A stretch of DNA of 64,000 nt, taken from contig NZ_FOHB01000001.1 of assembly GCF_900111375.1 (NCBI RefSeq), forward strand, positions 434,001 through 498,000. The letters run 5' to 3'. Below are positions 1 through 64,000 of the stretch, piece after piece. Positions within the stretch are counted from its first letter, which is position 1. Each line of letters opens with the position of its first letter. Under the pieces are notes generated by a model that saw only the letters and a program-made list of their open reading frames with translations, was not told where the DNA came from and did not search any database. Made by a program: the position numbers and the translations under genes. The DNA comes from Pedococcus cremeus (GTDB taxonomy: Bacteria > Actinomycetota > Actinomycetes > Actinomycetales > Dermatophilaceae).

Positions 1-1
1 T

Positions 2-529
2 CTCGCGGGTCTGCACTTTCTAATGTCCCGACTGGAGTCAGGAATTCGAGCAATTCAAGGGGATATCGGAGAGGATCTTTCAGGTGCCCAACGACTCCAG
101 CGCTATGAACTTGCTCTCACGTATTTCGAAAGCAACCCTGTGCTGGGCCATGGCTTAGGTGGATTCGCTTACGGGACAAACTCGTCGTCAGCTTTCGAGT
201 ACTACTTGGACACTCCTCTACTCGTCCCCGCCAAGTTCGGAATGGTTGGCACCGCTCTGATCGTGCTTGGTTTCGCGATCCTGTTTAGGGGCCTGTTAAA
301 GCCAACGACCCCTCGGCCAAGCACACAGGTTCGCGCTCAATTCGTCATTCGGTGCTTCGTGTGCGTGATCATCTTCACCACGCCATTTGGAGCCATAACC
401 GAGAATAAAGGCCTTGGCGTCTCCGTCGCCCTAGCTTCGATGCTGGTTCTCGCGCCGGCCGAAACCCGGCCTAGGCCAGAACGTGCAAAGTCCCTCGGCG
501 GAGATCGGCCACAAAGGCAAATGTCATGA
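2..529 (+). CDS. O-antigen polymerase/ligase-like membrane protein, C-terminal part
   Basis: The reading frame is open from the first complete codon of the window, so the true start lies upstream and only about 175 C-terminal residues are present. The segment has a GHGLGGF motif like that of Wzy/WaaL-type polysaccharide polymerases, followed by hydrophobic stretches near GMVGTALIVLGFAILF and a second near residues 115-125, then a charged cytoplasmic tail. The expected role is polymerisation or ligation of a surface glycan at the membrane. Its stop codon overlaps the ATG of the next glycosyltransferase (ATGA), so the two are translationally coupled. The assignment rests on the motif and the neighbours; an unrelated membrane protein is possible. 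Confidence 0.6.
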   Translation, partial: LAGLHFLMSRLESGIRAIQGDIGEDLSGAQRLQRYELALTYFESNPVLGHGLGGFAYGTNSSSAFEYYLDTPLLVPAKFGMVGTALIVLGFAILFRGLLKPTTPRPSTQVRAQFVIRCFVCVIIFTTPFGAITENKGLGVSVALASMLVLAPAETRPRPERAKSLGGDRPQRQMS

Positions 530-1662
530 AACAGCAAGCAATGCTTGTGAGCGAGCTCCTTCCTCACTACCGCTACGGGGTCTTCAAGGCTCTGGAGGTC
601 AACGACTCTGGAACTGAGTGGTCATTCGCAGCAGGCAATTCGGACCGAGCGAAGTCCATCCCAACTATCGAGCGAAACCTCTTGCAGACAACGTTCGCCC
701 TTCAGAATCGGCACCTCCCTAAGGGGCTCCTGTGGCAATCTGGCCTCCTGGGTACCGTCCGCCGTCGGCGGCCGGACGTTCTGGTATTCACGGGCGATGT
801 CTCACACCTGAGCACTTGGGCGGCAACGGTGCTCGCCCGCTTTCAGGGAGCCAAAGTCTTCTTTTGGACAATTGGTTGGCACAGGCCTGAGCGCGGCTTG
901 AAGAAGTTTACGCGAATGTGCTTCTACTCGCTTGCGCACGGCTTGATGCTGTATGGGGAGACTGGGAAGCGCATCGGGAACGAAATGGGTTACCCTAACA
1001 AGCGCATGTGGGTAATTAACAACGCTTTGGGTTCGTCACTGAATGCCGCGTCTGCAAAGGACATGGACCCAGCGACTCTTGAAGCATTCCGACAGAAGTT
1101 GCCCTCCGGGGGAACGACGATTGGCGTAGTTGTCCGACAAAACGCCTCGAAGAGACTTGACCTCGTCATCCGAGCTGCGGCGGAAATGGACAGGCGGGGA
1201 CGCCCCGTCAACGTGCTGCTTGTTGGAGAAGGACCAGAGCATCAAGCCCTCAAGAGTTTAGCGCGCGAGCTCGGAGTAGCTCTGTTCATGCCGGGTCCCG
1301 CATACAGCCAGCAAGAATTGGATCTCGTTTATGACCGACTTAGCCTTACTGTTCTGCCCTGTCAGGCCGGACTCGCGGTGATGCAGAGTCTGGAGCGCGG
1401 CGTCCCCGTCATCACTGACGACGCTCCCTACACTCAGGCCCCAGAGTCGGACGCCGTTAGGGACGGTGAGACGGGCGCTCGATACACCGCGGGAAGCGTC
1501 TCCGCCCTCGCCGATGCAATCGAAACCTGGTTAGGGCGACTGGAAGCTTCTCCGGCAACGGTGGCACAGCGGTGCAAGAAGGAGATAGAAGAGGGGTGGA
1601 CACCCACCGCTCAAGCGCAATTGATAGAAACCGTTCTACTTCGAAATGAAGAAGCACCGTGA
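526..1662 (+). CDS. Glycosyltransferase, GT-B fold (group 1 / GT4-like)
   Basis: This 378-residue protein has the layout of a GT-B retaining glycosyltransferase. The C-terminal donor-binding half contains GVVVRQNASKRLDLVIRA, VLLVGEGP and a segment ending LERGVPVITDD. In most family members the last segment begins with a Glu (E-x7-E); here the first Glu is replaced (CQAGLAVMQSLE), so the donor-phosphate contact may differ. It would transfer a sugar from a nucleotide donor to a lipid-linked glycan on the inner face of the membrane. The ATG overlaps the previous stop and its own stop overlaps the next GTG, placing it in one tight operon. The sugar specificity cannot be read. Confidence 0.8.
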   Translation: MKQQAMLVSELLPHYRYGVFKALEVNDSGTEWSFAAGNSDRAKSIPTIERNLLQTTFALQNRHLPKGLLWQSGLLGTVRRRRPDVLVFTGDVSHLSTWAATVLARFQGAKVFFWTIGWHRPERGLKKFTRMCFYSLAHGLMLYGETGKRIGNEMGYPNKRMWVINNALGSSLNAASAKDMDPATLEAFRQKLPSGGTTIGVVVRQNASKRLDLVIRAAAEMDRRGRPVNVLLVGEGPEHQALKSLARELGVALFMPGPAYSQQELDLVYDRLSLTVLPCQAGLAVMQSLERGVPVITDDAPYTQAPESDAVRDGETGARYTAGSVSALADAIETWLGRLEASPATVAQRCKKEIEEGWTPTAQAQLIETVLLRNEEAP

Positions 1663-2768
1663 TCCTAGTTCTTAACCCCTATGATTCCGATGGCTATAGC
1701 GGACCGTCGATTCTGGCACGCCGCCTATTTGCCGAATTGCAGAGCGACGGAAATCAGGTCTTGGCCGTGACCAGGAACAACATGCGCGCCACGTGGGCTG
1801 TTCGGACGGTCAGGGTCCGGGGGCCCCAGAAACTGGGCGTACTAGGCCAGTTAGTGTGGGCACTTGGAGCTTCCGCGGCAGTCCTGAGGCATTCTCGTCG
1901 CGCCCGGTTGGTGCACGTCCACGGCGCCTATATCTTCAACCTCATTCCCGCAGCACTTGCGCTGCTGCTTGGGCGAAGAGTGGTCGTAATGCCGCTTTTG
2001 GCCGGCGGCGACCTGCGCCTTGACGCACGGAGCGCTGGGATCCCAGGCAGTGGGCGTCTTCGCCGTTACGTTTTGGGCAATGCTTTTGTCGGGCTTTCTC
2101 TAAGTGATGGAATCGCTCACGAGTTCGAGGCTTGGGGCATGCCACGACGTAACATCATTCGGTTCGACAACTTGGTGGATCTTGCGAAATTCGCCCCTCC
2201 GTCGGGGCCGGACGGCAGGCATTCGCGGCAGGTCGTCGGCTTCATCGGCCAACTCGGTGAGAGAAAGGGCGCCTGCACAGTATTGGCCGCTTTGGCCCTC
2301 TTAAGAAAAAGAGGTCTGCACGCGACGGCCCTGTTCGTGGGTCCTTTCGAGGATGAATCCTTTGCGGACAGATTCTGGAACCTCGCTGAAAAGCTCGACG
2401 TGACTGCTTTTGTCCACGTAACGGGGCATCTGCCTGATGTCTCGGCGATCGTGTCAAACCAGATCACTGTCTTCGCGCTGCCCTCGCGCGCGGAGGGAAT
2501 GCCTGGCGCGCTTTGTGAATGCCTAGCGGCAGGTGTTCCTGCGGTTGTGTCAGACGTTGGGGCCATGGGAGAAGTCATCCGCGAGTCACAAGGTGGGGCC
2601 GTCGTCGAGCCAGATGACCCGATTGGCCTAGCAGATGCGTTGTCTCGCTTTCTCGTTGATTCCACCTTGTGGGCTGAACACAGTCAGCGAGTCAGCGACT
2701 ACGGCCGCTCTCGCTTCGGTAGCGAAGCCTGCGCCCGTAGGTACACCACCTTGTGCCTCGATCAATGA
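1659..2768 (+). CDS. Glycosyltransferase family 4
   Basis: This 369-residue GT4 enzyme starts at GTG, in a GTGA overlap with the preceding stop. The N-terminal half has the acceptor-side pattern with SGPSILARRLFAEL and VHVHGAYIF. The donor-side half carries VGFIGQLGERKGACTVLAAL, the canonical Glu pair in PSRAEGMPGALCECLAAG, and VPAVVSDVGAMGEVI. It probably adds one sugar to the repeat unit of the polysaccharide made by this cluster. The donor and acceptor are unknown. The family call is secure because the E-x7-E signature is complete, unlike in the upstream paralogue. Confidence 0.88.
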   Translation: MILVLNPYDSDGYSGPSILARRLFAELQSDGNQVLAVTRNNMRATWAVRTVRVRGPQKLGVLGQLVWALGASAAVLRHSRRARLVHVHGAYIFNLIPAALALLLGRRVVVMPLLAGGDLRLDARSAGIPGSGRLRRYVLGNAFVGLSLSDGIAHEFEAWGMPRRNIIRFDNLVDLAKFAPPSGPDGRHSRQVVGFIGQLGERKGACTVLAALALLRKRGLHATALFVGPFEDESFADRFWNLAEKLDVTAFVHVTGHLPDVSAIVSNQITVFALPSRAEGMPGALCECLAAGVPAVVSDVGAMGEVIRESQGGAVVEPDDPIGLADALSRFLVDSTLWAEHSQRVSDYGRSRFGSEACARRYTTLCLDQ

Positions 2769-3790
2769 AGAAAGACTCGACTATGACTGCAAAAACCTGG
2801 CCTGAGAGCTCACTGCCCGAGATGCTCGCCCCCTACCGTGGCTCCCAAGCGAGGGTTCTCGAGTGGAAAGATGACCGGGGTCAGAACTTGGGAAACCATG
2901 GCGACGCGCTCATGCTCCACTGCTTCTGGGAAGCACTGCCGCGGCTAGGTCTTAGCACCGGCGCCTCTGTCCCGGACCTCCTCATCGTTCCGCCAAATGG
3001 TGCCTTACTAGATAGGTACAGTGCGCCCAATTTGCTGCAAAGGCGACTCGCGACACAGCCTGACGTGCCCTTGGTGATCTTTCCCTCCTCAGCCTGGTTC
3101 GAAAGCTCAGATCCCGCGTCGATGTTCGGAGAGCGAAGGGCGCCGTCTTTGTGGGTTCTGCGTGAGCAGCGCTCTTTCGAGCATCTCCATGATCGCTGGG
3201 GCGCCAGCCTGAAGCGGGCTGGCGTCACTTTGGCACTGGATCACGACATGGTGGTAAGCGGTCGTGAGGACATCTCTCGCCTTCTCAGGCCCCATCAGGT
3301 CCCAATGACCGAACGCTCGCCGCTGGTGGTATCCCGGCTTGGCGCGGAGGCGCAAGATATGACTCAGGATCACGCATCCCGGGACGCTCCGGCTTGGCGG
3401 CGCGCCGCCGTGCGGGCTTACAGTCGAATCCCCCACGAAACGCTTAAGATCGGCGTTCGTCGTCGTGTGGTGCGTAAGGACCAGCAGGCTGCAAACGAGC
3501 GTATGATTGCCGGTCTCCCGGCGAATGTCCGCGAACGAGTCTCTCTCACTAGGGCTTCTTGGTACGACATTTCCGACCCGACACTTTGTGATTGGAACTC
3601 CTTCGTGCGGGCGCTTGGTAGGTCATCTCTTGTCGTGACTAATCGCCTCCACGTCGCCCTACCAAGCACCATATTGGGTGCCGAGACCTACCTGGTGGAC
3701 TCCGGCTATCACAAACTTCGCGGTGTTTACGAAAGGTCGCTTGGGAACGTCGAAAATATTCGTCTGATCCGAAAAGGTGACTGTGAGTGA
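2765..3790 (+). CDS. Polysaccharide pyruvyl transferase family protein
   Basis: This 341-residue protein belongs to the polysaccharide pyruvyl transferase family (CsaB/WcaK-like), which adds a ketal pyruvate from phosphoenolpyruvate to a sugar of a surface polymer. Visible family features are GNHGDALMLHCFWEAL near the N-terminus, LLIVPPNGAL, and the C-terminal NRLHVALPSTILGA followed by LVDSGYHKLRGVYE. The open frame reaches back to a GTG at 2753, but the ATG at 2765 overlaps the previous stop in the ATGA arrangement used by its neighbours, so I chose it. The product would give the polymer a negative charge. The family is fairly sure; the target sugar is unknown. Confidence 0.8.
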   Translation: MKKDSTMTAKTWPESSLPEMLAPYRGSQARVLEWKDDRGQNLGNHGDALMLHCFWEALPRLGLSTGASVPDLLIVPPNGALLDRYSAPNLLQRRLATQPDVPLVIFPSSAWFESSDPASMFGERRAPSLWVLREQRSFEHLHDRWGASLKRAGVTLALDHDMVVSGREDISRLLRPHQVPMTERSPLVVSRLGAEAQDMTQDHASRDAPAWRRAAVRAYSRIPHETLKIGVRRRVVRKDQQAANERMIAGLPANVRERVSLTRASWYDISDPTLCDWNSFVRALGRSSLVVTNRLHVALPSTILGAETYLVDSGYHKLRGVYERSLGNVENIRLIRKGDCE

Positions 3791-5222
3791 CAGACACGCC
3801 ACGGTAGGCGTGCTCAGAAGAGTCCTCGTTCTAAGCGCTGGCACTGCAGGAGTGCAGGCCTTTGCGGTCCTTGGACAGTTTCTTTGCGCGTTTTGGCTGA
3901 CGCCAACCGACTACGGACACTGGGCGACGGCAACTTCCACCCTTGTAGTGGTTTCGGCACTCACCAGCCTGGGCGAGGTGAACGGTTACCTCGCGTCTCC
4001 CTCTCGAAGTTTTCGGAGGGCCAGGGCTTCGATTCTTCGCATCAACGTTGTCCTTATGGCGGTGGCGCTGTGCTTCGGCGCTTTCTACATTGATGCTGGG
4101 CGTAACGAGGTCGGCTACCTCATGATGTTGGTTGGTGTCAACATCCCGCTCGCCGGCGACGCTCAGTTGCTGTACGCGGCCAAGGTAAAGCAGCGACGGC
4201 CGCGAGAAGTCATGCGCGCGCAATGGCTGGCTGCTGCCGTCCGCGTCGGCCTCGCCGGTTGTGTGGCGTGGCAGACGGGTTCCGCCATTTCTCTAGGTGT
4301 GTCGGTATGCGCATTTTCCCTTATCCAAATCATTTTGCTCAAGGCACCGGCCGAGCCAGATTCCGCTCGGGGGGCCCTGGCTACTAGGGAACGCACGAAG
4401 TGGGCAGTGCAAGCGCTATCCGTCAATTTGCCCACCCAGACCGACTTCCTGGTGGCATCATGGCTTGCCAGCCCGCGGATCTTGGGTATCTACTTCTTCT
4501 CCTACCAGCTGACTGTTGGCCTTAGCGCGCTTATCGCCAGCCCCCTCTCCCGCGTCGCTATCGCCGAACTTGCGACGATGCCCCACGGCCGGCGAGGGCA
4601 CGTGGCCAGAGGTCTAGTGGCTAACGTTTGCTCAGGCGTGGCAGTCTTATCTTTGGCGATCGGCCTACTCATTCTCCCACTGGCCGTCTGGGTACCCGCG
4701 GACTGGCGCGCCGCTGTGCCAGTCGTCGTGATACTCCTAGCTGGACTTCCCGCGCGCTTTGTGGCGCCTATCGTCGACGCTTCCCTGGTGGCCGGCCAAT
4801 CTTGGCGCCGCAGTATTGTGTTCAACATGGTCGACGCTCTTGGCACCGGCCTAGCCGCCGTGACGGCTCTGTCAGGATCACCAATCGCACTAGCATGCGC
4901 CACAGCTGCATGGAAAGTGTTGATGGCATTCGTTCGAGTTTCTGGACTCGAAGGGCCGTCATTCAACGCGAAGCTAAGGACTCTTGCTCCGGCGACTGTG
5001 GCGGCGGTTGCATTAGTCTCCATTGGCGTTACGCAATCACCAGCGACGTTCATGCTGGCCGTTGCCGGACTAGCGTTTTGCATGGTCGTGGCCATCAAAT
5101 CAGTTCGTCCCAGAATTCGGCACGTGGCTCCTACTGCTGACCCTCCTGCGAAGGATGGATTCCACGTTGCAGCCGAGAAACCCGCGACTACGAAGTCCAG
5201 CGCGGGCCAACGTCATCATTGA
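3777..5222 (+). CDS. Polysaccharide flippase (Wzx/MATE-like)
   Basis: This 481-residue integral membrane protein has about 12 to 14 hydrophobic segments. It begins with a VLSAGTAGVQAFAVLGQFLC helix and ends with a hydrophilic tail of about 40 residues. The arrangement fits the Wzx/RfbX family, which moves undecaprenyl-linked repeat units across the membrane before polymerisation. The start is GTG at 3777, or GTG at 3783; both overlap the end of the pyruvyltransferase. Together with the polymerase end at the left edge it completes a Wzx/Wzy-type export route. No substrate can be inferred beyond the likely presence of ManNAcA from the neighbouring wecB and wecC. Confidence 0.82.
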   Translation: MTVSDRHATVGVLRRVLVLSAGTAGVQAFAVLGQFLCAFWLTPTDYGHWATATSTLVVVSALTSLGEVNGYLASPSRSFRRARASILRINVVLMAVALCFGAFYIDAGRNEVGYLMMLVGVNIPLAGDAQLLYAAKVKQRRPREVMRAQWLAAAVRVGLAGCVAWQTGSAISLGVSVCAFSLIQIILLKAPAEPDSARGALATRERTKWAVQALSVNLPTQTDFLVASWLASPRILGIYFFSYQLTVGLSALIASPLSRVAIAELATMPHGRRGHVARGLVANVCSGVAVLSLAIGLLILPLAVWVPADWRAAVPVVVILLAGLPARFVAPIVDASLVAGQSWRRSIVFNMVDALGTGLAAVTALSGSPIALACATAAWKVLMAFVRVSGLEGPSFNAKLRTLAPATVAAVALVSIGVTQSPATFMLAVAGLAFCMVVAIKSVRPRIRHVAPTADPPAKDGFHVAAEKPATTKSSAGQRHH

Positions 5223-5235
5223 TATGGAGGCCATA

Positions 5236-6480
5236 ATGTTAAACACACGCATAGCCGTTATAGGGCTTGGATACATTGGACTTCCGACAAGTGCCGCGCT
5301 CGCTTCGCGGGGTGTGCGCGTCATGGGTGTCGACGTCAACCAGCATTTCGTGGATGAAATCAACGCTGGCCGTGTCCCCATTGTCGAGCCCGACCTTGAT
5401 ACAGCCGTCGCAGGTGCGGTCGCCATGGGCCACCTCACGGCTTCGAGTGAAGTCCCTGAGGCTGATGCCTTCTTGATCGCGGTCCCGACCCCGTTCAAGG
5501 GCGCCTTCGAACCCGACCTCTCGTATGTGCGGGCAGCGACGGAGTCGATCGCACCTCGACTAAGAGGCGCCGAGGTTGTGATTCTTGAGTCGACCTCGCC
5601 CCCCGGGACCACCCGACAGATCAGCGAGTGGCTCGCAGAACTGCGACCGGACCTTACGTTCCCACACCAGAGCGCCACTCCTGACGTCAACGTCGCCCAC
5701 TGTCCGGAGCGCGTACTGCCGGGGCGCATCATGGTCGAGATGGTCACAAATGACCGTGTCGTAGGGGGTCTCACCCGGGCGTGCGCGGAGAAGGCGGCGC
5801 AGATCTACCGCATTTTCTGCGAGGGCGAGGTCGTGCTCACGGATGCCACGAGCGCGGAGATGGCCAAGCTCACTGAGAACTCCTTCAGGGACGTCAACAT
5901 TGCGTTCGCAAACGAGCTGGCATCGGTGTGCGCAAAGGTGGGCGTGGACGTCTGGGAGGTCATCCGGTTGGCCAACCACCACCCGCGCGTGAACATCCTC
6001 AATCCGGGTCCTGGGGTCGGCGGTCACTGCATCGCCGTCGACCCGTGGTTCATCGTCGCTGCGGCACCGCAGGAGTCGCGCCTCATCCGCACCGCACGCG
6101 AGATCAATGACGCGCGTCCGGGCGGCGTCGTCGACGCCATTGTCGAGGCGTCGCCTGCAACGGACGCCCCCGTCGTGGCGTGCCTGGGGTTGGCGTTCAA
6201 AGCGAACATCGACGATCTTCGTGAAAGCCCAGCACTGACGATCACGCAGATGCTGTCGAAGCGTCTTCCCCACGGGACAATTCTGGCTGTCGAGCCCCAT
6301 GTCGATGCATTGCCTCAGCCGCTGGCAGCGCTCGACAACGTGCATCTGGTCGACGCGGACGTGGCGATCGCCAAGGCAGATGTGGTTGCCCTCCTGGTGG
6401 ACCACACGCAGTTTCACGAGATCGACCGGGAGTCCTTGGCCGGGAAGCAGATCGTGGACACCCGCGGCATGTGGCGCTGA
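5236..6480 (+). CDS. wecC: UDP-N-acetyl-D-mannosamine dehydrogenase
   Basis: This is a UDP-sugar dehydrogenase of the UDP-ManNAc type (414 residues), oxidising UDP-ManNAc to UDP-ManNAc uronate with two NAD. The Rossmann motif GLGYIGLPT is at residues 10-18. Other family motifs are ESTSPPGTT, CPERVLPG, the KLTENSFRDVNIAFANELA segment and GVGGHCIAVDPW with the catalytic Cys at residue 265. The C-terminal NAD-like domain has GLAFKANIDDLRESPA. I chose the ATG at 5236 because a GGAGG lies five bases upstream; an ATG at 5224 is also in frame. Substrate for the enzyme would come from the convergent wecB. Confidence 0.9.
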   Translation: MLNTRIAVIGLGYIGLPTSAALASRGVRVMGVDVNQHFVDEINAGRVPIVEPDLDTAVAGAVAMGHLTASSEVPEADAFLIAVPTPFKGAFEPDLSYVRAATESIAPRLRGAEVVILESTSPPGTTRQISEWLAELRPDLTFPHQSATPDVNVAHCPERVLPGRIMVEMVTNDRVVGGLTRACAEKAAQIYRIFCEGEVVLTDATSAEMAKLTENSFRDVNIAFANELASVCAKVGVDVWEVIRLANHHPRVNILNPGPGVGGHCIAVDPWFIVAAAPQESRLIRTAREINDARPGGVVDAIVEASPATDAPVVACLGLAFKANIDDLRESPALTITQMLSKRLPHGTILAVEPHVDALPQPLAALDNVHLVDADVAIAKADVVALLVDHTQFHEIDRESLAGKQIVDTRGMWR

Positions 6481-6497
6481 TCAAGCACTCACCAACG

Positions 6498-6547
6498 CAC
6501 ATGAGAAGGGGCCCGAACCCAGCGTGGTTCGGGCCCCTTCTCATGTG
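6498..6547. terminator. Bidirectional terminator hairpin between wecC and wecB
   Basis: A perfect inverted repeat with 22-base arms (6498-6519 and 6526-6547) encloses a six-base loop. It lies between two convergent genes, so it can stop transcription from both sides. There is no T-run on either side. Confidence 0.85.
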
Positions 6548-6551
6548 ACAA

Positions 6552-7694
6552 CTACGCGCCGAAGTCCATCACCCGACGGTCCACGCCCAGCATCTCCCCG
6601 ATCGCCGCAACCGACCGCTCTGCGGCGCGACCGTCACCATAGGGATTAACCGCGTTGGCCATCTCTGCGTACGCCGCCTGGTCTTCTAACAGGCGAAGGC
6701 AGTGCTCGGAGATGGTGGCTCGATCCGTACCCACAAGTTTGACCGTGCCAGCGGCGACCGCTTCTGGCCGCTCAGTCGTGTCGCGCATGACGAGCACCGG
6801 TTTGCCGAGGCTGGGCGCCTCCTCCTGCACCCCGCCGGAGTCCGTGAGCACAAGATGCGCTGCGTTCAAGACATGCGCGAACTCGTGATAGCTCAACGGC
6901 TCGGTGAGGCGAACATTCTCCAGATCTCCCAAGACTGGCTCGATCACTTCACGGACAATCCGATTCCGGTGCATGGGAAGAAGGACGAGGAGCTCAGGGT
7001 GCTTGACAGCGACATCGCGCACCGCCTCCATCGCACCCGCCATCTTGTCGCCCCACGACTCACGGCGGTGACTCGTGACCAAGAGGAGACGTCGGCCAGA
7101 GCCGATCACATCCTCGACCACTGAGTCGCTGAACGCGACCTCACGTTGGGTCGTCGATTGCAGAGCATCAATGACTGTGTTACCGGTCACGGCGATGGAG
7201 CGGGAAGCTATTCCTTCTGCCTCGAGATTCGCCTTCGACGTGGCGGTCGGCGCCAAGTGGAGCGCTGCGATGGGCGCGGTGAGTCGCCGATTGACCTCCT
7301 CCGGGAACGGCGAGTAGATGTTGCCGGTGCGCAGACCGGCCTCCAGGTGGACAACCGGAATCTGGTGGTAAAAGGCCCCTAGGGCCGCTGTGAACGCGCT
7401 CGTGGTGTCGCCCTGAACGACCACACAGTCAGGCTTTGCCCGCTCCAGGAGCTCGCTCGTCGCGCTCAACGTGCGGGATGTGATTTGCGTGAGGGTGGCA
7501 CCCGGCGACATAAGGTCCAAGTCGTAGTCGGGCACGATGCCGAAAAGGCTGTTGACCTGGTCGAGCATCTCGCGATGCTGTCCTGTCACCGTCACAACCG
7601 GTGTCAGCGAGGAGTGCTCCGCCAAGGCGCCGATGAGTGGTGCCATCTTGATGGCCTCCGGCCGCGTGCCATAGATGGCCATGACCTTGTGCAT
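6552..7694 (-). CDS. wecB: UDP-N-acetylglucosamine 2-epimerase (non-hydrolysing)
   Basis: This enzyme interconverts UDP-GlcNAc and UDP-ManNAc in the cytoplasm. It shows the family signature YGTRPEAIKMAPL at residues 8-20, then VVQGDTTSAF, HLEAGLRTG, and the C-terminal TDSGGVQEEAPSLGKPVLVMR with TERPEA. The start at 7694 has GGGGA six to ten bases upstream; ATG at 7706 and GTG at 7727 are alternatives. With wecC on the opposite strand it supplies UDP-ManNAcA, which suggests that this acidic sugar is part of the polymer. The gene stands head-to-head with wecC and shares its terminator rather than its promoter. Confidence 0.92.
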   Translation of the reverse strand: MHKVMAIYGTRPEAIKMAPLIGALAEHSSLTPVVTVTGQHREMLDQVNSLFGIVPDYDLDLMSPGATLTQITSRTLSATSELLERAKPDCVVVQGDTTSAFTAALGAFYHQIPVVHLEAGLRTGNIYSPFPEEVNRRLTAPIAALHLAPTATSKANLEAEGIASRSIAVTGNTVIDALQSTTQREVAFSDSVVEDVIGSGRRLLLVTSHRRESWGDKMAGAMEAVRDVAVKHPELLVLLPMHRNRIVREVIEPVLGDLENVRLTEPLSYHEFAHVLNAAHLVLTDSGGVQEEAPSLGKPVLVMRDTTERPEAVAAGTVKLVGTDRATISEHCLRLLEDQAAYAEMANAVNPYGDGRAAERSVAAIGEMLGVDRRVMDFGA

Positions 7695-7774
7695 GTGTGT
7701 CCCCATGAGTCCCCGACGTCGCAACACACGGCGTCAACTAGGGGGATCTTAGTGCCCCCTTTGTCCACCTTCGT

Positions 7775-8923
7775 TCACAACACGGACTGGGCCACTGCCT
7801 CTGCGACGCCTTCGGCGAAGACGCTGGGGACGATCTCGTCGGCCGTCGGTTCCTCGACCAGGTCAGCGATGGCGCGGGCTGCGGCCAGCTTCATCGCCTC
7901 GGTGATCTGCGGCGCCCCCGAGTCGAGCGCCCCGCGGAAGATCCCCGGAAAGGCCAGCACGTTGTTGATCTGGTTCGGGAAGTCCGACCGCCCGGTCGCC
8001 ACCACCGCGGCGTACTTCCGGGCCACGTCGGGGCGCACCTCGGGGTCGGGGTTCGCGAGCGCGAAGATGATCGAGTCGGGCGCCATGCGCGCGATGTCGG
8101 CCTCCGGCACCTGACCGCCGGAGACGCCCACGAAGACGTCCGCCCCCACGAGGGCGTCGGCCAGCGAGCCCGACAGGCCGCGCGGGTTCGTCGTGGCCGC
8201 CAGGCGGTGCTTGTGCTCCACCAGGTCGGGGCGTGCCGGCGAGATGATGCCCCGCGAGTCGCAGACCACGATGTCGGCGACCCCGGCCCGGGCCAACAGC
8301 TTGGTCACCGCCACGCCGGCTGCGCCGGCGCCAGACACGACCACCTTGAGGGACTCGAGCGAGCGCCCCACCACCTTCGCAGCGTTGATGAGGCCGGCGA
8401 GCACGACGATCGCGGTGCCGTGCTGGTCATCGTGGAAGACCGGGATGTCGAGCCGCTCCTGGAGCCGGCGCTCGATCTCGAAGCAGCGGGGCGCTGAGAT
8501 GTCCTCGAGGTTGATCCCGCCGTACGACGGGGCGATGCGCACGATCGCGTCGACGAGCTCGTCGACGGTGCCGGTCTCCATGCAGACGGGCACGGCGTCC
8601 ACGCCGGCGAAGTGCTTGAAGAGCACCGCCTTGCCCTCCATCACCGGCAGGGCGGCCAGCGGCCCGATGTCGCCTAGGCCGAGCACGGCCGTGCCGTCGG
8701 TGATGACGGCGACCGTGTTGCGCTTGGCGGTGTAACGGGCGGCCAGCGACGGGTCGGCGGCGATGGCGCGGGAGACGTCGGCAACTCCCGGCGTGTACAG
8801 CAGCGCCAGGTCGGCCCGGTCGCGCAGCGGCTGCGTGGCGTGTACCCCGAGCTTGCCGCCCTCGTGCGCCCGGAACACCGGGTCGGTGGGGTCGAACAGC
8901 GGGTACGACGGATGCGCAGTCAT
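7775..8923 (-). CDS. NAD(P)-dependent malic enzyme
   Basis: This 382-residue short bacterial malic enzyme decarboxylates L-malate to pyruvate. Key features are YTPGV at 43-47, the catalytic Lys at about 98 in MEGKAVLFKHFAG, the metal-site segment NLEDISAPRCFEIE (about 138-151), FHDDQHGTAIV (163-173) and the nucleotide-binding SGAGAAGVA (197-205). The ATG at 8923 has AGGTGA at a good distance. The length matches the MaeA-type enzyme without the phosphotransacetylase domain. Its pyruvate product could feed acetyl-CoA synthesis or NADPH supply; NAD or NADP preference is not readable. It is monocistronic and divergent from the amino-acid transporter operon. Confidence 0.9.
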   Translation of the reverse strand: MTAHPSYPLFDPTDPVFRAHEGGKLGVHATQPLRDRADLALLYTPGVADVSRAIAADPSLAARYTAKRNTVAVITDGTAVLGLGDIGPLAALPVMEGKAVLFKHFAGVDAVPVCMETGTVDELVDAIVRIAPSYGGINLEDISAPRCFEIERRLQERLDIPVFHDDQHGTAIVVLAGLINAAKVVGRSLESLKVVVSGAGAAGVAVTKLLARAGVADIVVCDSRGIISPARPDLVEHKHRLAATTNPRGLSGSLADALVGADVFVGVSGGQVPEADIARMAPDSIIFALANPDPEVRPDVARKYAAVVATGRSDFPNQINNVLAFPGIFRGALDSGAPQITEAMKLAAARAIADLVEEPTADEIVPSVFAEGVAEAVAQSVL

Positions 8924-9237
8924 CGCGGAATCACCTCAAAAGGGAAGGCCACCGAGGGCCGAAGGAAGAAGGCGTGGGGCTCACAGCAGCACCTACGACA
9001 CGGATAGCCGGGGGTGTGGCCACTCAACGCTCGGACTCCGCCAATCGCGAAGCCCGAAATCACACGACGGGGGTTGCCCGCTTCACCCACTGTGGCACAG
9101 AAGGGACAACCTGCACCACAGGTGTTATGCCAGTGTGACGCGTATCGCCAGTGGGAATGGCAGGATTGCCGTTATCCACAAGGCGGTGGCTCTCCCCCGG
9201 CCCCCGCCGCACGGCATACCCGGAAGGATCGTCCTCG
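8924..9237. other. Divergent intergenic region, malic enzyme / amino-acid ABC operon
   Basis: About 310 bases separate the two divergent genes and must carry both promoters. I see a repeated GCCAGTG (about 9129 and 9149), a ribosome binding site GGAAGGA at 9222-9228 for the transporter, and one copy of the CGGCATAC octamer at 9212-9219. No further gene is evident. Confidence 0.5.
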
Positions 9238-10143
9238 ATGACCTCACGCACCCGTCCCGCCGTCATGCTCCTGGCGGGTCTGGCCTCGGCAGGCCTCGCC
9301 CTGAGCGCCTGTGGCTCCGACTCGCTCTCCTCGGGCGGGTCGTCCACCTCCAAGGCGGCCCCGTCGGCCACCGCGAACGCCGACCTCGCCGCCAAGGTCC
9401 CCGCGAAGATCAAGTCGAAGGGCACGATCACCATCGGCGTCGACGCGTCCTACGCGCCGAACGAGTTCCTCGCCGCCGATGGCAAGACCGTCGAGGGCTT
9501 CGACGTCGACCTGTTCAACGCGGTCGCCCAGAAGTTCGGCCTGAAGACCCAGTGGGTGCCGGCCAACTTCGACTCGATCATCGTCGGCGTGCAGTCTGGC
9601 AAGTACGACGTCGGCGTCTCCAGCTTCACCATCAACGACAAGCGCAAGAAGCAGGTCAACATGGTGAGCTACTTCAACGCCGGCACCCAGTGGGCCGCTG
9701 CGAAGGGCAACCCGAAGAAGGTCGACCCCAACAAGCCGTGTGGCCTGAAGGTCGCGGTGCAGAAGGGCACCGTGCAGGAGGAGGAGGACCTGCCGGTCAA
9801 GGCCAAGAAGTGCCAGGCCGAGGGCAAGCCGATCACCGTGCTGCCGTTCACCGGTCAGGACCAGGCCACCGCGGCCGTCGCCACCGGCAAGGCCGACGCC
9901 ATGCTGGCCGACTCCCCCATCGTCGCCTACGCGGTGAAGCAGTCCGGCGGCAAGATCGAGGCCGTCGGTGACATCTACGACGCGGCCCCCTACGGCTACG
10001 TCATCCCCAAGGCCGAGACGGACTTCGCCAACGCGATCGTCGAGGCCCTCAAGCAGCTCGACCAGTCCGGCGACTACAAGAAGGCGCTGAGCAACTTCGG
10101 CGTCGAGGCCGGCGCGATCAGCAACTTCGCCGTCAACCCCTGA
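9238..10143 (+). CDS. Polar amino-acid ABC transporter, substrate-binding lipoprotein
   Basis: This 301-residue periplasmic-type binding protein of family SBP_bac_3 is exported and anchored by lipid. The signal peptide ends in the lipobox LSAC with the modified Cys at residue 25, followed by a Ser-rich linker. The mature domain begins IKSKGTITIGVDASYAPNEF, continues with EGFDVDLFNAVAQKFGL and FDSIIVGVQSGKYDVGVSSF, and has TGKADAMLADSPIVAYAV in the second lobe. The ATG at 9238 has GGAAGGA nine bases upstream; longer in-frame starts lack one. It heads a three-gene operon. Family members bind glutamate, glutamine, cystine or other polar amino acids; which one is not readable. Confidence 0.9.
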   Translation: MTSRTRPAVMLLAGLASAGLALSACGSDSLSSGGSSTSKAAPSATANADLAAKVPAKIKSKGTITIGVDASYAPNEFLAADGKTVEGFDVDLFNAVAQKFGLKTQWVPANFDSIIVGVQSGKYDVGVSSFTINDKRKKQVNMVSYFNAGTQWAAAKGNPKKVDPNKPCGLKVAVQKGTVQEEEDLPVKAKKCQAEGKPITVLPFTGQDQATAAVATGKADAMLADSPIVAYAVKQSGGKIEAVGDIYDAAPYGYVIPKAETDFANAIVEALKQLDQSGDYKKALSNFGVEAGAISNFAVNP

Positions 10144-11095
10144 TGAGCGAGCGCACAGCCGCGGAGCGCCCGGGACGGATCGACGCCGTCCCGGTGCGCC
10201 ACCCGCTGCGGTGGGTGGCGGTGGCGGTCATCGCCGTGCTGGTGGCGATGTTCCTCAACATGATCTTCACCAACGAGGCGTTCAACTGGTCGTTCGTCTT
10301 CGAGGCGATGCAGCAGACACCGGTGCTGCGCGGCCTCTGGATGGGCACGGTCCTGGTGACGGCCCTCGCGATGGTCGTCGGCATCAGCGGTGGCGTCATC
10401 CTCGCGGTGATGCGGCTCTCGCCGAACCCGGTGCTCTCCAGCGTCGCCTGGGTGTTCACCTGGTTCTTCCGCTCGGTGCCCCGCCTGGTGCTGCTGACCA
10501 CCATGGGTGCCCTGGGCATCCTGTTCCAGCAAGGGCTGTCCATCGGGGTCCCCTTCGGCAAGCAGATCATGAGCCTGCTCGGCGTCGACTCGAGCCTGAC
10601 GTTCCTCACCCTCGACGCCAACCAGATCTTCGCCGGCATCTGGGGCGGCGTGATCGGGCTGGGACTCTCCGAGGCGGCATACATGGCCGAGATCGCCCGC
10701 GCGGGCATCATGTCGGTCGACCGCGGGCAGGCCGAGGCCGCCGAGGCCATCGGCATGAGCCGCGGCCAGACCATGCGCCGCATCGTGCTCCCCCAGGCGA
10801 TGCGGGTCATCGTGCCCCCGACCGGCAACGAGACCATCGCGATGGTGAAGGACACCTCACTGCTCATCGGCCTCCCGCTGAGCAACGAGCTCTTCTACCA
10901 GCTGTCGTCGATCGGCTCGCGGACCTACCAGGTGTTCCCCGCGTTCGTCGCCGCCATCCTGTTCTACCTGGCCATCACCAGCATCTTCATGGTCGGGCAG
11001 TACTTCCTGGAGAAGCGGTTCGGCCGCGGCTTCGGTCAGCCGTCCGGCGCTGCTGACGGCCGGATCGCCCGACTCCTCGGAAGGAGCCAACAGCA

Positions 11096-11099
<4 letters not shown>
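10143..11099 (+). CDS. Amino-acid ABC transporter permease (HisM/GlnP-like)
   Basis: This 318-residue permease of the polar amino-acid uptake family starts at an ATG overlapping the previous stop (TGATG). It has a cytoplasmic N-terminus, a first membrane span near residues 20-40 and a [22 protein letters not shown] span. The EAA cytoplasmic loop reads [32 protein letters not shown], the coupling site for the ATPase. A relatively long periplasmic loop (residues about 125-165) is present. The protein probably works as a homodimer, since only one permease gene is present. Coordinates and domain order are unambiguous. Confidence 0.92.
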
Positions 11100-11971
<872 letters not shown>

Positions 11972-11984
11972 GCCGCGAGACAAG

Positions 11985-12024
11985 CGAAGCCGGCCCCGAG
12001 ACCGTGGTCTCGGGGCCGGCTTCG
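11985..12024. terminator. Terminator hairpin after the amino-acid ABC operon
   Basis: A perfect inverted repeat with 17-base arms (11985-12001, 12008-12024) and a six-base loop lies between this operon and the convergent cell-wall-binding gene. A CGGCATAC-family octamer (12034-12041, reverse orientation) follows it. Confidence 0.85.
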
Positions 12025-12059
12025 TGCTTCTCGGTATGCCGCGCGGCTGGGTCGGCGGG

Positions 12060-13052
12060 TCAGCAGACCTTGGTGCCGTAGTAGGTGACGGTCTTGCCAC
12101 CGAGGTAGACCGACAGCGTCGGGGCGAGGTCCTTCTTGACCTCCTGCGTCACCAGCGGCGTGCAGGTGCCCTTGGTCAGCAGGATCGGCGCGTCGTTGAT
12201 GTGGGCCGCCGGCGTCGCCGCGAGGGCGTCCGGGAAGCTCAGGCCCGAGGACATGAAGACCTTCTTGGAGGTTCCCCAGACGTCGTTGGCAACCCAGGCG
12301 GCGGTCTCGTAGCGGTCGCCCCCGCTGAACCGGAACGCCTTCTTGCCGGTCGCGGCGTTGATCGCCGTCTCGACCGAGGCGCTCACGGCACCGGTGCCGC
12401 CAAGGATGGCGACCTGCTGGGGCTTGAGGTTCTTCAGCGCCTGCGACGTCTCGGTGGGCAGCTTGCCCTTCGCGGTGAGGAGCAGCGCTCCCCCTTCGTG
12501 GGCTGCCGCAGCGCCTCCGCCGAGCGCGTCGGCGAAGTTCTCGCCCGAGGCGATGAAGACGGCAGGGATGCCGGGGTCGAAGCCGCTGGCGACCTCCGCT
12601 GCCGTGGCGTAGCGGTTGGAGCCGGAGATGCGGAACGTTCCGTCGGCCGGCGCGTACTTGGCGATGGCGTCCATGACCGGCTGCGAGATGGCACCCGTCC
12701 CACCGACGACGGCGATGGACTTCGGCTTCAGCCGCGTGAGCTCGTCAAGAACGACCTGCGGCACCTTGGTCTTCTGCACCAGCAGGATGGGTGCCCCGGA
12801 CGCCGCCGCGGCGGGGCCTGCGCCCAGCGCGTCGGCGAAGCTCTCACCAGACGCGATGAAGACGATGTCCATCGGCGCCTTGAAGCTCGCCTGGGAGACC
12901 TTGACAGCCGTCTCGTAGCGGTTGGCACCCGCGATCCGCGGGTTTCCGGTGCCGGACAGTGGGGTCGTGTCGGCGACTGCCGCGCCCACTCCTGCCCCCA
13001 GGAGGGCAATCGCCGTAGTGGCCGCTGCGGCGACTGCGCGCTTCTTGTACAT
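12060..13052 (-). CDS. Secreted cell wall-binding repeat 2 protein
   Basis: This 330-residue exported protein has a signal peptide (MYKKRAVAAAATTAIALLGA, cleavage near residue 27) and then three cell wall-binding repeat 2 units. Each unit has the pattern ANRYETA, FIASGESFADALGAGPAA, PILLVQ and a VVGGTGAIS turn. Such repeats (as in the modifier region of CwlB-like and Clostridium surface proteins) hold proteins on the cell wall by binding anionic polymers. No catalytic domain is attached, so the protein seems to be only repeats. I chose the ATG at 13052 because AAGGAA precedes it and the signal peptide starts there. A decayed paralogue lies immediately upstream on the same strand. Confidence 0.88.
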   Translation of the reverse strand: MYKKRAVAAAATTAIALLGAGVGAAVADTTPLSGTGNPRIAGANRYETAVKVSQASFKAPMDIVFIASGESFADALGAGPAAAASGAPILLVQKTKVPQVVLDELTRLKPKSIAVVGGTGAISQPVMDAIAKYAPADGTFRISGSNRYATAAEVASGFDPGIPAVFIASGENFADALGGGAAAAHEGGALLLTAKGKLPTETSQALKNLKPQQVAILGGTGAVSASVETAINAATGKKAFRFSGGDRYETAAWVANDVWGTSKKVFMSSGLSFPDALAATPAAHINDAPILLTKGTCTPLVTQEVKKDLAPTLSVYLGGKTVTYYGTKVC

Positions 13053-13195
13053 GCGTGTGGTTCCTTCTGCTTTGTGTCGATTCCCCCGCCCGAGCACAAG
13101 GTAGAGGGCTGACCGGCCGCCCGGGTCGGTTTTGCGTGCGGGCGCGCCGAACGGCCGACCCGACGAGGGCGACATCGCGGCTGTGGCGGCCAGAC

Positions 13196-13866
13196 TCAGC
13201 AGACGGTGGTGCCGCCGAAGGTGATGGTCGGGCCGCCGAGGTAGACCGTGAGCGCTGGCTTGAGGGCCGTCCGAGCCCGCGTGGTGGCCGGGGGCAGCGT
13301 GTCCTTCGCGGTGAGGAGCAGGGCGCCCTTCGTCCCCGCGGCGGCCGCTCCCCCGCCGAGCGCGTCGGCGAAGCTCTCACCCGAGGCGAGGTAGACGGTG
13401 CCGACGTCGCCGGTCTGCCAGCCCTGGGCGAGTGACTCGGCCGTCTCGTAGCGGTTGCTGCCGTAGGCGCGGTAGGTCTGCCACTTCTGGGCGTAGGTCG
13501 CCAGGGTGTTGAACGTCGTCGAGGAGATCGCGCCGTCACCGCCCACCACGACGATGGTGCTGGGCTTCAGCCTCTCCAGCTCGGTCTTGACGACGGCGGG
13601 CACCGCGTCGCGCTAGACGAGGAGGATGGGTGCGCCATCCCGGGCAGCCGCCGGACCGGCGGCGAGTGCGTCGGGGAAGCTCTCACCGGAGGCGACGTAG
13701 ACGACGTCCTGCGGGGTGCTGAACGACTTCTGGGAGACCTTGCGGCGGTCTCGTAGCGGTTGGCAGCGGCACTGCGCGTAGTGCCAGTGCCGGAGAGCGG
13801 TGTCGTGCCGGGTGAGGCAACGATGGCTCGGGACGCACCGGCATACGGGATGAGCGTGAACGGGCT
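13196..13866 (-). pseudogene. Decayed cell wall-binding repeat 2 gene
   Basis: The frame reads as a paralogue of the intact neighbour (TPLSGTGTTRSAAANRYETA against TPLSGTGNPRIAGANRYETA) but is broken twice. One base is missing at about 13742-13748, between the RYETA motif and the following KVSQKSF stretch. A TAG at 13613-13615 stands where the paralogue has the Gln codon CAG (ILLVQ). The 5' end has no signal peptide or start codon; it runs directly into the 3' end of the LAGTG protein gene at 13866. The distal 135 codons (13196-13603) are intact and end in the same VC as the paralogue. This is a tandem duplicate that has been inactivated, not a sequencing artefact of a single kind. Confidence 0.85.
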
Positions 13867-15788
13867 CAGCGGCGGCGGCCAGACGTCCTGCTTCGGGACG
13901 CCCGCATGGCTACAGCACCGAGGGCGATCAGGGCACCACCAAGCGCCGCCCACATCGCCAGAGGCCCGCCGGTGCCTGCCAGGGGAGGCAGGTTTCCCTC
14001 TACCGGGCCTGCGGCCGGCTCCGGCGCGGCGGGTTGAGTTGTCTCCGCTCGAGGCTGCTCGGTCGCGCCGCCCGTCGCCCCCGATCGGCACTCCGTCGGT
14101 ACGGCCTGCTCGAAGATCACCGTCCGCTGCTCCTCCAGTTCCGTGACCCTGAGGCGGCCACCACGAAGATCGGCCACCGGCAACACCACGTGCCCGACGT
14201 GGCCGACGCTGATGTCGACCTCGGCGTGAAAGGCGCGGCTGACTCGGGGGTACTCGGTGCTCGACACTTCGAAGGAGTTGGCGCGGGGCGGGAGCGTGGT
14301 GTGGCCGTTGTCGACGGTCACTACGACGGTTCCGGTCACGCAGTTGAGCTGGCCGAGGCTGACCTTCGCCTTGGACGGCAGAGTTCCGCACACCGGGCCC
14401 TTGGGTGACGTCGTCAGGACCGCTTCGGGGTAGTTGCTCTCCGGCGCGGAGGTCACCATCACCGTCGTGACGGTGTTGTCCCGGATCGCCACCTCCACCG
14501 TCCGCACCGTATGTGCGGGAACGACCACCTGTGGCGGTTCCGCAGCGACCCAGTGGTCGATGAAGAGGTACGTGACCCAGAGGAAGAACGCTTCGGCGGA
14601 GCTCGAGCGACTGTTGTCCAGGGTCACGGGCACCGTGAGACTGCCACAGTCGAAGTCGCCGACGGACGCGCGGAGGTCGCTGGCATAGGTCCCGCAAACC
14701 CCGTCCCGGCCACCCACCGTGGCCCGGCGTGGTCCAGCCTCGACCGTGACCATGTTGCGGGCGTTCTGGGTCAGCGACACGGTCAGCGCAGCCTCGCCGT
14801 GAGCAGCGACCGTCGTCTTCTCGGTGTGGGTCACGACCTGCCCGTGGACCACCGTGGTCGTGAACTCGGTGGCCTCGCTCCTGCGCGTGTTGTCGAGCGT
14901 GACGGTCGTCGTCAGAGATGTGCAGTCGAAGGGCGCGACCGTCGCCTGGATGAACTCACCGCATATGACTTCCGTGCTGAGAATCGTCTCCTGCGAGAAG
15001 CCACTGCGGACCTGCAGCACGTTCTTGGCGTCCTGCGTGAGAGGCACCTCGACGGTGCGGCTCTGCCCAGCCGCCACTGTGACGTCCGGGAGATACCGCG
15101 ATGGCGTGTCGACGAGAGGGCTGTAGCTGGAGACGTCCATCAAGAAAATCGCCCTCGCGGTCGAACCACTGTTGTCCAGCAGGACACTCGCCGTCAGCGC
15201 ACTGCAGCTGCTGGAGACCAGGGAGGCCGTGGGTTGGACGGGATCGGTGGTTGTCGTCGTGGCTGCAGGCGACAGGCCGTCAGCCGGTGCAGCCGTAGCA
15301 GCCGTGGGGCTCGTGGGATCGGCGTTCGCGGCCGGTGCCTCCGTCGCGGCGCGAGCCCCCTCATGGGTGGCCGAGGGGCCAGGGATCTGGGTCGCCGACG
15401 TCCCTGGCGGGTCGACGGTGGACTGGGCACCATCCGCCCATGCAGCGTCTGAACTGGCCGAGGACGTGGAGTCGGACGAGCTTGAGTCCGATGACGGTGG
15501 CGTCGCGGTCGCTGCTGTGGAAGGTGACGCCGTGGTCGTCACCGAGGATGGTGACGCCGTGGTCGTCACCGAGGACGGTGATGCTGTGGACCTGGCCGAC
15601 GGGGACGCAGTGGGGAAAGGTGCCGCCGCCGGGGTCGAGCGACCGGACCACCGTCCACTTGATGCCATGGTGCGCGAGGCGGCGGACTGCGGGCCGTCGT
15701 CTGCCATCGCCGCCAGCCCGCCCAGACCCACCACCAGAGCACCTGCCGCCGCGAGCACCGCGAGTGAATGGATCGCCTTGGTCGCCAT
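13866..15788 (-). CDS. LAGTG-anchored surface protein with repeated Cys modules
   Basis: This 640-residue surface protein starts at an ATG with AGGAGG eight bases upstream. A signal peptide (MATKAIHSLAVLAAAGALVV) is followed by about 150 residues rich in Ser, Thr, Ala and Pro, including repeats of ASPSSVTTT. Then come four related modules of about 100-120 residues, each opening with a Cys and a VTLDNS-type strand (CTSLTTTVTLDNT, CGSLTVPVTLDNS, CVTGTVVVTVDNG) and closing with another Cys. The C-terminus is a sorting signal: LPPLAGTGG, a hydrophobic span and a basic tail. LAxTG is recognised by class E sortases in high-GC actinobacteria. No sortase gene is in the window. Function beyond display on the wall is unknown. 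Confidence 0.8.
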   Translation of the reverse strand: MATKAIHSLAVLAAAGALVVGLGGLAAMADDGPQSAASRTMASSGRWSGRSTPAAAPFPTASPSARSTASPSSVTTTASPSSVTTTASPSTAATATPPSSDSSSSDSTSSASSDAAWADGAQSTVDPPGTSATQIPGPSATHEGARAATEAPAANADPTSPTAATAAPADGLSPAATTTTTDPVQPTASLVSSSCSALTASVLLDNSGSTARAIFLMDVSSYSPLVDTPSRYLPDVTVAAGQSRTVEVPLTQDAKNVLQVRSGFSQETILSTEVICGEFIQATVAPFDCTSLTTTVTLDNTRRSEATEFTTTVVHGQVVTHTEKTTVAAHGEAALTVSLTQNARNMVTVEAGPRRATVGGRDGVCGTYASDLRASVGDFDCGSLTVPVTLDNSRSSSAEAFFLWVTYLFIDHWVAAEPPQVVVPAHTVRTVEVAIRDNTVTTVMVTSAPESNYPEAVLTTSPKGPVCGTLPSKAKVSLGQLNCVTGTVVVTVDNGHTTLPPRANSFEVSSTEYPRVSRAFHAEVDISVGHVGHVVLPVADLRGGRLRVTELEEQRTVIFEQAVPTECRSGATGGATEQPRAETTQPAAPEPAAGPVEGNLPPLAGTGGPLAMWAALGGALIALGAVAMRASRSRTSGRRR

Positions 15789-15910
15789 GGCCACCACCTC
15801 CTGGTGCGGCCGCCGCAACTGAGGGCTGACCGCAACTTTCCAAATCCCGACGCTTCCGCGGGCAAGAAGCGCCTTCCAGAGGCAAAGGACCTCAACCAGT
15901 TACTCAACTG

Positions 15911-15928
15911 CACGGCACTGGTGCCGTG
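15911..15928. promoter_or_regulatory. 18-bp palindrome in divergent promoter region
   Basis: CACGGCAC and GTGCCGTG are perfect 8-base arms around a two-base centre. The site lies between the LAGTG gene (minus) and sodX (plus). It resembles a dimeric repressor operator more than a terminator because both flanking genes are transcribed away from it. The nickel regulator Nur binds a different, TTGCAA-based site as I recall, so the regulator is unknown. Confidence 0.45.
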
Positions 15929-16014
15929 ACACGGGAGGAAGCGGCCGCGGCATACCGGGTGCATGATGGGCACCGAGCCGGCGACGCGAGCCGGAGGAAA
16001 GGGCTGGGGAGCCG

Positions 16015-16425
16015 ATGATCGGTCTGGGTCTGGCGAAGGTGAACGGGCGCTCGATGGAGCCCACCCTCCACACCGGCGACCGCCTGCTCGTGCTGCGTGG
16101 CGCGCGGCCGAAGCTGGGGCGCATGGCCATCGTCAAGCTCCCACCCGACGACCAGGGCATGCCGCGGCCGCTCGCCGTCAAGCGCGTCACCATGGTGGAC
16201 CCGGCAGACCCGTCCCGGTACTGGGTCGAGGCCGACAACCAGGGCGCCCAGGGAGTGGTGGACTCGTGGACGCTCGGGACGTCCCTGCCGCGCGACGACA
16301 TCAAGGGCCGCGTGCTGTTCCGGCTCCCCCAGCGCCTGCCGCTCGTCGCGCTCCTGCTCGGCACCTTCCTCGGGCCACTCCGCCAGCGGCTCCCGCTGGC
16401 CTCGCTGGTCCGGGGGCGCCGCTGA
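16015..16425 (+). CDS. sodX: Nickel-type superoxide dismutase maturation protease
   Basis: This 136-residue S26-family (signal peptidase-like) protease has the nucleophile Ser in VNGRSMEPTLHTGDRLLV (near residue 13) and the general-base Lys in PLAVKRVTMV. It is much shorter than a housekeeping signal peptidase and has no clear N-terminal membrane anchor, which fits SodX, the protease that trims the SodN propeptide so that the nickel hook forms. The gene sits 82 bases upstream of sodN on the same strand. That adjacency makes the assignment strong; in Streptomyces the two are also neighbours. Confidence 0.88.
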   Translation: MIGLGLAKVNGRSMEPTLHTGDRLLVLRGARPKLGRMAIVKLPPDDQGMPRPLAVKRVTMVDPADPSRYWVEADNQGAQGVVDSWTLGTSLPRDDIKGRVLFRLPQRLPLVALLLGTFLGPLRQRLPLASLVRGRR

Positions 16426-16507
16426 TCCGGGGGCCCCGTGCGGGCCGAACCGGGCGGGGGTAGGTTGGCGGGTGCACGTGATCGTCCGACTTGCAGAAGG
16501 GATTCGC

Positions 16508-16906
16508 ATGCTTTCCCGTTTCTTCACCGCCCTTGAGGTCAGCGCCCACTGCGACCTTCCCTGTGGCGTCTACGACCCCGCTCAGGCCCGCATCGAGGCC
16601 GAGTCCATCGCCAAGATCTGCGAGAAGGTCGCGGACAACAACGACCCGGACTTCCGCGTCCGTGCGGCGATCATCAAGGAGCAGCGCTCCGAGCTCGTCA
16701 AGCACCACCTGTGGGTGCTGTGGACCGACTACTTCAAGGCCCCGCACTTCGAGAAGTACCCCGAGCTGCACACCCTCTTCAACGAGGCCACCAAGCTCGC
16801 CGGCGCCTCCGGCACCAAGGGCTCGTTCGACTCCGCCCAGGCTCAGGAGCTCCTCGGCAAGATCGACGAGATCGACCGCATCTTCAAGGAGACCAAGGCC
16901 GCCTGA
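16508..16906 (+). CDS. sodN: Nickel superoxide dismutase
   Basis: This 132-residue protein is a Ni-SOD, which converts superoxide to oxygen and hydrogen peroxide in the cytoplasm as a hexamer. The hallmark nickel hook HCDLPCGVYDPAQARIEAES starts at residue 14. After removal of the 13-residue propeptide (MLSRFFTALEVSA), His1, Cys2 and Cys6 of the mature chain bind nickel. The rest is the helical bundle, with the mature length of about 119 residues normal for the family. ATG at 16508 follows an AGAAGGGA site. The upstream sodX supplies the protease; a strong terminator follows. Nickel-dependent regulation by Nur is usual in relatives, but I see no clear site. Confidence 0.97.
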   Translation: MLSRFFTALEVSAHCDLPCGVYDPAQARIEAESIAKICEKVADNNDPDFRVRAAIIKEQRSELVKHHLWVLWTDYFKAPHFEKYPELHTLFNEATKLAGASGTKGSFDSAQAQELLGKIDEIDRIFKETKAA

Positions 16907-16922
16907 GCCTGACCTCTTCGCG

Positions 16923-16955
16923 AAAGTGCCCGTCCCCTTATGGGACGGGCACTTT
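16923..16955 (+). terminator. Terminator hairpin after sodN
   Basis: Perfect 14-base arms (16923-16936 and 16942-16955) with loop CTTAT lie 16 bases after the sodN stop. Confidence 0.88.
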
Positions 16956-17200
16956 GCTGTACGGGCCGATTGACGCTGCTGCCAGCAAGCTCTCCGCAGC
17001 CGATAACAGATGACAGAGCCCCTCCGCGGCGGCTTGTTGAAGGTGGTGAATATTTACCTCGCTCCGCCCGAGGAACGGTGCAAATATCACCGTATCTGGA
17101 CTCAAGTCGGGGCTTCTCCGTAGCCGCGGCAGAAGCACTGATCCCTAGTTTTCTCTCGCCCGGGGAGGCAAAGGCGCCACCCCACACAGAGGGGAATCTG

Positions 17201-17653
17201 ATGAACAAGAAGCTGAGTGCTGCACTGGCCGCTTTCGCCGCGATGGGAACGATGGCCCTGGCCGCCCCCGCCTACGCTTCGGACCCGCCGCCCGTGCAGC
17301 GTCTCAACCCCGACCACATGCGCGTGGCCGGTTCCAACTACATGATCGCCGTCATTTACCAGCACGCGGACTGGGGCGGCGCACGCATCGAGTGGTACGG
17401 CGGCGCTCCCTGCACGTCGAGCTACGACAACGTCGACTACTCGGAGAGGGCTCTCGACGAGGAGAACTTCGACAACCGCACGAGCTCCCTGCGCGACCTC
17501 AACAGCTGCGACACGGCGCTGTTCCAGTTCGCTGACTTCCAGGGCGACCGCAGCGGCGGTGCGGACGGGTGGTTCAACGCCGGAAACGACTCGAGCAACA
17601 AGTACAACCTCGACGTCTGGAACGACCGAGCCAGCTCCATCAAGTGGAGCTGA
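17201..17653 (+). CDS. Secreted beta/gamma-crystallin-like (inhibitor I36-like) protein
   Basis: This 150-residue exported protein has a signal peptide (MNKKLSAALAAFAAMGTMAL, predicted cleavage after AYA at 26). The mature part has a repeated pattern typical of beta/gamma-crystallin folds and of peptidase inhibitor family I36: VIYQHADWGGARIEWYGG, NFDNRTSSLRDL, ALFQFADFQGDRSGGADGWF and NDRASSIKWS at the C-terminus. Two Cys (CTSS and SCDT) could form one disulfide. The start is ATG at 17201 with GAGGGGA upstream. It is monocistronic with its own hairpin terminator. Whether it inhibits a protease, binds calcium or has another extracellular role is not known. Confidence 0.72.
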   Translation: MNKKLSAALAAFAAMGTMALAAPAYASDPPPVQRLNPDHMRVAGSNYMIAVIYQHADWGGARIEWYGGAPCTSSYDNVDYSERALDEENFDNRTSSLRDLNSCDTALFQFADFQGDRSGGADGWFNAGNDSSNKYNLDVWNDRASSIKWS

Positions 17654-17665
17654 CCTAGCACCCCC

Positions 17666-17699
17666 GGGGTGGTGAGCCCGCACACGGGCTCACCACCCC
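17666..17699 (+). terminator. Terminator hairpin after the crystallin-like gene
   Basis: Perfect 15-base arms (17666-17680, 17685-17699) flank a four-base loop, 12 bases after the stop codon. Confidence 0.85.
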
Positions 17700-17718
17700 T
17701 CCAGACAGGAGGATGTCC

Positions 17719-18597
17719 GTGCTTCGCTCTCGCGCCCTACCCCTGCTCGCCCTCGTCGCGGTGGGCGGCTGCTCCGCCGCAGCCGGGGCCCCCGTGCCTC
17801 ATGACTCGGCGACGCCGCGCGTCACCGCCACCCCTGCCATCCGAAGCGCACATGAGCTGCGGCTGCCGCTGGACAGCTACGCACTGACGGCAGAGGAGGA
17901 CGGCCTGGTCAGCCGGGCGTTCTCCACGCTGGTTGCCGACTGCGCCAAGCGCTTCGACGTGGAGACGTCCATCCCCGCCCCGAAAAATGCCTCGGCTGTC
18001 GAGATGAACATCCGCCGCTACGGCCTTGTGGAGGGCTCCCCCGTGGAGAAGTACGGCTACGGACTGCCGCCGAAGACCCGTACCGCCGCCGACGACAAGG
18101 GCGACTGGAACCCGACTCCCCAAGAGGACCTCGCGCTCCGCGGAAGTGCCGACGCGGCCACCCAGCCACGAGACCACCATGGCGCTCCCCTGCCGGTCGG
18201 CGGGTGTCTGGGCGAGACGCAGCGGAAGCTCGGGGGTGACCCACCGCTGAGCCCTGGCGCGGCCTCCCTCGACAGCTTCAAGGCTTCGGAGAACGACCCC
18301 CGCGTCGTGAAGGCCATGAGCGCCTGGGCTGCCTGCATGAAGACGGCTGGCTTCAGCTACACCAACCCATGGCAGCCCAACGACGAGGCATGGCCCGAGC
18401 CGGCGGGAGCGAACGAGATCCGGACTGCCCAGCAGGACGTCGCCTGTCGTCAGCGGAGCAACCTCGTTGGCACGTGGCTGGCTGTCGAGTCGGCCTACCA
18501 GGAGCGGCTCATCGCCCAGCACTCAGGCCAGTTCGACGCGCTGGAGAAATGGCGCGATCGGCGGGTCTCGGTCGCCCGCGAGACGCTCGGCCTCTGA
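17719..18597 (+). CDS. Lipoprotein of unknown function
   Basis: This protein of about 292 residues is exported as a lipoprotein: the signal ends AVGGCSAA with the lipidated Cys at residue 18. The mature chain has three Cys-containing segments (VADCAKRF, GGCLGETQRKLGGD, SAWAACMKTAGFSYTNPW plus DVACRQRSNLV), a layout seen in uncharacterised actinobacterial lipoproteins. GTG at 17719 is preferred because GGAGG (17708-17712) lies six bases upstream; the in-frame ATG at 17713 touches that GGAGG and would be too close. No enzymatic motif is visible. It follows the crystallin-like secreted protein but has a separate terminator between them. Confidence 0.7.
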   Translation: MLRSRALPLLALVAVGGCSAAAGAPVPHDSATPRVTATPAIRSAHELRLPLDSYALTAEEDGLVSRAFSTLVADCAKRFDVETSIPAPKNASAVEMNIRRYGLVEGSPVEKYGYGLPPKTRTAADDKGDWNPTPQEDLALRGSADAATQPRDHHGAPLPVGGCLGETQRKLGGDPPLSPGAASLDSFKASENDPRVVKAMSAWAACMKTAGFSYTNPWQPNDEAWPEPAGANEIRTAQQDVACRQRSNLVGTWLAVESAYQERLIAQHSGQFDALEKWRDRRVSVARETLGL

Positions 18598-18663
18598 CCG
18601 AGGTCCGGGGCCGCAGACCTGAGGCGGGCGCCCGGGGCCGGCTTGGAGACCACTGATGAAGCC

Positions 18664-18682
18664 CCCCGCAGCCTGTGCGGGG
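18664..18682 (+). terminator. Short hairpin after the lipoprotein gene
   Basis: CCCCGCA and TGCGGGG pair around a five-base loop, about 65 bases after the lipoprotein stop. It is weaker than the other terminators in the window. Confidence 0.5.
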
Positions 18683-18810
18683 TGGCTGGTGAGGCCTGTG
18701 TCCGAGTTGTTACCTATGCAGGCCTTCGCATGTCCCACCATTTGCAGGGGTACATGAATACGGTGAGAGATGGCCTGTATCCCGCAGGCGAATGCTCACC
18801 TGGAGGTTCA

Positions 18811-19122
18811 ATGGTGAATCCCGAGTACGACGACGTCGACCACGACACCGTCCCACCCGCCAACAAGGGCCTGCTGGTCGCCGCGGGAGTGCTGCTGGCG
18901 CTCCCCATGATCGCGCTGGCCTGGGTCGGCAGCTACGCGAGGGTCGAGCCCAAGCTGGGCGGCTTCCCGTTCTTCATCTGGTACCAGTTCCTCTGGGTCT
19001 TCCTGTGCTCCGCAGCCACGTACACGGCATACAAGCTCGTGCTCAAGGCTCGGCCGCACCGTCCCATGCTCGGGTGGCGCGACGCCGAGACCCGCCGACG
19101 TGACGAGGAGTCCGGCCGATGA
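18811..19122 (+). CDS. DUF3311 small membrane protein, symporter partner
   Basis: This 103-residue protein has two membrane spans (LLVAAGVLLALPMIALAWVG and FFIWYQFLWVFLCSAATYTA) and a basic C-terminal tail. It fits DUF3311, a family found next to sodium:solute symporters. Its ATG at 18811 follows GGAGG by four bases, and GTG at 18814 is an alternative. Its stop overlaps the ATG of the symporter (ATGA), so both are made together, as expected for a small accessory subunit. Its biochemical role is not known. The longer upstream frame has no ribosome binding site. Confidence 0.82.
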   Translation: MVNPEYDDVDHDTVPPANKGLLVAAGVLLALPMIALAWVGSYARVEPKLGGFPFFIWYQFLWVFLCSAATYTAYKLVLKARPHRPMLGWRDAETRRRDEESGR

Positions 19123-20792
19123 CCGCCATGCTGCCCGCCGCCGCCAACACCGGCGTCAACTACACCGCCCTCGCGGTGCTGATCATCCTGTTCCTGCTCG
19201 TCACCGTCATGGGCTTCTGGGCCTCGAAGTGGCGACAGGCGACGAGCATGGAGAGCCTCGACGAGTGGGGCCTCGGCGGCCGCAAGTTCGGCACCTGGGT
19301 CACCTGGTTCCTCCTCGGCGGTGACCTCTACACGGCATACACCTTCGTCGCCGTGCCGGCGGCCATGTTCGCACTCGGCTCGGTCTCCGGGTTCTTCGCG
19401 GTCCCCTACACGATCGTGCTCTACCCGATCATCTTCATCTTCATGTCGCGCCTGTGGTCGGTCAGCCACCGGCACGGCTACGTCACCCCGGCCGACTTCG
19501 TCCGCGGCCGCTACGGCTCCCGCGGCCTGTCGCTGGCCGTGGCACTCACCGGCATCCTCGCGACGATGCCGTACATCGCCCTCCAGCTCGTCGGCATCCA
19601 GGCGGTGCTCGAGGTGGCCGGCGTTGGCGGCTCGCAGAACGTCATCGCCAAGGACCTGCCGCTGTTCATCGCCTTCGCCCTGCTGGCGGCCTACACCTAC
19701 AGCTCGGGCCTGCGCGCCCCGGCGGTCATCGCGTTCGTGAAGGACACGCTGATCTACCTCGTCATCATCGTCGCCGTGATCTACCTGCCGTCGAAGTTCG
19801 GCGGCTGGGACCACATCTTCGGCGCCGCCCAGACGAAGATGGCCAAGCCCAACCCGGTCACCGGCAAGCCGACCGGCGCGTTCATCCCGAACAGCCAGCA
19901 GTACTGGGCCTACGCCACGCTCGCGTTCGGCTCGGCCATGGCGCTGTTCATGTACCCGCACTCCATCACGGCGACGCTCTCCAGCGGCAGCCGCAACACC
20001 ATCCGCCGCAACGCCTCGATCCTGCCGGCGTACTCGTTCGTGCTCGGCCTGCTGGCCCTGCTCGGCTGGGTCGCCATCGCGGCGGGCACGAAGCCGATCG
20101 GCCTCGACGGCAAGCCCAACGCCCAGCTGGTGATCCCCCAGCTGTTCGAGGACTCCTTCCCGTCGTGGTTCGCCGGCGTCGCGTTCGCGGCCATCGCCAT
20201 CGGCGCACTGGTGCCCGCGGCGATCATGTCGATCGCGGCGGCCAACACCTTCACCCGCAACGTCTACAAGGAGTGGCTCAAGCCCGACGCCACCCACGCC
20301 GAGCAGGCCCGCGTCGGCAAGCTGGTCTCGCTGATCGTCAAGGCCTTCGCCCTGGTGTTCGTCCTCACCCTGGACAAGCAGAACGCGATCAACTTCCAGC
20401 TCCTCGGCGGCATCTGGATCCTGCAGACCTTCCCCGCGCTGGTCTTCAGCCTCTACACCCGCTGGTTCCACCGCTGGGCGCTGCTCGCCGGCTGGGCCGT
20501 CGGCATGATCTACGGCACCTACACCGCGTACAACGTCATCAACCCCGCCACCAAGAGCCACTTCGGCGGCTCCCTGGCGGCCATGCCGATCATCGGCGAC
20601 CTGGGCTACATCGCCCTGACCGCCTTCGTCATTAACGTCATCATTGCCGCGATCCTCACCTTCGTGTTCAACGCGATGAAGGTCGACAACGGCGTCGACG
20701 AGACCATCAGGGGCGACTACTTCGCCGACGAGGGTGACCCCCGCGTCGAGAAGCTCGAGACCCCCATCCACCTGCAGACCGGCACCCAGTGA
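19119..20792 (+). CDS. Sodium:solute symporter (monocarboxylate/MctC-like)
   Basis: This 557-residue secondary transporter of the SSS family has about 13 membrane spans. Recognisable segments are EEWGLGG-like DEWGLGGRKFGTWVTWFLLGGDLYTAYTF near the N-terminus, RYGSRGLSLAVALTGILATM, the helix with IIVAVIYLPSKFGGWDHIF, and AAIMSIAAANTFTRNVY. The pairing with DUF3311 is typical of symporters for pyruvate, acetate or propionate (MctP/MctC type). Import of monocarboxylates would suit the acetyl-CoA synthetase and pyruvate dehydrogenase-like operon further downstream, but that link is inference. A hairpin terminator follows. Confidence 0.85.
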   Translation: MTAMLPAAANTGVNYTALAVLIILFLLVTVMGFWASKWRQATSMESLDEWGLGGRKFGTWVTWFLLGGDLYTAYTFVAVPAAMFALGSVSGFFAVPYTIVLYPIIFIFMSRLWSVSHRHGYVTPADFVRGRYGSRGLSLAVALTGILATMPYIALQLVGIQAVLEVAGVGGSQNVIAKDLPLFIAFALLAAYTYSSGLRAPAVIAFVKDTLIYLVIIVAVIYLPSKFGGWDHIFGAAQTKMAKPNPVTGKPTGAFIPNSQQYWAYATLAFGSAMALFMYPHSITATLSSGSRNTIRRNASILPAYSFVLGLLALLGWVAIAAGTKPIGLDGKPNAQLVIPQLFEDSFPSWFAGVAFAAIAIGALVPAAIMSIAAANTFTRNVYKEWLKPDATHAEQARVGKLVSLIVKAFALVFVLTLDKQNAINFQLLGGIWILQTFPALVFSLYTRWFHRWALLAGWAVGMIYGTYTAYNVINPATKSHFGGSLAAMPIIGDLGYIALTAFVINVIIAAILTFVFNAMKVDNGVDETIRGDYFADEGDPRVEKLETPIHLQTGTQ

Positions 20793-20817
20793 CGGGCACC
20801 TAGCCGCACGGCATACG

Positions 20818-20853
20818 GAAGGGGGTTCGCACCGAGAGGTGCGGGCCCCCTTC
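20818..20853 (+). terminator. Terminator hairpin after the symporter gene
   Basis: GAAGGGGG and GCACC pair with GGTGC and CCCCCTTC around a four-base loop, with a three-base internal bulge on each side. It directly follows a CGGCATAC octamer at 20809. Confidence 0.8.
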
Positions 20854-20895
20854 TCGTGCAACCGCTCCGGACTCGGCCGGAGGGCTGGCTCAATC

Positions 20896-20940
20896 TTTCA
20901 AAGGAGGTCGAAGGTTCGGCCTCCTTTGAAACCTTCGACC
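20896..20940. repeat. Two interlocked, mutually exclusive inverted repeats
   Basis: Arms A (20896-20907, TTTCAAAGGAGG) and A' (20920-20931) form one perfect 12-bp hairpin. Arms B (20906-20916, GGTCGAAGGTT) and B' (20930-20940) form another of 11 bp. The order is A-B-A'-B', with A/B and A'/B' overlapping by two bases, so both full stems cannot form at once unless as a pseudoknot. The element lies between convergent genes, about 85 bases beyond the HD gene stop. Confidence 0.8.
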
Positions 20941-21025
20941 AATGTTCGGTTGGACGGCGTACGTATGGCGCCGATCCGAACCGTGGGCGAAGGTTGCCCA
21001 GAACCTGCCTCGAGACCAGCCCAGG

Positions 21026-22351
21026 TCAGGCGGACAGGAACGGCGAGGTCCGCGCGTTGCGGCGGTCGAGGACGCGGGACAGGGCATCGACGACGCGCGG
21101 GTCGTACTCGTAGCCCAGCCCGAGGTGGATGCGCTCCATCGCCCGGGCCTCGTCGGGCCCGCTGTAGTGGCCCCCGGACAGGTCGTCGAACGCGTTGGCC
21201 ACCTTGATGATGCGGCTCGGCATGGGCAGGTCCTGCCCGAACTCGCGCACCTGCCGGTAGGGCGTCGTCTGCGCCTCGAGGATCCGCGCCACGTTGTCGA
21301 GCACCCCGGTGCGGCGCACGATCTCGGCACCGTCGTGGGCGATGCGCTGCTGGTCGGCCGGCGCCGCCATGATCGTCGAGCCGCCCGGGATCGGGTCGCG
21401 CAGGGCGACCTGCCCCAGGTCGTGCAGCAGCGCGGCATACTCCAGCTCGGTCACCTCGCGCGGCGTCATGCCGAGGTCACGACCGATCGCCAGCGCCATC
21501 TCGGTCACCCGCGTCGCGTGCGCCTCCCGCGTGTACCCGGCGCGCTCGGTCAGGCACGACAGCGCCCCGATCGTCTGCCGGTAGGTCTCGCGGATCGCGC
21601 CGTAGCGCCGCACCGCGAACTGGGTGAGCAGCAGCGGGAAGAGGAACAGCGGCAGCGCCAGCCACTCGAGCGCCACCTCGGCGAGCGCGATCAGCGCCCC
21701 GGTGGTCACCAGCGCGGTGGTCAGCCCGGCCGCCTCGCGGTACTCGTTGACAATGGTCCGCAGCAGCGGCGAGTGCTCCTGCTGCGACCGGATCGCACCC
21801 TCGAGACCGAGGCTCACCAGCACCGCGACCAGCGACACCGCCAGCATGACGACGGCGATCAGCCAGCGTCGGTTCTCCCAGGCGCCCTGCCACTCCAGCA
21901 GCGTGCGCCCCTGGAACGGCACCCGCCGGTAGAGCACCGACGCCACCGACAGGCCGACGATGCGCGCCGCCACCTCGGGCAGGCCGATCGGCTGCCGCCG
22001 CACCGCGTGCACCAGCACGCCGATGCCCATCGCGAAGGCCGTCGCCACGACGACCACCGACGACGGCACGAACAGGCTCTGGCCGCTCGGGACCAGCGAG
22101 GTCATGGTGAGCGCCAGCGCCGCCGCCATCGACAGCGGCGCGGTCTCCCGGCGCCCGAGGATGGTCAGGCGGGCCACCTCACCGATGGTGATGGCTAGCA
22201 TGAACAGCGCGAGCATCCCGGCTGCGTCGGGAACCCTGACCAGGCCGACGTCGTCGAGGCTCCACCACGCGGAGGCGAGCACGATGACCCCGGCCAGCGC
22301 GACGGTGGCCTTCGCCGCATCGAGCCGCGGCGCGTGCGGTCGGCGGCTCAC
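21026..22351 (-). CDS. Membrane HD-domain protein, degenerate HD-GYP
   Basis: This 441-residue protein has seven or eight N-terminal membrane spans (residues about 15-245) and a cytoplasmic HD domain. It keeps HATRVTEMALAIGRDLG and YAALLHDLGQVALRD, so the HD pair is present. Where the upstream paralogue has HHHERYDGRGYP, this one reads ARILEAQTTPYRQ, so the GYP signature and several metal ligands are lost. It may be a regulatory partner rather than an active cyclic di-GMP phosphodiesterase. The GTG start at 22351 overlaps the stop of the upstream HD-GYP gene (GTGA); the much longer open frame upstream is an artefact. A coupled pair with shared topology suggests a heteromeric sensor. Confidence 0.82.
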   Translation of the reverse strand: MSRRPHAPRLDAAKATVALAGVIVLASAWWSLDDVGLVRVPDAAGMLALFMLAITIGEVARLTILGRRETAPLSMAAALALTMTSLVPSGQSLFVPSSVVVVATAFAMGIGVLVHAVRRQPIGLPEVAARIVGLSVASVLYRRVPFQGRTLLEWQGAWENRRWLIAVVMLAVSLVAVLVSLGLEGAIRSQQEHSPLLRTIVNEYREAAGLTTALVTTGALIALAEVALEWLALPLFLFPLLLTQFAVRRYGAIRETYRQTIGALSCLTERAGYTREAHATRVTEMALAIGRDLGMTPREVTELEYAALLHDLGQVALRDPIPGGSTIMAAPADQQRIAHDGAEIVRRTGVLDNVARILEAQTTPYRQVREFGQDLPMPSRIIKVANAFDDLSGGHYSGPDEARAMERIHLGLGYEYDPRVVDALSRVLDRRNARTSPFLSA

Positions 22352-23796
22352 GACTCGGCCCTCACGGGCAGCTGCCGCTCGGCGGTGCGGGCGAGGTGCG
22401 AGCGGAGATCGGCCCGCGCGGCATACGCGTCGGAGGTTTCCGGGTCGTCGTGGTCGCGGTTCGCGCCGGAGGCGGCGAGCTGCTCCACCGAGCGTTCCGT
22501 GACCGCCCAGGTATGCCGCGCCAGCGCCCGTTCCAGCGCGGTGACGACCTGGGGGTCGAGGTGGGTGCCGGCACGACGGTGCAGCTCGGCCATCGCCTCG
22601 GCGGGGCTGAACGGGGCACGGTAGGAGCGCTCCGTGGTCAGCGCGTCGAACGCGTCGGCGACCGCGATGATCCGCGCCGCGAGGGGGATCTTCTCCCCTG
22701 CCAGGCCGAACGGGTAGCCGCGGCCGTCGTAGCGCTCGTGGTGGTGCGCGATGGCATCGAGTGACCCGCGGACGAACTCGATGTCGCCGAGCATGTCGAC
22801 CGCGTGGATGGGGTGCTCGGCCATCACCTGCTGCTCGGCCTCGTTGCGTTCGCGCGGCAGGCGCAGGACGCGTGAGGGGATGGCGAGCTTGCCGAGGTCG
22901 TGCAGCATGCCGGCCGTACGGACCTCCTGGGTCTCGCGGAAGCCGAGGCCCAGCGCGTCGGCCATCCACTCACAGAGCTGGGCCACTCGGGCACTGTGGC
23001 CGGCGCTCGCCGGGTCCTTGGCCTCGATGGAGGCGACCAGGGCGTCGAGGGTGCGCTCGTGGGCCCGCACCTCGTCGCCGTACTGGCGGAACGCCCACTG
23101 CGCCACCGTCAACGGCGCGAGCACCAGCACTGCACTGAACCAGCCCACTCCCGCCGGGATCCACAGCACCACGAAGAGGAAGCCGATGATGCCGTAGCCG
23201 ACATAGGCCAGACCGGTCGTGCTCAGGAGCTTGATGATCTGGGACCGCATGGGGATGCCGTTGGCCACCCGCATGATGCCGGCGAGGAGGACCGCGTTGA
23301 CCAGGCACTGGGCGATGTCGGCCACGATCAGGGGCAGGCCCACCCAGGCGACGATCGCGAGGGCCCCGTCGAGGTCAGCGAGGTCCTTGGTGCCGTGAGC
23401 CGCCAGGTAGACCAGGCCGCCGATCGAGCCGATGACGCTGCCGAGCGCGATGTTGAACATGCGGACGATCAGCGGAGCCCGCCGCGGCACGACGGCCGTC
23501 GAGGCTGCGCCGACCAGCCCAGCACCCACGGGTCCGACGATGACCGCCGAGGCGAGAAGGATGACGCTGGTCAGGGAGATCTGCACCCGGGTGCCGATGT
23601 CCGGGTCGCGGACGACCCAGCTGAAGACACCCAGGGTTGCCAGCACGAGCAGGGCGCCCCAGTCGTACGGTCCGCCCGTCAGGACCCACCCTGCGGCCAG
23701 CAGCACCAGGGCCAAACAGGCCACAGAGATGACGAAAGCCTGCGTCGAGGCTTTGTCACCTCGCGCAGGCTTGTCGCCCGAAGTCCCCGCCGTCAT
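22348..23796 (-). CDS. Membrane-bound HD-GYP phosphodiesterase
   Basis: This 482-residue protein has about eight membrane spans in the first 260 residues and a C-terminal HD-GYP domain. The domain has the full ligand set: SAGHSARVAQL, MLHDLGKLAIP, EHPIHAVDML, and HHHERYDGRGYP, followed by ARIIAVADAFDALTTERSYR. Such domains hydrolyse cyclic di-GMP, or related dinucleotides, in the cytoplasm. No known ligand-binding domain is visible, so the membrane region itself may be the sensor. A TAGATT -10-like element ends six bases before the ATG with no ribosome binding site, so the mRNA may be leaderless. A possible 25-codon gene precedes it by 46 bases. Confidence 0.9.
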   Translation of the reverse strand: MTAGTSGDKPARGDKASTQAFVISVACLALVLLAAGWVLTGGPYDWGALLVLATLGVFSWVVRDPDIGTRVQISLTSVILLASAVIVGPVGAGLVGAASTAVVPRRAPLIVRMFNIALGSVIGSIGGLVYLAAHGTKDLADLDGALAIVAWVGLPLIVADIAQCLVNAVLLAGIMRVANGIPMRSQIIKLLSTTGLAYVGYGIIGFLFVVLWIPAGVGWFSAVLVLAPLTVAQWAFRQYGDEVRAHERTLDALVASIEAKDPASAGHSARVAQLCEWMADALGLGFRETQEVRTAGMLHDLGKLAIPSRVLRLPRERNEAEQQVMAEHPIHAVDMLGDIEFVRGSLDAIAHHHERYDGRGYPFGLAGEKIPLAARIIAVADAFDALTTERSYRAPFSPAEAMAELHRRAGTHLDPQVVTALERALARHTWAVTERSVEQLAASGANRDHDDPETSDAYAARADLRSHLARTAERQLPVRAES

Positions 23797-23802
23797 GGAA
23801 AC

Positions 23803-23808
23803 AATCTA
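23803..23808 (-). promoter_or_regulatory. -10 element for a leaderless HD-GYP transcript
   Basis: TAGATT on the minus strand ends six bases before the ATG at 23796. Transcription would begin at or next to the start codon. No clear -35 is seen. Confidence 0.45.
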
Positions 23809-23842
23809 GACGGCAAACGGGGGCAATCTCAGTATCTCGGGA

Positions 23843-23920
23843 TCAGCCGCCCCATCCCCAGATGGTCTGGATGCGGGGGCCAACGGCCGTGGTCGGGTCG
23901 ATGTCAATGAGAGCCTTCAT
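23843..23920 (-). CDS. Candidate 25-residue peptide upstream of HD-GYP genes
   Basis: An ATG at 23920 opens a 25-codon frame whose product begins MKALIDIDP and ends RIQTIWGWGG. AAGGAG (23936-23931 on the minus strand) lies ten bases upstream of the ATG, a stronger ribosome binding site than most genes here have. It is on the same strand as, and 46 bases before, the two membrane HD-domain genes. The product is not a hydrophobic toxin; it has a charged N-terminal half and an aromatic, Gly-rich tail. It could be a signalling peptide, a leader peptide or chance. I do not recognise a family. The 256 bases between it and the bL37 gene hold no other gene that I can support. Confidence 0.45.
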   Translation of the reverse strand: MKALIDIDPTTAVGPRIQTIWGWGG

Positions 23921-24176
23921 GGCGGGGGTTCTCCTTCTGCGTCCTGCGGGCTAGCAACCTGTGCGTCGGCGAGCAGGGCAACTCTGGCACCTGCGGGGGT
24001 GTGGCACCTCAGCACGTCCCATGATGCCCGCAACCTCACGATTTTCACGAACCATGAGACTTTCTTGACCAAATCTTGAAGAAACGGCACGGATTAAGAC
24101 CTACGACCCGCGTGTGCGAGAATGGCCGGCGATCGCGGCGCCGCACGCGCCGAAGCCACCAGCAACGGAGTGACCC

Positions 24177-24251
24177 ATGAGCAAGCGCGCCCGCAAGCGC
24201 CGCTCGCGCAAGGGCAACGCGGCCAACCACGGCCGCAAGCCCAACGCCTGA
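24177..24251 (+). CDS. Ribosomal protein bL37, 24 residues
   Basis: An ATG at 24177 with GGAG six bases upstream opens a 24-codon frame. The product starts MSKRARKRRSRK and ends ANHGRKPNA, with 11 Arg or Lys. This matches in length, charge and the ANHG+RPN tail the small actinobacterial protein bL37 described in mycobacterial large ribosomal subunits. It is too short for ordinary gene callers. A strong terminator follows after 20 bases, so the gene is a self-contained unit. The start is unambiguous. The identification is from memory of the mycobacterial sequence, so family assignment is strong but not proven here. Confidence 0.82.
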   Translation: MSKRARKRRSRKGNAANHGRKPNA

Positions 24252-24271
24252 GCAGGCCGAAGACGCCGAAT

Positions 24272-24312
24272 GGGGCGCCGGACCGAGTCTTTACGACTCG
24301 GACCGGCGCCCC
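24272..24312. terminator. Bidirectional terminator between bL37 and rsrA
   Basis: Arms of 18 bases (24272-24289, 24295-24312) pair with a single A-A mismatch around a TTTAC loop. The genes on both sides converge on it. Confidence 0.88.
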
Positions 24313-24331
24313 GTTCGCGTTGACGCCTCGG

Positions 24332-24607
24332 TCAGTCGGAGGCCTGCAGGCGGATCGTCGTGATGCGGGCCATGATCTGGGTGCGCAGGGCCACCGGGGC
24401 CTCCTCGCACGCGCAGGACCGCTTGACGAGGGCCTTGAGTGCCTGGTCGAGGTTGTACTGCTGCAGGCACGGGGCGCACTCGTCGAGGTGCTTGGCGATC
24501 TTGTGAGTGTCGTCCGGCGTCATCTCGCCGTCGAGGTACTCGTAGACCCGGTGCAGCGTCTCCGAGCAGTCGGTGTGCTCGCCAGGGTGCTCAGCGTGTT
24601 CGCTCAT
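24332..24607 (-). CDS. rsrA: Mycothiol-system anti-sigma factor
   Basis: This 91-residue zinc anti-sigma factor holds SigR inactive in reducing conditions and lets it go when its thiols are oxidised. The ZAS motif is complete: His40, Cys44 and Cys47 in KHLDECAPC, with Cys14 as the fourth candidate ligand; Cys65 and Cys67 lie further on in KRSCACEE. Length and motif match RsrA of Streptomyces and RshA of mycobacteria. Its ATG overlaps the end of sigR by four bases, so the two are translationally coupled. The strong terminator beyond it closes the operon. Confidence 0.95.
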
Positions 24608-25242
24608 GACTCCGCTCCCTGCTTTGCGAAGCCGCGCTCGGCGGCGTAGTCGTTCAAGAGCTCGCGCAGCTGGCGCCGACCACGGTGCAGCCGCGACATG
24701 ACCGTGCCGATGGGGGTGTCCATGATCTCTGCGATCTCCTTGTAGGCGAACCCTTCGACATCCGCGAGGTACACCGCCATGCGGAAGTCCTCGGGCAGCT
24801 CCTGCAGCGCGCGCTTCACCTCGGTGTCCGGCAGCCGGTCGAGCGCCTCGGTCTCGGCCGAGCGCAGCCCGCTGGAGGTGTGCGACTCGGCGCGGGCGAG
24901 CTGGTAGTCCTCGATCTCGGCCGCGTCGGACTGCTGGGGCTCGCGCTGCTTCTTGCGGTAGCTGTTGATGTAGGTGTTGGTGAGGATGCGGTACATCCAG
25001 GCCTTGAAGTTCGTGCCCGGCTTGTACTGGTGGAAGGCGGCATACGCCTTCGTGTAGGTCTCCTGGACCAGGTCCTCGGCGTCGGCGGGGTTGCGCGTGG
25101 TGCGCAGCGCGGCGGAGTACAGCTGGTCCAGCAGGGGCATGGCCTCGCGCTCGAAGCGGGCGTGCCGCTCCTCGGGGGTCTCGCGAGCCACGTCGACGGT
25201 TGCGTCAGTGGCAGGTGCGTCAGGTGCTGGGGTCTCGGTCAT
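24604..25242 (-). CDS. sigR: RNA polymerase sigma factor SigR (oxidative stress ECF)
   Basis: This ECF sigma factor (212 residues from the ATG at 25242) controls thiol-oxidative stress genes. Region 2 runs from [27 protein letters not shown] to [21 protein letters not shown] (about residues 38-105). Region 4 has [26 protein letters not shown] and [18 protein letters not shown] (about 145-195). Region 2 closely resembles SigR/SigH. The frame stays open upstream to ATG 25332, which would add 30 residues. A GGAAT-N18-GTT promoter ends just before that ATG, and a separate -10 sits just before the short start. This resembles the two-promoter, two-isoform arrangement known for Streptomyces sigR. 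Confidence 0.94.
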
Positions 25243-25250
25243 CGCGCTCC

Positions 25251-25256
25251 AGCCTA
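25251..25256 (-). promoter_or_regulatory. Vegetative-type -10 for the short SigR form
   Basis: TAGGCT on the minus strand ends eight bases before the ATG at 25242. It could give a nearly leaderless basal transcript encoding the 212-residue protein. Confidence 0.5.
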
Positions 25257-25343
25257 GACCGGCTGGGGTGCGACGGCTCATCTCGGACGGCACTTCGAGC
25301 ACAAGCACAGGTGGGGCTCCCTTCGACGACATCTGAGGAGGTC

Positions 25344-25369
25344 AACGGCACTTCTCCCCCGCTCATTCC
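25344..25369 (-). promoter_or_regulatory. Sigma-R autoregulatory promoter
   Basis: On the minus strand GGAAT (25369-25365) and GTT (25346-25344) are separated by exactly 18 bases, the sigma-R consensus. Transcription would start near 25336, three to five bases before an in-frame ATG at 25332 that would give a SigR form 30 residues longer. Confidence 0.8.
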
Positions 25370-25435
25370 CCGCGACGGCGAGAAGCCCCACGGAGGAAGC
25401 GCTGAACCGACCACGACAATGATCGCGCTGGGCGA

Positions 25436-26092
25436 TCAGTGTCGTAGCGAGCCCACGAAGTCCCTCACCGCCGCGACCACGTCGACAGGGTTGCGCGGGA
25501 AGGAGTGCCCCCCGGCCACCTCCGTCACGAAGGCCGGGTCCGGCAGCTCGGCGCGCACCTCTTCCGGCGTCCCGAACGGGTCGTTGGCACCTTGGACGAC
25601 GTGCAGCGGTATGCCGTGTGGCAGCGGTGCGCGCAGCTCCTCGGCTCGCGAGGTCTCCGGCTTGCCGGGAGGGTGCAGGGGGAAGGACAGGGCCAGCACG
25701 GCGTCGGCCCCGGAGGCGTGGGCGGTGCGGCAGGCCACTCGGGCGCCGTTGCTCTTGCCGCCGACGATGAACGGGCCGTTCAGCCGGCGGCGCCCGGAAC
25801 GCAGCGAGGCGACAACCGGCAGCCAGGCCGGGTCCTGCTTCGGTGGCTGCGGAGGCAACTTCTGCCCGGCGAGCACCCACGCCTGCTCGACCAGCGCGAC
25901 CGCCCAGCCGAGCTCGACCAGGGTGCTGCGGATCGGTGCGAGCTCCGGAGCCGTCAGCCGTCCCCCGGCTCCGTGGGTGAGCACCAGCACGCCGCGCTGG
26001 TCGCCCTCGGGACGGGTGAGGTGGATCCGCGCCGGACCGGCGGGCGTCGCGACCTCCGAGCGGACCGCGCCCCTCGTGGTCTTGGGTGTCAC
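25436..26092 (-). CDS. Alpha/beta hydrolase (dienelactone hydrolase/Tex30-like)
   Basis: This 218-residue alpha/beta hydrolase has an oxyanion-side segment VLVLTHGAGGRL, the nucleophile elbow GGKSNGAR (an unusual G-x-S-x-G with Lys before the Ser), the acid region VQGANDPFGTPEEV and the catalytic His in VAGGHSF. This matches the KAT8/Tex30-like predicted hydrolases, whose substrates are not known. The GTG start overlaps the stop of the SRAP gene (GTGA), so it is the second gene of a coupled pair. It ends 67 bases before the sigma-R promoter, and lies on the same strand as sigR. Confidence 0.8.
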   Translation of the reverse strand: MTPKTTRGAVRSEVATPAGPARIHLTRPEGDQRGVLVLTHGAGGRLTAPELAPIRSTLVELGWAVALVEQAWVLAGQKLPPQPPKQDPAWLPVVASLRSGRRRLNGPFIVGGKSNGARVACRTAHASGADAVLALSFPLHPPGKPETSRAEELRAPLPHGIPLHVVQGANDPFGTPEEVRAELPDPAFVTEVAGGHSFPRNPVDVVAAVRDFVGSLRH

Positions 26093-27018
26093 TGTGGGTT
26101 CCTGCCCTGCTCCGTCTCCTCGGGCGAGACCTCCTCGGGAGGCTCACCACCGATGACCTCCCCGGTCATCGGGTCGACGACCCCTTCGAGCTCGGACTCC
26201 GGCACCGGGTCGAGCAGGTGCGCCCCGTTGTTGCCAGTGGCGTTGACGGCCGTCGAGATCGGGTAGGCCTCGAACCGGCCCGGCTGGTGGAACGACAGGA
26301 TCCGCTTCACCTCGTCGAGGTCCTGCATCGTCGGGTCGAGCCAGGTGGCCCAGTCCTCCGGCTCGAGGATGAGCGGCTGCCGGTCGTGGATGCGGTCGAG
26401 CCCGGGCTCGGCTTCCGTCGTGATGATCGTGAAGGTCGTCAGCCACGCGTCGGGGTCGTCGTTGTCCTTCACCGACTTGTCGCGCCAGAACTCGTAGAGC
26501 CCCGCCATCGCGATCGGGTGGCCGTCGGCCCGGTGCGTGTAGAACGGCTGCTTGCGCGGCTTGCCCTTGGCGTCCTTGACCGTCGGCGACTTCTGCCACT
26601 CGTACCAGCCGGCCGCCGGCACCAGGCAGCGGCGCGTGGCGGCCGCCTTGGCGAACGACGCCTTCTCCAGCACCGACTCGGCCCGCGCGTTGATCATCCG
26701 CATGCCGACCTTGGTGTCCTTGGCCCAGCTGGGCACGAGGCCCCACGTGAGCAGCCGCAACTGGCGCACCGGAGGCGCGCCCTCGGCATACCGTTCCTTC
26801 GTGTCCTCCGCGGACCCCTTGGAGGTTGACCTGGGCACCCGGCTCAGCACGACGGGCGCCTGCTTGGTGGGCGCCATGTTGTAGTCGGGCGTGCCGGGAG
26901 GCGGGCTCTGCGGGCGGGCCATCACGCTGCGGGCAGGCTCGGCGGTCCGGTCCTGCTCGACCTCGAACTCCTCGACCAGCTCACCGGGGTTGGCCGTGGC
27001 CGCGTAGCGTCCGCACAT
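26089..27018 (-). CDS. SRAP-domain abasic-site shield protein (YedK/HMCES family)
   Basis: This 309-residue protein of the SRAP family forms a thiazolidine cross-link to abasic sites in single-stranded DNA. The required N-terminal Met-Cys is present (MCGRYAATANPGEL), so the start at 27018 is fixed: Cys2 must become the N-terminal residue. Other motifs are LLTWGLVPSWAK, RMINARAESV, CLVPAAGWYEW and the active His in GLDRIHDRQPLIL. An insertion of about 50 residues around residues 35-85 is longer than in YedK. TAGGCT ends seven bases before the ATG, consistent with a leaderless mRNA. It is coupled to the hydrolase gene. Confidence 0.94.
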   Translation of the reverse strand: MCGRYAATANPGELVEEFEVEQDRTAEPARSVMARPQSPPPGTPDYNMAPTKQAPVVLSRVPRSTSKGSAEDTKERYAEGAPPVRQLRLLTWGLVPSWAKDTKVGMRMINARAESVLEKASFAKAAATRRCLVPAAGWYEWQKSPTVKDAKGKPRKQPFYTHRADGHPIAMAGLYEFWRDKSVKDNDDPDAWLTTFTIITTEAEPGLDRIHDRQPLILEPEDWATWLDPTMQDLDEVKRILSFHQPGRFEAYPISTAVNATGNNGAHLLDPVPESELEGVVDPMTGEVIGGEPPEEVSPEETEQGRNPQ

Positions 27019-27025
27019 GCTGGGC

Positions 27026-27031
27026 AGCCTA
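27026..27031 (-). promoter_or_regulatory. -10 element for leaderless SRAP transcript
   Basis: TAGGCT on the minus strand is followed by seven bases and then ATG. There is no ribosome binding site between. Confidence 0.55.
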
Positions 27032-27094
27032 CGCACGGCGGGGAGGCGCCCACTACGGTAGTAATGCTGTGACACCAGCCCACAAGGAGTGCTC

Positions 27095-27637
27095 ATGAGC
27101 CTGATCCGCCGCGTGGCCCGTCCGATGATCGCCGCAAGCTTCATCGCCAGCGGGCTCGACCAGCTGCGCCACCCGGGCAAGGCAGCCCCGAAGGTGGCTC
27201 CGCTCGCCGACCAGGCCGCCCCCACCCTGCACCTGCCCAACGACCCGGAGCTGCTCGTGCGCGCCAACGGCGCCGCGCAGGTCGCCGGCGGTGTGATGCT
27301 GGGCCTGGGCCGTATGCCGCGCACCGCGGCGACCGTGCTCGCCGCGAGCACGGTGCCGTCGACCTACGTGAGCCACCCGTTCTGGGCCGCGAAGGACCCC
27401 GCGCAGCGGCGCGAGGAGCGCAAGGCGTTCATGAAGAGCCTCGCCGTGCTCGGTGGCCTGCTGCTCGCCGCCGTCGACACCGAGGGCCGGCCGGGCGTCG
27501 CCTACCGGGTGCACATGCTGAGCGACCGCGCCGAGCGGGCTGCCAAGACCACCCGCCGTGAGGCCCGCTACGCCGCGAAGGCCGCCAGGCGAGAAGCCAA
27601 GCTCCGCGCGACCCAGGCGCACGATGCCCTCACCTGA
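27095..27637 (+). CDS. DoxX-family membrane protein
   Basis: This 180-residue protein has DoxX-type membrane spans: [19 protein letters not shown] at the start, [40 protein letters not shown] and [17 protein letters not shown]. The tail of about 35 residues is very basic and Ala-rich ([16 protein letters not shown]), probably a cytoplasmic coiled coil. DoxX proteins are quinone-linked or membrane redox proteins of uncertain role; the mycobacterial homologue works with SodA and a thiosulfate sulfurtransferase-like protein. ATG at 27095 has AGGAG five bases upstream. Its 3' end overlaps aroA by 14 bases. Confidence 0.82.
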
Positions 27638-28949
27638 CTGGCACGCGCCGGCGGTGCATGAGCGGATCGAGGCGCTCGTCACCCTCCCCGGCAGCAAGTC
27701 CCTGACCAACCGTTTCCTCGTCCTGGCCGCCCTCGCCAACGGCACCTCCCGCCTTCGGCGGCCGCTCCGCTCCCGCGACACCCTCCTGATGGCCGAGGCC
27801 CTGCGCTCGCTCGGCGCCGGCATCGACGACGGCACGACCGACTCGGCCGGCGCCGACTGGATCGTCACCCCCGCCTCCCTGCGCGGCGGCGGCACCGTCG
27901 ACTGCGGCCTCGCCGGCACCGTCATGCGCTTCCTGCCGCCGGTCGCCGCCCTCTGCGACGGCCCGGTCGTCTTCGACGGAGACGAGCAGGCCCGCGTGCG
28001 ACCCATGGGCCCCGTGCTCGACGCGCTGCGCATCCTCGGCGCCACCATCGACGACGGCGGCCGCGGCACCCTGCCCTTCACCGTGCACGGCGCCGGCAGC
28101 GTGCCGGGGGGCGAGGTCGCCATCGACGCCTCGGCCTCCTCGCAGTTCGTCTCCGCGCTGCTGCTCGCCGGGCCCCGCTACGAGCAGGGCGTCACCGTGC
28201 GCCACGTCGGGCCGCCCGTGCCGTCGGAGCCGCACATCGAGATGACCGTCGAGACGCTGCGCGACGCCGGCGCCATCGTCGACGACGGCGAGCCCGACAC
28301 CTGGCGGGTCGAGCCCTCGGAGATCAACGCCCTCGACGTGCAGGTCGAGCCCGACCTGAGCAACGCTGCGCCCTTCCTCGCCGCGGCGCTCGTCACCGGC
28401 GGGCAGGTCACCGTGCCCGGCTGGCCCCAGCACACGACCCAGGCCGGCGACGCGATCCGCGACATCCTCGACGCCATGGGCGCCGACGTCTCGCTCACCC
28501 GCGAGGGCCTGACCGTCACCGGCACCGGCGACGTGTCCGGGGTCGACGTCGACCTGCACGACGCCAGCGAGCTGACCCCCGTGGTCGCGGCCATCGCCGC
28601 CCTGGCCGACTCCCCCACCGTCATCCGCGGCGTCGCGCACATCCGCGGCCACGAGACCGACCGCCTGGCTGCCCTGTCCCGCGAGCTCGGCGCGCTCGGC
28701 TCCGACGTCCACGAAACCGACGACGGCTTGCACATCCGCCCGCGCCCGCTGACCGGCGGCACCTTCCACACCTACTCCGACCACCGGATGGTCATGGCCG
28801 CAGCGGTACTCGGGCTGCGCGTGCCGGGTGTCGTGGTCGAGAACGTCGGCACCGTGGCGAAGACGCTGCCCACGTTCGTCGAGCTGTGGGACGGCATGCT
28901 CGGCGGCTCGGGCCACCCCGCGCGCACCGCGGACGCCGCCTCCGCATGA
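27624..28949 (+). CDS. aroA: 3-phosphoshikimate 1-carboxyvinyltransferase (EPSP synthase)
   Basis: This 441-residue enzyme joins shikimate 3-phosphate and phosphoenolpyruvate in the shikimate pathway. Motifs are [17 protein letters not shown] near residue 22, [18 protein letters not shown] (the usual GNAGTxxR variant LAGT), [14 protein letters not shown], and the C-terminal [16 protein letters not shown]. The ATG at 27624 lies within the end of the doxX gene, so the genes are coupled. The stop overlaps the start of rsgA. Length and domain layout (two inverted alpha/beta domains) are normal. The doxX-aroA-rsgA order is common in actinobacteria. Confidence 0.95.
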
Positions 28950-29986
28950 GCCCGCGTCACCCGTCGGACTACGACGAGAGCGACGTTCGCGTCCGACCCG
29001 GCCGTCGTGGCTCGCGCCCCCGGTCCAAGGACCGCCCCTCCCACGAGGACGCGATCCCGGGGTTCGTCACGGCCGTCGACCGGGGCCGCTACACCGTGCT
29101 CGTCGGTGCCGGCGTGGGCGGCAAGAAGCTGCCCGAACGCGTCGTCATCGCCATGAAGGCCCGCGAGATCGGCCGCAAGGGCATCGTCGTGGGCGACCAG
29201 GTCGAGCTCGTGGGCGACACCTCCGGCGGGCCCGACGCACTGGCCCGCATCGTGAAGCTGTCGCCGCGGAAGTCGGTGCTGCGACGCACCGCCGACGACA
29301 CCGACCCGGTCGAGCGCGTCATCGTCGCCAACCCCGACCAGCTCGTCATCGTCTCGGCGCTCGCCAACCCCGAGCCGCGGCCGCGGCTCATCGACCGCTG
29401 TCTCGTGGCGGCCTACGACGCCGGCCTCGACCCCCTGCTGGTGCTGACCAAGGCCGACCTGCAGGACCCCTCGGACTTCCTGTCGCACTACGCCCCGCTC
29501 GACGTGCCGTACATCGTCACGTCCACCTCGGGCGACGGCTTCGACGGTCTGGAAGCGTTGCAGGACAAGCTGATCGGGCGAGTGAGCGTCTTCGTCGGAC
29601 ACTCGGGGGTGGGCAAGTCCACGCTCGTGAACGGCCTCGTCCCGGAGGCCCACCGCGCCATCGGCAACGTCAACGTCGTGACCGGGCGCGGCCGGCACAC
29701 CTCCAGCTCTGCGGTGGCGCTGCGGCTGCCCGGCGACCAGGGTTGGGTGATCGACACCCCCGGCGTGCGCTCCTTCGGCCTCGCCCACGTCGACCTGCAC
29801 CGCATCATCGAGCACTTCCCCGACCTCGAGCCCGGCACCGAGAAGTGCCCCCGCTCCTGCTCCCACGACGAGGAGGAGTGCGCGCTCGACGAGTACGTGG
29901 CGTCCGGCCAGGCCGGATCGGCCGGCCCGTCACGGCTCGAGTCGTTGCGCCGGCTGCTGCGCGCCCGCTCTGGCGAGTCCGACTGA
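28946..29986 (+). CDS. rsgA: Ribosome small-subunit-dependent GTPase A
   Basis: This 346-residue circularly permuted GTPase helps the last steps of 30S subunit maturation. It has an N-terminal OB domain, then G4 LVLTKADL before G1 [14 protein letters not shown] and G3 [10 protein letters not shown], the permuted order typical of RsgA. The C-terminal zinc motif is [17 protein letters not shown] at 28946 overlaps the aroA stop (ATGA). A leading basic stretch of about 35 residues ([19 protein letters not shown]) precedes the OB fold, as in other actinobacterial members. It ends the three-gene operon. Confidence 0.94.
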
Positions 29987-30108
29987 TCCCCCTTCCTCCG
30001 CCGGTCGAGGTAAACACGCCGGTGGATCCGCGCGGCAATACCTCGAACGCGGTGGGGGCGCCGACGGGTCGGGGCTAGCCTGAGGGGACGCGGCAGGGGA
30101 GGTTCGCC

Positions 30109-31305
30109 ATGGAGTGCGAGTTCGTGGTCATCGGAGGCGGCATCGTCGGCCTCTCGACCGCGCTCAACCTGCTGCAGCGACGCCCCGGCGCCAGCGTCGT
30201 CGTGCTCGAGAAGGAGCCGGCCCTCGCCACCCACCAGACCGGCCACAACTCCGGCGTGATCCACGCCGGCATCTACTACGCGCCCGGCTCCCTGAAGGCC
30301 CGCCTCTGCCGCGCCGGCGAGAAGGCGACCAAGGAGTTCTGCCAGGCCCACGGCATACCGTTCCAGACCATCGGCAAGCTCGTGGTCGCGACGTCGGAGC
30401 TCGAGGTGCGCCGCCTGCACGACCTGCACGACCGGGCCGGTGACAACGGCATCGACGTCGAGCCGGTCAGCGGCGAGCGGCTCCGCGAGATGGAGCCGCA
30501 CGTCCGCGGCCTCGAGGCGCTGTTCGTGCGCAGCACCGGCATCGTCGACTACCGCAGGGTCACGGCGGCGATGGCCGAGGAGGTGCGCCTGGCCGGCGGC
30601 GAGGTGCGCACCGGCATCGCCGTCACCGGCATCCGCGAGGACGACGACTCCGTGCAGGTGCTGACCGAGCACGGCGTGCTCAGAGCCCGGCACCTCGTCG
30701 CCTGCGCCGGGCTGCAGGCCGACCGCGTCGCACGGCTGGGAGGCCTCGACACCGACTTCCGCATCGTGCCGTTCCGCGGCGAGTACTACGAGCTGCCCGC
30801 CTCGCGTGCAGGCCTGGTGCGCCACCTCATCTACCCGGTGCCCGACCCCGACCTGCCATTCCTCGGCGTGCACCTCAGCCCCACCATCGACGGCCGGATC
30901 ACGGTGGGGCCCAACGCGGTGCTCGGGCTGTCACGCGAGGGCTACCGCAGGACCCATGTCTCGCTGCGCGACGTCGCCGACTACGCCCGCTTCCCCGGCA
31001 TGTGGAAGGTCGCCCGCGCCAACGTGCGCACCGGAGCCGTCGAGGTGAAGAACTCGCTGTCGCGCCGCGGCTACCTCAACGAGTGTCGCCGCTACTGCCC
31101 CGACCTCACCCTCGCCGACCTCCGGCCGCACGAGGCCGGCATCCGCGCGCAGGCGGTGATGCGCGACGGCACGCTGGTGCACGACTTCCTGCTGCGCTCC
31201 ACGCCCCGCCAGCTGCACGTGGCCAACGCTCCCTCCCCCGCCGCGACGTCGGCCCTGCCCATCGGCGAGATGATCGCTGAACGACTGCTGGGCGCGCAGG
31301 TGTGA
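30109..31305 (+). CDS. lhgO: L-2-hydroxyglutarate oxidase
   Basis: This 398-residue FAD enzyme of the DAO family oxidises L-2-hydroxyglutarate to 2-oxoglutarate. The N-terminal dinucleotide fold VIGGGIVGLSTALNLL is followed by HQTGHNSGVIHAGIYY, the LhgO signature around the FAD. Other segments are ATGIVDYRRV-like RSTGIVDYRRVTAAMA and PVPDPDLPFLGVHLSPTIDG near the active site. ATG at 30109 follows a GGGGAGG. One Ile codon in it is ATA, within the octamer CGGCATAC at 30351. Its stop overlaps the GTG of the next gene. The malate/2-oxoglutarate link to metabolism is known for the family; nothing here shows regulation. Confidence 0.9.
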   Translation: MECEFVVIGGGIVGLSTALNLLQRRPGASVVVLEKEPALATHQTGHNSGVIHAGIYYAPGSLKARLCRAGEKATKEFCQAHGIPFQTIGKLVVATSELEVRRLHDLHDRAGDNGIDVEPVSGERLREMEPHVRGLEALFVRSTGIVDYRRVTAAMAEEVRLAGGEVRTGIAVTGIREDDDSVQVLTEHGVLRARHLVACAGLQADRVARLGGLDTDFRIVPFRGEYYELPASRAGLVRHLIYPVPDPDLPFLGVHLSPTIDGRITVGPNAVLGLSREGYRRTHVSLRDVADYARFPGMWKVARANVRTGAVEVKNSLSRRGYLNECRRYCPDLTLADLRPHEAGIRAQAVMRDGTLVHDFLLRSTPRQLHVANAPSPAATSALPIGEMIAERLLGAQV

Positions 31306-32348
31306 CCCGAGCGACGGTCGTCGCCCTCGCGGGCATCCTGGTCGCTGCTGGGTGCAGCACGGGTACGAGCCGCACACCGGCGGCGGCTTCTAGCTCGGGT
31401 TCGGCAGGGCCCTCTCCCTCGGCACCCTCGTCGTCCTCCTCCACGACCACCACCGCGGCCACCGCCACGGCCACCTCCACCGCCACCTCCACGGCCTCCC
31501 CGACGTCAGCCGCCGAGCGGTCCACCCGTCCCCAGCCGGGCGAGGCGACCCTGCTCGCCGTCGGCGACATCGCCCGGTGCGACGGCCGCGGTGACGAGCG
31601 CACCGCCGCCATCGCGGCACGCCTGCTCAAGGGCTCGCCCAGCGCACCGGTGCTGGCCATGGGCGACCTCGCCTACCCCAACGGCTCGGCCCGTGACTTC
31701 GCCCAGTGCTACCGCCCCAGCTGGGGCCGGTTCGACGGCCGGATGCGCCCCGCGCCCGGCAACCACGAGTACAACACCACCGGGGCCAAGGCCTACTTCG
31801 ACTACTTCGGCAAGGCCGCGGGTCCGCGCGGAAAGGGCTGGTACTCCTTCGACTACGCCGGGTGGCACGTCGTCGCCCTGAACTCCAACTGCGCTGCCGT
31901 CGGGTGCGGCCCGACGTCGGCGCAGGTCCGGTGGCTGGTGGCCGACCTGGCGAAGCACCGCAGCCGCTGCACCCTCGCCTACTGGCACCACCCGCGGTTC
32001 AGCTCCGGGCCGCACGGATCGTCACGCGACGTGACCACGCTGTGGGCGACCCTGCAGAAGGCCGGGGCCGACGTGGTCCTGAACGGCCACGACCACGACT
32101 ACGAACGGTTCGCCCCACAGACCGCCGACGGCCGGGCCAGTGCCCGCGGCATCCGCGAGTTCGTCGTCGGCACCGGCGGCGCCGAGAGCTATCCCTTCGT
32201 CAGCCGGCTCGCCCACAGCCAGAAACAGCTCACCGGTGTCGACGCGGTGCTGCAGCTGCAACTGACAAAGACCGGCTACCGCTGGGCGCTGGTCGGCAGC
32301 GCCGGAGCCGCCAAGCCGCTCGACACCGGCTCAGCCACCTGCTCCTGA
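31302..32348 (+). CDS. Secreted metallophosphoesterase lipoprotein
   Basis: This 348-residue protein has a lipoprotein signal (LVAAGC, Cys18), then a Ser/Thr-rich linker of about 45 residues, then a calcineurin-like phosphoesterase domain. The metal-binding blocks are VGDIARCDG, MGDLAYPNGSARDF, APGNHEYNT, YWHHPRFSSG and NGHDHDYERF, the order seen in purple acid phosphatase-like enzymes. It probably hydrolyses phosphomonoesters or diesters outside the membrane. GTG at 31302 overlaps the lhgO stop. Its last 73 bases overlap the 3' end of a convergent gene. Three Cys in NSNCAAVGC and SRCTL may be disulfide-bonded. Confidence 0.85.
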   Translation: MTRATVVALAGILVAAGCSTGTSRTPAAASSSGSAGPSPSAPSSSSSTTTTAATATATSTATSTASPTSAAERSTRPQPGEATLLAVGDIARCDGRGDERTAAIAARLLKGSPSAPVLAMGDLAYPNGSARDFAQCYRPSWGRFDGRMRPAPGNHEYNTTGAKAYFDYFGKAAGPRGKGWYSFDYAGWHVVALNSNCAAVGCGPTSAQVRWLVADLAKHRSRCTLAYWHHPRFSSGPHGSSRDVTTLWATLQKAGADVVLNGHDHDYERFAPQTADGRASARGIREFVVGTGGAESYPFVSRLAHSQKQLTGVDAVLQLQLTKTGYRWALVGSAGAAKPLDTGSATCS

Positions 32349-32968
32349 CCCTCCTGACCCGCTCGCGACCCGTCGAGCCGCGAGGCCCCCTCGACGGACC
32401 GGTCGTCCCGCGCCGCCCACGGCCGCCACAGCACCGAGGCACCGGCCGCCAGCGCGACGGCCAGCGCTGCGAACGCGACCAGACCCCGCACCAGCTGGGG
32501 CACCGGCATGCTCAGCATGGTGTCCTGGTTGAGCCGGATGAGGAACCACAGCACCACGACCGAGCCCACGACCCCGACAGCTCCCACGGCACGGATCAGA
32601 GCGTGGCGCCGCGTGAAGAGCAGCCCACCGAGCACGAACGCCGGGATGAAGGGCATCCCCTGCCCCGCCAGCAGGAGCAACCCGGGCAGCAGCGCCAGCA
32701 GCCACCAGCGGCGTGCGCCGGTGGCCTTGGCGGCCGCGACCACGCCGAGCCCCATCCCCATGAGGGCAGCCAGGCCGAGGATGAACAGCGTTCCGGCCCA
32801 GCTGAACCCGGGGTTGTCGGTCACCAGGCGCATGAAGACACGGGCACCCACGCCCCACAGCACACCGAGGCCGGCACCGGTCACTGCCGCGCGCAGGACC
32901 GGGTGCCCGGTGCCGGCAGCGGGGGTCCCAGCGTCGGCGGCGGGGAGGATTTCTCGTGAACGCGTCAT
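32276..32968 (-). CDS. Membrane protein of unknown function
   Basis: This 230-residue protein has five or six membrane helices between residues 25 and 190 (AAVTGAGLGVLWGVGARVFM, AGTLFILGLAALMGMGLGVV, WWLLALLPGLLLLAG, AFVLGGLLF, AVGVVGSVVVLWFLI, LVAFAALAVALAAGASVLW). A polar tail follows. It opens at ATG 32968. The final 24 codons overlap the convergent phosphoesterase gene, so both 3' ends share the same DNA. I recognise no family. It is divergent from the ECF sigma operon and could be related to it only by position. Confidence 0.65.
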   Translation of the reverse strand: MTRSREILPAADAGTPAAGTGHPVLRAAVTGAGLGVLWGVGARVFMRLVTDNPGFSWAGTLFILGLAALMGMGLGVVAAAKATGARRWWLLALLPGLLLLAGQGMPFIPAFVLGGLLFTRRHALIRAVGAVGVVGSVVVLWFLIRLNQDTMLSMPVPQLVRGLVAFAALAVALAAGASVLWRPWAARDDRSVEGASRLDGSRAGQEGQEQVAEPVSSGLAAPALPTSAQR

Positions 32969-33040
32969 GGTCAGGTCCTTGCTCGTCGAAGATGTCTGTC
33001 ACTGCAACCGACGGGGCTCCGGCAGCGTCGGGCGACAGCC

Positions 33041-33065
33041 GGAACCACTTTTCTTTTCCTCGGTC
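33041..33065 (+). promoter_or_regulatory. Possible ECF-type promoter of the sigma operon
   Basis: GGAAC (33041-33045) and GTC (33063-33065) are spaced 17 bases apart, close to the generic ECF sigma pattern. It lies 40-70 bases before the sigma factor gene, so autoregulation is possible. Confidence 0.4.
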
Positions 33066-33107
33066 TCGCTGTCACCCACCTGGCCGCGTGCTTCGTCTGT
33101 CGAGGTG

Positions 33108-33713
33108 ATGGAGGCTGTGGGCGTGCTCGCTCGGGGGGCACAGCGTGACGGGTCCGCGCAGGGCGTGGACCCGCTCGTCGTCACGCTCTTCACCGCCGAG
33201 GCCGCCCGCCTGGTGCAGCTCGCCCGCTTCTTCGTCGACGACCGCACCGCCGCCGAGGACCTCGTGCAGGAGGCGTTCATCCGATTGGCCCGCAGCACCC
33301 ACCGCATCCACGACGAGGCGCGCGCCGCGGCATACCTGCGCTCGATCGTCATCAACCTCGCCCGCGACCACAACCGGCGGGGTCTCGTGTCGCTGCGGCA
33401 CCGGCCGCCGGCCGCGCCGGACGAGCCGTCGGCCGAGGACGAGGCCACCGGCCGCGAGTCGCGGCGCGAGGTGGTGGCGGCCCTCCGCGCCCTGCCCAAG
33501 CGGCAGCGCGACTGCGTGGCGCTGCGCTACTACCTCGAGCTGTCCGTGCCCGAGATCGCGGAAACCCTTGGCCTGTCGGTCAACTCGGTCAAGACCCACC
33601 TGCAGCGGGGCCTGCGCGCCATGGAGGTCGCGCTGCGGGACCAGCACCACCGCGCGCCCCGCCCGTCGCCCGCCACATCCGCGCCAATGCCCGAGACGGA
33701 GGAGGGCCGATGA
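33108..33713 (+). CDS. ECF-family RNA polymerase sigma factor
   Basis: This sigma factor of about 200 residues has region 2 (LVQLARFFVDDRTAAEDLVQEAFIRL, AAYLRSIVINLARDHNRR) and region 4 (LRALPKRQRDCVALRYYLELSVPEIAETL, SVNSVKTHLQRGLRAM). It resembles the SigE/SigM-like group of actinobacteria. The frame is open far upstream, so the start is uncertain: ATG 33108 is used here, but GTG 33123 has GGAGG eight bases upstream. Its stop overlaps the ATG of the next membrane protein gene, which may be its partner or anti-sigma factor. A hairpin closes the two-gene operon. Confidence 0.85.
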   Translation: MEAVGVLARGAQRDGSAQGVDPLVVTLFTAEAARLVQLARFFVDDRTAAEDLVQEAFIRLARSTHRIHDEARAAAYLRSIVINLARDHNRRGLVSLRHRPPAAPDEPSAEDEATGRESRREVVAALRALPKRQRDCVALRYYLELSVPEIAETLGLSVNSVKTHLQRGLRAMEVALRDQHHRAPRPSPATSAPMPETEEGR

Positions 33714-34324
33714 GCTCGCTCGAGGACCGCCTGCACGACGCCCTGACCGGGGACGACCCCGGCCGGACGCTCTCGCCCGACCTGTTCGACCGCGTCGTCG
33801 ACAGCATCGGCGACGACCGCGTGCGCCGTCGCCGCCTGCGCCGCACCATCGCCATCTGGGCCACCGTCATCGCCCTGGCCACGACCGCCGTCATCGCCCT
33901 GCAGAGAGAAGGAACCGGCATGCCCTGGTGGGTACTCGAGATCGTCACGACCCTGGGCCTGGTCGCCATCGCCCTGTGGCTCGGCCCGTTCATCAAGCGG
34001 TTCGGCCGCGCCTACGCCGCCGACGTCTTCCACGACAACCCGCTCACCGGCAAGAGCTACATCGTGCTGACCGACGTCGTCTACTACCTGATCTTCACCG
34101 CCTACATCCTCTTCACGGTGCGCTTCGAGCCCGAGCCGAGCTGGTCGCACACTGGCCTCGTCATCGACGCCACCGCGGGCCAGCTGAAGTTCGAGGTAGA
34201 GCGGGTCGGCGGAATCCTGCTCATCATCGGCGTGCTGCACGGCGTCAACATCGTCCTGATGCCGGTGCTCGGGCGGCTGTTCTCGCTCAACCGCCGGCTC
34301 CCCGACAAGGTCGGCCGCCTGTAG
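33710..34324 (+). CDS. Membrane protein in sigma operon, possible anti-sigma factor
   Basis: This 204-residue protein has a cytoplasmic N-terminus of about 45 residues (SLEDRLHDALTGDDPGRTLSPDLFD and an Arg-rich stretch) followed by four or five spans (IAIWATVIALATTAVIAL, VLEIVTTLGLVAIALWLGPF, YYLIFTAYILFTV, GILLIIGVLHGVNIVLM). A cytoplasmic head on a membrane anchor, coupled by ATGA to an ECF sigma gene, is the usual arrangement of an anti-sigma factor. No zinc motif is present. The C-terminal membrane part is unlike common anti-sigma proteins, so the role is inference. Confidence 0.6.
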   Translation: MSSLEDRLHDALTGDDPGRTLSPDLFDRVVDSIGDDRVRRRRLRRTIAIWATVIALATTAVIALQREGTGMPWWVLEIVTTLGLVAIALWLGPFIKRFGRAYAADVFHDNPLTGKSYIVLTDVVYYLIFTAYILFTVRFEPEPSWSHTGLVIDATAGQLKFEVERVGGILLIIGVLHGVNIVLMPVLGRLFSLNRRLPDKVGRL

Positions 34325-34365
34325 AGGCTGCACCGAGACGCTGACAGAGAGCCGGCACGGAGACG

Positions 34366-34404
34366 ACACCGCGCCGCCCCCTTCTCGAGGGGGCGGCGCG
34401 GTGT
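34366..34404. terminator. Terminator hairpin between the sigma operon and dppF
   Basis: Perfect 17-base arms (34366-34382, 34388-34404) with loop TCTCG lie between two convergent transcription units. Confidence 0.88.
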
Positions 34405-34442
34405 GTGTATGCCGGGTGGCCGGCCTGGGTACCGGAGCGGCG

Positions 34443-35507
34443 TCAGACCTGCTCGGCTGCGGCCCAGCCGCCGGCCGGTGTCGCCGCGCCGGAGACGTCG
34501 ATGGTCTCGATGATCTCCCGCGGTGCGGCGAAGTGGCAGGCCGAGAAGTGCTCGCCGGCGCCGTCCGGACGCAGGATCAGCTCCGGGACGTCGACCTTGC
34601 ACTTCTCCTGCGCCTTGAAGCACCGGGTGTGGAACCGGCAGCCCGACGGCGGGTTCGCCGGCGAGGGCACGTCGCCCTGCAGGACGATCTGCTCGCGCTT
34701 GTTGCGCAGCGTCGGGTCGGGCACCGGCACCGCGGACAGCAGCGCCTGCGTGTACGGGTGCGTCGGCCGCGAGTAGACCTCGTCCTCGTCGCCGATCTCG
34801 GCCATCTTGCCGAGGTACATCACGCCGACCCGGTCGGAGATGTGGCGCACCACCGACAGGTCGTGGGCGATGAAGACGTACGACAGGCCCAGCTCGTCCT
34901 GGAGCTTCTCCATGAGGTTGACGACCTGCGCCTGCACCGAGACGTCGAGCGCCGAGACCGGCTCGTCGCAGATCAGCACCTTCGGGTTCAGCGCGATGCC
35001 GCGGGCGATGCCGATGCGCTGGCGCTGGCCGCCGGAGAACTGGTGCGGGTAGCGGTTGATGTGCTCCGGGCTGAGGCCGACCAGCTCGAGCAGCTCCTGC
35101 ACCTTCCGGCGGCGACCCTGCTTCGGCACCACGTCGGGGTGGATGTCGAACGGCTCACCGATGATGTCGCCGACCGTCTTGCGCGGGTTCAGCGAGGTGT
35201 ACGGGTCCTGGAAGACGATCTGGATGTCGCGGCGCAGCTTGCGCATGGCGCGGCCACGCTGCTTGTAGACGTCGACGCCGTCGAAGATCAGCGAGCCCGA
35301 GGTGGGCTCCTCCAGGCGCATCAGCAGGCGGCCCAGCGTGGACTTCCCACAGCCGGACTCACCGACGATGCCCAGCGTCTCGCCCTTGTAGAGCTCGAAG
35401 CTGACGCCGTCGACCGCCTTGACCTGCCCGACGGTGCGACGCAGCACGCCGCCCCGGATCGGGTAGTGCTTGACCAGGTCGGTCGCGCTCAGAATGGCCT
35501 CAGCCAT
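34443..35507 (-). CDS. dppF: Dipeptide/oligopeptide ABC transporter ATP-binding protein (DppF-like)
   Basis: This 354-residue ATPase of the peptide uptake family is the last gene of the operon. It has Walker [15 protein letters not shown], signature [17 protein letters not shown], Walker [13 protein letters not shown] and the H-loop FIAHDLSVV. The C-terminal oligopeptide domain has the Cys cluster [14 protein letters not shown], which in the family binds an iron-sulfur cluster or holds the fold. Its ATG overlaps the dppD stop by eight bases. It forms the second, non-identical nucleotide-binding subunit with DppD. Peptide length preference is not readable, so Opp and Dpp names are interchangeable. 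Confidence 0.92.
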
Positions 35508-36567
35508 TGAGGACCTCCTCGGAGAAGTGGCAGGCCGCCTCGCGAGAGGGCAGGACCTCGCGGAGCTCGGGGCGGTCCTGGGTGCAGAGCGGCTGGGCGT
35601 AGCGGCACCGCGGGTTGAACGCGCACCCGGGCGGGATACGCATCAGGTTCGGCGGCAGGCCACCGATCGCGGCGAGGTTCTGGCCCTTGAGGTCCAGGCG
35701 CGGGATCGACTCGAGCAGGCCCTTGGTGTACGGGTGGGCCGGTTGCCGGTACAGGTCGTAGACGTCGGCGCGCTCGACGATGCGGCCGGCATACATGACC
35801 GCGATCTTGTCGGCGACGTCGGCGACCACGCCGAGGTCGTGGGTGATCAGGATGAGCCCCATCTGGCGCTCCTCCTGCAGCTCCTGGAGCAGCCCCATGA
35901 TCTGGGCCTGCACCGTCACGTCGAGCGCGGTGGTCGGCTCGTCGGCGATGAGCACCGCCGGGTCGAGCGCGATGGCCATCGCGATCATGATGCGCTGGCG
36001 CATGCCGCCGGAGAACTGGTGCGGGTAGGCCTTGACCCGCTCCTTGGCGGCCGGGATCTGCACGCGCTGCATGAGCTTGATCGCACGCTCGAAGGCGTCG
36101 CTCTTGTTCATGCCGCGGTGCTGGCGGAACATCTCGGCGATCTGCCAGCCGACCGGGAAGACCGGGTTCAGCGACGACAGCGCGTCCTGGAAGACCATCG
36201 AGATCTCCGGGCCGCGGGTCTTGCGGCGCTGCTCGTCGGGCATGGTCAGCAGGTCCTGGCCGCAGTAGCGGACCTGGCCGCCGGTGATGCGGGCCGGGGG
36301 CATGTCGAGGATGCCCATGACCGCCTGGGCGGTCACGGACTTGCCGGAGCCGGACTCACCGAGGATGGCGAGGGTCTCGCCCTGGTAGAGGTCGAAGGAC
36401 ACGCCGTTGATGGCCTTGGCCACGCCGTCGTCGGTGTGGAACTCGACGAACAGGTCGTCGACCTCGAGGAGCAGGCCGTCCTTCGGCTTGTAGACCGAGT
36501 CCGCGGTCGCCTGGCGGCGCGCCTCGCCGCGGGTGGCGGCGACGGAGCTGGATTCAGTGGTTGTCAT
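35500..36567 (-). CDS. dppD: Dipeptide/oligopeptide ABC transporter ATP-binding protein (DppD-like)
   Basis: This 355-residue ATPase has Walker [17 protein letters not shown], signature [17 protein letters not shown], Walker [15 protein letters not shown] and the C-terminal Cys segment [14 protein letters not shown]. An N-terminal extension of about 35 residues precedes the domain. I placed the start at ATG 36567; the frame is open to 36633 but has no better start there. It sits 37 bases downstream of dppC and overlaps dppF. One Tyr codon is TAT, inside an octamer at 35787. The pair DppD/DppF is normal for peptide importers. Confidence 0.92.
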
Positions 36568-36604
36568 GTGCGTCTTTCTCGCGTTCTCGCCTGGGCCGAC
36601 CTGG

Positions 36605-37534
36605 TCAGCGCGTCTTCGGGTCGAAGGCGTCACGCACGGCGTCGCCGAGCATGATGAAGGCCAGGACCGTGAGGCTCAGGAAGAGGCTCGGGAACAGCAG
36701 GATGTGGGGGGTGGTCCGCAGCGCGACGAGGGCGTCGGAGATGCTGACACCCCACGAGATCGCCGGCGGCGTCAGGCCGATGCCGAGGAACGACAGGGTC
36801 GCCTCCACCGAGATGTAGACACCGAGGTTGATCGTCGCGACGACGATGACCGGGGCCATGGCGTTGGGGAGGATGTGCGAGCGGATGATCCGCCACGGGC
36901 TCGCGCCGAGGGCACGGGCCGCCTGCACGTAGTCGTTCGGCTTCACCTGCATCACGCTCGAGCGCATGAGGCGGGTGAGGCTCGGCCAACCGAGGATCGT
37001 CAGGGCCAGCACGACCTTGAGGACCACCACGATGTAGGGCGAGTCGGCGTTGTTCGGGAAGGTCGCCATGAACAGGATGCCGCCGAGCAGCAGCGGGATC
37101 GCCAGGAAGATGTCGGTGATCCGGGAGACCAGCGTGTCGGCCCAGCCGCCCGAGAACCCGGCGATGATGCCCAGGGCCGAGCCCAGGATGACCGTGCCGA
37201 GGGTCGTGAAGACACCGACGAGGATCGAGGCCCGGGCGCCGTAGATGGTGCGGGCGTAGATGTCGTAGCCCTGGATGTCGCGGCCGAACCACGCGTCGGC
37301 GTTCGGGCGCATGCGGGCGTCCTTGAGGACCGCCTCGGTGGGGTCGGTCGACGTGAACAGCTGCGGCACGGCGGCCATGAGCACGAAGATCGCGATGAGC
37401 ACGACCGAGACCCAGAAGATCGGGTTCTTCTTCAGCTGCCGCCAGGCGTCGGACGCGAGCGAACGGGCGCCGCCCTCGCTGGCCTCCGCGACGTGTGTCT
37501 CCTGGCCAACGGCGATCGTGGTGGCCTCAGTCAT
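36605..37534 (-). CDS. dppC: Peptide ABC transporter permease (DppC-like)
   Basis: This 309-residue permease has an N-terminal cytoplasmic segment, a first span FWVSVVLIAIFVLMAAVPQLF, a linker domain with DAWFGRDIQGYDIYARTIYGAR (the OppC-type motif), and further spans (ILVGVFTTLGTVILGSALGI, LVSRITDIFLAIPLLLGGIL). The EAA loop is DYVQAARALGASPWRIIRSHILPNAMAPVIV. It would form the translocation channel with DppB. ATG at 37534 overlaps the dppB stop by eight bases. The order dppB-dppC-dppD-dppF is conserved. Confidence 0.93.
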   Translation of the reverse strand: MTEATTIAVGQETHVAEASEGGARSLASDAWRQLKKNPIFWVSVVLIAIFVLMAAVPQLFTSTDPTEAVLKDARMRPNADAWFGRDIQGYDIYARTIYGARASILVGVFTTLGTVILGSALGIIAGFSGGWADTLVSRITDIFLAIPLLLGGILFMATFPNNADSPYIVVVLKVVLALTILGWPSLTRLMRSSVMQVKPNDYVQAARALGASPWRIIRSHILPNAMAPVIVVATINLGVYISVEATLSFLGIGLTPPAISWGVSISDALVALRTTPHILLFPSLFLSLTVLAFIMLGDAVRDAFDPKTR

Positions 37535-38453
37535 GGCTGATCCTCGGGTCGAGCACGCCGTACAGCAGGTCGACGAGCAGGTTGGCGAAGAGGTAGACGA
37601 CGACCAGAGCGGTCACCGTGCCGACGACGGCCACGCCGTCGCGGGCACCGATGCTGCGGAAGAGGAAGCCGCCGACGCCCTGGATGTTGAAGATGCGCTC
37701 GGTGACGATCGCGCCACCGAGGAGGGCGCCGATGTCGACACCGATGTAGGTGACGACCGGGATCAGGGAGTTGCGCAGCGTGTGGAGGCCGACCGCACGA
37801 CGCCGCGTCAGGCCCTTGGCGATGGCGGTGCGCACGTAGTCGGCGCGCAGGTTCTCGACCATGTTGGCGCGGGTCAGGCGGGCGATGTAGGCGACCGAGG
37901 CCGATGCCAGCACGAACGACGGCAGCAGCAGCTCGTAGAAGGTGGCCTGCGACGACACGGTGACCGGGAACAGGCCCATCCGGACGCCGAGGAACATCTG
38001 CAGCGTGGCACCGATGACGAACACGGGGATGGAGATGACGAGGAGGGTGCTGACGAGGACCAGGTTGTCGATGAACTTGCCCTTGCGGATACCCGCGAGC
38101 ACGCCGGCGAAGATGCCGATCAGCGTCTCCCACGCCACCGCCATGAGGGCGAGCTTGCCGGTGGTGACGTAGCGCTTGGCCAGCTCCTCCTTGACCGGGA
38201 TGCCGTAGAAGCTGGTGCCGAGGTCACCCTGGGCCAGCTTGCCGAGGTACTTGCCGTACTGCACCAGCAGCGGGTCGTTGAGGTTGTGCTCCTCGCGGAA
38301 CTTCGCGACGTAGGCCGGGGGGCAGGGTCGCTCGCCGCACTTGCCGGCCGTCGGGTCGCCAGGCAGTGCGAACACCATGGCGTAAATCAGGAACGTAGCG
38401 CCAAGAATCACGGGGATCATCTGCAGCAATCTCCGCACGATGTACTTGCCCAC
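37527..38453 (-). CDS. dppB: Peptide ABC transporter permease (DppB-like)
   Basis: This 308-residue permease starts at GTG 38453 with AGGAGGTGAC just upstream. It has the classic start MGKYIVRRLLQMIPVILGATFLIY, a long loop with GDPTAGKCGERPCPPAYVAKFREEHNLNDPLL, and the cytoplasmic EAA loop DYVRTAIAKGLTRRRAVGLHTLRNSLIPVV. It pairs with DppC. Two Cys lie in the loop (CGERPC). The gene is separated from dppA by about 350 bases and a strong hairpin, so it may have its own promoter or be limited by partial read-through. Confidence 0.93.
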   Translation of the reverse strand: MGKYIVRRLLQMIPVILGATFLIYAMVFALPGDPTAGKCGERPCPPAYVAKFREEHNLNDPLLVQYGKYLGKLAQGDLGTSFYGIPVKEELAKRYVTTGKLALMAVAWETLIGIFAGVLAGIRKGKFIDNLVLVSTLLVISIPVFVIGATLQMFLGVRMGLFPVTVSSQATFYELLLPSFVLASASVAYIARLTRANMVENLRADYVRTAIAKGLTRRRAVGLHTLRNSLIPVVTYIGVDIGALLGGAIVTERIFNIQGVGGFLFRSIGARDGVAVVGTVTALVVVYLFANLLVDLLYGVLDPRISHD

Positions 38454-38799
38454 GTCACCTCCTCATGAATCTGACGCACCGGTGCAGGGGTGGGTGACCG
38501 GGTGCGTGGTCGTGGGAACCATCCGCCCAAGGGACGGGAGCCCGTGCGGGCTCCGTGGGTCGTCGTGACTAGACAACATAGTCTCTTCGGCGGGGGTCAG
38601 CGTAGGACAGGATAAGCCCTTCGCAAGGCAGGCCCGGCGGCCCGCCACCCGGCATACCGGTTCACGGCGGCCGGAGCAGGTTCGCTGACCTGCGGCCCGG
38701 CACACCGGTGTCGGCGGCCGAGCAGGCCATCGGCCTGCCAGCTGCTGGAGCTGGCAGGCCGATGACTCGTGCTTGTCACCTGGAGACCAGGTGGGTGCC
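38454..38799 (-). other. Spacer between dppA and dppB
   Basis: This 346-base spacer lies inside the dpp cluster. It begins (on the minus strand) with a 16-bp perfect hairpin at 38764-38728. It then holds a 10-bp palindrome ACACCGGTGT (38702-38711), one CGGCATAC octamer (38650) and a region with ACAACATAGTC (38572) that is relatively AT-rich. No gene is visible. It probably contains the promoter of dppBCDF. Confidence 0.5.
38728..38764 (-). terminator. Terminator or processing hairpin after dppA
   Basis: Perfect 16-base arms (38728-38743, 38749-38764) with a five-base loop lie 35 bases beyond the dppA stop. It probably sets a higher level for the binding protein than for the membrane components. 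Confidence 0.8.
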
Positions 38800-40461
38800 T
38801 TACTTCAGGGAGATCGAAGCGAAGTCGATCGTGCCGAAGGCGGTGATCTTCACACCGGTGACCTTGTCGGACCAGCCCATGGTGGCGGTGGAGTACCACA
38901 TCGGGATGGCCGGCATGTCGTTGGCGAGGAGAGCCTCGGCCTCCTGGTACTTCTTGTTGGCCTCGGCCGGGTCGGTCGCGGCAGCAGCCTCGACAAGCAG
39001 CTTGTCGAACGCCGGGTTGCTGTAGTGACCGTCGTTGGAGGACGCGCCCGTCTTGTAGATCGGGGCCAGGAAGTTCTCGATCGACGGGTAGTCCATCTGC
39101 CAGCCGGTGCGGAACATGCCCTTCATCTTCTGGTTCGCGATCTGCGTACGGAAGGTGGAGAAGTCCACGACCGGGGTGGCGACACAGTCGACACCGAGGG
39201 CGCTCTTGATGGAGTTGCAGGTCGCCTCGGTCCAGCCCTTGTGGGAAGCGTCCGCGTTGTAGGACAGCGTGATCTTGCCACCCTTGAAGCCGCCGGCCTC
39301 GGCGAGCTTGGCCTTGGCCTTCGCCGGGTCGTACTTGCAGTACTCACCGCACTGGTCGGCCTTGTAGCCGTCCACGACCGGGGAGACCCAGCCGGTGGCG
39401 GGCTTACGGGTGTTGTTGAAGATCTGCTTGATGATGGTGTCGCGGTCGATCGCCATCGAGATCGCCTGACGCACCTTCGGGTCCGCGTAGTTCGGGTCGA
39501 CCTTGGTCGGCGGGAAGGTGATGGTCTGGATGACGCCAACGGCCTTCTGGGCGTTGCGGTCAGGCAGGTCCGTCTTGTACTTGTCGTCGATCTGCGCGCT
39601 CGAGGGGACCTCGTCGGTCACGTCGAGCTGGTTGGCGATGACGTCGTTGTAGGCGGCGTCAGAGTCCTGGTAGATCTTGAACGTGATGTTGTCGACCTTG
39701 CCACCGAACTTGCCGGAGTAGTCGGCGAACTTCGAGAGCTTGATCTCGCTGTTCTTGGTCCAGGAGTCGACCTTGTACGGGCCGGCGCCGACCGGCTTCT
39801 CGCCGTAGGCCTTCGGGTCCTTGAAGAAGGAGTCCGGGAGCGGCGCGAAGGCGGTGTAGCCGAGGCGGACCGGAAGGTTCGAGACCTTCTCGCTGGTCTT
39901 GACGGTGAAGGTGTGGTCGTCCACGACCTTCAGGCCCGTCATCTTGTCGGTCTTGGCCTTGCCCTTGCCGGCGCAGGGGTCGTCGCCCTCACCGGTGCAC
40001 TGCGTGTCGGCGTAACCCTCGATGGGCTCCATGAAGTAGCCGGAGGACTGGGCGTTCGGACCGTAGGCGGCGTAGTTCCAGGCGTCGACGAAGTTCTTCG
40101 CCTTGACCTCGGTGCCGTCCTGGAACTTGTAGCCCTTGACCAGCTTGATGGTGAAGTTCTGGTTGTCCTGCGTGGTGATGGACTCCGCGATGTCGTTCTC
40201 GGGAGCAGCCGTCTCAGCGTTGTAGTGGACCAGCTTCGCGGTCGAGGCGTCCAGGACGTTTCCACCACACGTCTCGGTGGTGTTGCTGGGGACCAGCGGG
40301 TTCTGGGGGTTGCAGCCCCGGACGGTGATCGAGCCGCCGGTCTTGCCACCAGCGCTGGTGTTGGCCGCGTTGCCGCTGTCACCGCCACCGCAGGCTGCAG
40401 CGAGCAGCGCGGTGGCAGAGATGCCGGCGAACATGGCCACCGTGCGAGCAGTTCCTCGCAT
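38800..40461 (-). CDS. dppA: Peptide ABC transporter substrate-binding lipoprotein (DppA/OppA-like)
   Basis: This 553-residue binding protein of family SBP_bac_5 is a lipoprotein: the signal ends LLAAACGG with Cys24. It has GGSITVRGCNPQNPL, the domain core with ITTQDNQNFTIKLVKGYKFQDGTEV, KNFVDAWNYAAYGP, the KPVGAGPYKV motif, and DPKVRQAISMAIDRDTI. ATG at 40461 has GGAGG six bases upstream. Two Cys in DTQCTGEGDDPC form a probable disulfide in a surface loop. It is the first gene of the cluster and is followed by a hairpin. The peptide specificity is not known. Confidence 0.93.
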   Translation of the reverse strand: MRGTARTVAMFAGISATALLAAACGGGDSGNAANTSAGGKTGGSITVRGCNPQNPLVPSNTTETCGGNVLDASTAKLVHYNAETAAPENDIAESITTQDNQNFTIKLVKGYKFQDGTEVKAKNFVDAWNYAAYGPNAQSSGYFMEPIEGYADTQCTGEGDDPCAGKGKAKTDKMTGLKVVDDHTFTVKTSEKVSNLPVRLGYTAFAPLPDSFFKDPKAYGEKPVGAGPYKVDSWTKNSEIKLSKFADYSGKFGGKVDNITFKIYQDSDAAYNDVIANQLDVTDEVPSSAQIDDKYKTDLPDRNAQKAVGVIQTITFPPTKVDPNYADPKVRQAISMAIDRDTIIKQIFNNTRKPATGWVSPVVDGYKADQCGEYCKYDPAKAKAKLAEAGGFKGGKITLSYNADASHKGWTEATCNSIKSALGVDCVATPVVDFSTFRTQIANQKMKGMFRTGWQMDYPSIENFLAPIYKTGASSNDGHYSNPAFDKLLVEAAAATDPAEANKKYQEAEALLANDMPAIPMWYSTATMGWSDKVTGVKITAFGTIDFASISLK

Positions 40462-40695
40462 GGATGTCCTCCTACGTAGGGTCAGCCCGTTCGAGTCGAA
40501 CGGTAGGTCCGGACGCGCGCCGGGTGGAGCGCAGCCCTGTAACGCGCAAGGCGTCGGTGTGTAGGCCCCATGAAAGACCACACGCAACCCAAATACGACA
40601 ACCCTCGCGAAGCCGAAATCGAAACGTGACCGAGTTGTTGGCCAATCGGTGCCGACCATCCGCCTGCAGGGGGCTCCCTGCGCAAAAAGGGTGGT

Positions 40696-41151
40696 CTACC
40701 CCCCGGTCTGCCTCACGATGCCGCTCCAGACGGCCTGGCTGCCGGAATGTCCCGCCCGCACCGTCCAGATCAGCGCCACCAGCGCGACCAGGGCGGTCAG
40801 CATGGCCGGCAGCCGGTCGGGCACCCACACGTCACGCTCCCGCAGCGCCTGCACCAGCACGGAGGCGAAGAGCAGGGCGAACGCGAAGAACGGCAACACG
40901 TCGGCGATCTCTGCGTGCTCGCGCGCCACCGTGCCGCCCAGCCGCTCCTGCAGGGCCTCCCCGCTCTCCTTGGCCAGGAAGGTCAGGACGGAGACGACCG
41001 CGTTGGCCGCCACCACGCCCCACCCGACCACGCGCGGGGACCGCGGCAGGAACGCCCAGACCGTCGTCACCACCGTCATCACGGGCAGCAGCACCACCAC
41101 GCCGTGCACCACGAGCACATGGACGGGTAGCCCCAGGACTGTGTCGAACAC
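40696..41151 (-). CDS. DUF2231-like membrane protein
   Basis: This 151-residue protein has four membrane spans (LPVHVLVVHGVVVLLPVMTV, VVGWGVVAANAVVSVLTFL, VLPFFAFALLFASVLVQAL, LPAMLTALVALVALIWTVR). The pattern with HVLVVHG at the start and GHSGSQAVW at the end resembles DUF2231, an uncharacterised redox-linked membrane family whose conserved His residues suggest heme or metal binding. The start is GTG at 41151. It is divergent from hisN. About 235 bases between it and dppA carry the dppA promoter region. Confidence 0.7.
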   Translation of the reverse strand: MFDTVLGLPVHVLVVHGVVVLLPVMTVVTTVWAFLPRSPRVVGWGVVAANAVVSVLTFLAKESGEALQERLGGTVAREHAEIADVLPFFAFALLFASVLVQALRERDVWVPDRLPAMLTALVALVALIWTVRAGHSGSQAVWSGIVRQTGG

Positions 41152-41273
41152 CGTTGCCGCCTTCCCCAGGCTGTCGTGCGGTCAGGGACCAGTCGCGCTC
41201 GCGCCGACGCTAGCGCCCGGCGCACCTCTCCAACGCCCTACGACACCTGAGAGTTCACTGGGAGCCGGCCACA

Positions 41274-41302
41274 CGGCATACCGGTGGTCGTGCGGTATGC
41301 CG
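41274..41302. repeat. Octamer dyad in the divergent promoter region
   Basis: CGGCATACCG (41274-41283) and CGGTATGCCG (41293-41302) are perfect 10-base inverted arms around nine bases. Each arm contains one copy of the window's frequent octamer. It lies between divergent genes, so it is unlikely to be a simple terminator. Confidence 0.85.
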
Positions 41303-41347
41303 CGGGGGCGTGTCGGGGCGGTCCCCCACCCCCGCACGGCGACGGGC

Positions 41348-41353
41348 TAGCGT
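41348..41353 (+). promoter_or_regulatory. -10 element for leaderless hisN transcript
   Basis: TAGCGT is followed by six bases and the GTG start of hisN, with no ribosome binding site. Confidence 0.5.
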
Positions 41354-41359
41354 GGCAGC

Positions 41360-42154
41360 GTGGCCACCTATGACGATGACCTCCGCCTGGCGCACGTGCT
41401 GGCCGACGCCGTGGAGCGCATCACCATGTCCCGCTTCCGCGCCGAGGACCTGAGCGTCGAGTCCAAGCCCGACCTCACGCTCGTCAGCGACGCCGACAAG
41501 GCGGCCGAGGAGCTCGTGCGCATGCAGCTCAAGCGGACCCGTCCGCGCGACGCGGTGGAGGGCGAGGAGTTCGAGACCACCGGCCACGGCCCGCGCCGCT
41601 GGGTCATCGACCCCATCGACGGCACCCACAACTTCGTCCGCGGCGTGCCGGTCTGGGGGACGCTGATCTCGTTGGTGGACAACGAGATGCCGGTGCTGGG
41701 CCTCGTCGCCGCTCCTGCGCTCGGGCGCCGCTGGTGGGCCGCCAACGGCTCCGGCGCCTGGTCGGGTCGCAGCCTGTCGTCGGCCAAGCGCATCCACGTC
41801 TCGAAGGTCTCCACCATCGAGGACGCGTCGCTGTCGTACTCGAGCCTGAAGGGCTGGCGCGCCCTCGACCGTCACGAGGAGTTCCTCGCCCTCACCGACG
41901 ACTGCTGGCGCACCCGGGCCTACGGCGACTTCTGGTCCTACATGCTCGTCGCCGAAGGGGCGGTCGACATCGCCGCCGAGCCCGAGCTCGCCGTCTACGA
42001 CATGGCCGCCCTCGTGCCGATCGTCACCGAGGCGGGCGGTCGCTTCACCTCGCTGGCGGGCAAGCCCGGACCGTGGGGCGGGAACGCCGTGGCCACCAAC
42101 GGCCTGCTGCACGACGAGGTGCTCGAGCGCCTCGGCACCGACGCCCGCGCCTGA
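41360..42154 (+). CDS. hisN: Histidinol-phosphatase, inositol monophosphatase family
   Basis: This 264-residue Mg-dependent phosphatase has the family metal site GEEFE ([12 protein letters not shown]), [23 protein letters not shown] and [22 protein letters not shown]. The [11 protein letters not shown] variant is the one typical of HisN histidinol-phosphatases of actinobacteria rather than inositol phosphatases, so it would act in histidine biosynthesis. The GTG start at 41360 directly follows a -10-like TAGCGT. The assignment to histidinol phosphate rather than another phosphate is likely but not certain. Confidence 0.88.
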
Positions 42155-42188
42155 GCCGTGCGCCCCTCGCGCCCCTGCCCCTCCGCGG

Positions 42189-43538
42189 CTAGTTGGGGAC
42201 GACGGTCACCGCTCCCCTGCCGAGCTCCTCGAGCTGGTCGGCGTAGAGGCTGGCGTCGCCGACCACCACGACGGTCCAGGTGCCGTCGACCCACCGCCGG
42301 TACGCCTCGGCGAGCGCGTCGCCGTCGAGCGACTGCATGGCCAGCAGCGTCTCGGTGGTGAAGTCGGTGCTCATGCCGTCGAGCGCCATCGTGGCAGCCT
42401 CGTCGGCCACCGCGTCGGCGGTGGCGTAGCGACCCGGGGCCGTCTTGCTGATGTAGTCGATGCCCGCGCGGACCTCGTCGGCAGAGAACCCCTCGCGGCC
42501 GGACTCGAGGATCTCGAGCAGCAGCTTGACCGACTCCACGGTCGAGTCGGCTCGTACCGACCCGTTGGTGAGGAACAGCCCGCCGCGGCGCCGCGGCCGG
42601 AACGTCGAGCGGATGCCGTAGGTGAAGCCCTTCTCCTCGCGCAGCACGGCGTCGACGCGGGCGTTCGGCGACCCGCCGACGACGAAGGACAGGACCGGGT
42701 ATGCCGCCCAGCCGCCTTCCGCGCGCCGGTCCGGTCCCGCGCACCCCACCGACAGCTCGCTCTGCACCGACCCGGGTCGGTCTACGAGCACGATGCGGGC
42801 GGCGTCGGCGGCACGCACCGGCGGCTCGGCGTTCGGGGTCACGACCTCCTGGCCCTCAGCACGCCATTGCCCGAGCACCTCGTCGGCCACGGCACGCACG
42901 TCGACCCCGGACAGGTCGCCGGCGACGACGACGGTCATGCCCTGCGGCCCGACGAACCGGCGGTGGAACTCGACGAAGTCCTCGCGGGTCAGCGACGAGA
43001 CGGTCTCGTGCGTGCCGGCGCTCGGCCGGGAGGCCCGCTCGGCGCCGTCGAAGAAGGTGGCGATGAACTCGCGGGCGGCCCGGTGCGGCGCCATCGCCCG
43101 CTCCTGCTCGATCTCCGCGAGCCGCGTCTTGACGTGCCGGGTCACCTCGGCCTCGGGGAACACCGGCTCGCCGAGCGCCTGCTGGAGCAGGTCGAGCGCC
43201 TCGCCGAGCCGGCGCTTCGGCACGTCGAGGTCGACCCCGAGGCCGCTGTCGTTGATGCCGGCGCCGAGCGCGATGCCCTTGCGCTCGAGCAGCTGGGCGA
43301 ACTCCTCGGAGGTGTGCCGCGCGGTTCCCTCGTCGAGCAGCCGCGCCGTCAGGGCGGCGACGCCCTCCTTCTCGCGCGGCTCCACCGAGAGCGACATCGG
43401 CAGCACGGTGCGCACCGAGATGACGTACTGGCCGGGGATGTCGTAGGCCAGCAGCTCGATGCCGTTGGACAGGGTGTGGCGCTCGGGCTCCGGGAAGGCC
43501 CAGGGCTGGGGCGGGACGACCTCGGGACGGGCGCTCAC
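42189..43538 (-). CDS. M16 peptidase-family protein lacking the zinc motif
   Basis: This 449-residue M16 family member has the two-lobed fold but not the HxxEH zinc site: the corresponding region reads KEGVAALTARLLDEGTARHT. It keeps structural parts such as TVVVAGDLSGVDV and FTYGIRSTFRPRRRGGLF. It is like the non-catalytic subunit of two-subunit M16 enzymes (mitochondrial processing peptidase alpha, PqqG-type). The GTG at 43538 overlaps the stop of the upstream catalytic M16 gene, so the two are made in equal amounts. The natural substrate is unknown. Confidence 0.9.
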   Translation of the reverse strand: MSARPEVVPPQPWAFPEPERHTLSNGIELLAYDIPGQYVISVRTVLPMSLSVEPREKEGVAALTARLLDEGTARHTSEEFAQLLERKGIALGAGINDSGLGVDLDVPKRRLGEALDLLQQALGEPVFPEAEVTRHVKTRLAEIEQERAMAPHRAAREFIATFFDGAERASRPSAGTHETVSSLTREDFVEFHRRFVGPQGMTVVVAGDLSGVDVRAVADEVLGQWRAEGQEVVTPNAEPPVRAADAARIVLVDRPGSVQSELSVGCAGPDRRAEGGWAAYPVLSFVVGGSPNARVDAVLREEKGFTYGIRSTFRPRRRGGLFLTNGSVRADSTVESVKLLLEILESGREGFSADEVRAGIDYISKTAPGRYATADAVADEAATMALDGMSTDFTTETLLAMQSLDGDALAEAYRRWVDGTWTVVVVGDASLYADQLEELGRGAVTVVPN

Positions 43539-44818
43539 GCGACCTCCTCCTCCGTGGCGACGAGATGGGCGACGACGGCGCGGTTCTGCGGCTGGAGCCA
43601 CTGCTGGGCCACCGCCTGGACCTGCCCGGCCGTCACCGCGTTCAGCCGGTCGAGGTAGGTGTTGATGAACTGCGGGTCGTCATGGAGCAGGGTGTGCTGG
43701 CTGATGGCGTCGGCCCGCTCCTCCTGGCTGGCCAGCGAGTGCAGCCACGACCGCTCGGCCTGCGCGAGCGCCGACTCCATCTCGACGTCGGTCGGCCCCT
43801 CCTTCGCGAACCGCTCGAGCTCTTCGCAGGCCCGGGCCTCGACGACGTCGGGGTCCTGGCCGTCGGCGATGTCGAGGATGACGAAGCCGAGCGAGACGCC
43901 GTCGACGAAGCCCATGCTGTGCGCCTGCGCGGCGTTGGCCACCTGCTCGCGGCGGACCAGCCGCTGCACCAGCCGTGAGGTGGTCAGCCCGCCGATGGCG
44001 TCGAGGGCCAGCGAGGCGGCGAAGTAGTCGTCGGTGTTGTCCACCGGGAGCCGGAAGGCGAGGTGCAGCCGGTCGTTGGGCACCTTGTCGTGCCGCTCGA
44101 ACCGCACCGGCGAGGTGATCGGCTCGAGCTGGTCGTGGTTGGCGCGCCTCGGCTCGGCGGACGCGGGCAGCTCACCGAAGTACCTCTCGGCCGCGGCGAA
44201 CCCCTCCTCCGGGGTGAGGTCGCCGACGAGGGTGAGCACCGTGTTGTTGGGGCCGTAGTAGCGGCGGAAGAACGCGTGCACGTCCTCGAGGCTGGCGGCG
44301 TCGAGGTCCTCCATCGACCCGATCGTCGGGTGGTGGTAGGGGTGGTCGGCCGGGAAGACGGTGGCGTAGGTGTCGATCAGCGCGTTGCCGTAGGGCACGT
44401 TGTCGTAGCGCTGCCGCTTCTCCTCCTTGACCACGTCGCGCTGGTTGTCGAGGTTGGCCTGGTTGACGGCGTCGAGCAGGTAGCCGTGCCGGTCGGCCTC
44501 CATCCAGAGCGCCAGCTCGTAGGCGCCCTTGGGAACGGTCTCGAAGTAGTTGGTGCGGTCGAACCAGGTCGTGGCGTTGAGCCGGCCGCCCTCGGCCATC
44601 AGCCGGGTGAAGTGCTCACCGCTGGCGACGTTGCGCGAGCCCTGGAACATCAGGTGCTCGAAGAGGTGGGCGAAGCCGGTGCGTCCGGGCGCCTCGTGGC
44701 GGGAGCCCACGTTGACCCAGAGGTTGACGGTCACGTTCGGCACGCTCGTGTCGGGTGAGACGACCACGCGCAGCCCGTTGGGCAGGGTCTTCTCGTGGAT
44801 CGGGTAGTCCAGCGGCAT
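43535..44818 (-). CDS. M16 zinc metallopeptidase, catalytic subunit
   Basis: This 427-residue peptidase has the inverted zinc motif HLFEH (residues 51-55) in GFAHLFEHLMFQGSRN and the distal Glu in NQRDVVKEEKRQRYDN. Other M16 features are FFRRYYGPNNTVLTLVGDL and the C-terminal half with HLAFRLPVDNTDDYFA. Cytosolic members degrade peptides or process precursors. It opens the two-gene operon with the non-catalytic partner. ATG at 44818 is the only sensible start. The two-gene arrangement with one active and one inactive member is common in bacteria. Confidence 0.93.
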   Translation of the reverse strand: MPLDYPIHEKTLPNGLRVVVSPDTSVPNVTVNLWVNVGSRHEAPGRTGFAHLFEHLMFQGSRNVASGEHFTRLMAEGGRLNATTWFDRTNYFETVPKGAYELALWMEADRHGYLLDAVNQANLDNQRDVVKEEKRQRYDNVPYGNALIDTYATVFPADHPYHHPTIGSMEDLDAASLEDVHAFFRRYYGPNNTVLTLVGDLTPEEGFAAAERYFGELPASAEPRRANHDQLEPITSPVRFERHDKVPNDRLHLAFRLPVDNTDDYFAASLALDAIGGLTTSRLVQRLVRREQVANAAQAHSMGFVDGVSLGFVILDIADGQDPDVVEARACEELERFAKEGPTDVEMESALAQAERSWLHSLASQEERADAISQHTLLHDDPQFINTYLDRLNAVTAGQVQAVAQQWLQPQNRAVVAHLVATEEEVA

Positions 44819-44866
44819 GCCGCCACCCTAGGTGACGGGGGCCGCGCAGACGCGACTACCGAGCCC

Positions 44867-44927
44867 GTATGCCGCGTGAGCGGCCCTCGCGGCACGTCAC
44901 CGCGTGAGCCGCTCCCGCGGCATACGT
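44867..44927. repeat. Long octamer dyad between ndh and the M16 operon
   Basis: CGTATGCCGCG (44867-44877) pairs with CGCGGCATACG (44917-44927), and after one mismatch GAGCGG pairs with CCGCTC, giving an 18-bp stem with one mismatch. It sits just after the ndh stop on the minus strand and may act as its terminator. It also lies just upstream of the M16 operon. Confidence 0.85.
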
Positions 44928-44948
44928 GGTGGGGTCAGGGGTGAGTGG

Positions 44949-46370
44949 TCAGGAGGAGCGGAGGGCGCGCTCGCGGGCCTCGGCGACCGACAGGTGCTCG
45001 GGCTTCTTGTCGGCCGGCACCCTCGGCAGCGACGGGGCGTACTCCTCCCCCAGGTCCTGGATCGCCGTGCGCGCGAACACCTGCTGCTCGGTGACGGTGC
45101 GCTCCGAGCGGCCCCGGCCGACGAAGCTGACCGCCCAGTGCAGCAGCGTGGTCAGCCGGTGCTTGAAGCCGATGATGTAGACGAGGTGCACAGCCAGCCA
45201 CAGCACCCAGGCGACGAAGCCGGTGAAGCGCAGCTTGCCGATGCTGGCGACCGCGCTGAACCGCGAGATGGTCGCCATCGAGCCCTTGTCCTTGTACTCG
45301 AAGGGGCCCCTCGGGGGCTGCCCGGCGAGGCGGCGCTTGATCTGGTCGGCGGCGTAGCGGGCGCCCTGGATTGCCACCTGGGCCACACCGGGGTAGCCCT
45401 TGAGGGCGGCCATGTCACCGACGACGAAGACCTCCGGGTGGCCCGGCAGGGTCAGGTCGTCGTTCACCTTGACGCGGCCGGCGCGGTCGATCTCGGCGCC
45501 CGACTGGTCGGCCAGCATCTTCCCGAGCTCGGAGGCCTGCACACCGGCGGCCCACACCTTGGTGACCGACTCGATCCGGCGGTGGTTTCCGTTCGCGTCC
45601 TCGACCTCGATGCCGGTGGCGTCGACGCCGACGACCTTGGCGCCGAGCTGCACCTCGACCCCGAGCTGCTTGAGCTTGGTGGCGGCTTTGGCACCGAGGT
45701 CCTCGCCGAAGGCGCCGAGCACGCCCGGTGCCGCGTCGAGCAGGATGATCCGGGCCCGGGCGGGGTCGATCTTGCGGAAGTCGCGCTTGAGCGTGCGGTG
45801 TGCGAGCTCGGCGATCTGGCCGGCCATCTCGACACCGGTGGGACCGGCGCCGACGACCACGAAGGTCATCAGCCGCTCGATCTCCTTGGGCGTGCTGGCG
45901 AGCTCGGCGTACTCGAACGCGCCGAAGATCCGCCCGCGCAGCTCGAGGGCGTCGTCGATGCTCTTCATGCCCGGCGCGTAGCGGGAGAAGTGGTCGTTGC
46001 CGAAGTAGGACTGACCGGCGCCCGCGGCGACGAGCAGCGTGTCGTAGGGGGTGACCGTCTCGCGGTCGAGCACCTTCGAGGTGACCGTCTTCTTCTCGAG
46101 GTCGATGTGGGTGACCGTGCCGAGCAGCACGCGCGCGTTGCGCTGGCGGGCCAGCACCTCGCGGGTGGTCGGCGCGATCTCGCCCTCGGAGAGGATGCCC
46201 GTGGCCACCTGGTAGAGCAGGGGCTGGAACAGGTGGTGGGTGGTCTTGGCGACCAGCGTGATGTCGACGTCGGCGCGCTTCAGCGCCTGCGTCCCGAACA
46301 GGCCACCGAAGCCCGACCCGATGACGACCACGCGATGACGCTGGCCCAGTGCTGACTCCTGCGACGGCAT
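44949..46370 (-). CDS. ndh: Type II NADH dehydrogenase
   Basis: This 473-residue flavoprotein transfers electrons from NADH to quinone without pumping protons. The FAD fold is VVVIGSGFGGLFGTQAL, the NAD fold VVVGAGPTGVEMAGQIAEL, and the C-terminus has a membrane-binding helix TGFVAWVLWLAVHLVYIIGF. LLYQVATGILSEGEIAPTTR is typical of NDH-2. ATG at 46370 has GAGGAGAG upstream and lies within an octamer (GGTATGCCG). A terminator-like hairpin with a T-run ends only about 23 bases before this ATG, leaving no room for a promoter after it, which suggests attenuation. Frames further upstream are open to 46502 but read through that hairpin. Confidence 0.92.
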   Translation of the reverse strand: MPSQESALGQRHRVVVIGSGFGGLFGTQALKRADVDITLVAKTTHHLFQPLLYQVATGILSEGEIAPTTREVLARQRNARVLLGTVTHIDLEKKTVTSKVLDRETVTPYDTLLVAAGAGQSYFGNDHFSRYAPGMKSIDDALELRGRIFGAFEYAELASTPKEIERLMTFVVVGAGPTGVEMAGQIAELAHRTLKRDFRKIDPARARIILLDAAPGVLGAFGEDLGAKAATKLKQLGVEVQLGAKVVGVDATGIEVEDANGNHRRIESVTKVWAAGVQASELGKMLADQSGAEIDRAGRVKVNDDLTLPGHPEVFVVGDMAALKGYPGVAQVAIQGARYAADQIKRRLAGQPPRGPFEYKDKGSMATISRFSAVASIGKLRFTGFVAWVLWLAVHLVYIIGFKHRLTTLLHWAVSFVGRGRSERTVTEQQVFARTAIQDLGEEYAPSLPRVPADKKPEHLSVAEARERALRSS

Positions 46371-46392
46371 ACCGACACTCTCCTCTTCACGC

Positions 46393-46425
46393 AAAAAGAC
46401 GGCCACCCCACCGTGGGGTGCCGTC
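46393..46425 (-). terminator. Terminator-like hairpin in the ndh leader (possible attenuator)
   Basis: On the minus strand GACGGCACCCCAC pairs with GTGGGGTGGCCGTC (one bulged G) and is followed at once by TTTTT. This is the only hairpin in the window with a clear T-run. The ndh ATG lies about 23 bases beyond it. Confidence 0.75.
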
Positions 46426-46598
46426 CTCGCTGACGCTGTGGGTGCACTCGCAACAACAACGCTAGAGCAGCCCGTATGCCGTGTCGCGGCAGGCGTGCGC
46501 ACGGTGCGACGTGCGTCACGTCACCGTCTCGAGAATGCGGCCGAGGTTCTCAGCAGGTGGGACGCCTCGGTCGCGCCCGCCCCGGTGAACTGGTCACC

Positions 46599-47864
46599 TC
46601 AGGGACTGGTCGGGCCCTCGGTGGCCGTCGTGGTGGCAGTCCCCGTGGTGGTGGTCTCCGTCGGGGTGACCGTGGCCGTCGCCGAGCAGGTGGTCGGTGA
46701 GGGCGAGGGGCTCGTGGTCGTCGTGGTCGGTGTCGGCGTCGTGGTGGTGGGCGACGGCGTGACCGTGACGGTCGTGGTCGGCGACGGGCAGCTCGTGGTG
46801 CTGGTGCCCGGCGTCTGCGTCGTGGACGGCGTCGTCGTGGGAGACGAGGTCGTGGGACTGCTGGTGGTGGTCGGCGCCGAGGTGGTGCCGGTCGCCGTGC
46901 CCGTGGTCGAGCTGGGCGTCGCGGTGCCCGTCGTGGCGGTGCTCGGTGTCGTCGTCACGGGAGCCGGCGTGGTGCGGGCGGCCGTGGGCGAGGTGGTCGC
47001 GCCCGTGGTGGAGCTGGGCGACAGCGATGTCGCGCTGCTCTGCGGGACCGGCAGCTGGCTGGCGCGACCGCCCGAGGCGACGGTGAAGTCGACCGAGCTG
47101 ACCGCCTGGAGGCCCTTGCCGTCGAAGTAGCGCATCCACTCAAGCACCGCGAGGACGTAGGCGTCGGACTGGTTGTACGCGTAGATGGCCGCGCGGAGCT
47201 CCGCCGGGACGGACAGGTCACGGCCGTAGTTGCAGAGGTAGCCGGCCGCGGACCAGGCGGCGTCGTAGACGTTCTGCGGGTCGGCGCGGCCGTCGCCGTC
47301 ACCGTCGACCCCCGACCTGGCCCACGTGCTGGGGATGAACTGCATCGGCCCGACGGCGCGGTCCCAGGTGCTGTTGCCGTCGATGCGGCCGTGGTCCGTG
47401 TCCGGGATGGTGGCGAAGGGGCCACCGTCGAGCAGCGGGCCGAAGATGCCGGGCCGCACGACGTGGTCGGCTCCGATCTGCCGGCCGCCGGCGGAACCCG
47501 ACTCGATCTGGCCGATGGCCGCGAGCAGCGACACCGGCAGGTTGCACGACGTCGGCGAGGCTGCGACCGCCGACCGGTAGGCCGCCACGAGCACACCGGC
47601 GCGGTCGAGGCCTGCCCGGGTCACGGGGTGCTCGGACCGGGAGACCGGCAGCGGGATCGCCCGGGTCATCACGGTCCCGCGCTCCTGCCGCTCGGTGGCC
47701 GAGGTGGGCGGCAACGTCGGGGTGAGGCCGTCGAACCCCTTGATGGCCGGGAAGGCGTACCGGGGAACGGGCGCCCCGTTCGGCCGCTCGCCCGACGTGG
47801 GCGTGGAAGGCACCGCGCCCGCGAACGCCACCAAACCGGCCAGCAGGACCGTCGTGAGCCGCAT
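46599..47864 (-). CDS. Secreted lytic transglycosylase with Thr-rich tail
   Basis: This 421-residue secreted protein has a signal peptide (MRLTTVLLAGLVAFAGAV). The SLT-like catalytic domain spans residues about 90-280, with SLLAAIGQIESGSAGG carrying the catalytic Glu, AVGPMQFIPSTWARSG, DPQNVYDAAWSAAGYLC and AIYAYNQSDAYVLAVLEW. The last 140 residues are almost only Thr, Ser, Pro, with TTT and TSTT runs, an extended and probably glycosylated stalk. It should cleave peptidoglycan during growth or resuscitation. ATG 47864 is used; the frame is open to 47942. The next gene on the strand is ndh, about 230 bases on. Confidence 0.88.
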   Translation of the reverse strand: MRLTTVLLAGLVAFAGAVPSTPTSGERPNGAPVPRYAFPAIKGFDGLTPTLPPTSATERQERGTVMTRAIPLPVSRSEHPVTRAGLDRAGVLVAAYRSAVAASPTSCNLPVSLLAAIGQIESGSAGGRQIGADHVVRPGIFGPLLDGGPFATIPDTDHGRIDGNSTWDRAVGPMQFIPSTWARSGVDGDGDGRADPQNVYDAAWSAAGYLCNYGRDLSVPAELRAAIYAYNQSDAYVLAVLEWMRYFDGKGLQAVSSVDFTVASGGRASQLPVPQSSATSLSPSSTTGATTSPTAARTTPAPVTTTPSTATTGTATPSSTTGTATGTTSAPTTTSSPTTSSPTTTPSTTQTPGTSTTSCPSPTTTVTVTPSPTTTTPTPTTTTTSPSPSPTTCSATATVTPTETTTTGTATTTATEGPTSP

Positions 47865-48226
47865 CTGCACTGGAGTCCCCCTTGGCGCTGCCTTCGCGGT
47901 GCGATCTCGGCCATCGTCACCCCGGTGCGCGAGGGAGACCACCCCCGGGCGACGAAATGGTCAGAAAGGGCTAAACAGGCGTCACACCAGCAACAGCGGG
48001 CTACCCGCGTCCCTGACGCCTCTCCGCGATAAGGACGAGGAACCGTCCAGAAACGGTGTCCGGCAACAGGCGTGCCCGCGCGTCACCCACCCCTGGGCCG
48101 CCCCGTCCACCACCTCCTGCACTCCGCCCCGCGGCATACCGGAAACACGAAGTCCCAGCTCTCGCCCTTCCCGTCAGGGAGAGGACCGAGAGCTGGGACC
48201 TCGGCAGGTGGGCGAGCCCGCTCGGC
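47865..48226 (-). other. Intergenic region between transglycosylase and devR
   Basis: These 362 bases contain the transglycosylase promoter region, one octamer at 48132 and a hairpin at 48152-48199. I see no gene and no long repeat in the rest. Confidence 0.5.
48152..48199 (-). terminator. Terminator hairpin after devR
   Basis: GTCCCAGCTCTCG (48152-48164) pairs perfectly with its inverse at 48187-48199. The 22-base interior contains a second short stem. It begins 28 bases after the devR stop. Confidence 0.78.
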
Positions 48227-48913
48227 CTACGACTCCTTGTCGCGCAGCCGCGAGGCGAAGACAGCCGCCTGGGTGCGGCGCTCCATGCCGAGCTTGGCGA
48301 GGATGCTCGAGACGTAGTTCTTGACCGTCTTCTCGGCCAGGAACATCTCCTTGCCGATCTGCCGGTTGGTCAGGCCGTCGGCGATGTGCATGAGCACGCG
48401 ACGCTCCTGCTCGGTGAGGCCGGAGAGCGCGGAGTCCTCCTCCTGGCTGCCGCGGAGGCGCTCGAGCACCCGGGCGGTGACCTGCGGGTCGAGCAGCGAC
48501 TGCCCCTGCGCCACCCGGAGGATCGCGTCGACGAGCTCGTTGCCCCGGATCTGCTTCAGCACGTAGCCGGCCGCCCCCGCCATGATGGCGTGGAAGAGCG
48601 CCTCGTCGTCGTCGTAGGAGGTGAGGATGAGGCAGGCGATCGATGGGTCGACGGACCGCACGTCGCGGCACACGTCGATGCCGCTGCCGTCCGGCAGGCG
48701 GCCGTCGAGCACGGCGACGTCGGGCCGCAGCGCAGGGATGCGCCGGGTGGCCTCCTCGGCCAGGCCGGACTCGCCGACGACCTCGATGCGCCCGTCGTTC
48801 TCCAGCAGCTCACGCAGACCTCGGCGGACGATCTCGTGGTCGTCGAGCAGGTAGACGCGAACCTTCCGGCCCTGGCCGGTGTCCGCGGCGGACTCATTCT
48901 CCATGCCGCTCAT
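48227..48913 (-). CDS. devR: NarL/LuxR-type response regulator, DevR/DosR-like
   Basis: This 228-residue response regulator has a receiver domain with the acidic pair [12 protein letters not shown], the phosphorylated Asp at residue 70 ([12 protein letters not shown]), Thr in LILTSYDDD and Lys in GYVLKQI. The LuxR DNA-binding domain is [48 protein letters not shown]. It matches DevR (DosR), the regulator of hypoxia and NO responses in mycobacteria. ATG 48913 is used; ATG 48904 and a GTG/ATG at 48940 are alternatives. The divergent PPOX gene and the devS kinase nearby complete the usual set. Confidence 0.88.
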
Positions 48914-48966
48914 TCTCGCCCCACCGGGAAGGCTGCGCACAGGCGCCTCGCCGGATCGGGCGCAAA

Positions 48967-48981
48967 GGGACCATTGGCCCT
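48967..48981 (+). promoter_or_regulatory. DevR box of the PPOX gene
   Basis: GGGACCATTGGCCCT is an imperfect palindrome matching the DosR pattern (GGGACC-N3-GGCCCT). Its centre is 44 bases before the leaderless GTG at 49018. Confidence 0.65.
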
Positions 48982-49004
48982 CCCGGCCCCTGCGTCGGGC
49001 CGCT

Positions 49005-49010
49005 GATACT
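49005..49010 (+). promoter_or_regulatory. -10 element for leaderless PPOX transcript
   Basis: GATACT is followed by seven bases and the GTG start at 49018. There is no ribosome binding site. Confidence 0.55.
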
Positions 49011-49017
49011 CGAACGC

Positions 49018-49449
49018 GTGGAACGGATCCAGCCCCTGAGCACTGAGGAATGCCTCCAGCTCCTGTCGACGAGCAGCGTCGGCCGCATCGCCGTGACCCG
49101 TGACGCGCTTCCCATCATCCTCCCCGTGAACTACGCGCTCGACGGCGGATCGGTGCTCATCCGCACCACCGACGGAGCCATCCTGCGGGCCGCGCGGGCC
49201 GGCGGCGCCGTGGTCGCCTTCGAGGTCGACAACCTCGACGAGAGCACCATGACCGGCTGGTCGGTGCTCATCACGGGCACCCTGCGCGAGGTCACCGCGG
49301 TCAGCGCCGTGCTGCGCGCCGAGCAGCTGCCCCTCGCCCCGTGGGCCGGCGGCGACCGCCGGCACTTCGTGCGGATCACGCCTGGCATCCTCTCCGGCCG
49401 CCGCGTCCTCGCCGAGGAGGTCGTCGCCTCGCAGCACGCCTCACACTGA
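49018..49449 (+). CDS. Pyridoxamine 5'-phosphate oxidase-fold protein (PPOX)
   Basis: This 143-residue PPOX-fold (split-barrel flavin or heme) protein begins [51 protein letters not shown], the standard N-terminus of the family linked to DosR regulons. The middle has [29 protein letters not shown]. Members bind F420, flavin or heme; the cofactor is not readable. The GTG start follows a -10 element by seven bases with no ribosome binding site, and a DevR-like box is centred 44 bases upstream. It stands between devR and devS, and the nearest downstream gene is devS. Confidence 0.83.
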
Positions 49450-49467
49450 CTCCGGCTGACTCTGGCG

Positions 49468-51278
<1,811 letters not shown>

Positions 51279-51323
51279 CCCAGCCGCACGGCATACCCGT
51301 CGCAGCCCTGCACCTGCACCGGG

Positions 51324-52742
51324 TCAGGGCAGCAGGGCGTCGAGGTCGACGGACGCCGCCATGGCCGCGTAGGCCGCGTCGTTGGGGTGCAGGTGGTCGC
51401 CGGAGTCGAAGCCGGGCTGCAGCCGCTGGGGCCGGCCGGGGTCGCGCAGCACCACGTCGAAGTCGAGGACGTGGTCGTAGACCGTGGTGGTGCGGATCCA
51501 GGCGTTGACCTGCTCGCGCACGGCGTCGCGCTGGGGCGTCCACTGGGACCAGCCCTCGAACGGCGCGATGGTCGCGCCGACGACCCGGAGCCCGGCGGCG
51601 TGGGCCTGCGCGGCGACCTGCTCCAGGCCGGCGATGATCCGCGCCGGGTCCTGCTGCACGGGCGCCTGCTGGATGTCGTTGACGCCCTCGAAGAGCACCA
51701 CGGTGCGCACGCCGGTCTGTGTCAGGGCGTCGCGGTCGAGGCGCAGTGGCACGCGGTCGCCCTGTCCCGGGGCACCGCCGTCGAGGAGCACCCGGTTGCC
51801 CGCGATGCCGGCGTTCAGCACCCCGAACCGCTGGGCGGCCGGGCGGGAGAGCACCCGGTCGGCGACGAAGTCGGTCCACCGACGGTTGGCTCCCGGGGTC
51901 GACCCGGTGCCGTCGGTGATCGAGTCCCCGACGAACGCCACGGCACCGGCTGCGGTCGACTCCACGTCGACGCCGTCGAGGAACCACCACGACGTCGTGC
52001 GGCCCGCGAAGGCCTCGGCGTCCGGGTCGGCCGTGTGGTCGCCCGAGGCGGTCCAGCCCGTGGCCCGCGCAGCGGGGTGGTAGGTCGCCGGTCCGGTGCG
52101 GCCGGGGACGTGGAGGGTGATGAGCAGGTCGCTGTCGGGCGGCACCACGAGCGCGACCGGGTCGGAGGCCAGCTCCGTGCCGGCTGCGACGATCGTCGTC
52201 GTCGAGCGGCCGAACGTCACCGGCGTGAGGGTGCCCGGCTGCGCCGTGCCGTCCCGTCCACGCGCGAGCGCGACCGTGACCGCTCCGACCCGCAGCGGCC
52301 GGGCGCCGTAGACGTTGGTCAGCCGCACCCGCAGGGGTGAGCCTCCGAGCGAGACGTGCACCCGCTGCCGGATCGTGGTGTCGCGGAACCCCGCGAGCGC
52401 CTGTCCCGCGACCGGACGCGTGACGGCGGTCGACCAGGTGCCGACCCAGCGCAGGTCCTTCGCCGCAGGGGCCTTCGGGGCGCCGGCGGCCACCACGCCC
52501 GCGGCCGCCACGCCAGAGCCTGCGGCCACACCGGACGCTGCGGCCGCACCGGAGCTTGCGGCCACAGCGGAGCTTGCGGCCACAGCGGAGGCCGCGGTCG
52601 CGACGGCCGATGGCCGGTCGGCCCGAGCCGGTTCGCTCGACAGCAGCACCGAGGAGACACCCGTCCCCGACACCAGGACGGCCACCACGGCCACCAGTCG
52701 ACCCAGCACTCCCCGTCGGGAGCCCCCCACACCCTGCGCCAC
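51324..52742 (-). CDS. Secreted SGNH/GDSL esterase
   Basis: This 472-residue secreted hydrolase has a basic start with RRGVLGRLVAVVAVLVSG, then about 50 residues of short Ala/Ser/Val repeats (ASSAVAASSGAAAASGVAAG). The SGNH domain has the four blocks: VAFVGDSITDG (Ser), AGIAGNR (Gly), EGVNDI (Asn) and DSGDHLHPNDAAY (Asp and His). It is preceded by a beta-sandwich-like domain. Such enzymes deacylate esters, sugars or lipids outside the cell. GTG 52742 is preferred over GTG 52763 because AGGGA lies five bases upstream. The linker is encoded by imperfect 18-bp tandem repeats. Confidence 0.87.
   Translation of the reverse strand: MAQGVGGSRRGVLGRLVAVVAVLVSGTGVSSVLLSSEPARADRPSAVATAASAVAASSAVAASSGAAAASGVAAGSGVAAAGVVAAGAPKAPAAKDLRWVGTWSTAVTRPVAGQALAGFRDTTIRQRVHVSLGGSPLRVRLTNVYGARPLRVGAVTVALARGRDGTAQPGTLTPVTFGRSTTTIVAAGTELASDPVALVVPPDSDLLITLHVPGRTGPATYHPAARATGWTASGDHTADPDAEAFAGRTTSWWFLDGVDVESTAAGAVAFVGDSITDGTGSTPGANRRWTDFVADRVLSRPAAQRFGVLNAGIAGNRVLLDGGAPGQGDRVPLRLDRDALTQTGVRTVVLFEGVNDIQQAPVQQDPARIIAGLEQVAAQAHAAGLRVVGATIAPFEGWSQWTPQRDAVREQVNAWIRTTTVYDHVLDFDVVLRDPGRPQRLQPGFDSGDHLHPNDAAYAAMAASVDLDALLP
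52513..52603 (-). repeat. 18-bp imperfect tandem repeats within the SGNH esterase gene
   Basis: About five copies of an 18-base unit occur in the linker. The unit GAGCTTGCGGCCACAGCG is perfect in two adjacent copies at 52551-52586. The number of copies may vary between strains. Confidence 0.75.
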
Positions 52743-52882
52743 GCCTGTCCCTTCCGAGCACACCTGCCCCGCAAGGGTAAGCGCCTCAACGCGGTGCTCG
52801 TGACAGCGACGCCGGAGTCCGCCGAAGCTGCCGGAACAGGTGGGCGAAAGCTGACCGAAAGGGTGACCGCGCTGGTCTCGCG

Positions 52883-53302
52883 TCAGGCAGGTGGGGCCAG
52901 CGCGGATCGCAGCCGCGCGGCATACCCCTCGGCCTCGTCGGCGTCGGCGTACTTCGTGCGCGGCCAGAAGAAGCCCCGCAGCCCGTCGCCCTTGGTGCGC
53001 GGCACGACGTGCACGTGCAGGTGCGGCACGCTCTGGCTCACGACGTTGTTCATCGCCACGAACGAGCCCTGCGAGCCCAGCCCCTCCACGACCGCGGCGG
53101 CGACCCGCTGGGCGGCGCCCATGAGCACCGGCATCAGCCGCGGCGTGACCTCGAGCAGCGTCGGCACGTGGGCCCGCGGCGCGACGAGCACGTGCCCCTT
53201 GAACACCGGCCGCGCGTCGAGGAAGCCCACCACCTCGGGCTCGTCGAGCACCACGTGGGCGTGCACCGACCCCTCGACGATGGCACAGAAGACGCAGGTC
53301 AC
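52883..53302 (-). CDS. HIT-family nucleotide hydrolase/transferase
   Basis: This 139-residue HIT protein binds and hydrolyses dinucleotides or adenylated compounds. The histidine triad is HLHVHVV, preceded by GHVLVAPRAHVPTLLEV and VCAIVEG-type CVFCAIVEGSVHAH at the N-terminus (Cys near residues 3 and 6 could bind zinc). The GTG start at 53302 has a TAGGCT -10-like element seven bases upstream, so the mRNA may be leaderless. It is the last gene in its direction before the SGNH esterase. No operon partner is evident. Confidence 0.9.
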   Translation of the reverse strand: MTCVFCAIVEGSVHAHVVLDEPEVVGFLDARPVFKGHVLVAPRAHVPTLLEVTPRLMPVLMGAAQRVAAAVVEGLGSQGSFVAMNNVVSQSVPHLHVHVVPRTKGDGLRGFFWPRTKYADADEAEGYAARLRSALAPPA

Positions 53303-53364
53303 GAGCGCGAGCCTAGGCGGGCCCACGGGGGTCCGCGCCACGGAGGCTCAGTGGCGCGAAGTGG

Positions 53365-53766
53365 TCAGCGGCGGGTCATCCGGGGGTCGCCGCCCAGGCG
53401 CCACCGGCGCCGGGTGCGCGGCAGGGCGCTGTGGCTGCCGAGGATCGCCGACCAGACGTCGCGGCCCACCACGACCCCGACGAGGTCGGCACCAGCCTGC
53501 TCCCCGGGGTCACCGAGCCCCTGCCGCCGCCGGAACTCGTCGAGCGCCTGCGCGGTCTCGGGGCCGAAGTAGCCGTCAGGCTCGGCGCCGATGTGCCGCT
53601 GGAGGTACTTCACGTCGTCGCCGGCGTCCATGAGCCGAAGGGTCCGGCTGCCCGGCCTCAGCCACTGGTAGTTGCCGTAGCCGTCGGGACGGCTGCGGCC
53701 CTGGCGTTCCACCGGTCCCCGGTCGGCCTCGGTGTACGGGACGGTGTTCGCCTCTCCTGCGTTCAC
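53365..53766 (-). CDS. Small protein with peptidoglycan-binding-like domain
   Basis: This 133-residue protein contains one PG_binding_1 domain: LMDAGDDVKYLQRHIGAEPDGYFGPETAQALDEFRRRQGL, with the DG-YFGP-T-A pattern. A polar N-terminal part (AGEANTVPYTEADRG) and a basic C-terminal tail flank it. No signal peptide or membrane span is visible, so whether it reaches the cell wall is unclear. GTG 53766 is chosen as the likely start. It stands between the HIT gene and the divergent small gene at 53994. I recognise no enzyme activity. Confidence 0.72.
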   Translation of the reverse strand: MNAGEANTVPYTEADRGPVERQGRSRPDGYGNYQWLRPGSRTLRLMDAGDDVKYLQRHIGAEPDGYFGPETAQALDEFRRRQGLGDPGEQAGADLVGVVVGRDVWSAILGSHSALPRTRRRWRLGGDPRMTRR

Positions 53767-53942
53767 CTTCAACCCCCGCCCTTCGTCGTGCTGTGGTCCA
53801 CCGGCCGCGGCTGCCGTGCGGCAGCGGGGAGTTGCGGCGGTGGCGGGTTCGCACCGACCCTCGCACGACGCCCCGACAACGGGATCCACCTTCCGTCGTA
53901 GGGCAGCCCCGGTCCGGCGCCCGATGCGCACCCGTGCCCAGA

Positions 53943-53957
53943 GGGTCCGAAGGACTC
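53943..53957 (+). promoter_or_regulatory. Possible DevR box upstream of the gene at 53994
   Basis: GGGTCCGAAGGACTC is a near-perfect palindrome (GGGTCC-GAA-GGACTC). Its centre is 44 bases before the leaderless start at 53994, the same spacing as at the PPOX gene. Confidence 0.5.
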
Positions 53958-53980
53958 TGTGTGCCGCGGGGCGGTGTCCG

Positions 53981-53986
53981 TAGCGT
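53981..53986 (+). promoter_or_regulatory. -10 element for leaderless transcript of the small gene
   Basis: TAGCGT is followed by seven bases and the GTG start at 53994, with no ribosome binding site. Confidence 0.5.
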
Positions 53987-53993
53987 CGGTTCC

Positions 53994-54188
53994 GTGCCCC
54001 AGCGTCCGGTTCCTGCCTGCCCCATCCGTGACGGCGACCCGTGCTCGCTGTGCGTGCCGGGCGTCAGCGGGCCGCAGGACTGCGGGCTGGTCTACCTCGT
54101 CACCTCCGACCCCGAGCTGCGCGCGGAGTGGGCCGCGCGACGGCATACCGAAGCCGCCCTCAAGCGGGAGCGGAGGTGCACCGCCTGA
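53994..54188 (+). CDS. Small Cys-rich protein upstream of beta-CASP hydrolase
   Basis: This 64-residue protein has five Cys: CPIRDGDPCSLCVPG, PQDCGLVY and RRCTA. It resembles small actinobacterial proteins such as DUF6767, found beside beta-CASP hydrolases in similar clusters. The CxxxxxxxC-CxxC pattern could bind zinc or an iron-sulfur cluster. GTG 53994 has a -10 seven bases upstream and no ribosome binding site. Its stop overlaps the ATG of the hydrolase (TGATG), so both are made from one transcript. The function is unknown, but the site at 53943 suggests DevR control. Confidence 0.6.
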   Translation: MPQRPVPACPIRDGDPCSLCVPGVSGPQDCGLVYLVTSDPELRAEWAARRHTEAALKRERRCTA

Positions 54189-55564
54189 TGCCGACCTCGC
54201 TCACCTTCCTCGGTGCCGCCGGCACGGTGACCGGCAGCAAGTTCCTCCTCGACCACGGCGCACACCGGCTCATGGTCGACTGCGGCCTCTACCAGGGTGA
54301 GCGGGAGTGGCGGCGGCTGAACTGGGCGCCGCTCCCCCTGGACCCGAGCAGCATCCACGAGGTCGTGCTCACGCACTCGCACCTCGACCACTGCGGCTAC
54401 CTGCCGGCGCTGGTGAAGCAGGGCTTCGCGGGGCCGACCCTGGCCACCGAGGGCACTGCCGAGCTGGCCGCGATCATCCTGCGCGACAGCGCCCACCTCC
54501 AGGAGGAGGACGCCGAGAACGCCCGCCGCGGCGGCTACTCGCGCCACGACCCCCCGCTGCCGCTCTACACCGAGGCCGATGCCGAGGTCGCGATCCGCAC
54601 GCTGCGTGCGCTCCCCTACGGCGAGGCGCGCGACCTCGGGAGCGGCCTCCGGATCCGGTTCGCCCGGGCGGGGCACATCCTCGGCTCGGCCACCGTGGCG
54701 GTGGAGGCCGACGGCGGCACCGTGCTCTTCTCCGGCGACCTCGGGCGGACGGACCACCCCGTGCTGCGGGCGAGGGAGGACCCGCCCGCGGCCCGCACCG
54801 TGGTGCTCGAGTCGACCTACGGCGACCGCGAGCACCCCGAGCCGGGTGCCGAGCCGCACGCGGAGTTCGCCGACGCCGTGCGCCGCACCATCCGCCGCGG
54901 CGGCTCGGTGCTGATCCCGGCCTTCGCCGTCGACCGCACCGAGCTGGTGCTGTCCGCCCTGGCCGACATGCTCGAGCGCGGCGCCATCCCGTCGGCGCCG
55001 ATCTACGTCGACAGCCCGATGGCGCTGGCCGCGCTGCAGGTCTACCGGAGCGGCCGCCACCAGGACGAGCTCAAGCCGGGCGCGGTGCAGGGCCTGGAGC
55101 GGTGGCCCGGGCTGCACACCGCCCACACCGCCGACGAGTCGCGCGCCCTCAACAACCCCCACCGCCCCTCCATCATCATCTCGGCGTCGGGCATGGCCTC
55201 CGGCGGCCGCGTCGTGCACCACCTGAAGTCGCTGCTGCCCGACGCGCGCAACACCGTGGTGCTCACCGGTTACCAGGCGGTCGGCACCCGCGGCCGCGCC
55301 CTCGCCGACGGCGCGCACGAGGTCAAGATCATGGGGCGCTACGTACCGGTGCGGGCCGAGGTCGTCGTCGACGAGGAGTTCTCGGTGCACGCCGACTCCT
55401 CCGAGCTCGTGGACTGGCTGCTGCGCATCCCCGAGCCGCCCGAGACGGTCTACGTCGTGCACGGCGAGGAGGCCGCGGCCGAGTCGCTGGCCGGTCGCAT
55501 CCGCCGCGAGACGGGCTGGACCGTCGCGGTGCCCCGCCTCGGCGAGCGCGTCCTCGTCGACTAG
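54188..55564 (+). CDS. Beta-CASP metallo-beta-lactamase-fold hydrolase
   Basis: This 458-residue protein has the MBL motif [12 protein letters not shown], preceded by [16 protein letters not shown] and followed by [15 protein letters not shown] and [12 protein letters not shown]. The beta-CASP part has [15 protein letters not shown] and motif C. The C-terminal RMK-type domain has [16 protein letters not shown] and [15 protein letters not shown]. This is the YSH1/RNase J-like class of ribonucleases, without a KH domain. In DevR-type regulons it is a recurrent gene of unknown substrate. Its TAG stop is shared with the opposite-strand adh (CTAG). It is the second gene of the unit starting at 53994. 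Confidence 0.87.
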
Positions 55565-56580
55565 GAACCCACGCGCAGCACGGCGGCGCCGCGCAGGTCA
55601 CCGGCGGCGACGTGGGCCAGCGCCTCGTCGGCGCGCTCCAAGGGGTATGCCGTGGTGCTGGGTCGCAGGCCCAACCTGGCGGCGAGCGCGAGGAACTCCT
55701 CGCCGTCGCGCCGGGTGTTGCTCGTCACCGAGCACAGCGTCTTCTCACGGAACAGGTGGCGCTGGTAGTCGAGAGTCGGCACGTCGCTCATGTGGATGCC
55801 GGCGCACGCGACGGTGCCGCCGGCGTCGAGCGCCTCCAGGGCGAGCGGGACGAGGTCGCCGGCCGGGGCGAACACGATGGCCGAGTCGAGCGGCACGGGC
55901 GGGGCCTCGCGCGCGTCACCCACCGAGGCGGCACCGAGCTCGCGGGCCAGCTGCCGGGCGCCCTCACCTCGCGTGAGCACGTGCACCTCGGCTCCCTGGG
56001 CGATGGCGACCTGCGCCGTCAGGTGGGCGCTGGCGCCGAAGCCGTAGATGCCGAGCGTGCCGCCGGCCGGCACCCGGGCGCGCAGGAGCGAGCGGTAGCC
56101 GATGATGCCGGCGCACAGGAGGGGCGCCGCCTGCTCGTCGGTGAACGCGTCCGGCAGCCGGTAGGCGAACGCCTCTGGCACGACGGCGAACTCGGCGTAC
56201 CCGCCGTCGGCGTCCCACCCCGTGTAGCGCGACCGCTCACAGAGGTTCTCGCGGCCGCTGCGGCACCACCGGCACGTGCCACAGGTGTGCCGGAGCCAGG
56301 CGATGCCGACGCGGTCCCCGGGCGAGAACCGGTGCGCCCCAGCGCCGGTGGCGACGACCTCGCCCACCACCTCGTGGCCGGGCACCGTGTCGGGCCGGCG
56401 CGGCGGCAGGTCTCCCTCGGCGAGGTGGAGGTCGGTGCGGCACACCCCGCAGACCCGCACGCGGACGAGCACCTCGCCCGCGGCAGGACTCGGCCGCTGC
56501 AGCTCCACGAGCCGCAGCGGCCGCTCCGCGAGCGGGCCGGGGCGACCGACCGCCCAGACCCGCATGACGTCACCGCTCAC
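55561..56580 (-). CDS. Zinc-dependent alcohol dehydrogenase
   Basis: This 339-residue medium-chain dehydrogenase has the catalytic zinc site CGVCRTDLH and PGHE, and the structural zinc site [15 protein letters not shown]. The Rossmann fold is [21 protein letters not shown], slightly altered from GxGxxG (GFGASAH). It has the zinc-binding layout of ADH-A-like enzymes that oxidise or reduce primary alcohols with NAD. The GTG start at 56580 or ATG at 56565 is used. It lies 63 bases downstream of hsp20 on the same strand, so they may form one transcript. Ethanol reduction in low oxygen would fit the neighbouring genes, but that is inference. Confidence 0.9.
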
Positions 56581-56643
56581 GGGCCCATTGTGCCGGTCAC
56601 CGGCGCGTCGGTCTCCCCCTCGGCCCGGGGTCGCCGGACCGGG

Positions 56644-57096
56644 TCACTTCACCGTGATGTGGGTGCTCTTCGCCTCGCTGGCCTTGGGCATGGTGATGGT
56701 CAGCACGCCCTCGCTGAGCGCAGCGCTCACCTTCGCCTCGTCGATCGGGCAGGGCAGGATCGCCTCGTAGCTGAAGGTGCCGGTCACCCGGGTGGAGTGG
56801 CGCATCACGCCCTCCTTCTCCTTGACGACACGCTCGCCCCGCACGGTGAGCCTGCGGTCTGACATCTCGATGTTGATGTCCTTCTTGTCGACACCGGGCA
56901 GGTCGAGCTCGACCGTGAAGGCGTCGTCGGTCTCCTGCAGCTCCCCACCGGGCGCGAAGTCGACACCGGCAGGCAGGCCCTGGAAGACGTCCTCCATCAG
57001 CTCACGCATCCGGTGGCTCCAGGGCGCGAGGGAGAACTCCTCCCACGGGGTGCGGCGCCGAAGCTCGGGCGAGCGGCTCGGGGTGTTGGTGGTCAT
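56644..57096 (-). CDS. Hsp20/alpha-crystallin family chaperone
   Basis: This 150-residue small heat-shock protein has the alpha-crystallin domain [55 protein letters not shown] (I-x-I/V type motif ITM). It begins [20 protein letters not shown]. It would protect proteins from aggregation in the cytoplasm. In mycobacteria the related HspX (Acr) is the hallmark of the DosR regulon. ATG 57096 has AGGAAGG upstream. The shared upstream region with the acetyl-CoA synthetase operon is only about 145 bases, and contains GGGACCGTTGTCC at 57152-57164. Confidence 0.9.
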
Positions 57097-57192
57097 GGGC
57101 TGCCTTCCTGTCGTGGGCGGAACGGGGTCGGTCCCGCGCGGCAGCGTTGCCGGGACCGTTGTCCAGTCCACGCCCGCCCCCGAAGGGCAAAC

Positions 57193-57207
57193 AGTGGCTT
57201 AGGTCCC
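57193..57207 (+). promoter_or_regulatory. Possible DevR box of the acetyl-CoA synthetase operon
   Basis: AGTGGCTTAGGTCCC (its reverse reads GGGACCTAAGCCACT) is centred 43 bases before the ATG at 57243. A second candidate, GGGACCGTTGTCC, lies at 57152-57164, nearer to hsp20. Confidence 0.45.
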
Positions 57208-57242
57208 TGTCCGGGGGACGATCCCCGGCGCATCGTGCTGCC

Positions 57243-59084
57243 ATGGGCGAGGTGGTGCTCGAACGTGACGAAGGGGCCGGTGGCGGTGAGGGCCAGCGGC
57301 CTCCGATCGCGTTGACCCCCCGCAGGGCGCCGCTCATCGGGGACTGGGCGGTCCGCCGGCGCACCTTCACCTGGCGGCAGGCCCGCGGCTGGCTCGAGGG
57401 ACTTCCCGGAGGTGCCCTGAACATCGCGCACGAGGCCGTGGACCGGCACGGAAGAGGCGACCTGGCCGACGTGGTGGCGGTGCGCTTCCTCGCCCGGAAT
57501 GAACCGACCACGGAGCTCACCTACGCGGAGCTCGCCCGGCAGACCGACGTCACCGCCGTGGCGCTGCAGGACCTGGGGGTCCGCCGGGGTGACCGCGTCT
57601 GCACACTCCTCCCCCGCTCGCCGGAGCTGTACCTCACCGCGCTGGGGACCCTGAAGGCCGGCGCGGTGTACTGCCCACTCTTCCCCGCCTTCGGCATGGA
57701 GCCGGTGCGCCAGCGCCTCGAGCTCGGCGGCGTGCGGGTGCTCGTCACCGACAGCGAGTCCTACGCCAACAAGGTCGCGCCCGTGCGTGACCGCCTGCCC
57801 GACCTGCAGACCGTGGTGGTGGTCGACGCGGGTGGTGCGGGCGACGAGCCATCCACCGCCGAGGTCATGGCCTGGGAGACGGTCATGCAAGAGGCCTCGG
57901 AGTCGTTGCAGCGCAATGGCTTCGAGATCGTGTCCACACGCCCGGACGAACCGGCACTGCTGCACTTCACCAGCGGCACAACGGGGCGCCCCAAGGGCGC
58001 GGTCCACGTCCACGAGGCCGTTGTCGCGCACCACGCGACCGCGCGGTTCTCCCTCGACCTCTCCCCCGGCGACCTCTACTGGTGCACGGCCGACCCCGGG
58101 TGGGTGACCGGCACGTCCTACGGCATCATCGGCCCGCTCACCTGCGGCGCGACCGTCATCACCGACTCCGCGGACTTCGACGCCAAGCGCTGGTACTCGA
58201 TCCTCCAGGACGAGAAGGTCGAGGTCTTCTACACGGCGCCGACGGCGTTGCGGATGCTCATGCGCCGCGGGGTCGAGATGGCCCACGACTACGACCTGTC
58301 GTCGCTGCGGCACGTCGTCAGCGTCGGCGAGCCCCTGAACCCCGAGGCGGTGCTGTGGGGCCTGGAGGCGTTCGGGCTGCCGGTGCACGACACGTGGTGG
58401 CAGACCGAGACCGGCGCGATCATCGTGAGCAACTACCCCGGTATGCCGGTCAGGCCGGGTTCCATGGGTCGTCCGATGCCGGGGGTGGAGGTGGGGGTCC
58501 TCGAGCGCGGTGCGGACGGACGTGCCGGCGTCGTCGACGGGCACGTGCACGTGCTCGACGACCCCCACGCTGTCGGCGAGCTCGCCATCCGGCCGGGGTG
58601 GCCCTCGATGTTCCGCGACTACCTCGGCGAGCCGGAGCGCTACGCCAAGGCGTTCGTGGACGGCTGGTACCTCACCGGGGACCTCGCCCGCCTCGACGGA
58701 GACGGCTACCTGTGGTTCGTGGGCCGCGCCGACGACGTCATCAAGTCGGCCGGCCACCTCATCGGCCCGTTCGAGGTCGAGAGCGCCCTGATGGAGCACC
58801 CTGCGGTCGCCGAGGTCGGTGTGATCGGCAAGCCGGACCCGTTGGCCGGGGAGATCGTCAAGGCGTTCGTCACCCTCAAGGCCGACATGGTGCCGAGTGA
58901 GTCGCTGCGCCGTGAGCTGATCACGTTCGGGCGAAAGCGTCTGGGGTCCGTGGCTCCTCGTGAGATCGCCTTCGAGGAGCACCTGCCCCACACCCGGAGC
59001 GGCAAGGTGATGCGCCGGCTGCTCAAGGCCCGCGAGCTCGGCCTGCCCGAGGGCGACCTGTCCACGGTGGAGCGTCCGGCGTGA
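57243..59084 (+). CDS. Acetyl-CoA synthetase-like AMP-forming acyl-CoA ligase
   Basis: This 613-residue adenylate-forming enzyme activates acetate (or another short acid) to the CoA thioester. Motifs are [92 protein letters not shown] and [13 protein letters not shown] with the catalytic Lys588. These match the acetyl-CoA synthetase subfamily rather than fatty acyl ligases. The Trp in WWQTE limits the acyl pocket. ATG 57243 is preceded by CATCGT at leaderless spacing. It is the first gene of a five-gene operon whose starts and stops overlap. Confidence 0.88.
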
Positions 59085-60079
59085 CCGCGCTGGCGCACGA
59101 CCGCGAGACGCTCCTGGCGCAAGGGGCGCCGGCCCTGCTGCGCCAGATGATCCGTGTGCGCCGCTTCGAGGAGAAGTGCGTCGAGCTCTACAGCGCCACC
59201 AAGATCCGCGGGTTCCTGCACCTGTGCATCGGCGAGGAGGCCGTCGCGGTCGGCGTCATCTCGTCACTCGGGCCCGGCGACGCAGTGGTGTCCACCTACC
59301 GCGAGCACGGCCACGCCCTCGCGCGCGGCGTGCCCATGAACGCCGTCATGGCCGAGATGTTCGGCAAGGCCACCGGGTGCAGCCGCGGTCGCGGCGGCTC
59401 GATGCACCTCTTCGACGCCGACCTGCGCTTCTACGGCGGCAACGCCATCGTCGGCGGTGGGATGCCTCCCTCGGTCGGCATGGCACTGGCCGACCGGATG
59501 AACGACCGCGACGACGTCACAGCCTGCATCTTCGGCGAGGGGGCCATGGCCGAGGGCGAGTTCCACGAGAGCGCCAACCTGGCCGCCCTGTGGCACCTGC
59601 CGGTGCTCTTCGTCTGCGAGAACAACCGCTACGCCATGGGCACCGCCCTCGCCCGCGAGCACGCCGAGACCGACCTCACCGTGCGCGCCGCCTCCTACGG
59701 CATGGTGGCCTGGGCGGTCGACGGCATGGACGTCCTCGCCGTGCGGGAGGCCGCCGAGCGGGCCATCGCCCTCGTCCGCGGCGGAGGCGGGCCGTGCTTC
59801 CTCGAGCTGCGCACGTACCGGTTCCGCGCGCACTCCATGTACGACCCGGACCGCTACCGCGACAAGGCGGAGATCGAGCGCTGGCGCCAGTCGGACCCCA
59901 TCCCGCGCCTGACGGGCGAGCTGCTCGCCCAGGGCGTCGTCAGCGACGACGAGGTGGCGACCTGGGAGGGCGAGATCGCCCAGGAGATCGAGGCAGCCAT
60001 CGCCTCAGCGGAGGCGGCACCCCTCGAACCGGTCTCGGACCTCACGCGGTTCGTGACCAGCGAGAGGCAGACGCCATGA
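59081..60079 (+). CDS. 2-oxoacid (pyruvate) dehydrogenase E1 component, alpha subunit
   Basis: This 332-residue thiamine diphosphate enzyme subunit has [85 protein letters not shown] (the GDG-N-type cofactor site) and [15 protein letters not shown] with the phosphorylation-loop His. It matches PdhA or AcoA, acting on pyruvate or acetoin. GTG 59081 overlaps the acs stop. Pyruvate is the likely substrate since acs and the ACP are in the same operon, but acetoin is possible. The C-terminus is followed by 19 bases and pdhB. Confidence 0.92.
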
Positions 60080-60098
60080 TCAGCCAGAGGTCCGAGCC

Positions 60099-61175
60099 AT
60101 GACCCCGGCGCGAGCTCCCAGTGCACCACGCCGTGAAGCCGCACCGGCGCCGGAGACGGCCGTCACCACCTACCGGGAGGCGCTGCGCGAGGCCCACCGT
60201 GAGGCGTTGCAACGCGACCCGCGCGTGTTCCTCATGGGCGAGGACGTCGGACGCTACGGCGGTTCCTTCGCCGTCAGTCTCGGCCTGGTCGAGGAGTTCG
60301 GGGAGGAGCGGATCCGGGACACCCCGCTGTCGGAGTCCGCGTTCACCGGTGCCGGTATCGGCGCCGCCATCAGGGGGATGCGCCCGATCGTCGAGATCAT
60401 GACGGTCAACTTCAGCCTGCTGGCCCTCGACCAGATCCTCAACAACGCCGCGACGCTGCTGCACATGTCCGGCGGCCAGCTCGCCGTGCCGCTGGTGATC
60501 CGGATGACGACCGGCGGGGGGCGGCAGCTCGCCGCGCAGCACTCACACTCGCTCGAGGGCTGGTACGCCCACATCCCCGGCCTGCGAGTGCTGGCGCCGG
60601 CCACCCTCGAGGACGCCCGGGGGATGCTGTGGCCCGCGCTGCAGGACCCCGACCCCGTGCTGATCTTCGAGCACGGTTCGCTCTACGGGCTCAAGGGCTC
60701 CTTGCCCGATCCGCTGCCCGAGGTGGACATCGCGACCGCGGCCGTGCGACGGCCCGGCTCCGACGTCACCCTGGTCGCCTACGGCGGGGGGTTGGGCAAG
60801 ACCCTGGAGGCCGCGGAGCTACTTGCCGCAGACGGGATCGAAGCCGAGGTCATCGACCTTCGGGTGCTCCGTCCGCTCGACGACGCGACCCTGCTCGGCT
60901 CGCTCGCGCGGACCCACCGCGCCGTGGTCGTCGACGAGGCGTGGCGCTCGGGCAGCCTGGCCGGGGAGATCTCGGCACGCCTGGCGGAGAAGGGCTTCTG
61001 GGACCTCGACGCCCCCGTCGAGCGCGTGTGCGGCGCCGAGGTGCCCCTGCCGTACGCCGCGCACCTCGAGCAGGCGGCGCTGCCGCAGCCGGAGACGATC
61101 GCCGCGGCCGCGCGCCGTGCCGTGCGTGGTGACGGGACTGGCGAAGACCAGGGTGACGGGTCTGGTGATGGGTGA
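60099..61175 (+). CDS. 2-oxoacid (pyruvate) dehydrogenase E1 component, beta subunit
   Basis: This 358-residue subunit forms the alpha2beta2 E1 with the preceding gene. Family segments are [69 protein letters not shown], the active-site [18 protein letters not shown] and [19 protein letters not shown]. An N-terminal stretch of about 20 residues (Pro/Ala-rich) precedes the domain. ATG 60099 is chosen. Its end overlaps the E2 start by eight bases. No E3 gene is in the operon, so the complex uses a lipoamide dehydrogenase encoded elsewhere. Confidence 0.92.
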
Positions 61176-62607
61176 CTTCGTGATGCCCTCCCTCGGGGCC
61201 GACATGGAGGAGGGCACCTTCATCGAGTGGCTCGTCTCCCCTGGCGACACCATCAAGCGGGGCGACGTCATCGCCGTGGTGGAGACGCCGAAGTCAGCCG
61301 TCGAGGTCGAGTGCTTCGAGGACGGCACCGTGGGCGAGCTACTGGCACACGAGGGCGACGTGGTGCCCGTGGGTGGGGTGCTCGCCCACCTGACGCCTGC
61401 GGAGGCGGCGATCCCCGAGGAGGCTGCGGCCGTCGTGGCTGCAGCTGCCCCGGCGGTGGCCGAGGCGGCTCGGGTCGCGGCTCCGGCAGCGGTCGCGGCT
61501 CCAGCGGCGGTCGCGGTAGCGGCGATTCCACCAGAGGTGGAGGCCGCACCGGTGACGCCCGCCGAGGCGGCGACGCGCCACCTGCCCCCGGTCTCGCCCG
61601 TGCTGCGCCACCGGGCCCACGAGCTGGGCATCGACCTCGCGACGATCGTCGGCACCGGACGGCACGGCGCGGTGACGCGCGCCGACCTCGAGCACGCCGC
61701 CGCAGCAAGAGCCGCCACCGCCGCAACCGCCACCGTCGGAGCCCCCACGCGGCCAACCCTGCCGAGTCCCACTGTGCGCCAACGCATCTCGCCCTATGCC
61801 CGCCGACTGGCGGCCGACCTCGGAACCCGGCTCGACGGCATACACGGCACCGGCTCCGGTGGTGCGGTGACCGCGGCGGACGTGCGCCGCGCCGCTGAGT
61901 CCGCCGCGCCGCCACCGCCGGCAGCAAAGCCGCAGCGGGCGGACGCCGACTCGATGCGCCAGAGCATCGCCGCGCTGATGACGGTGTCGAACCGGGAGAT
62001 CCCGCACTACTACCTCAGCGCCACGGTGGACCTGACCGCTGCCCTCTCCTGGGTGCGCGCCCGGAACCGTGAGCTGCCCGTCGAGCAGCGCCTGGTGCCG
62101 TCGGCCCTGCTGCTGCTGGCGGCTGCCCGTTCGGCGCGGCAGGTGCCCGAGCTCAACGGCCACTGGGTCGAGGGACGGTTCCGCCCCAGCGACGACGTCG
62201 ACCTCGGGCTGATCCTGTCGCTGCGCCGTGGCGGGCTGCTGGTTCCCGCGATCCCCCGCGCCGACACCCTCTCGGTCACGGACATGATGGCGGCCATGCG
62301 TGAGCTGACCATGCGGGCGCGGGCCGGCCGCCTGCGCGGCTCCGACCTGGCGCAGCCGAGCATCACCGTCTCCAACCTGGGCGACCAGGGCGTCGAGAGC
62401 GTGCTGGGCGTGATCTACCCGCCGCAGGTCGCGCTCGTCGGGTTCGGCGCCGTCTCGGAGCGGCCGTGGGCGGTCGACGGGCTGCTCGGCGTGCGGCCGC
62501 TGGTGACCACGACGCTGGCCGGTGACCACCGGGCCAGCGACGGAGCCGTCGGCGCACGGTTCCTCAAGCACCTCGACCGACTGCTGCAGAAACCGGAGGA
62601 GCTATGA
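61168..62607 (+). CDS. 2-oxoacid dehydrogenase E2 (dihydrolipoyl acyltransferase)
   Basis: This 479-residue E2 has one lipoyl domain (residues 1-77) with Lys42 in [10 protein letters not shown]; the usual ETDKA is altered to ETPKS. An Ala/Val-rich linker of about 60 residues follows. Then come two peripheral subunit-binding domains in tandem: [23 protein letters not shown] (about 142-165) and [23 protein letters not shown] (about 207-229). The catalytic domain ends with the active-site His454 and Asp458 in DHRASDGA. Two E1/E3-binding domains in one chain are unusual. ATG 61168 overlaps the pdhB stop. Confidence 0.9.
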
Positions 62608-62852
62608 CACCTGACGAGGCACGCACCCTTCTCGAGCAGTCGCTGCGCGTCGTCGTGCCCGACGCCGACCTGACCGGCCTGGGTGGCGAGACCGACATCC
62701 GGGAGCGGTTCGAGCTGGACTCGCTCGACTTCGTGGAGATCGTGGAGCGGCTCAGCCAGGGCGCCGGGTTCCGCATCGAGGAGGACGAGGACCTGCGCAC
62801 CATCGACGCGATCGTCGGCCTGCTCAGCCGCGGGACGCCGCACCCGGTGTGA
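62604..62852 (+). CDS. Acyl carrier protein
   Basis: This 82-residue protein has an ACP fold: three helices with the phosphopantetheine Ser40 in ELDSLDFVEIVERL. It is acidic, with Glu and Asp clusters near DEDLRTIDAIVGLL. It starts at ATG 62604, overlapping the E2 stop (ATGA), so it is certainly in the operon. An ACP in a pyruvate dehydrogenase operon is not usual. It could receive the acetyl group, or carry an acyl group made by the ligase at the head of the operon. It differs in charge pattern from a fatty-acid synthase ACP, but its partner is not known. Its end overlaps the opposite-strand MFS gene by 29 bases. Confidence 0.83.
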   Translation: MTPDEARTLLEQSLRVVVPDADLTGLGGETDIRERFELDSLDFVEIVERLSQGAGFRIEEDEDLRTIDAIVGLLSRGTPHPV

Positions 62853-64000
62853 CCGGGCCACCGATCTCACCACCGGGCTCCCCGGCCACCTCGCCAGCCG
62901 CCCCGGCCGCCACCTCGCCGACCACGGCGGACGGTTCGAGGTCGCCATGACGACCGGCGCGGGCCAGGAGCAGCACGGCCGGCAGCAGCGCCAGGGCGCC
63001 GGTGGCCAGCGCTGCCCGCACCGTCCACCGGGTGCCGACCCAGCCCAGTGCCGGTCCCCCGGCCCACTCGCCGGCGCTGCCGGCGATGTTGGTGATCGAG
63101 AGCACCGTGGCCCGCGACGACGACTCGGCGATGCCGAGGTTGAGCCAGGTGCGGAACGGCGCCGACGCCAGCGAGCGGACCACCGTGGTCGCCCAGTAGG
63201 CGCTCACCGCGAGCCAGAACCGGTCGGCCAGGGCGAAGGCGAGGGCGGCGCCCAGGAGCAGGGTGTGCAGGGCAGCGAGCAGCCTTGCCAGCCGGGCGTG
63301 CTCGAGTCGCTCGATGCGGGCCACCAGGGGTGCAGCCACGACGAACGAGATGAGCAGGGTGCCCGCCGCCAACACGCCGAACCACGCGACGTCGTCGAGC
63401 CCCCAGAACGTCGGCAGGCCGATGTCGAGCAGCAGGTGGGCCTCCCAGAGCCGGTCCCAGCCCTCGCTCCAGGCACCCACCGCGACGGCCACACCCAGCA
63501 CGGCCAGCAGCACCGGGCGGGCCAGCACCTCGCGTCGGCCGTCGCCGAACGTCGCCAGCGCCGCGCGCGCCGAGGCGGCCGGGCCGGGCACCCGGTCCGG
63601 TCGGGTGAACCCGCGCTCGGGCATGGCCACGGCGAGGAAGACGGCGAGCAGACCTGCGGTCGCTCCGGCGCCCAGCAGGGGCAGGCGCAGGTCGACGGAG
63701 GCGAGCGCCACCGCGGCGCCGATGCCGGTCAGGCCGGCGACCCGCTCCACCTGCGCGCCCCGCTGGTATGCCGCACCGAGCCCCTCGCTGCCCACCTCGT
63801 CGGCGAGCCACGCGTCCTCGGCGCCACTGCGGAACGTCCAGCCGAAGCCCCACAGCGCCATGCCGGCCAGCACGACGCCCGGGCCCGGGGCGAGGCCGAC
63901 GACGAGCATGCCCGACCCGCAGACGACGGCCGCCACGACGAGCGAGAGCCGACGCGAGTACAGGTCGGCGAGCACCCCCGTCGGCACCTCCGAGAGGAAG
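62824..64000 (-). CDS. Major facilitator superfamily transporter, truncated by window end
   Basis: The frame runs from the right edge of the window leftwards for about 390 codons, so the N-terminus is missing. It has about ten membrane spans, beginning with VPTGVLADLYSRRLSLVVAAVVCGSG (the loop 2-3 region of the MFS with GxLaDrxGRR-like spacing) and GMALWGFGWTFRSGAEDAWLADEVG. The C-terminal tail is Pro/Gly-rich and hydrophilic (residues GEVAAGAAGEVAGEPGG). It is convergent with the ACP gene and overlaps it by 29 bases. The substrate is unknown; similar proteins include uncharacterised actinobacterial exporters. Confidence 0.82.
   Translation of the reverse strand, partial: FLSEVPTGVLADLYSRRLSLVVAAVVCGSGMLVVGLAPGPGVVLAGMALWGFGWTFRSGAEDAWLADEVGSEGLGAAYQRGAQVERVAGLTGIGAAVALASVDLRLPLLGAGATAGLLAVFLAVAMPERGFTRPDRVPGPAASARAALATFGDGRREVLARPVLLAVLGVAVAVGAWSEGWDRLWEAHLLLDIGLPTFWGLDDVAWFGVLAAGTLLISFVVAAPLVARIERLEHARLARLLAALHTLLLGAALAFALADRFWLAVSAYWATTVVRSLASAPFRTWLNLGIAESSSRATVLSITNIAGSAGEWAGGPALGWVGTRWTVRAALATGALALLPAVLLLARAGRHGDLEPSAVVGEVAAGAAGEVAGEPGGEIGGPVTPGAASRG

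Follow-up and report, generated by a model that had tools for sequence, protein, structure and literature searches.

The type II NADH dehydrogenase, NDH-2, is the non-proton-pumping route by which NADH enters the respiratory chain. To our knowledge, control of its gene, ndh, takes place at promoter DNA, by Rex, CRP and FNR. At CRP class I promoters the site lies about 61.5 bp from the start, and the second half-site of the CRP/GlxR consensus is TCAC. The ndh locus described here is predicted to share the arrangement of CRP/GlxR class I promoters, with a GTGA-N6-TC(G)C site roughly 60 bp upstream of the start, but its second half-site is TCGC. In M. smegmatis, deletion of crp1 left ndh expression unchanged (PMC12713383). 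Rex control of S. avermitilis ndh2 and B. subtilis yjlC-ndh likewise regulates an NADH dehydrogenase gene. Rex binds promoter DNA (PMC5355995), whereas the feature in the leader of our ndh gene is RNA-like.

The closest systems in build are the leader terminators of attenuated operons such as trp, his and ilvB1, where a hairpin with a T-rich tail likewise separates the promoter from the first gene's ribosome site. The M. tuberculosis ilvB1 attenuator has a BCAA-rich uORF, and ndh does not occur in the text that describes it (PMC13236596). The ndh leader differs from those of trp, his and ilvB1 in being very short and in having neither a leader peptide with key codons nor an alternative antiterminator. 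Leader terminators are already known as a kind, but we found none described for ndh, and a literature search of partly available sources found no description of ndh attenuation.

Results

A hairpin and a T-rich tail directly precede ndh

The window that we analysed is a stretch of 64,000 nucleotides from Pedococcus cremeus (contig NZ_FOHB01000001.1, positions 434,001 to 498,000). The features of the ndh locus, in window coordinates, are:

44949-46370, minus strand: ndh, encoding an NDH-2 type NADH dehydrogenase of 473 aa (Pyr_redox_2, 1.2e-45; NDH2_C weak, below its cut-off)
46380-46387, minus strand: ndh ribosome-binding site, AAGAGGAG, with GAG invariant in an alignment
46393-46397, minus strand: tail of the putative terminator, TTTTT
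46398-46428, minus strand: leader hairpin P1, with a lower stem of GAGGACGGC and GCCGTC, one bulged G and a variable apical stem-loop
46371-46452, minus strand: predicted ndh 5' leader RNA, its start near 46452 deduced from where the -10 hexamer stands and how the CRP-like site is spaced
46459-46464, minus strand: predicted -10 hexamer TAGCGT (TANNNT)
46474-46481, minus strand: CGGCATAC, a word over-represented across the genome, standing at a constant position ahead of the -10 hexamer
46506-46519, minus strand: CRP/GlxR-like site GTGA-N6-TCGC, with its centre 60.5 bp upstream of the predicted start of the transcript

The genome also encodes complex I (NuoD-type matches). The hairpin core, GACGGCACCCCACGGTGGGGTGGCCGTC, runs from 46425 to 46398 on the minus strand and the stem extends to 46428. 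From 46428 to 46393 the parts read GAGGACGGC-ACCCC-ACG-GTGGGGT-G-GCCGTC-TTTTT (hyphens mark part boundaries only), which is the make-up of an intrinsic terminator, a GC-rich hairpin followed directly by a T-rich tail. On folding, a 66-base piece that holds it forms a single hairpin in which one G is bulged out, at -29.5 kcal/mol (z -2.3), and the hairpin taken alone has a z of -4.1. An earlier note on this DNA had placed a hairpin and TTTTT about 23 bases before the start codon. Both are present, and the distance from the end of the T-run to the ATG (46370) is 22 bases. These bases carry the ribosome site. No promoter fits behind the hairpin, as that note had also held.

A strong hairpin by itself is nothing exceptional in a genome so rich in GC, as 35 of 215 other leaders contain a hairpin of -22 kcal/mol or better. 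The surprising feature is the hairpin plus the T-rich tail. When hairpins of -12 kcal/mol or better had to be followed by a run of at least 4 T, 9 places qualified in 464 kb of the genome and 3 in the window, with energies of -21.9 here and -15.5 and -12.7 elsewhere. The suggestion that the window holds only one classical terminator is correct for strong hairpins. A second scan took hairpins of -14 kcal/mol or better and counted T in the next 8 bases; its control gene models came from a GC3-based heuristic and were not curated. The ndh leader has 6 T of 8. In the post-stop regions 4 T occurred in 10 of 134 and at least 5 T in none. Five T were seen once when the same 134 regions were read on the opposite strand and once among 201 other leaders, and no gene interior (0/142) reached 5 T. 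In this one scan, the ndh leader exceeds all the 134 post-stop regions, 142 gene interiors and 201 other leaders sampled. The loose pattern GACGGC-N-GGCCGTC occurs at 142 places in the genome, compared with 65 for the control, and gave no useful lead.

The hairpin is conserved before ndh in three genera

The arm motif and its flanks stood out in seven of the ndh loci first examined, and these seven were made into a covariance model. Among 186 family genomes, with the loci of the 30 best places opened, the model located the element directly before ndh in 15. A search for the same hairpin in relatives had been recommended, and it bore out the element in three genera: two genomes of genus g1 (our own and G001), eleven of g33 and two of g8, one of the latter a Nostocoides metagenome-assembled genome. 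These 15 carriers are mutually related and do not count as 15 independent cases. The hairpin is absent from most other ndh orthologues examined, in the family and beyond. It is single-copy in our genome, where the next model match has an E of 0.13.

The z values of all 15 hairpins lie in the range -3.5 to -7.3. Averaged over pairs of genomes, identity is 97% for the 5' arm and 92% for the 3' arm, compared with 60% and 77% for the apical sides, and the apical part varies in length while its pairing is retained. Standard pairs make up 95.6% of cells in the alignment fitted to the model (slid controls, 30-66%). Covariation in the stem is thin, with two pairs changed on both sides, in three cells (A-U to C-G, C-G to G-C). 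An unpaired G or A opposite the stem is retained in most of the 15. In 14 of the 15 leaders, our own included, 4 or more of the 8 tail bases are T, and in nine leaders 5 or more are. The unbroken TTTTT is seen only in the window's genome; in most relatives the tail reads TTCGTCTTT or TTTCGCG, and both g8 genomes have just 3-4 T.

Nine model matches away from ndh were read in context. For seven of them, a predicted stop codon lies 13-47 nt ahead of the point where the match starts; the genes that end there include some whose products, assigned by eye, are ribosomal protein L17, superoxide dismutase and ribosomal protein L28. These seven look like ordinary terminators. The model's own tail favours TTCGTC-like tails, so the tail likeness of such other matches is partly built in. 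At L164 (1501-1562), a terminator-like match (E 1.5e-6) lies between genes reading as rplQ and truA and starts about 70 nt before the second. A hairpin of the same kind lies behind a tRNA-Met gene in L014. T-tailed hairpins unrelated in sequence precede ndh in Knoellia subterranea (L063, 5 T of 8) and K. aerolata (L056, 4 T of 8); these are possibly independent leader terminators.

The hairpin belongs to ndh and is not coding

In our genome the hairpin lies about 170 bases behind the stop codon of a transglycosylase gene. The upstream gene is a transglycosylase in 10 of the 15 genomes and something else in the rest. In L152, L159 and L165 the frame upstream resembles an O6-alkylguanine methyltransferase, judged by its PCHRV motif, and in L161 it resembles the end of a helicase. 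Because the hairpin is kept before ndh behind these different upstream genes, we rejected the idea that it is the transglycosylase gene's own terminator. The distance from the arm to the start codon, modulo 3, is 0, 1 and 2 in 5, 2 and 8 of the 15 genomes. As this distance takes all three frames, the hairpin is not coding. This rejects an earlier GTG at 46502 as the ndh start, and excludes the upstream start codon that the earlier note had named as the finding that would overturn its reading.

A predicted CRP-type promoter lies upstream of the hairpin

TANNNT is found at a fixed place in 13 of the 15 genomes, and the same 13 have GTGA-N6-TC(G/A/T)C upstream, a pattern held by 22 of 15000 shuffles. 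Counted from the start that the hexamer predicts, this CRP-like site is centred at -59.5 to -61.5. In both g8 genomes TANNNT is missing and the CRP-like match, near -50, is looser. Our genome codes for a Crp-type protein (HTH_Crp_2, 1.4e-17), so that a predicted site at class I distance and a protein of the type that might bind it occur together. GGCATAC is present in all 15 leaders, 23 bases before (G/C)TTG, which begins 18 bases past GGCAT. As a genome-wide promoter motif, GGCAT-N18-GTTG was likewise unproductive, with 25 matches against 9 for the control. A slightly looser form was found in 19 of 124 regions upstream of ndh orthologues and in 19 of 2480 block-shuffled ones. GGCAT-N18-GTTG also precedes ndh in L004-L007 and L019, family members without the hairpin, and this promoter-like pair may therefore predate the hairpin.

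The promoter-like elements lie upstream of the hairpin and are conserved in 13 of 15 genomes. Thus, the ndh promoter is most likely upstream, and the hairpin would fall within the leader RNA from about +25. Judged by these predicted elements, the putative terminator comes after the promoter of ndh itself and before the start codon, which is the position of an attenuator. One of the possibilities raised before, a promoter within 46426-46598, agrees with the conserved promoter-like arrangement in that interval.

The word CGGCATAC at 46474-46481 is part of a wider pattern. There are 36 copies in the window (1.1 expected), and it is the most over-represented 8-mer of 464 kb, with 245 copies against 6.4 by dinucleotide expectation, about 38-fold. 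The genome has 2417 copies, compared with 102 of the reversed word. Among family genomes, 21 of 36 have 900 to 4724 copies and the other 15 have 11 to 293; in the order's other families, the 22 genomes counted hold no more than 167 each. Copies are strand-balanced and denser outside genes (0.87 per kb) than inside (0.46). Neighbouring pairs within 60 bp are inverted in 12 of 12 cases, and some inverted pairs form hairpins between convergent genes. Other window examples lie at 44867-44925 and 41274-41302. The inverted pair GTATGCCG...CGGCATAC at 44866-44926, in the gap that separates the ndh stop (44949) from the gene that follows (44818), is a possible ndh terminator built from two copies of the word. 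DNA uptake sequences in Neisseria and Haemophilus show such behaviour, and by analogy CGGCATAC behaves like one. Our literature search, in the parts of the sources available, found no such uptake sequence shown for actinobacteria.

No antiterminator, leader peptide or known riboswitch was found in the leader

The leader before the hairpin is 19-36 nt long in 14 of the 15 genomes and 53 nt in L156. No leader segment pairs with the 5' arm above shuffles (p<0.05) in any of the 15, and one does so with the 3' arm in a single genome. A small 5' hairpin in the leader was no better than shuffles and was rejected. GTG or ATG occurs near the predicted start in 11 of 15, and a comparison by eye found no shared peptide or frame, which answers the proposal that the leader be searched for small frames. 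None of 4227 Rfam families reached its gathering score in the window, and none had E<=5 in 46340-46620. A conditional terminator in the classical sense, which had been suggested for this hairpin, is so far unsupported, given so short a leader without a significant antiterminator or a shared frame.

Discussion

On balance, we favour the reading that the hairpin and T-rich tail form an intrinsic terminator within the ndh 5' leader, downstream of the gene's own CRP-type promoter, and we hold it with somewhat better than even confidence. ndh would then probably be held down by an early stop of transcription. We propose that RNA polymerase starts near 46452 at this predicted promoter, that transcripts would reach the hairpin after about 25 nt, and that a fraction would stop at the T-rich tail. 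ndh would be expressed only from polymerases that read through. The data fit either a terminator that sets a constant level or read-through aided by a protein or by elongation factors; a classical two-state attenuator or a riboswitch does not fit. Since neither a leader peptide nor an antiterminator nor a known riboswitch was found, any regulation that takes place would be exerted by a protein on the hairpin or by elongation factors. The best reading of the sequence comparison is that ndh attenuation would be partial and perhaps factor-controlled. A more specific form, which we regard as speculative and on the whole unlikely, is that a protein recognises the near-invariant lower stem and the bulged G or A and couples redox or energy state to read-through, with no leader peptide or riboswitch.

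Four other explanations bear on the same hairpin. It may be a 5' UTR structure that affects mRNA stability or the start of translation, by opening or closing the ribosome site, with negligible termination. This is possible, if somewhat doubtful. The hairpin ends about 5-15 nt before the ribosome site, the relatives' tails are not full T-runs, and pairing of the pyrimidine tail with the ribosome site is feasible in L163, L165 and L160 (by eye). However, the predicted openness of the ribosome site ranges from 0.27 to 0.99 across the 13 of 15 leaders computed, so masking is not consistent, and a UTR structure does not predict a T-rich tail. It is improbable that the hairpin insulates ndh against upstream read-through, with an unseen ndh start within or behind it. 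T-tailed hairpins of this kind normally end genes, and this one follows a transglycosylase stop by about 170 bases, but the 22 bases left before the ATG hold the ribosome site, conserved promoter elements lie upstream, and the hairpin persists when the upstream gene is a different one.

The inverted repeat GGACGGC-N-GCCGTCC could also be a DNA operator for a dimeric regulator. The position of the arms, shortly past the predicted start, and their 92-97% identity among the 15 genomes would suit an operator, yet the gap from GGACGG to CCGTC varies from 16 to 29 bases, which rejects a fixed one, and the apical pairing is retained although a fixed dimer site does not require it; we consider an operator quite improbable. 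Functionless inheritance by descent within a small clade would account for an element confined to three genera in a genome where strong hairpins are common (35/215 leaders). It would leave unexplained why the arms stay nearly constant and the T-rich tail is kept while the apical and flanking sequences change, and we give it very little weight.

If the element is indeed a conserved leader terminator, then part of the control of the NDH-2 gene would be placed in RNA elongation. It would be a leader terminator kept through three genera without a visible sensor.
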